Source: Campylobacteraceae bacterium
Lineage (GTDB): Bacteria; Campylobacterota; Campylobacteria; Campylobacterales; Sulfurospirillaceae
Assembly (NCBI GenBank): GCA_027050775.1
Contig: JALUBH010000017.1
Span: 1 to 32,637 of the forward strand
Direction of reading: 5' to 3'
Length of the DNA stretch: 32,637 bases
Shown: positions 1-32,637 of the stretch, piece by piece
How positions within the stretch are numbered: the first letter of the stretch is position 1
Layout of the letters: the number at the start of each line of letters is the position of its first letter
Program-made: the position numbers and the translations under genes
Notes under the pieces: generated by a model
Seen by the model: the letters and a program-made list of their open reading frames with translations, nothing else
The model's database searches: none
What the model was told of the DNA's origin: nothing

Positions 1-39
1 TAATTGTTTTTTTAACTCTTTGTGGTTGATTAAGCTCAT
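1..39 (-). CDS. Start of an unidentified gene (5' end only)
   Basis: Reading leftward, an ATG at 39-37 opens a frame of 13 codons (MSLINHKELKKQL) that leaves the window. An AAAGGA ribosome-binding site lies seven bases upstream of the ATG, which is the main support. It follows ribF on the same strand after a gap of about 60 bases, so it is probably the last gene of the ligA-tlyA-ribF operon. In C. jejuni a SAM-dependent methyltransferase gene occupies this place (from memory), but 13 residues are too few to test that. Confidence 0.55.
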   Translation of the reverse strand, partial: MSLINHKELKKQL

Positions 40-920
40 GTGTAAATCCTTTGAAATAATTCACTTGGTTAGTTTATCAAATGAATCTAGTTTTTAAGGT
101 TTACACAGTTAGATTTACAGTCTCACTTTTAAAAATTTTTCTGCTTATTTTTATATCTTTTTTTATCTCTTCTTTGAGATCGCTCAGAGAGTTAAATTTT
201 TTATTTTCTCTTATAAAGTCTGAAAAAAATATCTCAACTTCATCCACTGATACTATCTCTTTGTCTAGTACATATGTTTCACATGCAAAATTTCCATCCG
301 TGCTCTCTCTTAGCCCTATAAATGTCACTGAAGCATATAATTGCCCACCTATCAAGACTCTCGTAGCATAAACACCATTTTTTGGCATTATATATTTTTG
401 GACTTCTACATTTAGCGTTGGGAAAAGCTCTTTTCTCCCTATGCCTTGCCCTTTTATCACCTTTCCTACTATGCTATACTCTCGGCCCAAGAAAGTATTT
501 GCTTTTTTAATTTCTCCGCTTTTTATGAATTCTCTAATTTTTGATGAATGTACAGATACTCCATCTATAAAAAACTCATCTACCACTTCAATCTTACCGG
601 TAAATATTTGTTTCAAATCATATACATCACAGGCTCTATTTGCACCGAATTTGAAATCGTATCCAACTACTATCTTTTTCAAATTTGGAAATTGCCTCAT
701 CAAAACAGAGATAAACTCACTGCAATCAAGCTCTTTTATACTAGCAAATTTCATAAAAATACAAGGGTATTTTGCAAATCTCTCTCTTGTGAAACCAGGT
801 GTTATATTTGCTTTTTCTTTATAGATTATCAAAATCACACCATTTGGAGTGAGCCTTTTTATGAGCTCTGCATGCCCCAAATGAAGTCCATCAAAAACAC
901 CAATTGCTATGGAATCAATT

Positions 921-3567
<2,647 letters not shown>

Positions 3568-3614
3568 TTATTTACCTTATATAAGTATCTAACCAAGAGT
3601 AACACCAATTAATA

Positions 3615-3714
3615 GCAAAAAGATAACGGTGCGAGTGCAAGGCAGATTTGTGCAGGCTTAGCCGTAGCTAAGTCAAGCAAATCTAACGAAGTAATCGTGC
3701 CGTTATCTTTTTGC
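3615..3714. repeat. Arm 1: long imperfect hairpin inside the element
   Basis: GCAAAAAGATAACGG at 3615-3629 is exactly complementary to 3700-3714. Inside it GATTTG (3645-3650) pairs with CAAATC (3678-3683), and the tip is CTTAGC (3657-3662) with GCTAAG (3667-3672) around a four-base loop CGTA. The middle is imperfect. Read on the minus strand, a tauE-to-ligA transcript would carry this hairpin about 50 bases before the ligA start codon. Confidence 0.8.
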
Positions 3715-3802
3715 CCATAGGGAAATTAGGAAAGGTCACATCTATGTCGTTAAAAACTCTTGAGGTGCAATAAGTACATCTGCTAGTTTTTGCCTCATAC
3801 AT
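3683..3802 (-). CDS. Possible 39-residue CxxC peptide within the palindromic element
   Basis: An ATG at 3802-3800 has AGGAAAGG four bases upstream and opens 39 codons ending in TAG at 3685-3683. The peptide begins MYEAKTSRCTYCTSRVF and contains one CxxC pair (C9, C12), followed by FPNFPMGKKITARLLR. The spacing of CxxC, a P-x-x-P-x-G stretch and a basic end faintly recalls the zinc-binding N-terminus of ISL3-family transposases, but this is a weak resemblance over few residues. If so, the frame is a truncated transposase remnant. Its start region lies in hairpin arm 2. Chance is a serious alternative. Confidence 0.2.
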   Translation of the reverse strand: MYEAKTSRCTYCTSRVFNDIDVTFPNFPMGKKITARLLR

Positions 3803-3819
3803 GCAACCTTTCCTAGTTT
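3723..3819. repeat. Arm 2: imperfect hairpin inside the element
   Basis: AAATTAGGAAAGGT (3723-3736) pairs with ACCTTTCCTAGTTT (3806-3819) with one G-T pair. The match continues inward through CAT/ATG and AAAAACT/AGTTTTT with interruptions. On the minus strand the right half holds AGGAAAGG followed by ATG, that is, the ribosome-binding site and start codon of the 39-codon frame at 3683-3802. Confidence 0.7.
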
Positions 3820-3850
3820 CTATTAATTGGTGTTACTTTTGATTAGGTAC

Positions 3851-4603
3851 TTAAGTATCATATAGCAGTTTCAAAATTGTAACTCCAACTATAAAAAGAA
3901 AAAAACCTCTTATAAAAGAAACATCTCTTTTAACAACCATATTTGAGCCGACAAGTGCTCCCGTTATCTGTCCCAACCCCATCAAAACCCCTATAAAAAA
4001 CAGTACATTTCCGCTAAATAAAAATACTCCCAAAGAGACTATATTGCTTGTGAAATTCATCAATTTTGTTGTAGCGGTTGCTTTTTTCAAGTTTAATCCC
4101 AACAGCGTTACCAATGCTATCGTCCAGAATGTTCCCGTACCGGGGCCAAAAAATCCATCATAAAACCCCAATAAAAGACCAAATATAAGAAAAAAAACAG
4201 GTCTGGAAAACCTACTTCTTTTATCCATTCTTCCAAATTTAGGATTAAAAAGTGTATATAAAAATACAATAATGAGCATAAAAGGTATGACTTTATTTAA
4301 AATTCTCGCATCCAATAAAAGTATAAGTTTTGCACCGATCAATGCTCCGATAAAAGTAAAAATTATACCCATATAGACCTCTTTTACGCTGATAAGTCCT
4401 TTTTTGATAAAATTTATAGAAGCCGTGAAACTCCCAAAAGAGCTTTGCAGCTTATTTGTAGCAAGTGCGATATGAACAGGCATACCCGAAGCCATCAATA
4501 CGGGAACCGAAATAATACCTCCACCACCAGCTATGCTATCAACAAAACCAGCTAAAAAACCAGTTGCCAAAAATATAATGTAATAGTAAAATTCAAACTC
4601 CAT
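3851..4603 (-). CDS. TauE/SafE-family (sulfite exporter-like) membrane protein
   Basis: A 250-residue, strongly hydrophobic protein with about seven or eight membrane segments. It has the two family half-repeats: FVDSIAGGGGIISVPVLMASG with HIALATNKLQSSFGS in the first half, and FYDGFFGPGTGTFWTIALV with KATATTKLMNFTSN in the second. Members export sulfite, sulfoacetate or related organosulfur anions; the substrate here cannot be told. I use the ATG at 4603, which shares one base with the folP stop codon (TGATG); a TTG one codon earlier is also open. It is the last gene of the rppH-to-folP operon. Its stop codon lies inside the terminal repeat of the adjacent palindromic element. Confidence 0.88.
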   Translation of the reverse strand: MEFEFYYYIIFLATGFLAGFVDSIAGGGGIISVPVLMASGMPVHIALATNKLQSSFGSFTASINFIKKGLISVKEVYMGIIFTFIGALIGAKLILLLDARILNKVIPFMLIIVFLYTLFNPKFGRMDKRSRFSRPVFFLIFGLLLGFYDGFFGPGTGTFWTIALVTLLGLNLKKATATTKLMNFTSNIVSLGVFLFSGNVLFFIGVLMGLGQITGALVGSNMVVKRDVSFIRGFFLFIVGVTILKLLYDT

Positions 4604-5745
4604 CAATCCACTTCCAATATGGCTTTTTGAATACTCAAAGCCTGAACATGCTCTTTAACATCATGAACCCTCAAAATAGAAGCTCCTCTTCTGTGTGCTT
4701 CGAGATGTATCGCCAAAGTCCCGGGAAGTCTCTCCTGCGTTTCACTTTTATAAATCATGTCAATCATTGATTTTCTACTTGCGCCGACCAAAATAGGATA
4801 ACCGAAGTGTAAAAAATGCTCCAAATTCTTCAAAAGAGAAAGATTATGAGAGAGTCTCTTGCCAAATCCAATCCCTATATCCAAAACAATATCTTTTACA
4901 CCAAAATATTTTGCTTTTTCTATCCTTTGAGCAAAAAATGTATCAACATCCAATATCACATCATCATAGTGTGGATTCTTTTGCATATCTAAGGTATCGC
5001 CTAATTTGTGCATAAGCACAACTGTGGCTCCATAGCTTGAAGCTAACTTTGCAACCATATCATTTTGCAGAGCTGTTATGTCATTGACTATGCTAAATCC
5101 GCTATCTAGTGCATATCTTAGACTTAAAGGAGAATAACTATCTAGCGAGAACTTTACTCTCTCATACAATTTGTATCTTTTTACGACATCAATTATCTCT
5201 TTAAGTCTGCTAAACTCTTCTTCTTCGCTCACTCCCACACTGCCCGGACGACTCGATACCCCACCTATATCTATGATATCTGCACCCTCTTCTATCATAG
5301 CTTCTATTTTACTTTTGGCTTCACTCGTGCAAAATCTGCTTTGTGAGTAAAAGCTGTCGTCATTGGCATTTAAAACACCCATTATCTCTATTTTTTGTAT
5401 TTTTGGTTTGGCAAAAGTATTCAATATAGCAGCAATTTCTCTAAGTCCGAAGGGTTGAACTCTCTCTTTTATGCTCAACTCTTTGAGAGCAGCATCACTT
5501 GCTATCAAAACCGCATCTACGAACTCATCTCTACATGTAACACAATATTTCGGCACCGCCAAATCAGCACCAACAGAAAGAGCATCTTGTTTAAGTATAT
5601 TTGCCGCAGGCGATTTTATATCTTTGATGTATATAAGGTTTATATTTGCTTTCTTTTGGAGTATATTTGAGCCCTCTTTTGTAACACCCATTTTACCAAA
5701 CAGTTTATCCAAAGTGGTATCACTTGAAATTTTATATACTTTCAT
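4603..5745 (-). CDS. folP: Dihydropteroate synthase, long Campylobacterota form
   Basis: Joins p-aminobenzoate to hydroxymethyl-dihydropterin diphosphate in folate synthesis; target of sulfonamides. The catalytic TIM barrel starts near residue 115 with IMGVLNANDDSF, then DIIDIGGVSSRPGS, FSLDSYSPLSLRYAL, IVNDITAL, VVLMHKLG, DIVLDIGIGFGK, PILVGASRKSMI and a C-terminal RVHDVKEHVQAL. The first 110 residues are an extension absent from typical 280-residue enzymes; I recall it as usual in Helicobacter and Campylobacter, with no function known to me. LNANDDSF replaces the common LNVTPDSF, also as in these relatives. It lies one base downstream of holB and overlaps tauE by one base. Confidence 0.95.
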   Translation of the reverse strand: MKVYKISSDTTLDKLFGKMGVTKEGSNILQKKANINLIYIKDIKSPAANILKQDALSVGADLAVPKYCVTCRDEFVDAVLIASDAALKELSIKERVQPFGLREIAAILNTFAKPKIQKIEIMGVLNANDDSFYSQSRFCTSEAKSKIEAMIEEGADIIDIGGVSSRPGSVGVSEEEEFSRLKEIIDVVKRYKLYERVKFSLDSYSPLSLRYALDSGFSIVNDITALQNDMVAKLASSYGATVVLMHKLGDTLDMQKNPHYDDVILDVDTFFAQRIEKAKYFGVKDIVLDIGIGFGKRLSHNLSLLKNLEHFLHFGYPILVGASRKSMIDMIYKSETQERLPGTLAIHLEAHRRGASILRVHDVKEHVQALSIQKAILEVD

Positions 5746-5746
5746 C

Positions 5747-6382
5747 TTATCTTCTTTTTTGATAGATTGTCAAAAGTAACGAGATTAATATATTTGATGG
5801 TCTCGAATTTAGCTCACTTAACTGTAACAATTTTTCAAAATGTTCCAACTCTTTTGTTTTAAAGGGGATATTATACTTCAAGATGGCTTCTGATATAATC
5901 GCTTGAATTAGATTTTTTAATTCATTTTTTTTAATTCTTGAGTTTTTTTTAACAAAATTATATACATCTTCCAAATCAAGGTTTGCCAAGTTCAAATCTG
6001 TCTCTATCTTTTCCTCGACAAAATCCAACTCTTTATGTAGGAGTCTAGAGCGAATAGTCGGCAGAAAAACATTTTTACTTTCGCAAACAAGTATAAAAAT
6101 TATATTTCTTGGTGGCTCTTCAAGTATCTTTAAAAGTGAATTTTGAGCATATACATTGTAAGATTTTGCTCCTAAAATTATAATTTTTCTTTCACTTTCT
6201 GCTATATACGCCTCTTTTACGACATTTTTAGCATCCTCAAGCAGAAAATCTTCACTCTGCTTTTCGCTGTCTTTGATAAAAAACTTACAATTCTGCCCAT
6301 CATACTTTTCTCTTAGAGATTCATAAGCCATTTGTAGATTTTTACAAGCTAAGATATAACTTGTAGCTGCTTCATCACTCAC
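5747..6382 (-). CDS. holB: DNA polymerase III delta-prime subunit, reduced Campylobacterota type
   Basis: A clamp-loader subunit that helps load the sliding clamp on primed DNA. The recognisable part is the AAA+ core KIIILGAKSYNVYAQNSLLKILEEPP, then IIFILVCESKNVFLPTIRSR with the TxRSR sensor-like motif. There is no Walker A loop or zinc module, and the protein is only about 211 residues, matching the short HolB of Helicobacter and Campylobacter. I favour the GTG at 6382, which overlaps hobA by 8 bases and leaves a short N-terminus. A longer frame from ATG 6415 adds 11 residues and overlaps hobA by 41 bases. Neither start has a strong ribosome-binding site. Confidence 0.85.
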   Translation of the reverse strand: MSDEAATSYILACKNLQMAYESLREKYDGQNCKFFIKDSEKQSEDFLLEDAKNVVKEAYIAESERKIIILGAKSYNVYAQNSLLKILEEPPRNIIFILVCESKNVFLPTIRSRLLHKELDFVEEKIETDLNLANLDLEDVYNFVKKNSRIKKNELKNLIQAIISEAILKYNIPFKTKELEHFEKLLQLSELNSRPSNILISLLLTIYQKRR

Positions 6383-6926
6383 TCTGAAAATCAACCTCAG
6401 CAAATAGCAAAGCATTGATACTTTTATCTAAAAGCTTATAGAGTTGTATCAGTTTTATATCTAGATTTTCATCTGCACTAGAGAGGAAAAAGCTATTTTG
6501 CAATTGCTCGTCCATCACCCAAATAAAACTGTCATCCCTCCTTTTTGCAATTTGCATTTTGATATTATTATTTTTACCCACATAAAAGTATGTATACCCA
6601 TGTGGAAAAGCTTGAAAAAGCATATTTTCCAAAAGCTCAATATCCTCTTTTGTTTTTAAACTAGCAAGGCTTGGATAAAATGCCTTTAAAGACACAAAAG
6701 GCAAAAGAGGTCTATTTTTTGAGAGTTTGTTGATATCGCTTAGCATATAGTCGCAAAACCATTTTCTATCATCATCGGTGATAACTACTATAGTATGCCC
6801 TTCTATAAGATTTTTTAGCATAGAGACATTTAAAGGCACCCACTCAAATCTTTTTTCCTCCATCCAACTCATCATGGAGCTCTCTTTTCTTATATTTTCA
6901 AGTGTCCACTTTAAAAATTTCTGCAC
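6375..6926 (-). CDS. hobA: DnaA-associating initiation protein HobA
   Basis: HobA of H. pylori binds domain I of the initiator DnaA and promotes its oligomerisation at oriC; it is a structural relative of E. coli DiaA. The 183-residue length, the start MQKFLKWTLENIRKE, the WMEEKRFEWVPLN segment and the stretch ITDDDRKWFCDYMLSDINK fit this family, as does the position between lysC and holB. The start is a GTG at 6926 that shares one base with the lysC stop codon (TAGTG). Coupling of a replication-initiation factor with a clamp-loader gene makes functional sense. The family is confined to this phylum, so it helps place the organism. Confidence 0.92.
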   Translation of the reverse strand: MQKFLKWTLENIRKESSMMSWMEEKRFEWVPLNVSMLKNLIEGHTIVVITDDDRKWFCDYMLSDINKLSKNRPLLPFVSLKAFYPSLASLKTKEDIELLENMLFQAFPHGYTYFYVGKNNNIKMQIAKRRDDSFIWVMDEQLQNSFFLSSADENLDIKLIQLYKLLDKSINALLFAEVDFQSE

Positions 6927-8128
6927 TATCTATCCAATTTATAGGCATCATGAAGAGCTCGAACTGCCAATTCGCCATACTTTTCATTTATAATCATAGA
7001 AACTTTTATCTCGCTTGTACTTATCATTTCTATATTAATATTTTCATCCGAGAGAGTATCAAACGCCGTGCATGCAACACCGCTGTGAGACTTCATGCCA
7101 ACTCCAACAACCGAAACTTTTACCACATTTTTGTCAAATTCCAAGCTTTGGGATGCCTCAATCTCCTCCATCGCATTTTTTGTAAGATCAAGCTCATTTT
7201 CAGGTATTGTAAAGCCTAGATTCGTCTCACCATCAACTCCAACATTTTGGATGATCATATCTACATTCACGCCCTCATCTGCTAATTTTCTAAATATTTC
7301 AGCAGCTATTCCCGGTTTATCGGCAACACCTCTTAGCGTTATTCTCGCTTGGTTTTTATCTATCGCTATCCCACTTACCAACGGTTTTTCCATGATATCC
7401 TCTTCTTTCATTATATAAGTCCCTTCATGATCATTAAAACTGCTTTTTGTAACTAGATTTACATTCAACTTTTTTGCCAATTCAACTGATCTTGTTTGCA
7501 AAACTTTTGCGCCCAAACTAGCAAGTTCAAGCATCTCATCATAACTAATCTGGTTTAGTTTTTTTGCCTTTGGTTCAATTCTGGGATCTGTCGTATAGAC
7601 ACCATCAACATCTGTATAAATTTCACACATATCAGCATTTAGAGCCCCTGCTATAGCAACTGCACTAAGATCACTTCCACCTCTTCCTAAGGTTGAGACT
7701 TCACCTATTTCTGTGATTCCCTGAAAACCCGCAACAACTACAATCAAACCTTTTCTTAATTCATTTTCTATATAGTTCCTGTCGATATGATTGATTCTAG
7801 CTTTTGTGTGAACACAATTTGTGACGATTCCTGCCTGTCTGCCGCTCATGGCAACGGTCTCATGCCCCATCTCAGTCAGCAAAATAGCCAAAAGCGCACT
7901 TGTCACTCTCTCTCCCGAACTGAGCAAAAGATCCATCTCCCTTCTTTTAGGGTTTTGGCTAAAGCTCTGCGCCATCTGTATCAGTTTATTTGTTTCACCA
8001 CTCATCGCAGAAACCACAACAATCACATCATTTCCACTCTCTTTTGTTTTAGCTACTCTTTTAGCAACCTCTCTTATTCGCTCAAGCGTACCAACACTAG
8101 TACCACCATATTTTTGAACTATTAACAT
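6926..8128 (-). CDS. lysC: Aspartate kinase
   Basis: Phosphorylates aspartate, the first step toward lysine, diaminopimelate, threonine and methionine. The 400-residue protein starts with the nucleotide-site motif VQKYGGTSVG, followed by VVVSAMSGETN, the substrate motif GRGGSDLSAVAIAGAL and CEIYTDVDGVYTTDPR. Two C-terminal ACT domains follow (ITLRGVADKPGIAAEIF and VSVVGVGMKSHSGVAC), so feedback regulation by an amino acid such as lysine or threonine is likely. It overlaps rppH by one base upstream and hobA by one base downstream. Length and motifs are normal. Confidence 0.96.
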   Translation of the reverse strand: MLIVQKYGGTSVGTLERIREVAKRVAKTKESGNDVIVVVSAMSGETNKLIQMAQSFSQNPKRREMDLLLSSGERVTSALLAILLTEMGHETVAMSGRQAGIVTNCVHTKARINHIDRNYIENELRKGLIVVVAGFQGITEIGEVSTLGRGGSDLSAVAIAGALNADMCEIYTDVDGVYTTDPRIEPKAKKLNQISYDEMLELASLGAKVLQTRSVELAKKLNVNLVTKSSFNDHEGTYIMKEEDIMEKPLVSGIAIDKNQARITLRGVADKPGIAAEIFRKLADEGVNVDMIIQNVGVDGETNLGFTIPENELDLTKNAMEEIEASQSLEFDKNVVKVSVVGVGMKSHSGVACTAFDTLSDENINIEMISTSEIKVSMIINEKYGELAVRALHDAYKLDR

Positions 8129-8601
8129 TAGTCTATATAACCCTCTTTTTTAAAATAGTTAAGAACTTTTTGATAAACCGGCCTCTTAAAATATGCCACC
8201 ATATCAAAAATCTCTTTTCTTTTTACAAATTTGTAGTCATCAAATTCAGGATGCTTAGTATCTAGTTTTATCTTCGCTTTCTCTTTTAGCCTAACCAAAA
8301 AATATGTTTGACTTTGACCATCAAAAGGGTACATTCTCTTTGCTATAGTTTGTGGAAAATCATATCTCAACTCTTCAGGGTATTTTGTCAATATCTCTAT
8401 CTTGTTTGTACCTATCTCCTCTTTTAATTCTCGAAAAAGTGCCTCTTCTGGGCTCTCACCCTCATCAATTCCACCTTGTGGAAATTGCCAAACATCTTTA
8501 ATATCTTCTCTTTTAGCTATTAAAAATTCACATCTCAAAGGGTAAGTACTAGAGAGTATAACAGCAGCGACATTTGGTCTGTATTTTTTTATTTTTGGCA
8601 T
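8128..8601 (-). CDS. rppH: RNA pyrophosphohydrolase (Nudix)
   Basis: Removes pyrophosphate from the 5' end of mRNA, which starts decay, and can hydrolyse dinucleoside polyphosphates. The 157-residue protein carries a full Nudix box GGIDEGESPEEALFRELKEEIG, preceded by DVWQFPQ as in RppH. KRMYPFDGQSQTYFLV further on is also typical. It is the first gene of the minus-strand operon through tauE. The ATG at 8601 is preceded by an AGAAAGTAAG purine stretch. A promoter must lie in 8602-8725, shared with the divergent hemW, but I could not pick a convincing minus-strand -10 box. Confidence 0.93.
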   Translation of the reverse strand: MPKIKKYRPNVAAVILSSTYPLRCEFLIAKREDIKDVWQFPQGGIDEGESPEEALFRELKEEIGTNKIEILTKYPEELRYDFPQTIAKRMYPFDGQSQTYFLVRLKEKAKIKLDTKHPEFDDYKFVKRKEIFDMVAYFKRPVYQKVLNYFKKEGYID

Positions 8602-8667
8602 TTGTCTTACTTTCTTTTTGTTTAACCAAACTCACTCACCATAACTCATCTTCAACAAACTAGAAAA

Positions 8668-8676
8668 TGGTATAAT
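8668..8676 (+). promoter_or_regulatory. Extended -10 promoter for hemW
   Basis: TGGTATAAT is a perfect extended -10 element (TGnTATAAT) 50 bases before the hemW start codon. No clear -35 box is seen, which is common for the vegetative sigma factor in this phylum. Confidence 0.6.
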
Positions 8677-8725
8677 GCGTACGGTTAATTATTTTCTAAA
8701 ATATTATCGAAAAAGTGATTTATAA

Positions 8726-9781
8726 ATGCTTATATACCTTCATATACCTTTTTGTGACAGCAAATGTTACTATTGTGCTTTCAACTCCTATGTTGACAAG
8801 TTTGATTTAAAAACCAAATATATGCAGGCGATCACAAAACAGCTACAGTTTGAACTATCACTTTTTAAACCTGCAAAAAATAGCATAAAGTCTCTATTTA
8901 TCGGCGGGGGAACACCTTCAACTGTAGAAGCAAAACTTTATGAAAGATTTTTTGAAATACTTAAGCCATATTTAAAAAAGAGTGCGGAAATAACAACGGA
9001 AGCAAACCCAAATTCGGCATCTCTACAGTGGCAACAGGAGATGATGGCTCTTGGTGTAAATCGCATAAGCTTTGGCGTTCAAAGTTTTGACGACAAAAAA
9101 TTAAAATTTTTAGGTAGAAATCACAACAAAAAAACTGCACTTCAAGCCATACTCAATGCAAAAAAAGCCGGTTTTGAAAATATATCTATGGATTTGATTT
9201 ACGGAACGGCAAAAGATACAAAAATGCTTCTTCTAAATGATTTAAAAATAGTAAAATCACTCCCCATAAACCATCTTAGCGCATACTCTTTGACGATAGA
9301 AAAAAATACACCCTTTTTTCAAACTCCAGATGTTGCAAATGATTCACTTGTGCTTGCTAAATTTTTCACAAAAGAGATCAAAAACGCAGGTTTTCCACAA
9401 TATGAAATATCAAATTTTGGTTCATATCAAAGTATTCACAATCTTGGTTACTGGGCGCAAGATGACTATATGGGAGTAGGTTCGGGAGCAGTAGGCTTTT
9501 TAAAAGATAGTAGATTTTACCCTTGCAAAAACATAGAAAAATACATACAAAACCCTCAAAACAGACAAATTGAAAATCTCTCAAAAGAGGCTCTACATGT
9601 AGAGTCCATTTTTTTAGGGCTAAGATGTAAACTAGGTGTAAAGTTGGCAAATTTCAATCAAAAAGAGTTAGAAAAAATCAACATATTGTTAAATTCGGGA
9701 AAATTAAGACAACTAAATGACAGAATTTACAATTCGGACTATTTCCTTAGTGATGAAATCACCTTGTTTATCACAGATTAA
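8726..9781 (+). CDS. hemW: HemW-type radical SAM heme chaperone (formerly oxygen-independent coproporphyrinogen oxidase-like)
   Basis: The 351-residue protein begins MLIYLHIPFCDSKCYYCAF, with C10, C14 and C17 in the CxxxCxxC cluster motif of radical SAM enzymes. The residues after the cluster and the lack of the extra HemN cysteine favour HemW, a heme-binding protein thought to deliver heme to respiratory enzymes, over true coproporphyrinogen dehydrogenase. FIGGGTPSTV, EITTEANPNS, GVNRISFGVQSFDD and SMDLIYGT are further family motifs. The ribosome-binding site is weak. It converges with hemH, another heme gene, with 12 bases between the stops. Its stop codon begins an 11-base string that also occurs at the tauE stop. 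Confidence 0.92.
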   Translation: MLIYLHIPFCDSKCYYCAFNSYVDKFDLKTKYMQAITKQLQFELSLFKPAKNSIKSLFIGGGTPSTVEAKLYERFFEILKPYLKKSAEITTEANPNSASLQWQQEMMALGVNRISFGVQSFDDKKLKFLGRNHNKKTALQAILNAKKAGFENISMDLIYGTAKDTKMLLLNDLKIVKSLPINHLSAYSLTIEKNTPFFQTPDVANDSLVLAKFFTKEIKNAGFPQYEISNFGSYQSIHNLGYWAQDDYMGVGSGAVGFLKDSRFYPCKNIEKYIQNPQNRQIENLSKEALHVESIFLGLRCKLGVKLANFNQKELEKINILLNSGKLRQLNDRIYNSDYFLSDEITLFITD

Positions 9782-9793
9782 GTACCTAACAGG

Positions 9794-10723
9794 CTAAGAC
9801 CACTGAGTAGTAATATCTTTTACTATATCCTTGACTAATAAATTTGGTGCTTTTGCTACTCTGTAATCTTCAAAACCAAGCTTCTTGGCAAGTTCCCTAT
9901 ACTCGATATTTAGCTCATACTCAGTCTCGGAGTTGTCTATCAAAAAAGCGATTGGATATATGATAACTTTCTTCTTTTTAAGAGACTTTAATTTATCTTC
10001 GAGGTAGGGTTTTATCCACTCCATAGGACCAAGTCTAGACTGATATGCCAAGTGCGTATTAAAAAAGTTCAATCCAACATTTAGCAACTCTTTTCTAGCA
10101 TAAAATACATTTTGTTTTATATGCTTCATGTATGGATCACCCTTGTCAATAATTTTTTTAGGGAGACCATGAGCAGAAAATACCAACTCATAATCTTGTG
10201 GATTATCACTTTGAAGTGCTTCTTTTACCCTTTTGATGATTATTTTGTTGTAGATATCATTGTCGTAAAATTTATCAATCATTCTAAACTTACTTTTGTC
10301 TATTTTTAATTTCTTTGCAGCTTTGAAAAGATCATCGAGTGAAGATTGAGTAGTCGTAGAAGAGAAGTGAGGATATAGAGGAACAACGAAAAACTCATCA
10401 TAATCTTTTAACTCTTTTAAAACATCATAAGCAAAAGGCGGGGTATAACGCATGATATAAAAAACATCTTTTTTCATATCTTTTTTTAACTCATCTACCA
10501 ACTCTTTTGTGTGTTTTACTATCGGAGATACGCCACCTAACAACCTGTAGTTTTGAGTAGCCTCTTCTAGTCTATTTTTAACGATAGAGCGGGCTATAAA
10601 TTTTCTAATAAAAAATGGGGCAGATATGATAGCTTTGTCATTGAACATATTGTTTAAAAAAATCTTCACCTCGGATAGATTATTTGGTCCGCCCATGTTT
10701 AAAAGTAAAACTGCTATTTTCAT
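9794..10723 (-). CDS. hemH: Ferrochelatase
   Basis: Inserts ferrous iron into protoporphyrin IX, the last step of protoheme synthesis. The 309-residue protein has LLLNMGGPNNLSEV at the start, QNYRLLGGVSPI, PLYPHFSSTTTQSS, the catalytic histidine in FSAHGLP (H185), AYQSRLGPMEWIKPY and the acidic motif DNSETEYELNIEY with E266. The spacing of H185 and E266 matches the two active-site residues of the short Bacillus-type enzyme. AAGG lies upstream of the ATG. It is transcribed toward hemW with no obvious terminator in the 12-base gap. Confidence 0.96.
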   Translation of the reverse strand: MKIAVLLLNMGGPNNLSEVKIFLNNMFNDKAIISAPFFIRKFIARSIVKNRLEEATQNYRLLGGVSPIVKHTKELVDELKKDMKKDVFYIMRYTPPFAYDVLKELKDYDEFFVVPLYPHFSSTTTQSSLDDLFKAAKKLKIDKSKFRMIDKFYDNDIYNKIIIKRVKEALQSDNPQDYELVFSAHGLPKKIIDKGDPYMKHIKQNVFYARKELLNVGLNFFNTHLAYQSRLGPMEWIKPYLEDKLKSLKKKKVIIYPIAFLIDNSETEYELNIEYRELAKKLGFEDYRVAKAPNLLVKDIVKDITTQWS

Positions 10724-10756
10724 AAGATTGCTTGACCTTTGACTTTTCTTTTTAAC

Positions 10757-10762
10757 AGTATA
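10757..10762 (-). promoter_or_regulatory. Likely -10 box for hemH
   Basis: On the minus strand TATACT lies 33 bases before the hemH start codon, a reasonable distance for a sigma-70 -10 box. No clear -35 box is visible. Confidence 0.4.
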
Positions 10763-10837
10763 TAGACTTCGAACTTTTTACAAGATAAAAGAAAGCCTAT
10801 TTTAGAACAATTTATCTTTTTTTGAGTAATTATAAGA

Positions 10838-10843
10838 TATAAT
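10838..10843 (+). promoter_or_regulatory. -10 box for the tatB-tatC-queA operon
   Basis: A consensus TATAAT sits in an AT-rich stretch 63 bases before tatB. It is the best candidate in the 183-base divergent gap between hemH and tatB. Confidence 0.5.
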
Positions 10844-10906
10844 CTATCCTTTAAATCTCACTGATGATATGATATAGCATGTAAGGTCAGTTAAAAAGGT
10901 GTAAAT

Positions 10907-11311
10907 ATGTTTGGAATGGGTTTTGGCGAGTTACTCTTGATAGGTATCATAGCTATACTTTTTTTAGGACCGGATAAATTACCTGAGGCTATGGTGCAGA
11001 TAGCAAAATTTTTCAAAAGCTTCAAAAAAAGCATAAATGAAGCAAAATCATCAATAGAACAAGAGATGCAGATACAAGATCTCAAAGAAGAAGCCAAAAA
11101 GTACAAACAAAAGCTTGATTCAGCAGCAACAAGTGCCAAAAAACAACTCTCTTTTGATGAACTTGAAGAGATAAAAAGCAGCACCAAAAATATAAGCGAA
11201 ACTATCAAAGATATCAAAAATGATGTAGAAAAAACAAAAAATGTGGTAAAAAATCCTATGAATACAGACAGAGCAATAAAAAACGAAAAAAACGAGGAAG
11301 AAAATGTTTGA
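10907..11311 (+). CDS. tatB: Twin-arginine translocase subunit TatB
   Basis: Part of the receptor that takes folded proteins with twin-arginine signals across the inner membrane. The 134-residue protein has one N-terminal membrane segment (MFGMGFGELLLIGIIAILFLGP), the conserved FLGPDKLP hinge, an amphipathic helix and a long charged, coiled-coil-like tail. The long tail and the direct coupling to tatC favour TatB over TatA. AAAAAGG precedes the ATG. Its end overlaps tatC by 8 bases (ATGTTTGA). The tatA gene is not in this window. Confidence 0.9.
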   Translation: MFGMGFGELLLIGIIAILFLGPDKLPEAMVQIAKFFKSFKKSINEAKSSIEQEMQIQDLKEEAKKYKQKLDSAATSAKKQLSFDELEEIKSSTKNISETIKDIKNDVEKTKNVVKNPMNTDRAIKNEKNEEENV

Positions 11312-12089
11312 TGAATTGAGACCGCACTTAGCAGAGCTAAGAAAAAGGCTAGGCATCAGTGTAGCTACTGTATTTATTATGTTTTTCATCTGCTTTTCCT
11401 TTTGGGAACCTATACTTGCTTGGATGATTGCACCACTCAACGGGGTTTTACCAAGTGGCTCACATGTAATCTTTACAAAAGTACAAGAGCCTTTTTTTAC
11501 AGCTCTAAAAGTCTCATTTTTTACAGCTTTTATCTTCTCCCTGCCTATACTTTTTTGGCAATTTTGGCTATTTGTTTCTCCCGGACTCTATGAGGAAGAA
11601 AAAAGAATGGTTTTGCCATTTGTATTTTTTGCAACGCTTATGTTTGTCAGTGGTTCTGCTTTTTGCTACTATATAGTTGTACCGATTGGTTTTAATTTTC
11701 TTATCAATTTTGGTTCGCAACTATTTACTGCACTCCCTAGCATCGGTGAATATGTAGGCTTTTTTACAAAACTTCTATTTGGTTTCGGATTAGCTTTTGA
11801 ACTTCCTGTCATCACTTTCTTTTTTGCAAAACTTGGGCTTGTTGATGACAAAGCGTTGATTGGGTTTTTTAGATACGCCATCATCATCATATTTGCAGTC
11901 TCAGCTGTTTTAACACCTCCTGATGTTTTAACTCAATTTTTGATGGCTGGACCTTTGGTCGTGCTCTATGGACTCTCAGTCATAGTTGCTCGAGTTGTCA
12001 ATCCTGCAGAAAAAAAAGAGGAAGAGAAAGAAACCGAGGAAACAAAAGAGGAAACAAAAGAGCCTAAAGAAATAGAGGAAAAAGAGTAG
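11304..12089 (+). CDS. tatC: Twin-arginine translocase subunit TatC
   Basis: The polytopic core of the Tat translocase, which binds twin-arginine signal peptides together with TatB. The 261-residue protein begins MFDELRPHLAELRKRL, the signal-recognition region, and has about six membrane segments. FWLFVSPGLYEEEKRM, FGFGLAFELPVITFFFAKLG and SAVLTPPDVLTQFLMAGPLVVLYGLS are hallmark stretches, with the conserved glutamates. The C-terminus adds a glutamate- and lysine-rich cytoplasmic tail of about 30 residues. It is followed with no gap by queA. Confidence 0.96.
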   Translation: MFDELRPHLAELRKRLGISVATVFIMFFICFSFWEPILAWMIAPLNGVLPSGSHVIFTKVQEPFFTALKVSFFTAFIFSLPILFWQFWLFVSPGLYEEEKRMVLPFVFFATLMFVSGSAFCYYIVVPIGFNFLINFGSQLFTALPSIGEYVGFFTKLLFGFGLAFELPVITFFFAKLGLVDDKALIGFFRYAIIIIFAVSAVLTPPDVLTQFLMAGPLVVLYGLSVIVARVVNPAEKKEEEKETEETKEETKEPKEIEEKE

Positions 12090-13112
12090 TTGTTAGACAC
12101 CTATAAAGTCTCTACATATGATTATAAGCTTCCATCTAATCTCATAGCTTCCTATCCGCTTAAGAGAAAAGATGATGCGAGAGTTTTAGTCTATGATAGA
12201 AAAAAACAACAAGTTAGACATATACTCTTCAAAGATATCTTTGATTTCTTTCCACAAGGGTGTTCTGTTGTTTTAAATGATACAAAAGTGGTAAAAGCTA
12301 GAATATTTGGGCACAAAGAGAGTGGTGGAAAAATTGAACTGCTCTTAAACTCACCTTTGCAAGAAAACTTATACTCTGTATACATAAGAGGGAGGGTTAA
12401 AGTTGGAGCGAAGCTACTGTTTGATGATAATCTTGAAGCAACTGTAAAAGAGCTCAAGGATGATGGCTTGAGAATTGTAGAATTTTCACAAATCAACAAA
12501 AAAATACCTACACACAAACTCTTTGATATACTTGAAAGAATTGGACATATACCTCTTCCCCCATATATAAAGAGAGAGGATGATGAAAATGACACTTTGG
12601 ACTATCAGAGTGTTTTTGCACAAAACAGGGGTGCAGTAGCGGCGCCTACAGCTTCATTACACTTCAGCGAAGAGAAGTTTGAAGAATTAAAAGAGAGATT
12701 TGATACTAAGATTTTAACTCTACATGTAGGCGCTGGAACATTCAAACCTGTTTCTTGTGATGATATAAAAGAACATAAGATGCACAGTGAATACTTCAAA
12801 ATAGATACTTCTACACAAAAACTATTAGACTCTGACAAACCGCTACTTGCAGTCGGTACTACTGTCACTAGAACCATTGAGTATTATGCAAGAAAAAAAG
12901 AACTTCAGGGTTTTTGCGACCTTTTTCTACATCCACAAAACAGACCCATCAGAGTAAATCACCTCTTGACAAATTTTCACTTGCCAAAATCAACACTTAT
13001 AATGCTAGTTGCTTCATTTGTCGGCATAGAAAAGACAATGGAATTGTACAAAGAGGCGGTTGAAAAAGAGTATAGATTTTTTTCTTATGGAGACGCGATG
13101 CTAATAATCTAG
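12090..13112 (+). CDS. queA: S-adenosylmethionine:tRNA ribosyltransferase-isomerase
   Basis: Transfers the ribosyl part of SAM to preQ1 in tRNA, the step giving epoxyqueuosine. The 340-residue protein shows the family landmarks FDYELP-like YDYKLPSNLIASYPL, VVLNDTKVVKARIFGHKESGGKIE, GHIPLPPYIKRED, YQSVFAQNRGAVAAPTASLHF, LHVGAGTFKPV and TTVTRTIE. The start is a TTG directly after the tatC stop codon, with GAGGAAAAAGAG just upstream and no ATG alternative near it. Its end overlaps the convergent small gene at 13109 by 4 bases. Confidence 0.95.
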   Translation: MLDTYKVSTYDYKLPSNLIASYPLKRKDDARVLVYDRKKQQVRHILFKDIFDFFPQGCSVVLNDTKVVKARIFGHKESGGKIELLLNSPLQENLYSVYIRGRVKVGAKLLFDDNLEATVKELKDDGLRIVEFSQINKKIPTHKLFDILERIGHIPLPPYIKREDDENDTLDYQSVFAQNRGAVAAPTASLHFSEEKFEELKERFDTKILTLHVGAGTFKPVSCDDIKEHKMHSEYFKIDTSTQKLLDSDKPLLAVGTTVTRTIEYYARKKELQGFCDLFLHPQNRPIRVNHLLTNFHLPKSTLIMLVASFVGIEKTMELYKEAVEKEYRFFSYGDAMLII

Positions 13113-13390
13113 GCTAGCATATCCAAAAGAGTTCCGAGTATTTTATTTTCCGTATTTATCGCTTCGACATTTGCCTTAACACCGGTTGAAATCAAGCTTT
13201 GATCACTCAAATCTTTGACTAAATTTGTACCACGATCGCTTTTTGTAGAAATCGCTGTTATATCTTTTCCTTCGCTGTTTAAAACTGTATCTGTAGCTTT
13301 ATATCCGTCGGTATTGATATTTGCTATATTGTTGGAGTTATTTCCAAGCCAATCTAGCTGGGCATTAATAGAATTTACATTTACTTGCAT
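13109..13390 (-). CDS. Small orphan flagellar basal-body rod-like protein
   Basis: A 93-residue protein with a strong AAAGGAG ribosome-binding site six bases before its ATG, so it is very likely expressed. Its N-terminus (LDWLGNNSNNIANINTDGYKA) matches the signature of flagellar rod and hook proteins FlgB, FlgC, FlgF, FlgG and FlgE (Flg_bb_rod family), which reads roughly NNIANxxTxGYK. The end, VKANVEAINTENKILGTLLDMLA, resembles the C-terminal heptad helix of the same proteins. The D1-D2 body is missing, so it is the two terminal helices joined by a short linker. There are no flagellar neighbours apart from fliW 16 kb away. A minor rod, export or regulatory role is possible; function is unknown to me. 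Confidence 0.8.
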   Translation of the reverse strand: MQVNVNSINAQLDWLGNNSNNIANINTDGYKATDTVLNSEGKDITAISTKSDRGTNLVKDLSDQSLISTGVKANVEAINTENKILGTLLDMLA

Positions 13391-13429
13391 ATCAACTCCT
13401 TTTAAACGATTTCTTACTATACTATACCC

Positions 13430-13435
13430 TATAAT
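13430..13435 (+). promoter_or_regulatory. -10 box for the YffB/ArsC-like gene
   Basis: TATAAT lies 20 bases before the start codon at 13456, implying a very short leader. The 65-base gap is divergent; on the minus strand TATAGT around 13420 could serve the rod-like gene. Confidence 0.4.
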
Positions 13436-13455
13436 TTTTAAAAATGGATTAAATT

Positions 13456-13794
13456 ATGAAAGTATACGGCATAAAAACTTGTGGAAGTGTAAGAAAAGCT
13501 ATAAAATTTTTTAAAGAAAATCAAATACAATACGATTTTATAGATTTTAAAAAAGAGCAAATTGGTATAAAAAAGATAGAAGAGTGGTTGGAAAAAGTAT
13601 CAATAGATAAGCTTTTTAACAATAAAGGCACAAAATATCGAACTCTAAAACTAAAAGAATTAAACTTAGATGACAATGAAAAAAAAGAGTGGCTAGCAAA
13701 AGAAAATATGCTCATAAAGCGTCCTGTTATAGAGTATGACGAAAATGTAATAGTTGCCTACGATGTAGAGGAGTATAGAAGATTATTTTTGTAA
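13456..13794 (+). CDS. ArsC/Spx superfamily thioredoxin-fold protein (YffB type)
   Basis: A 112-residue thioredoxin-fold protein. It begins MKVYGIKTCGSVRKAIKFF, with a single cysteine at C9 in place of the active-site pair, then DFIDFKKEQ, LFNNKGTKYRTL and MLIKRPVIEY. The RP motif before the last strands is the glutathione- or arsenate-binding proline region of the ArsC family. YffB-type relatives are often annotated as arsenate reductase, but there are no ars genes here, so arsenate reduction should not be assumed. The 3' end overlaps the convergent ruvX by 12 bases. Confidence 0.85.
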   Translation: MKVYGIKTCGSVRKAIKFFKENQIQYDFIDFKKEQIGIKKIEEWLEKVSIDKLFNNKGTKYRTLKLKELNLDDNEKKEWLAKENMLIKRPVIEYDENVIVAYDVEEYRRLFL

Positions 13795-14169
13795 AAATCT
13801 CTCTAGGATTATTTTTGCGGCCATCGAATCAATTTTGCCATCTCTTTTTTGTTTTGTCACTCCTTGCATCATATTTTTTGCTTCCATGCTTGAGCCGTAC
13901 TCATCTTGGAAAATAATCTCTTTATCAAAGCTCAGCAAAGAGACAAAATGTTTTATTCTTCTTTGCATCTCCTGTGAACTAGCTCCACTCATGGGGATAC
14001 CCACAATCAGCACATCAATCTTCCAGCTATTAAGAAAATTATCAATTTCGAGAGCTGCTTGATTTCTATTTTTTCGTAAAATTGCATTTTGAGGTGCTAC
14101 TATATCTGATTTTAGGCATAAGGCTATACCTATCCTCTTTAATCCTACATCTATAGAGGCATATTTCAC
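13783..14169 (-). CDS. ruvX: Putative pre-16S rRNA nuclease / Holliday-junction resolvase-like protein (YqgF)
   Basis: An RNase H-fold nuclease that in E. coli matures the 5' end of 16S rRNA; older annotations call it a Holliday-junction resolvase. The 128-residue protein has the first acidic motif ASIDVGLKRIGIAL, VDVLIVGIP-like VLIVGIPMSG, FQDEYGSSMEA and the last motif DGKIDSMAAKIILERFL. Length is slightly short but typical. Its ATG overlaps the dprA stop by 4 bases (ATGA). From memory, the dprA-ruvX pair is conserved in this phylum. Confidence 0.92.
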   Translation of the reverse strand: MKYASIDVGLKRIGIALCLKSDIVAPQNAILRKNRNQAALEIDNFLNSWKIDVLIVGIPMSGASSQEMQRRIKHFVSLLSFDKEIIFQDEYGSSMEAKNMMQGVTKQKRDGKIDSMAAKIILERFLQK

Positions 14170-14927
14170 GATACAATCACTCTCATATCTTTTATATATA
14201 TCTTGCCTTCTAGTTCATACTCATAAATCTTGTCTCCAAATCTCTCCAAAGCATCTTGCAGTGAGTTGTTTGAACTACAAAAAGTCAAAATCTCATCACT
14301 TTCGCAAAGCACTTTTCCAAACATATCTGCAAAAGTCTCTATGTCGTATATGGCTGTTGCCAAACCATCTTTTAAAAGTTGATTTGTACCAAGCGAATCA
14401 TCTAAGCGGTGAGGAAAAACATATATCTTTTTACCTTGTTTCAAAGCCAGTTCCGCACTTCTCATAGAACCACTGTTTGCGTCAGCTTGGGCTATAACCA
14501 AAACATCTCCAAGAGCTACAACCAGTCTGTTTCTAAGTACAAAGCTATATTTGGTTGCTTTAGTGTTTTGGGGGTATTCACTAAGCAAAAGTGACTCTTT
14601 TTCCATAGATTTTATGAGTGAATAGTTTACTTTCGGATAGATTATATCCAAGGAGTTAGCCATCACACCGATAGTGTTTGGAAATGATGATTTATGTGCT
14701 AGGGCATCCACACCCATCGCACCGCCACTTACAATACAAACGCCTCTTTTTTGAAGAGCATTTCCTAACTTAAGACATAAAAGTTTAGTATATGAGATTG
14801 GATGTCTCGTCCCGACTATAGATACTTTTGTTTTATTTAAAAGTGGCAAATTCCCTTTGAAATAGATCTCTTTTGGAGTATCTTTCAAATCATCAAATTC
14901 ATTTATGGTAAAATTTAGTTTTTCCAT
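14166..14927 (-). CDS. dprA: DNA processing protein DprA
   Basis: Binds incoming single-stranded DNA and loads RecA during natural transformation. The 253-residue Rossmann-fold protein shows KVSIVGTRHPISY, the phosphate-binding SGGAMGVDALAH, TIGVMANSLDIIYP, LLSEYP, FVLRNRLVVALGDVLVIAQA, SGSMRSAELALKQGKKIYVFPHR and NQLLKDG, which is the full DprA/Smf series. The last 50 residues may be a small DML1-like tail as in H. pylori DprA. It starts directly after the deacetylase gene with no gap and overlaps ruvX. Its presence hints at competence but does not prove it. Confidence 0.94.
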   Translation of the reverse strand: MEKLNFTINEFDDLKDTPKEIYFKGNLPLLNKTKVSIVGTRHPISYTKLLCLKLGNALQKRGVCIVSGGAMGVDALAHKSSFPNTIGVMANSLDIIYPKVNYSLIKSMEKESLLLSEYPQNTKATKYSFVLRNRLVVALGDVLVIAQADANSGSMRSAELALKQGKKIYVFPHRLDDSLGTNQLLKDGLATAIYDIETFADMFGKVLCESDEILTFCSSNNSLQDALERFGDKIYEYELEGKIYIKDMRVIVS

Positions 14928-16016
14928 CTACAACTCATTTACATAAACCATCTCAACGCCCTTAAGATAAGGCTTTGCTTCTATCAATGTTTTTAAGGTA
15001 TTTTTATGTGGATGCCCTATCGCTATGGCATATCCACTTTTTTTAGCTATCTTTACCGCTTTTTTTAACTGCTCTATTATCTCTTTTCGCTTTGCTATAT
15101 TATCTAAAAAAACATCTCTTGAGAGAAGTCTTATATGTAGAGCTTTGCAGACTTCTCCTGCTTTTGTTGCAGCAGTGGTTCTGCTGTCAACAAAATGCAG
15201 ATTTTTTGAATTCATATATGATATAAGATATCGCATATCCCTCAAATTTGAGGTAAATTTACTACCTGTATGGTTGTTATAGTAGTGGATTTGCGGAAAC
15301 TCTCTTTTGATTTCATCAATTCTATCTTGAATCTCTTTTTTAGAACTGCTAACAAGCAATGTTTGCGGTTCAGGATGCATATATCCAACGGCCTCTAGTG
15401 GTAGGTGAATCATAGCAAACTTGAACTTATGTGAAAGTTTTATGGTATTGGGGTGTACTTTTGTAGGAGGGAAAAAAGACGGAGTAACTTTATAAGGTAT
15501 TTTTTGAATTTGTTCAACCTGGTATAAAAATGACACATCGTCTATTATGATTGCTAGTTTTGGCTTTCCTCTGTAATTTTTAGCTTTTTTGATAACTTTT
15601 TCTTTAACTTTGGTGTACTTTTGACTTTTTTCATAGTCGTGTATCTCTGAAAGATTATTTTGTTTTGTCTCTTTTTTTTCTATTTTTGTTTTTGTTATGT
15701 TTTTATCTACAGTTTTTTTGAGTGTCAATTTTTTAACTGGGACTTCTTTATTTTTCTCTTTTTTTAATCTGCTGCCCTCTTCTTTGAGCATCTTTTCCAT
15801 CTTATCCATCAATGCTTTTGTGGATTTTTGATTTTTAAAATCAGATTTTTTTGTGACTAAATTATCTTTTGTTTTTAATGCAATATTATAATATCCGAAA
15901 CCTAAAAAAAGCAAAATTAAAAATGTAGAAATAAAAAAAAGCTTATTTTTAATTCTAGTTTTTTTTTCTCTTTTTTTTGGTAGTTTTTTAGTAGTTTTTC
16001 TTTTTTTGCGAGCCAA
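14928..16016 (-). CDS. Divergent polysaccharide deacetylase (YibQ family), membrane anchored
   Basis: The 362-residue protein has a very basic N-terminus (ARKKRKTTKKLPKKREKK), one membrane segment (about 27-47), a lysine- and glutamate-rich linker to about 145, and a C-terminal domain of the divergent polysaccharide deacetylase family. That domain starts with KPKLAIIIDDVSF and includes MIHLPLEA, YYNNHTGSKFTSN, FVDSRTTAATKA and AIAIGHPHKNTL. The DD pair and histidines are in the expected places for a metal site, but the substrate is unknown. The domain should face the periplasm. The start is a TTG at 16016 with GGAT close upstream; no ATG is near. From memory the gene lies between ilvC and dprA in C. 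jejuni too. Confidence 0.87.
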   Translation of the reverse strand: MARKKRKTTKKLPKKREKKTRIKNKLFFISTFLILLFLGFGYYNIALKTKDNLVTKKSDFKNQKSTKALMDKMEKMLKEEGSRLKKEKNKEVPVKKLTLKKTVDKNITKTKIEKKETKQNNLSEIHDYEKSQKYTKVKEKVIKKAKNYRGKPKLAIIIDDVSFLYQVEQIQKIPYKVTPSFFPPTKVHPNTIKLSHKFKFAMIHLPLEAVGYMHPEPQTLLVSSSKKEIQDRIDEIKREFPQIHYYNNHTGSKFTSNLRDMRYLISYMNSKNLHFVDSRTTAATKAGEVCKALHIRLLSRDVFLDNIAKRKEIIEQLKKAVKIAKKSGYAIAIGHPHKNTLKTLIEAKPYLKGVEMVYVNEL

Positions 16017-16033
16017 TTTTATCCAATATTTGC

Positions 16034-16064
16034 TGTGCCAAGCAGACTTTTTCCGCTTGGCACA
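16034..16064 (-). terminator. Intercistronic hairpin after ilvC
   Basis: GTGCCAAGC (16035-16043) and GCTTGGCAC (16055-16063) form a 9-pair GC-rich stem, extended by one A-T pair, with an 11-base loop. It lies 7 bases after the ilvC stop and 18 bases before the TTG of the deacetylase gene. There is no T-run after it on either strand, so it may be a weak attenuator, an mRNA-stabilising 3' end for ilvC, or a rho-assisted site. Confidence 0.5.
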
Positions 16065-16070
16065 AAATCT

Positions 16071-17111
<1,041 letters not shown>

Positions 17112-17123
17112 TTAATTTCGCTT

Positions 17124-17129
17124 ATTTTA
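17124..17129 (-). promoter_or_regulatory. Possible -10 box for ilvC
   Basis: On the minus strand TAAAAT lies 31 bases before the ilvC start, in the 48-base gap after the sensor kinase gene. Plausible but not decisive. Confidence 0.3.
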
Positions 17130-17141
17130 CCCAAAATATCT

Positions 17142-19337
17142 TTAATTGTCGGTAATAATTTTAAATATTGTCCAATCTCCCTTGTTAGTCACAGATAATT
17201 TTCCATGCATATTTTCCTCTATAATCATCTTTGACATATAGAGCCCGAGACCTGTGCCCTTACCTTGCTCTTTTGTAGTAAAATATGGCTCAAAAATTCT
17301 CGTGATGACTTCTTGTGGAATTCCACCGGCATTATCTTTTATGATAATCTCTTGATTTTCAATCTCTATTATGATCATGGCATTTTTTATCTTATTTTCC
17401 AAAAGTGCGTCTTTTGCGTTATTTATGATATTTAATATAACCTGTTTGAACTCACTCTCAAAACCATGTGTTATATACCCCTCGCCTGAAAGCTGAAGCT
17501 TGATATTATGATTTTTTATCTGAGTTTCTTGTATATTGATAACATCCTCAATCGCCTTTTTTACATCAAAATCTTTTTTTATCTTATCTATCCTATAAAA
17601 ATCCCTAAAATCATCTATAGTTTTACTCATAAACTCTATAATTTTTATATTTTTATCGATAAACTTATCTATAAACTCTTTATCTATAAGTCCATCCTCA
17701 AAATCATCATCCAAATTTTGTATATTTAGATTGATGGCGTTCAACGGCTGTCTCCACTGATGTGCGATAGCTCCTATCATCTCTCCCATAGAAGCTAGTT
17801 TGCTCTGCTGTTGCAATATCTCTAATTGTTTTGTATTTTCCTTTAAAGCCTTTTTTATCTTCTGTTTTAAAGTTTTATTCATATCTCCTATCTTTTTCTC
17901 TTGCAGTTTTCTTTGCGTTATGTCTATGATAGTTACAAGTCTCATCTTTTTATTGTCAAATATGATATCTTTGCCTTTTATAAGTGAATAAAAAAAGCTT
18001 TTATCTTTTCTAACAATTCTAACATCATAAGGTTCTATCGTGCCCTTTGTTACATTTTCTTCAACAATTCCAACATCATCAGGATGGATAAAATCAAATA
18101 CATTCATATTCATCATCTCTTCTTGCGTAAAGCCCGTAAGAGAGGCTGCTCTCTTATTAAAATACTTTATTTTTTCATTTTCATCATACACTGCAATTCC
18201 ACCAAAAGCAGTTTCAGCAAGAACCTCAAAATTCTCTATCGCTTTTCTATGAGCTATATTTTTCCTGCTCAAAATAATCAAAAAATACAAGGTTAAAATT
18301 GCTATCAGGCAAAAAAGATATATCCAAGTTTTATGTATATGGTAAAACGATGCCGGTTGGTTTACAAGTATTGGATTTTTAATATCAAAATTATCGACCT
18401 GCAACCCAAACTTTTTTAAATGAAGCACATTTAGATATACTTTGTTTCCACCTTTCAATACAAAACCTATATCTTTCATTTTCTCCCCCAAGAGATACTT
18501 TATAGCTTTATCTGCAGATATGCGTCCCTGCTCTTTTGCATCAGTACAATCTCCTCCTATGATATTTGTGCTTTTTTCATTGATATATATATTTGTATGT
18601 ATCACCATAGGGTTTTTATATGCCTTACTCAACATTCTCAAAGCTCTATGATAGGATATATGTTGAGCATTTTTGGTAAATCCAGAAAATGTTAAAAGCA
18701 TCATGACAGAATTTTCATCATAATTTTTAAGCTGCCTTAATACCTTGTCGATATCCGCATTATTTATATATACAAATTTTATATCTTTAGTATTCTCTAG
18801 ACTTTTTTTATAATGTTTTAACTCTTTTTTTCCAGTTAGAGTGTTATCACTTATGAGGTAAAGTGTTTTGAGATTTTTGATTGCTTTTTTTGCTAAAGAG
18901 AGATTTGCCTTGGGATCCTTTTCTTCAAAGATTCCGGCATAGATATTTTTGTCAAGCTTCTCCTTAAGAGACAAATTATTTACGCCCGAAAAAAAGACTT
19001 TTGCTTTTTTAAAAAGTTTTATGTTTTTATGTTTTATTATAAAATTTAGGGCATTATCGTCTGTTGTCATAACAATATCAAAAGAGATTTTTCCATATTT
19101 ATTTTTATAGTACATCAAGATGTTTTTTTCTCTTTTTGGTGTGGGTCTAAATATCTTGGTATCCATAAATTCAACATATATTTTCAAATTTTTTATATTT
19201 GATGTTTCTAGCTTCTTTACAATTTCTTTGCTTTGAATATCTGTCCAAGAAAATGTCTCTCGATACGAGTTTAAGACCAACACATTTGTGGCAAAAAGAG
19301 TCAAATTCATAATTAAGATAATAAGTATTTTTTTCAT
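17142..19337 (-). CDS. Sensor histidine kinase with ABC-substrate-binding-like periplasmic domain and PAS
   Basis: A 731-residue membrane kinase. Residues 1-16 look like a signal or anchor. Residues 18-325 resemble the ABC_sub_bind / periplasmic-binding fold ([59 protein letters not shown]). A membrane segment follows at about 337-357. A PAS domain spans about 368-478 ([30 protein letters not shown]). The H-box is [20 protein letters not shown] with H526, and the ATPase has the N-box [20 protein letters not shown] and [12 protein letters not shown]. It probably senses a small periplasmic ligand. Its ATG overlaps the response-regulator gene by 4 bases (ATGA). The ligand is not predictable. Confidence 0.92.
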
Positions 19338-20635
19338 AATCTATCTTTATATTTTTCATATACGGCTATTTTATTTCTTCCGCTGTTTTTTGCCCTGTAT
19401 AGTGCGTCATCTGCTTTTTTGAAAAACTCCTCTTTGGTATCTTCTTTATCTATTTGTGCCAAACCTGCACTTACGGTAAATTTTGGCAAAGAGTATACTT
19501 TCAAGTTCTCTATACCCTCTCTCAATTTTTCACAAACTATTCTTGCTTTATCTATATCGGTTTCACTCATCAATAAAGTAAACTCTTCCCCTCCCCACCT
19601 GGCAAAAATATCGGTTTCTCTTATATGTTCCATAAAATAACCTGCCAATATCTTAAGTACTTCATCGCCAATCAAATGTCCGTACGAATCATTAACATTT
19701 TTAAAAAGGTCTATATCAAATATCGCCAAACACAAAGGTCTGCCATATCTTAAATATCTCCTATACTCTTTATCTAAAAATTTATCGAACATCGATCTAT
19801 TGTAAGCAGATGTCAATTTATCGTGAAAGGCATCATGCAGTGCGGCTAGTCTCTCCTTATGCAAAGTTGTTATATCAACAAAAGATATAGCGTGTAAAAC
19901 TTCATAGTCAACATCTATTTTTTGCATATCTATCTTGTATATCTTATCATTTTCAAAGAGACACACTAGCGCATCCTTGGAATTACGATACTCTTTTACG
20001 AAACTTTCCGGGTTTTTTGCGGAAATACATCTGTTTTGTGTCTCTTCATACAAGTCCTCTTTGGAATCTTGAAAAATATCTATAAATCTCTTATACTTTG
20101 TAAAAAATTCATCTATGTTTTTTATATTAAAAAGCTGTAAAAATGACTTTGAAGCAAACTCTATATCCTTAAAATTTGTTAAGACAGATATATTTGATTT
20201 GCTATCAAACATAGCTTGAATTATCTTTTGCTTTTTTAAGTTTTCTCTGTTATTTACTATATTTTTAGCTATATGATTTAGCTTAATTTTAAATTTATTT
20301 TTATTGATAGGCTTTATCAAATATGCCTCTACTTGCATCTCTAAAGCTTTTAAAGTGTATTTTGATTCAGTGTGGGCTGTGGTGAAAATTATAATTTGCT
20401 CAGGATTTATCTCTAAAATCTCCTCTGCTAGCTCTATGCCGTTTTTGTTTGGCATCTTTATATCCGTAATGACGATATCGGGAAAATGTTTTTTATAGAG
20501 CTCCAACCCTTCATTGCCATCGGTTGCTATATACTGTTTTTGAGTGTATCTTTTTAAAGTTTTTTCAAATGCCTCTCTAGCTTCTTTTTCATCTTCAACA
20601 TATAGCACTGACATCTGTTTAGAATAAAAATTCAT
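19334..20635 (-). CDS. Response regulator with PAS-like middle and GGDEF diguanylate cyclase output
   Basis: A 433-residue protein. The receiver domain (about 8-125) has the acidic pair in YVEDE, the phospho-acceptor D58 in VITDIKMP, FTTAH and K108. A PAS-like region (about 140-255) precedes the GGDEF domain (about 265-427), which begins DKLTSAYNRSMFD and has FDIDLFKNVNDSYGHLIGDEVL and the active-site motif GGEEF (348-352). The inhibitory site RETD (339-342) lies exactly five residues before GGEEF, so product inhibition by c-di-GMP is expected. It is the likely partner of the kinase encoded directly downstream. A strong AGGAGG lies before the ATG. Confidence 0.94.
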   Translation of the reverse strand: MNFYSKQMSVLYVEDEKEAREAFEKTLKRYTQKQYIATDGNEGLELYKKHFPDIVITDIKMPNKNGIELAEEILEINPEQIIIFTTAHTESKYTLKALEMQVEAYLIKPINKNKFKIKLNHIAKNIVNNRENLKKQKIIQAMFDSKSNISVLTNFKDIEFASKSFLQLFNIKNIDEFFTKYKRFIDIFQDSKEDLYEETQNRCISAKNPESFVKEYRNSKDALVCLFENDKIYKIDMQKIDVDYEVLHAISFVDITTLHKERLAALHDAFHDKLTSAYNRSMFDKFLDKEYRRYLRYGRPLCLAIFDIDLFKNVNDSYGHLIGDEVLKILAGYFMEHIRETDIFARWGGEEFTLLMSETDIDKARIVCEKLREGIENLKVYSLPKFTVSAGLAQIDKEDTKEEFFKKADDALYRAKNSGRNKIAVYEKYKDRL

Positions 20636-20665
20636 ATCTGCCTCCTGTTTTGCTATTAGACTTCA

Positions 20666-20674
20666 ATTGTAACA
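20666..20674 (-). promoter_or_regulatory. Extended -10 promoter for the response regulator-kinase operon
   Basis: On the minus strand TGTTACAAT (TGnTAnAAT form) lies 31 bases before the response-regulator start codon, giving a leader of about 24 bases that includes the AGGAGG site. Confidence 0.45.
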
Positions 20675-20714
20675 TTATTAATCCATATTTAGCAATATAT
20701 AATATTTGAAATAG

Positions 20715-20720
20715 TAGAAT
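20715..20720 (+). promoter_or_regulatory. Possible -10 box for HDOD-rnr-holA
   Basis: TAGAAT lies 33 bases before the HDOD start codon in the 117-base divergent gap. Other AT-rich hexamers nearby could serve as well. Confidence 0.3.
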
Positions 20721-20752
20721 ACCTCTTGTATATTAACAAAAAGGGCTAAAAT

Positions 20753-21565
20753 ATGGATAATAACATTATAAAAAAGATAAAATCTCTTCCTCCTCTTGAT
20801 GATACGGTTGTGATGATACAAAGAATCTCTACAGATAAAAATAGCTCCATGCATGACTTGGTAAAAGTTGTAGAAAAAGACCCTATGCTCACGGCAAATA
20901 TACTAAAATCAGCAAATTCTCCTCTTTATGGCTTCAGTAAAGAAATCAAAAATATAGGTCACGCTATATCACTCTTTGGTATGGCTACCATCAGAGGTTT
21001 TGCACTCTCAAGTGCTATCAAAGACAATATAAAGATAAATCTGAAACCTTATGACATAGATAATCATAAATTTTTAGATATCAGCACTGTTCAAAGTGTT
21101 TTGATGTTCAAATGGTATTCTAGGGTCAACAGATCCATGCTAGATGTTTTACAACCTGCTTCTTTTATGATGGAAGTCGGAAAACTTATCATATCTCACG
21201 AATTAGTAGAGCAAGGAAATTCAAATGAGTTTAAAAGTGCACTCAGAAAAGACAGCAGCCTTGAAAATCTTGCAAAACTTGAGGTAGAAATGGTAGGCTT
21301 CACAAATGAAGTAATAACAGCAAAAATATTTGAACAGTGGAATCTTGAAAGCGAATTAATAGAATCTATAGAGTTTTCAAATTCACCTTTTTTAGCAAGT
21401 GAATATATACAAGATTTTGCAAAAGCTCTACATGTAATAAAAAGTTCCGCGAATATTTTTGGCATCTTACGAGATGAACAAAAAGAAAACTCTATAAATC
21501 TTATAAATGAGTATGGTTTAGATCCTGCACCTTATGAAAAGGCTTTGGAGCAACTGGATATTTGA
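20753..21565 (+). CDS. HDOD domain signalling protein
   Basis: A 270-residue protein made almost wholly of one HDOD domain, a catalytically silent relative of HD phosphohydrolases. It begins IKKIKSLPPLDDTVVMIQRI, then LVKVVEKDPMLTANILKSANSPLYGF, KNIGHAISLFGMATIRGFAL, and FMMEVGKLIISHEL, which are standard HDOD stretches. No GGDEF, EAL or receiver domain is attached. Such proteins are adaptors in signalling or c-di-GMP networks; the divergent neighbour is a c-di-GMP-forming regulator, so a shared pathway is likely but inferred. AAAAAGGG precedes the ATG. It overlaps rnr by 4 bases and so is coupled to RNase R. Confidence 0.92.
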   Translation: MDNNIIKKIKSLPPLDDTVVMIQRISTDKNSSMHDLVKVVEKDPMLTANILKSANSPLYGFSKEIKNIGHAISLFGMATIRGFALSSAIKDNIKINLKPYDIDNHKFLDISTVQSVLMFKWYSRVNRSMLDVLQPASFMMEVGKLIISHELVEQGNSNEFKSALRKDSSLENLAKLEVEMVGFTNEVITAKIFEQWNLESELIESIEFSNSPFLASEYIQDFAKALHVIKSSANIFGILRDEQKENSINLINEYGLDPAPYEKALEQLDI

Positions 21566-23505
21566 AAGAGTTTCTTGGGCAATTAGCCGATGGAACTCTT
21601 AAAAAAGAGATTCCGCTAGATTTTCAGCCTCTTATCAACACGCTTATCAGACAAAAAGCACTTAGAAAGCTCCCTAGTGGCTATAGATTAAACACAAAAT
21701 ATAAAATAGGTACTATAGATATAGCACAAAGTGGAACAGGTTTTTTAAAAGTTTTTGGCGATAAAAATGGCAAAGATCTACTCATAGAATCTGCAAATCT
21801 TTCAGGTGCCAACAGAGGTGACACAGTCCTTGCCAAAAGAGTTTTTACAAAAGCAAAAACCAGAGCAAAAGCAAAAGTTATCTTGGTGCTTCAAAGAGAA
21901 AATAATTTTAGTGTTGTGTATACAAAAATCCAACAAAACAGAATAGTTGGCATAAACCTCTCAACTACTCTTGTACTAAATATCACTGCATCACAAAAAT
22001 CACTCAAACAACTGCCTCTAGGTACAGTTTTAAAAATAGACAATGAAACAAACAACATAGTAGAAGTTCTAGGAGTGATGGATGATCCAAAAGTAGATGA
22101 AAAAATCTCTTTGGCGCTCTATGATAAAGTGGAAATTTTCAGTAGCGAGAGTGAGGCGGAAGCTAAAGCCCAAGGCGACTGGGTAGATAAGTCTTTATAT
22201 GAAGACAGAGTCGATTTTACATCTTTACCATTTTGTACCATAGACCCGATAGATGCAAAAGACTTTGATGATGCTATATATTTTGATAAAAACAATTATA
22301 TATTGTATGTTGCCATAGCCGATGTAAGCGAATATGTATACGAGATGGGACACATAGATAAAGAGGCAAGACAAAGGGGCTTTTCTATATATTTTCCGCA
22401 TAAGTCAATCCCTATGCTCCCTAGAAGCTTGAGTGAAAACATATGCTCTTTGAAGCCAAATGTTGACAGGCTCGCTTTTGTGTTTAAGATAACACTCGAT
22501 AAAAAGAGTCTCAAGCCTATAAAAGAAGAGTTGCTAAACGGTATTATAAACTCAAAGAAGAGATACAATTATGACCAAATAGACATTTTCTTGAAAAATA
22601 ATTTAGACAATACCGATAAAACAGATAAAGAAATTCTAAAATTTTTATTACCACTTTTTGAAGTTACAAAAAAATTAAGAGAAATAAGACTAAAAAATGG
22701 ATTTGAGTTTAGATCAACAGAAATAAGAATGAAATTAGATAAAAATCAAAATCTCATATCCACTAGAGTCGAGAGCGAAACGCCCTCTCACGGACTCATA
22801 GAAGATTGTATGCTTTTGGCAAATAAAGCAGCGTCCAAAAGGATAAAAAAAGGGATCTTTAGAACTCATGACGACCCAAGCTACGACAAACTTCAAGACC
22901 TCCTGGACAATCTCTCCCTTATAGGAATTGAGGTTGATTTCGTAGCAGATGCACCAAAGATGATAAGAAATATACAAACTAAAGCCGACACGCTAGATAT
23001 AAGAGAAGAGGTAGACAAACTCATAATTCGCTCTCAAAAAAAAGCAAAATACGAATCTTCCAACAAAGGCCATTTCGGACTAGGATTTGACTCCTATACC
23101 CACTTTACCTCTCCGATTAGAAGATACAGTGATCTCATACTCCACAGACTACTTAAAGCAGATAAAAAAGGTGATAAAAAGAGATTTAACTTTTTGCTTG
23201 AAAATATAGATAAGATTTGTGAGGATATCAGCTCACTAGAGAGAGAAAGCGACAAGGTTGCCTGGGACTATATGGATAGAAAATATGCTAGATGGGCAGC
23301 TTCACATGTAGGTGATGATTTTGAAGCGATAGTCACCGCGGTACAAAAGAGTACCATAGCAAAATTAGACGATGAGATAAAAGGTGCAAGGCTATTTTTA
23401 CTTGATGATAACTTAGAACTCTTCGAGAGGGTTTTAGTTAAAATAGTAGAAGCCGACATACCAACTTCAAGAATTTATGCAAAGGTTTTAAAAAGAGATG
23501 TATAA
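21562..23505 (+). CDS. rnr: Ribonuclease R (RNB-family 3'-5' exoribonuclease)
   Basis: Degrades structured RNA from the 3' end. The 647-residue protein has a short N-terminal region with a winged-helix or cold-shock-like part, then the RNB domain with the metal-binding aspartates in TIDPIDAKDFDDAIYF (D228, D234, D236, D237), AIADVSEYV, SIYFPHKSIPMLPRSLSENICSL and the C-terminal THFTSPIRRYSDLILHRLL. The last 80 residues (HVGDDFEAIVTAVQKSTIAKL onward) look like a divergent S1-type domain. The start is a TTG that overlaps the HDOD stop (TTGA). The compact size fits Campylobacterota enzymes. Confidence 0.94.
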   Translation: MKEFLGQLADGTLKKEIPLDFQPLINTLIRQKALRKLPSGYRLNTKYKIGTIDIAQSGTGFLKVFGDKNGKDLLIESANLSGANRGDTVLAKRVFTKAKTRAKAKVILVLQRENNFSVVYTKIQQNRIVGINLSTTLVLNITASQKSLKQLPLGTVLKIDNETNNIVEVLGVMDDPKVDEKISLALYDKVEIFSSESEAEAKAQGDWVDKSLYEDRVDFTSLPFCTIDPIDAKDFDDAIYFDKNNYILYVAIADVSEYVYEMGHIDKEARQRGFSIYFPHKSIPMLPRSLSENICSLKPNVDRLAFVFKITLDKKSLKPIKEELLNGIINSKKRYNYDQIDIFLKNNLDNTDKTDKEILKFLLPLFEVTKKLREIRLKNGFEFRSTEIRMKLDKNQNLISTRVESETPSHGLIEDCMLLANKAASKRIKKGIFRTHDDPSYDKLQDLLDNLSLIGIEVDFVADAPKMIRNIQTKADTLDIREEVDKLIIRSQKKAKYESSNKGHFGLGFDSYTHFTSPIRRYSDLILHRLLKADKKGDKKRFNFLLENIDKICEDISSLERESDKVAWDYMDRKYARWAASHVGDDFEAIVTAVQKSTIAKLDDEIKGARLFLLDDNLELFERVLVKIVEADIPTSRIYAKVLKRDV

Positions 23506-24484
23506 AAGAGAATTTGAAAACTTATTAAACAACTCCAAACTTCCAAAATCACTGATTTTATATGGGTCTTGCTTCTATCAAAACAACTATTTTGGAAATA
23601 AAATACTTAAAAATCTAAATGCTCTTCCTGAAGAGAAGTTGCTATTTTACTATGATGAATATGATTTTACTTTAGCAAAAAACTTTCTCTCGCAATCATC
23701 ACTTTTTGGCGATAGAAACATACTCATCATAAAAACAGATAAAACCATAACAAAAAAAGAGCTCGATATTTTAGTGGAATTGGCTCATAAAAATAGTACA
23801 AATCACTTTTTGTTTCAATTTTTTGGAGATGATTCAAAAGCGAAAAATATTGCCAAAGCATTTACGGTAAAAAAGAGTGCAAATTTTGTAAGATTTTTCA
23901 AGCCAAATCAGGGTGAAGCGATATTTTTACTACAAAGTAGAGCAAAAGAGATAGGGCTAGATATAGGCAGGTATGCCCTTTCGCACCTTTACCAACTCCA
24001 AAATGAAGACATAACACTCTGTATCAACGACTTAGAAAAACTGAATATTTTAGATAAAGAGATAGAGATTTGCGATATAGACAAACTCATATATGGTCTA
24101 GGCAGTGTAGGAATGGACGGCTTCATATATGAACTTTTGCAGAAAAAAGATATACGAGAAACATACTCAAGACTTATGGATTTAGGAAGTGCGGATGAGA
24201 TAAGAATCATCAATGCCATAGAGTCGTATATAGGTCAGCTTTTCCAATTTTATAGCTACATTAAAATCAATGGTAATTTTGACGCAAGAGCAGTTTTAGG
24301 ATATCCTCTTCCTCCTGCTATCGCACAAGAACGCTCCCGATTATGCATGATGTTTAGCACAAAGACATATAACGATATGTTTACACTTTTACTTCAAAGT
24401 GAATACAGCCTAAAAAAAATGCAAAATATAGATAAAAACTCACTTCTTCTATCCACCTTAATAAAACTTCAAAGTTTATTGTAG
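23498..24484 (+). CDS. holA: DNA polymerase III delta subunit
   Basis: The clamp-opening subunit of the clamp loader. The 328-residue protein begins MYKREFENLLNNSKLPKSLILYG, then the degenerate AAA+ core with LFYYDEYDF, SLFGDRNILIIKT and ELDILVELAHKNSTNHFLFQF, and a C-terminal collar region with QNEDITLCINDLEKL and QSEYSLKKMQNIDKNSLLLSTLIKL. There is no Walker A, as usual for delta. It overlaps rnr by 8 bases. From memory, the rnr-holA-rpsF-ssb-rpsR order is also present in H. pylori. Confidence 0.9.
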   Translation: MYKREFENLLNNSKLPKSLILYGSCFYQNNYFGNKILKNLNALPEEKLLFYYDEYDFTLAKNFLSQSSLFGDRNILIIKTDKTITKKELDILVELAHKNSTNHFLFQFFGDDSKAKNIAKAFTVKKSANFVRFFKPNQGEAIFLLQSRAKEIGLDIGRYALSHLYQLQNEDITLCINDLEKLNILDKEIEICDIDKLIYGLGSVGMDGFIYELLQKKDIRETYSRLMDLGSADEIRIINAIESYIGQLFQFYSYIKINGNFDARAVLGYPLPPAIAQERSRLCMMFSTKTYNDMFTLLLQSEYSLKKMQNIDKNSLLLSTLIKLQSLL

Positions 24485-24490
24485 TATAAT
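24485..24490 (+). promoter_or_regulatory. -10 box for rpsF-ssb-rpsR
   Basis: TATAAT directly follows the holA stop codon and lies 77 bases before rpsF, giving a leader of about 70 bases. That leader has CTGAG/CTCAG pairing (24498-24502 with 24534-24538) and a small GGT-GAAA-ACC hairpin (24544-24553) just before AAAAGGAG. Autoregulation by S6:S18 at this leader is known in other bacteria; the conserved recognition element is not clear here. Confidence 0.5.
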
Positions 24491-24566
24491 CGCGTTTCTG
24501 AGCTAATTTTTTAGTTCAAAAACAACATCCTTACTCAGTTATGGGTGAAAACCAAAAGGAGCAAAT

Positions 24567-25043
24567 ATGCGACATTATGAGTTGCTAACAGTACTCAAAC
24601 CTACTCTCACAGAAGAAGAGACAAAGGCAAAGGTAGATTTCGTAAAAGAAATTTTAGAAAAAAATGGTGCGCAAATCGCAGCATTTCAAGAAATGGGAAC
24701 AAGAAGACTTGCATACCCTATCCAAAAGCTAGAGCGTGGATACTACAGTGTATTTTACTTCACAGCTCCTACTAGCGCTATCTTAGAGGTAGAAAGACTT
24801 ATCCGTATCACTGAAGAATTCATCAGATTTATGAGTGTTAAGTATGAAAACCAAAAAGAGATGGCATACTGGAACAAGCAAGCTGAAAAATTTGCTTTAA
24901 AAGTAGAAAAAGAGGTTGAAGCTGAAGAGACTCTAGATGAAGAATCTCCAAAAGAAGCAACAACTGAGGATTTAGTATCCGAAGAAGTTGTATCAACTGA
25001 AACCGTAGTGGTAGTAGAAGAAGCCAAAGCTACACAAGAGTAG
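24567..25043 (+). CDS. rpsF: 30S ribosomal protein S6 with acidic C-terminal tail
   Basis: A small-subunit protein that binds 16S rRNA with S18. The core (1-95) is typical: [67 protein letters not shown]. Residues about 110-158 are an unstructured glutamate- and valine-rich tail ([13 protein letters not shown] and beyond) that makes it longer than the usual 95-135 residues. AAAAGGAG precedes the ATG. It is the first gene of the operon with ssb and rpsR. Confidence 0.97.
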
Positions 25044-25057
25044 GCAAAGGAGTCACA

Positions 25058-25549
25058 ATGTACAACAGAATAATTTTAGTTGGTAACCTCACAAGAGATC
25101 CTGAACTCAGATATATGCCAAATGGCGGTGCAGTTTGCACAACAGGCATAGCAACAAATCGAAAATTCAAAAAACAAGACGGAAGTGCCGGAGAAGAAGT
25201 CTGCTTTGTGGACATCACTTTTTTTGGCAGAACCGCTGAAGTTGCAAACCAATATCTAAGAAGAGGAAAAAAAATCTTAGTAGAGGGTAGATTGAAGTTA
25301 GATCAGTGGACTGATCAAAATGGAGGAAAAAGAAGCAAACACTCTGTCGTAGTTGACAGTATGCAAATGCTAGACTCCAAAGGATCAAACGAGGGTGGTA
25401 GCGGATACAACCAAAATCCACAATCAAACTCAAACTACAACAACAATGACAACAACAATCAGCAAAACGACTATAAAAAACCTGCTGCACAACCACAAAG
25501 TGACAATATACCGGATATCGACATCGATGAAGATGAGATACCGTTCTAG
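25058..25549 (+). CDS. ssb: Single-stranded DNA-binding protein
   Basis: Coats single-stranded DNA in replication, repair and recombination. The 163-residue protein has the OB fold (MYNRIILVGNLTRDPELRYMP, FVDITFFGRTAEVANQYLRRGKKILVEGRL, QWTDQNGGKRSKHSVVV), an asparagine- and glutamine-rich linker (about 108-150), and the conserved acidic tip DIDIDEDEIPF that recruits partner enzymes. It sits 14 bases after rpsF and 24 before rpsR. AAAGGAG precedes the ATG. Confidence 0.97.
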   Translation: MYNRIILVGNLTRDPELRYMPNGGAVCTTGIATNRKFKKQDGSAGEEVCFVDITFFGRTAEVANQYLRRGKKILVEGRLKLDQWTDQNGGKRSKHSVVVDSMQMLDSKGSNEGGSGYNQNPQSNSNYNNNDNNNQQNDYKKPAAQPQSDNIPDIDIDEDEIPF

Positions 25550-25573
25550 ACAAAGATAGGAAAAGGATAAAAA

Positions 25574-25840
25574 ATGGCTGAAAAAAGAAAATATGCAAGA
25601 AAGTATTGTAAATATTGCGAAGCAAAGATAGAATTTATGGACTACAAAGAGACAAAAATGCTAAAACATTCACTCTCTGAAAGATATAAAATCATGCCTC
25701 GTCGTCTTACAGGAAACTGCAAAAGACACCAAGAGATGGTAGAACTTACCATAAAAAGAGCAAGAGCTGCTGCGCTAATTCCATATGTAGTAAATACAAA
25801 ACAAGTTATCGCAACACCATTTGATTTACTAAATCAATAA
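25574..25840 (+). CDS. rpsR: 30S ribosomal protein S18
   Basis: Binds the platform of the small subunit next to S6. The 88-residue protein is full length and typical: [58 protein letters not shown]. The CKYC pair and C56 give three cysteines, as in zinc-binding (C+) forms of S18, though this is an inference. AGGAAAAGGA precedes the ATG. The shared terminator follows 6 bases after the stop. Confidence 0.97.
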
Positions 25841-25846
25841 AACAAA

Positions 25847-25875
25847 AAAACAGGCGTTATATAAGCGCCTGTTTT
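25847..25875. terminator. Bidirectional terminator between rpsR and lon
   Basis: AAAACAGGCG (25847-25856) pairs perfectly with CGCCTGTTTT (25866-25875), and TTAT/ATAA extends the stem to a very tight loop. On the minus strand the stem is followed by a run of T, an intrinsic terminator for lon; on the plus strand it ends in TTTT for rpsR. The lon stop codon (25857-25859) lies inside the hairpin. Confidence 0.85.
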
Positions 25876-28277
25876 AAAACTTCCTCTATCTTTACAACGG
25901 GGATAAACTCCATCTTCTCTTTTACCTCATCAGGAATATCGTCCAAATCTCTCTCATAGTTTTTCTTAGGAATAAGAACAGTTTTTATCTTGGCTTTAAA
26001 AGCGGCGATAAGCTTCTCTTTTAATCCGCCTATCGGCAGAACTTTACCGCTAAGTGTGAGCTCACCCGTCATAGCAACATCACTTCTTACCTTTTTATTT
26101 GAGAGTATGGAAGCTATAGCTGTCGCCATCGTTATACCGGCACTTGGACCATCTTTTGGGGTTGCACCCTCTGGTACATGTATATGCAAGTCATATCTTC
26201 TATAAACATCACTTGGTGTGATTTTTGGCGTATTTCCATCTTTATCTTTTCCTGTTTTTGGGATTATAGAGAGTGGAATATCCAATTTTTTACTATCTAT
26301 CAAAACCTTAACAACACTTTGTGCAATCCTAGCCGACTCTTTCATAACATCACCAAGAGAACCGGTCAGTTGAAGTAAGCCTTTGCCTTGTATCTTGATT
26401 GCTTCGATCTTAAGCACATCTCCTCCTACGCTTGTCCAAGCAAGTCCATTTACCTGCCCCACATGGTTCTCTTTATCTTTTTCTTCTATCTCAAAAATAG
26501 TCTTTTCAAGATACTCTTTTATATTTTTTTGACTGATGGTTATCTTTTTGATAGATGAATCCACCAAAAGCTCTTTTGCACATTTTCTAAACACTTCAGC
26601 AAGTCTTCTTCTTAAGTTCCTTACTCCCGACTCTCTAGTATAATTTGCTATTATCTTCTCTAAAGTAGCCTTTGTGATAGAGACTTCAGAATTTTTTAAT
26701 CCATGTTTTTTAAGTTCTTGAGGCAAGAGGTATTTTTTTGCTATTTCATATTTTTCCTGCGGGGTGTATGAATTTAAAAATATAAACTCCATCCTATCTC
26801 TAAGAGGTGCGGGGATAGAGCCTATATCGTTGGCTGTTGCTATAAATATAACTTTGCTCAAATCCAAGTTAAAGTTTAGATAATAGTCTCTAAATTTATT
26901 GTTCTGTTCCGGATCTAATATCTCCAATAAAACAGCAGTCGGATCACCACGATAGCTTCTTGAAACTTTATCTATCTCATCTAAAACTACTACAGGATTC
27001 ATCTCTTTTGCTTCTATGAGACCTTGAACTATACGGCCGGGCATCGCTCCTATATATGTTCTTCTGTGACCTCTTAGCTCATTTACATCCTCAAGCCCAC
27101 CTAGTGCTATACGGATAAGCTCTCTTTTGAGTGCAGTTGCGATTGAATTGGCAAGTGAAGTCTTACCAACACCCGGAGGTCCTGCAAAACACAAGATAGC
27201 GCCTTTCGCATTTTTATCTTTTATGCCTCTTTTTGCTATCAATTCTCTTACGGCAAAATACTCTTCTATACGATCTTTTGGCTTCTTAAGTGCATAGTGG
27301 TCCCTATCTAATTGTGCTCTAACATCTAAGATATCGAGTTTCTTTTTTGCTACTTTTTCAAAAGGTATCTCTATCACCCAGTCTAGATAACTCTGTATCA
27401 TACTTGCATCACTAGAATCCGGATGCATCCTTGAGAGTTTGTCAATCTGTTTTGATATCTCTTTATGGGCATCTTCATTCATATGCTTTTTCTTTGCATC
27501 AAGCTTTTTTCGATACTCTTCTATCTCTTCGTTTCGTTGGTTGTCAGTTCCTAGCTCTTTTTGTATCTGCTTTAACTGCTCTTTTAAAAAATACTCTTTA
27601 TTTATCTTGTCTATTTGAGAGTGTGCTTTGTTTTTTATCTCTTTTTGAAGCTTGCTTGTTTCGATTTCTGCCAATATAAACTCAATCAATTTCAGAAGCT
27701 TCTCTTCCTCGTCTTCTATCGAGAAAAGCTCTATAGCTCTCTCTTTTTTGAGTCTCATACTGCTTGCTACAAGATCACAGATTCTATTTGCTTCTCTGTT
27801 CTCTTCTATGGTTTTAAGCAAGTCAGGTGGAAAATAACCACTGATTTTGGAGAGTATATTTATCTTCTCTTTCAAAAGTGCCAACATCGCTTCACTCTTT
27901 TGCGATTGTGTACTGATACTTTTAATCACATCAACAACAGCTCTTAATGGCTTGCTTCCTATCTCTTCTACTATCTTGCCTTTAAGCATACCTTGGAAAA
28001 GAACTTTAACTCTTCCATCGGGGAGTTCCACTTTTCTCATGATTGACCCTATCACTCCTGAGTGATATATCGATTCAAAATCCACATTCCCTTCAAAACC
28101 AGGTTTTGTAGAGCATACCATTATCAGCGAATCATGACTTAAAGCATCATTTATAGCTTCAAGATTATCTTCATCTGACAAGAAAATCGGAGAAATCATA
28201 AAAGGGTATAAAAAAAGATTATCTTCTACGACTATCGGTAAAGTCGTAGGAAATTGGTTGTAATTATCAAGTTGCAT
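25857..28277 (-). CDS. lon: ATP-dependent Lon protease
   Basis: Degrades damaged and regulatory proteins in the cytoplasm. The 806-residue protein has the N-terminal substrate domain ([20 protein letters not shown]), a coiled-coil middle (about 210-280), the AAA+ module with Walker [10 protein letters not shown] (366-374) and Walker [10 protein letters not shown], and the serine protease domain with S712 in [12 protein letters not shown] and K755 in GGLKEK, the expected 43 residues apart. An insert of about 20 residues ([17 protein letters not shown], from 674) precedes the active site, which I recall as common in this phylum. It lies 16 bases after bamD on the same strand. Confidence 0.97.
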
Positions 28278-28293
28278 TATTTATCCTAAAGGT

Positions 28294-28938
28294 CTATTCA
28301 AACCAAGCTCTGTACCAAGCTACATGTGGTTTTATCATATTTGCATCTTTTAAAGATGATTTTTCGATTTTTTCTTTGTATATTTTACTAGCTTTTGGCT
28401 TGCCTATCCTCTTATATAGTCCTACAATCTGCTGGTCTGTTTGCAAATTTGCAAGTTCAAGCTTAACCAAAATCGTATTTACCATAGGATTGTATTGTGA
28501 GTTGGGGTATGTTATCAAAAACTCTTTTGTGCTTTTTATCGTATTGATTATGAGTTGTTGGTTTCTATTTGGATGTACAAAAGACTCAAAATTTGCCTTT
28601 ATCTTTAAAAATTTTGCATACTCACTGTTTTTTCTATCACCATATCGCTTTATATATTCATCAAGATAGAAATCTGCGAGTATATACTCCTCATTTTCTA
28701 TATGTGCATTAGCAAGGATAAGCATACTTGTCTTTAGCAAAGGAGACTCAACATGCTCGCTTGACAAAGAGGTAAAGTAGTCGTCAGCCTTTTCCAAATC
28801 TTGGCTCTTGATCTCTTTTATGATCTGCTCGTACCAATAAAGTGCCGGTTTGTTATAAACTGCTACCTTATTTTTATTCGAACAGCCAACAGCTAGAAAC
28901 AAAAACAGAGTTGTGATTAAAATTTTTAAAATTTTCAT
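28294..28938 (-). CDS. bamD: Outer membrane assembly lipoprotein BamD
   Basis: Component of the BAM complex that inserts beta-barrel proteins in the outer membrane. The 214-residue protein has a lipoprotein signal with lipobox LAVGC (C19), then TPR-like repeats: ALYWYEQIIKEIKSQDLEKADDYF, LADFYLDEYIKRYGDRKNSEYAKFLKIK, KSTKEFLITYPNSQYNPMVNTI. The size and the bamD-lon / fliW arrangement match relatives in the phylum. AAAAGGAAAG precedes the ATG. Confidence 0.92.
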   Translation of the reverse strand: MKILKILITTLFLFLAVGCSNKNKVAVYNKPALYWYEQIIKEIKSQDLEKADDYFTSLSSEHVESPLLKTSMLILANAHIENEEYILADFYLDEYIKRYGDRKNSEYAKFLKIKANFESFVHPNRNQQLIINTIKSTKEFLITYPNSQYNPMVNTILVKLELANLQTDQQIVGLYKRIGKPKASKIYKEKIEKSSLKDANMIKPHVAWYRAWFE

Positions 28939-28968
28939 GAATATCTTTCCTTTTAGTAATAAGTCGAT

Positions 28969-28974
28969 ATTGTA
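28969..28974 (-). promoter_or_regulatory. Likely -10 box for bamD-lon
   Basis: On the minus strand TACAAT lies 31 bases before the bamD start codon. No clear -35 box. Confidence 0.4.
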
Positions 28975-29029
28975 TCCAATTTTGTGTTATCAAAAAATAA
29001 AAGTCTATTTTTTTTTAATTTTGCCGATA

Positions 29030-29038
29030 TGTTATAAT
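29030..29038 (+). promoter_or_regulatory. Extended -10 promoter for fliW
   Basis: TGTTATAAT is a perfect extended -10 element 47 bases before the fliW start codon, so fliW looks sigma-70 dependent rather than under flagellar sigma factors. Confidence 0.6.
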
Positions 29039-29047
29039 ACGAATCTA

Positions 29048-29063
29048 TTAGACTTGAGTCTAA
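29048..29063 (+). promoter_or_regulatory. Palindrome at the fliW transcription start
   Basis: TTAGACTTGAGTCTAA has 7-base perfect arms around TG and begins 10 bases after the -10 box, so it covers about +3 to +18. It could be an operator for a dimeric repressor or a 5' hairpin in the mRNA just before AGGGGA. A half-site AAGTCTA occurs at 29001-29007, upstream of the -10 box. Confidence 0.4.
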
Positions 29064-29084
29064 TTATAAAACTAGGGGAAGTAT

Positions 29085-29468
29085 ATGAGATTTAGTGTAA
29101 AAGCACCGATTTTAGGATTTGAACATATAAAAACTGTGGAATTAGAAAAAGTAGATGATTTTTTCTCTAAATTAAAAAGTTGTGAAGACAAAACTGTTTT
29201 TATGCTCATAAATCCTTTCTTGATAAGAGACTATGACTTTATAGTACCTGAGTTTTATAAAAACCTGTTAGAGCTAAAAGAGGATTCAAAACCTTTGGTT
29301 TACAACATCATGATAGTATCAACACCGATTGAGACTTCTGTTATCAACTTTATAGCACCACTCGTTTTCAATGTAGAAAAAGCCTGCGTCGCACAAATAC
29401 TACTAGATGGCAACAGATACAAAGAGTATGGAATAACAGAAGAGATATCAAAATATATGGAAAAATAA
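29085..29468 (+). CDS. fliW: Flagellar assembly factor FliW
   Basis: Binds the translational repressor CsrA and flagellin, so that flagellin translation follows export. The 127-residue protein has the family series KAPILGFEHIKTVEL, FMLINPFLIRDYDFIVP, VYNIMIVSTPIETSVINFIAPLVFNVEKACVAQILLD. AGGGGA lies seven bases before the ATG. With the rod-like protein at 13.1 kb it indicates a motile or formerly motile organism. csrA is not in this window. Confidence 0.94.
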   Translation: MRFSVKAPILGFEHIKTVELEKVDDFFSKLKSCEDKTVFMLINPFLIRDYDFIVPEFYKNLLELKEDSKPLVYNIMIVSTPIETSVINFIAPLVFNVEKACVAQILLDGNRYKEYGITEEISKYMEK

Positions 29469-29478
29469 CATTTAAGTA

Positions 29479-29506
29479 ATATTTTACTTTTATAATAGTA
29501 AAATAT
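29479..29506. repeat. AT-only inverted repeat after fliW
   Basis: ATATTTTACT (29479-29488) pairs exactly with AGTAAAATAT (29497-29506) around an 8-base loop. The loop contains TATAAT (29491-29496), which could be the -10 box for the following genes. A weak terminator for fliW is the alternative. Confidence 0.45.
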
Positions 29507-29637
29507 AGTCGCAACATAGTTACATGTAACTATAAGGTGGGTGGTTGGGTTGCAAGAATTTTGCTAAATGTATAACTCTACGGCAAAATTACCTCTCAAA
29601 CATCTCCCCTTCGAACTTAAAAGAGGAGAATTAGATT
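29507..29637 (+). promoter_or_regulatory. Structured leader before the nucleotidyltransferase remnant
   Basis: This stretch holds, in order: GCAAC (29511-29515) that can pair with GTTGC (29549-29553); an 18-base perfect palindrome ATAGTTACATGTAACTAT (29516-29533); a G-rich tract GGTGGGTGGTTGGG (29536-29549); AATTTTGC (29557-29564) pairing with GCAAAATT (29583-29590); and TCTCCCCTT (29603-29611), which pairs with AAGAGGAGA (29621-29629) with one mismatch. The last hairpin covers the ribosome-binding site of the next gene. CCTCT at 29592-29596 is a second possible anti-Shine-Dalgarno. It reads like a cis-regulatory RNA, but matches no riboswitch class I know. Confidence 0.4.
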
Positions 29638-29859
29638 ATGGAAATTAAAAGTGAGATTCCAGAAAGATTAAAACCACTCAATCCTGAAAAAATCATACTT
29701 TTTGGCTCTTACGCTTATGGAACTCCAAACAAAGATAGCGATTTATCGCATGTCGTAGTTTTTTACTTCCAACAAACAGTAGAAAAATTATTTAAGCCAA
29801 TTTTAGAAAATAGAAAAATAAATTTTAAAAAGCAGCATGAAATAAGGGGAATTAGATGA
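29638..29859 (+). pseudogene. Truncated MNT-type nucleotidyltransferase
   Basis: The 73-codon frame begins like a minimal nucleotidyltransferase: LNPEKIILFGSYAYGTPNKDSDL has the GS motif (G23, S24) and the first metal aspartate (D35). The second aspartate, expected two residues later, is serine (S37, in SDLSHVVV), and the third strand and rest of the domain are missing; the sequence after residue 41 is not recognisable. Full members of about 100-140 residues are often antitoxins paired with HEPN toxins; no HEPN gene is seen. GAGGAG precedes the ATG. The stop overlaps the start of the next gene by 4 bases (ATGA). Decay is the simplest reading, though the small frame may still be translated and couple the next gene. 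Confidence 0.6.
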
Positions 29860-32637
29860 GAAAAAATAAAAATACAAAGACAAAAAGCAGCCTGTCTCCT
29901 TTATCTCTAATCTCATTGATGGTATTTTCTTTTCTCTTTTTAGTGTCAACAGTAAAAGCCGATACTTTTCTTATCGATTTGAGTTCACATATAAGTATAT
30001 CACCCGTTACAGTGGAAGTTTCACAACCTTTCAATACAAACATCACAATCAAAAATGAAACTACAGGAAGCACGACACTCGATGGACAATACGCCACCAT
30101 CAAGTATCATGTGCCCACAAATGCAACATATTCTGGTATATATAATGGAACGGGATGGGATTGTGACGATCATTTAGATAGTGATGGAAATATATCCTGT
30201 ACATACAAGCAATCACTAACAAACGGTCAAACTTCAAACCCATTAGATATCACTCTAACTGCAAGTGATACTACAGGAAATTACAATGGCACCGTAACTG
30301 TCACTGCAACGACAACTGATGCCAACACGAGCAATGATACTTCAACTGCCCCTGTAGAATTTGGCAAGTCAAATCTACATGCAACTAAAACTGTTTCAGA
30401 TACCCAGGTTGGATTAAATCAAAACTATACTTACACCATAGAAGTATCAAACCCATACAACGGTACAAATCCAACAGTCAAAGCAAGAAATGTAACTATA
30501 TCCGATACTCTGCCAAGTGGAGTGCATTTTGTATCTGTAAGTGATACTAGTTGGTGCAATGAAAGTGGAGGAACCATCACATGTAACGGTAGTGATTTAG
30601 ATGTAAGTAATACAAGATCAACAACCATAACGGTTTATGCAACAACCAGCGGTACCAAAACAAACACAGCTTCAGTTAATACTGCCTCATCAGACTATAA
30701 CAATACCTTGCCACTCAAACCAAGTGCCACCAACAGTGTTGAGCCTGCCGATATAGCTTTAACCAAAACACTTTTAGGAGGTATTGATTCAAGCAATGCT
30801 GAAGTCAATTCCACAGTAACATATAACATATCTGTAAAAAACTTCAACCAAACTACCGCGCAAGATGTAAACTTCACAGACGCACTTCCTGCCGGTGTTA
30901 CTTTAGTAAGTGGCGGTATTTCTCAAGGGAATTGGAATTGTAGTGGAACATCGACCATAAATTGCTCCATAGGCAGCCTGTCATATAATGAAACCCAAGA
31001 TGTAAACATAACAGTAAAAATGCCTTTAACCCACCAAGATATTAGCAATACCGCAACTGCCACAACTTCAACAGATGAAGGCGGTGCAACAAAAAACAAT
31101 AGTGACTCTCTTATAACACATGTAAGAGGAGTCAATCTCAAAATTACAAAATCAGGAAACGGCAAAACAGCAAATGTCGGCTCAAATTATACTTATACCA
31201 TTGAAGTTAAAAATAATGGAATAGTTCAGGCTCAAAATATTATTGTAACTGATACACTTGATAGCAGAATGACTTATGCTAGCAATACGGGAGGTTGTAC
31301 AATAAATGAAAAAGTTTTAACTTGCAAAAAAACTGCGCTTGATGCAGGGGCTACATACAGCTTTGATGTAACAGTTACAATGCCGACTGATAATCTAAAT
31401 GATGTCACAAACAGTGCAAGTGTTACAAATGATATAGACGAAGAAGATCCATCTGACAATAGTATTTCTTCTACGACACATTTGCGAGGACCTGATTTGG
31501 ATATTACCAAAGATGCAAATGTAAGTGAAATAGGACTTGGAAAACCATTTACCTATACACTACATATAAGTAGCTTAAGAGATATCAATGCAACCGATGT
31601 CAATATTACCGAACAACTGCCTGCCGGAGTAGAAATCACTGACATAAACTCCAACTCGTTTACCTGCCCAACCACTTTTCCCATAACAGGTACTTTTCAC
31701 TGTACAAAAGCCAACTTTGCTGGAAATGCTACTGATACTATAATACTTCAGGCAAAAGCTCCTCAAGACAGTGCGGGAGATATAACCAACAATGTAACCA
31801 TAGCTCAATCCCTAAACAACAATGATGGAAGTGCCAGTAAAACAGTAACTGTGACCGGAGCAACACTAGATATAAGCAAAACCGGAAGCTCCACTGCAGT
31901 TGTGGGAGGGCTCATAGACTACAATATCACTGTTACCAATACTTCTCACACAGATGAACAAAATTTAACTATGACTGATGACCTCTCCCATCTTGGAAGC
32001 GGATATACCGTGCACTCAATAATAGATCCTGATGGATGGATCTGCAGTGGTAGCACAACTCTTACATGTACCAAATCATCACTTTTAGCTGAAGGAACAA
32101 CTTCTACCATACATTTTGATGTAAATGTTCCTCTAAATGCAACTTTAGGGACTAGAAAAAACAATGCAAGCGTAACAACTGTTACTGCACCTCAACCCAC
32201 TAAAAACACCAATGCAACAACAGTCATTGAAGGTTCGGACATAGTTGTTGTCCGACCGACCACAACAACAGCTGTTGCAAAGGAAAATGTGATTTTTACC
32301 GTAAAAGTTAGAAATGACGGAAGTGCAACCGCAAAAGATGTAAACTTGACAAACAGTTTCAATACAACCGGTATAGTAAAAGGTGACTATACTGATATAA
32401 AAATAGACTGTAATAATGACGGAACTTATGAATTAACATCCTCTCCATATATTTGCCAGCTTGGAGATATCGCTAAAAATGGGATAAAAACTATCAAAAT
32501 AAGCGCAACCGCACCAAACTACGACAGCAATTTTCCGGGACACACAGATATAACAAACAACTCTACTGCTGTAACATCTTCAAGTGAATCAAATACAGCC
32601 AATAACAATAAAAACTGGAAAATAGAAAATCATGGAT
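29856..32637 (+). CDS. Very large secreted protein of tandem DUF11 modules (3' end outside window)
   Basis: An uninterrupted frame of 927 codons from the ATG at 29856, preceded by AGGGGA, to the window edge. Residues 1-35 form a Sec signal peptide: basic start, hydrophobic LISLMVFSFLFLVSTVKA, likely cut before D36. Then come immunoglobulin-like modules of 120-128 residues, starting near 36, 170, 298, 426, 546, 669 and 794. Each has the DUF11 pattern: L-x-x-TK-type start, YTYTIEVxN, a DTLPxGV-type strand, a pair of cysteines (as in WNC and INC), and NTAxVT near the end. The paired cysteines suggest one disulfide per module, formed outside the cytoplasm. Rich in Thr, Asn, Ala and Ser. Probably a surface, S-layer or adhesin-like protein; function is open. 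G+C looks higher than in the neighbours. Confidence 0.92.
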   Translation, partial: MRKNKNTKTKSSLSPLSLISLMVFSFLFLVSTVKADTFLIDLSSHISISPVTVEVSQPFNTNITIKNETTGSTTLDGQYATIKYHVPTNATYSGIYNGTGWDCDDHLDSDGNISCTYKQSLTNGQTSNPLDITLTASDTTGNYNGTVTVTATTTDANTSNDTSTAPVEFGKSNLHATKTVSDTQVGLNQNYTYTIEVSNPYNGTNPTVKARNVTISDTLPSGVHFVSVSDTSWCNESGGTITCNGSDLDVSNTRSTTITVYATTSGTKTNTASVNTASSDYNNTLPLKPSATNSVEPADIALTKTLLGGIDSSNAEVNSTVTYNISVKNFNQTTAQDVNFTDALPAGVTLVSGGISQGNWNCSGTSTINCSIGSLSYNETQDVNITVKMPLTHQDISNTATATTSTDEGGATKNNSDSLITHVRGVNLKITKSGNGKTANVGSNYTYTIEVKNNGIVQAQNIIVTDTLDSRMTYASNTGGCTINEKVLTCKKTALDAGATYSFDVTVTMPTDNLNDVTNSASVTNDIDEEDPSDNSISSTTHLRGPDLDITKDANVSEIGLGKPFTYTLHISSLRDINATDVNITEQLPAGVEITDINSNSFTCPTTFPITGTFHCTKANFAGNATDTIILQAKAPQDSAGDITNNVTIAQSLNNNDGSASKTVTVTGATLDISKTGSSTAVVGGLIDYNITVTNTSHTDEQNLTMTDDLSHLGSGYTVHSIIDPDGWICSGSTTLTCTKSSLLAEGTTSTIHFDVNVPLNATLGTRKNNASVTTVTAPQPTKNTNATTVIEGSDIVVVRPTTTTAVAKENVIFTVKVRNDGSATAKDVNLTNSFNTTGIVKGDYTDIKIDCNNDGTYELTSSPYICQLGDIAKNGIKTIKISATAPNYDSNFPGHTDITNNSTAVTSSSESNTANNNKNWKIENHG

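Follow-up and report, generated by a model that had tools for sequence, protein, structure and literature searches.

A mobile palindromic element beside ligA in a Campylobacteraceae genome, with MITE-type ends around an inverted hairpin pair that probably acts as RNA

Bacterial MITEs are usually viewed as shrunken insertion sequences with passive interiors, and many of them occur without a resident autonomous partner. Correia/NEMIS elements, the MITEs of Neisseria, have TA at their ends; the intervening sequences of rRNA genes, for their part, are removed by RNase III without religation. Transcripts of Correia elements are cleaved by RNase III (PMC10969869, PMC2229807, PMC2649163), and the 16S and 23S rRNA genes of Helicobacter and Campylobacter can contain intervening sequences closed by a terminal stem, the insert in the 16S rRNA gene of H. 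fennelliae being 355 bp long with a 24-bp stem (PMC3335488). The element described here lies between ligA and a TauE/SafE-family gene in a window of 32,637 nucleotides, the whole stretch of DNA that was analyzed, from a Campylobacteraceae bacterium (contig JALUBH010000017.1).

The palindrome at this site (Table 1) is real and far beyond chance. Both strands were folded, as the preliminary description had suggested: the plus strand of the element came to -130.3 kcal/mol, its 200 shuffles averaging -58.2 and none of them folding as low (z = -14.7), and the minus strand reached -113.4 kcal/mol (z = -12.8; no shuffle as low). That description, made from the letters alone, had reported 34-base terminal repeats with an 18-base perfect core and only transitions between the arms, and we recovered all of this: the perfect stretch adjoins the hairpins, and the three differences are two G-T and one A-C on the plus strand. 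It had also placed two independent hairpins of about 100 bases inside the ends; both are there, but each is a copy of the same motif, the two having diverged and standing in inverted orientation with CCCnnnGGG between them. The element contains no ORF of 80 aa or more, with only the last tauE codon entering it, and a search of positions 3300 to 4200 against 4227 Rfam families gave no match at E values up to 1.

Table 1. Features of the tauE-ligA element and its two neighboring genes (window positions)
Feature	Position	Strand	Details
ligA (NAD-dependent DNA ligase)	1618-3567	-	Start 15 bp from element
Whole element	3582-3853	+	272 bp with flanking TA; other full-length copies share exact ends; empty site in relatives
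Element without flanking TA dinucleotides	3584-3851		268 bp
Left terminal inverted repeat, class T1 (TA-AGTACC type)	3582-3615	+	Repeat search, folds, terminal consensus of 44 T1 copies
Hairpin 1	3615-3714	+	Arms 3615-3634/3695-3714; R1 match on + strand, 3623-3705, 93.6 bits
AGGC side of hairpin 1 internal loop	3640-3643	+	Invariant, 23/23 aligned cores
AACG side of same hairpin 1 internal loop	3685-3688	+	Invariant, 23/23 aligned cores
Linker mini-stem CCC-ATA-GGG between hairpins	3714-3722	+	Read from sequence
Hairpin 2, same motif on opposite strand	3722-3820	-	R1 match on - strand, 3731-3812, 71.5 bits
Arms of hairpin 2	3722-3755/3787-3820		Repeat search
Right terminal inverted repeat	3820-3853	-	Repeat search, folds, terminal consensus of 44 T1 copies
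TauE/SafE-family gene	3851-4606	-	Stop codon TAA (3853-3851) comes from element end

A second full-length copy, 90% identical, is present in the same genome (G000, at C8:3728-3999), which also holds single-hairpin or other-ended relatives at C18, C7, C3, and C20. When 60 relatives were searched with blastn, 15 gave matches, and eight genomes of three genera contained full-length copies at 70 to 94% identity whose ends coincide with those of the window element. In seven genomes of the same genus as the window genome (G001, G002, G003, G005, G006, G007, and G008), the element is missing and a few bases separate ligA from tauE; in these relatives the stop of tauE and the start of ligA overlap as ATGA, an overlap that the insertion has broken in the window. 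There, tauE ends a few codons early at the TAA on the element edge, and the ribosome-binding-like AAGG upstream of the ligA ATG, which lies outside the element (within 3568 to 3581), is retained. Because of the copy in its own genome, the copies in related genomes, and the seven empty sites, we conclude that the element is mobile and not a ligA leader; given those empty sites, there was no sign of conservation upstream of ligA or of a conserved role tied to it. Movement has been recent, since the window copy is 93 to 94% identical to copies in G003 and G004, with 94% for a copy in G003, whereas the ligA/tauE flanking DNA of G003 is only 77% identical to that of the window. Neighbors of the copies are many unrelated genes in all arrangements (37 codirectional, 22 divergent, and 9 convergent), and orientation among codirectional gene pairs is balanced (14 same, 19 opposite). 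A short, noncoding sequence of 272 bp with 34-bp terminal inverted repeats, dispersed in multiple copies with fixed ends and lacking at empty sites, shares these features with MITEs. Shortened versions retain one hairpin (163 to 164 bp) or the ends alone (56 to 66 bp), and at least one ends-only version is, to judge by the remnant of hairpin 2 that it keeps, a deletion product. In one T1 element of G003 (L052, C17, near 310-341), another long palindrome occupies the place of hairpin 1.

Very strong compensatory change was found in the interior when covariation was examined across copies: 28 of 30 pairs had changed on both sides in 23 cores, 95.0% of cells were paired, and 0 of 500 shuffles reached the observed values, with slid-alignment controls giving 31 to 44% of cells paired. 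AGGC and AACG face each other in the internal loop, which is invariant across the 23 aligned cores and is also present in GC-rich members; a similar C-rich/G-rich linker occurs in elements with other ends and in a 16S rRNA insert described below. An integron attC identity was rejected, as the loops, judged by eye, do not fit attC boxes.

The two strands are not treated alike. Taken over the whole element, the strand test gave 122 G-T to 81 A-C, an average over two opposite hairpins that masks the signal. When 23 full-length copies were counted by region, at pairs that are most often Watson-Crick, using an ordinary sequence alignment on which the window copy's fold was imposed, the terminal stem gave 15 G-T to 16 A-C and hairpin 1 gave 18 to 5 on the plus strand, while hairpin 2 gave 7 to 27 read on the plus strand, which is 27 to 7 on its own sense strand. 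A larger set gave 144 to 6 in the cores of 115 distinct sequences, a count that depends on a structure-fitted alignment and from which the Watson-Crick rule excluded one conserved C-A mismatch column, and 25 to 19 in 42 terminal arms. All of these counts are inflated by related sequences, but relatedness would hardly give the two hairpins biases of opposite sign. The pattern indicates that each hairpin is constrained as a folded single strand, of RNA or of DNA and in opposite directions, because G-T is tolerated and A-C is rare on its own strand only, and that the ends are constrained as duplex DNA, because the terminal stem has no strand preference. That the inverted hairpins are under opposite constraint gives a testable indication that folding of the single strand is important.

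A near-constant architecture of about 270 bp (mostly 260 to 290 bp) is common to several types of end. The T1 ends of the window element (TA-AGTACC) have TA on both sides, and T8 ends (TA-TTACCGCACC) have flanking TA only; in both classes the outermost base varies and the next is nearly fixed, and from this sequence pattern the flanking TA may be either a target duplication or part of the end. T4 ends read ATACCA, T2 ends (GGGCACC) are accompanied by a 4-bp duplication in 6 of 12 cases, and T3 ends (CTGACC or CTGATG) by a 7-bp duplication, TTNNNAA, in 19 of 30; end types beyond these five also occur with the same architecture. T3 ends, in addition, bound shorter elements that have no core. In a tree of interiors the grouping is mostly by end class, with T2 and T8 as separate clades and T3 split, and the idea that each end type captured the interior on its own was rejected on this account. 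The T3 copy at C3 in G000 carries a T1-like interior; since T3 is not one clade and this copy exists, end exchange must be at least occasional. Several variant arrangements were encountered: small T2-like palindromes (AGAGGTGCCC) nested inside T3 elements (L330, 102-290; L205, 4592-4767), longer T3-ended palindromes of 434 to 447 bp in a complete genome (L161 and L162, G188), and a core inside GAGACCACTGCACAG-type ends in G045 (L148 and L149), with the right end of L149 present twice in tandem.

In the regions examined, paired T2 or T3 ends enclosed no recognizable autonomous transposon, as judged from ORF position and end pairing alone. DDE_3 (IS630 type) was absent from G000, G003, G004, and G008; most of the assemblies in the analysis are fragmented. 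A resident IS630 mobilizer was rejected because of its absence from copy-rich genomes, the three weak or partial matches having no visible bounding pair of ends. A transposase bounded by TAAGTACC ends in strains like G003 and G004 would be the candidate mobilizer.

The distribution of the element is essentially Campylobacterota. R1, a covariance model, detected the core in 19 genomes out of a sample of 150 from the phylum, in 13 genera and with up to 25 matches per genome, and it can be used to annotate an abundant repeat that has so far gone unannotated. Scanning 84,980 species genomes with a strict pattern gave 106 stretches, in which the second hairpin usually lies on the other strand, 24 to 26 bases beyond the first; among the 80 of these that were listed, nearly all were labeled Campylobacterota (Sulfurimonas, Sulfurovum, Nitratifractor, Sulfurospirillaceae, and others), the exceptions being one Gammaproteobacteria metagenome-assembled genome and one labeled "bacterium" only. 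The two elements on the Gammaproteobacteria contig (L280, 55-138 and 2408-2489) may reflect transfer or misbinning. No match to the element was obtained in the phages, plasmids, and viral contigs searched, and a literature search found no description of it.

One member lies within rRNA. Each of the three 16S rRNA genes of G103 (L145 to L147) has a 272-nt insert with the core in helix 10, the three inserts being identical and the gene spanning 1806 nt versus the usual 1530 nt or so; the stronger core match is on the strand opposite to the rRNA, which counts against the reading favored below. Among the SSU matches listed, all but those of G103 were of normal length. The window copy itself is intergenic, and it is this one relative that connects intergenic MITEs with the rRNA intervening sequences long known in Campylobacterota.

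We suggest, with a probability of about 0.72, that the element belongs to a phylum-wide superfamily of MITE type in which transposase-dependent ends enclose a conserved structured module that probably acts as RNA. What carries this reading is the mobility with its empty site, an interior shared among different ends and duplications, the compensation, and a strand constraint that is opposite in the two hairpins and lacking at the ends. The preliminary description had offered a MITE, a REP-like element, or a structured RNA; MITE-type ends around a strand-specific structured module retain the first and third of these, and the REP-like option finds no support. In functional terms, the terminal inverted repeats would work as double-stranded DNA recognized in trans by transposases, and lineage-specific ends would suit different transposases. 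With the hairpins paired in inverted orientation, whichever strand is transcribed or single-stranded would show one of them in its functional sense. By analogy, that hairpin would work at the RNA level, most likely by offering a double-stranded substrate for processing of the RNase III type, and processing would remove or neutralize the insert in transcripts, as in rRNA intervening sequences and in NEMIS of Neisseria. Insertions could thereby be tolerated in operons and rRNA whatever their orientation, and the balance of 14 to 19 among codirectional genes is in line with orientation-independent processing. If this is true, the inverted pair gives each insertion one functional hairpin in either direction. 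We put forward only tentatively, and with the odds somewhat against it, the wider proposal that a previously undescribed strand-specific module with the AGGC/AACG loop serves throughout Campylobacterota as cargo of several end systems, and also as the source of rRNA intervening sequences and as a "safe landing" device recognized by a host factor.

For the hairpins, the main rival is a role as single-stranded DNA, from which the strand bias would equally arise. A HUH/Y1 enzyme, following the logic of REP-RAYT or IS200/IS605, would recognize the folded hairpins, and the inverted pair would be the mobile unit, as in REPINs/BIMEs. Strand-specific hairpins in an inverted pair are what such an element would have, T1 and T8 ends are without proven duplication, and Y1_Tnp proteins of RAYT-like length (~260 aa) are common in the family, but G003 and G004, the two genomes richest in copies, gave no Y1_Tnp match, and neither did the core-bearing G042, G045, and G052. 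The 4-bp and 7-bp duplications left by T2 and T3 are unlike single-stranded DNA transposition, the terminal stem has no strand preference, and the long palindromes checked beside Y1 genes are not of this superfamily, so we regard this explanation as unlikely. Membership in the REP/RAYT group was rejected in particular because Y1_Tnp, although widespread, is uncorrelated with the element and not flanked by it; no Y1 linkage was seen, and the superfamily has duplications of 4 and 7 bp (T2 and T3) with TA only in the T1 class of the window. The family does have RAYT-like Y1 transposases with extended C termini, several per genome and near universal; those of G000 (L105, L106, and L109) are without flanking palindromes of the element superfamily, and a different long palindrome with 36-bp arms, TTAACTCGTTCCACC, lies on the same stretch as a Y1_Tnp match (L107, 1548-1700, G000:C43).

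It is more doubtful still that the palindrome is passive, its pairing kept by DNA-level repair alone through template switching between arms and the folded strand having no function. Such repair accounts for near-perfect terminal stems without strand preference, but it leaves the invariant AGGC/AACG loop, the conserved mismatches, and the opposite G-T/A-C bias of the two hairpins unexplained. A structured RNA gene or cis-regulatory leader for ligA or tauE, which the strong RNA fold, the covariation, and the 15-bp distance from the ligA start might recommend, is scarcely credible given seven congeners with an empty site and copies beside many unrelated genes in all arrangements; conservation solely as a ligA leader is refuted, and a local effect on ligA expression is possible.

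Among known systems, the superfamily with MITE-type ends proposed here resembles Correia/NEMIS elements in being short, nonautonomous, intergenic, and bounded by inverted repeats; it differs from them in that its interior is common to several end types and evolves by compensatory change, and to our knowledge no two-hairpin interior of this kind occurs in them. Against the common view of the MITE interior as passive, the interior here is the conserved part, and the ends vary by lineage, their flanks being of three kinds or more (TA, a 4-bp duplication, or a 7-bp duplication). ERIC, RUP, YAPL, and other bacterial MITEs are likewise nonautonomous and intergenic with foldback potential (PMC2229807), but they have been described as single-family repeats, whereas in the present case a single structured module is common to several end classes throughout a phylum. 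In REPINs/BIMEs, two inverted hairpin units also move as one (PMC3116915); these differ from the Campylobacterota element in sequence, size, and ends, and here two classes have 4-bp and 7-bp duplications and no RAYT dependence was seen. The rRNA intervening sequences of Helicobacter and Campylobacter are likewise palindromic inserts, comparable in size and built of a long terminal stem and inner stems (PMC3335488), and G103 carries the core of the element inside its 16S rRNA; those inserts are known from rRNA genes, whereas most members of the present superfamily are intergenic repeats.
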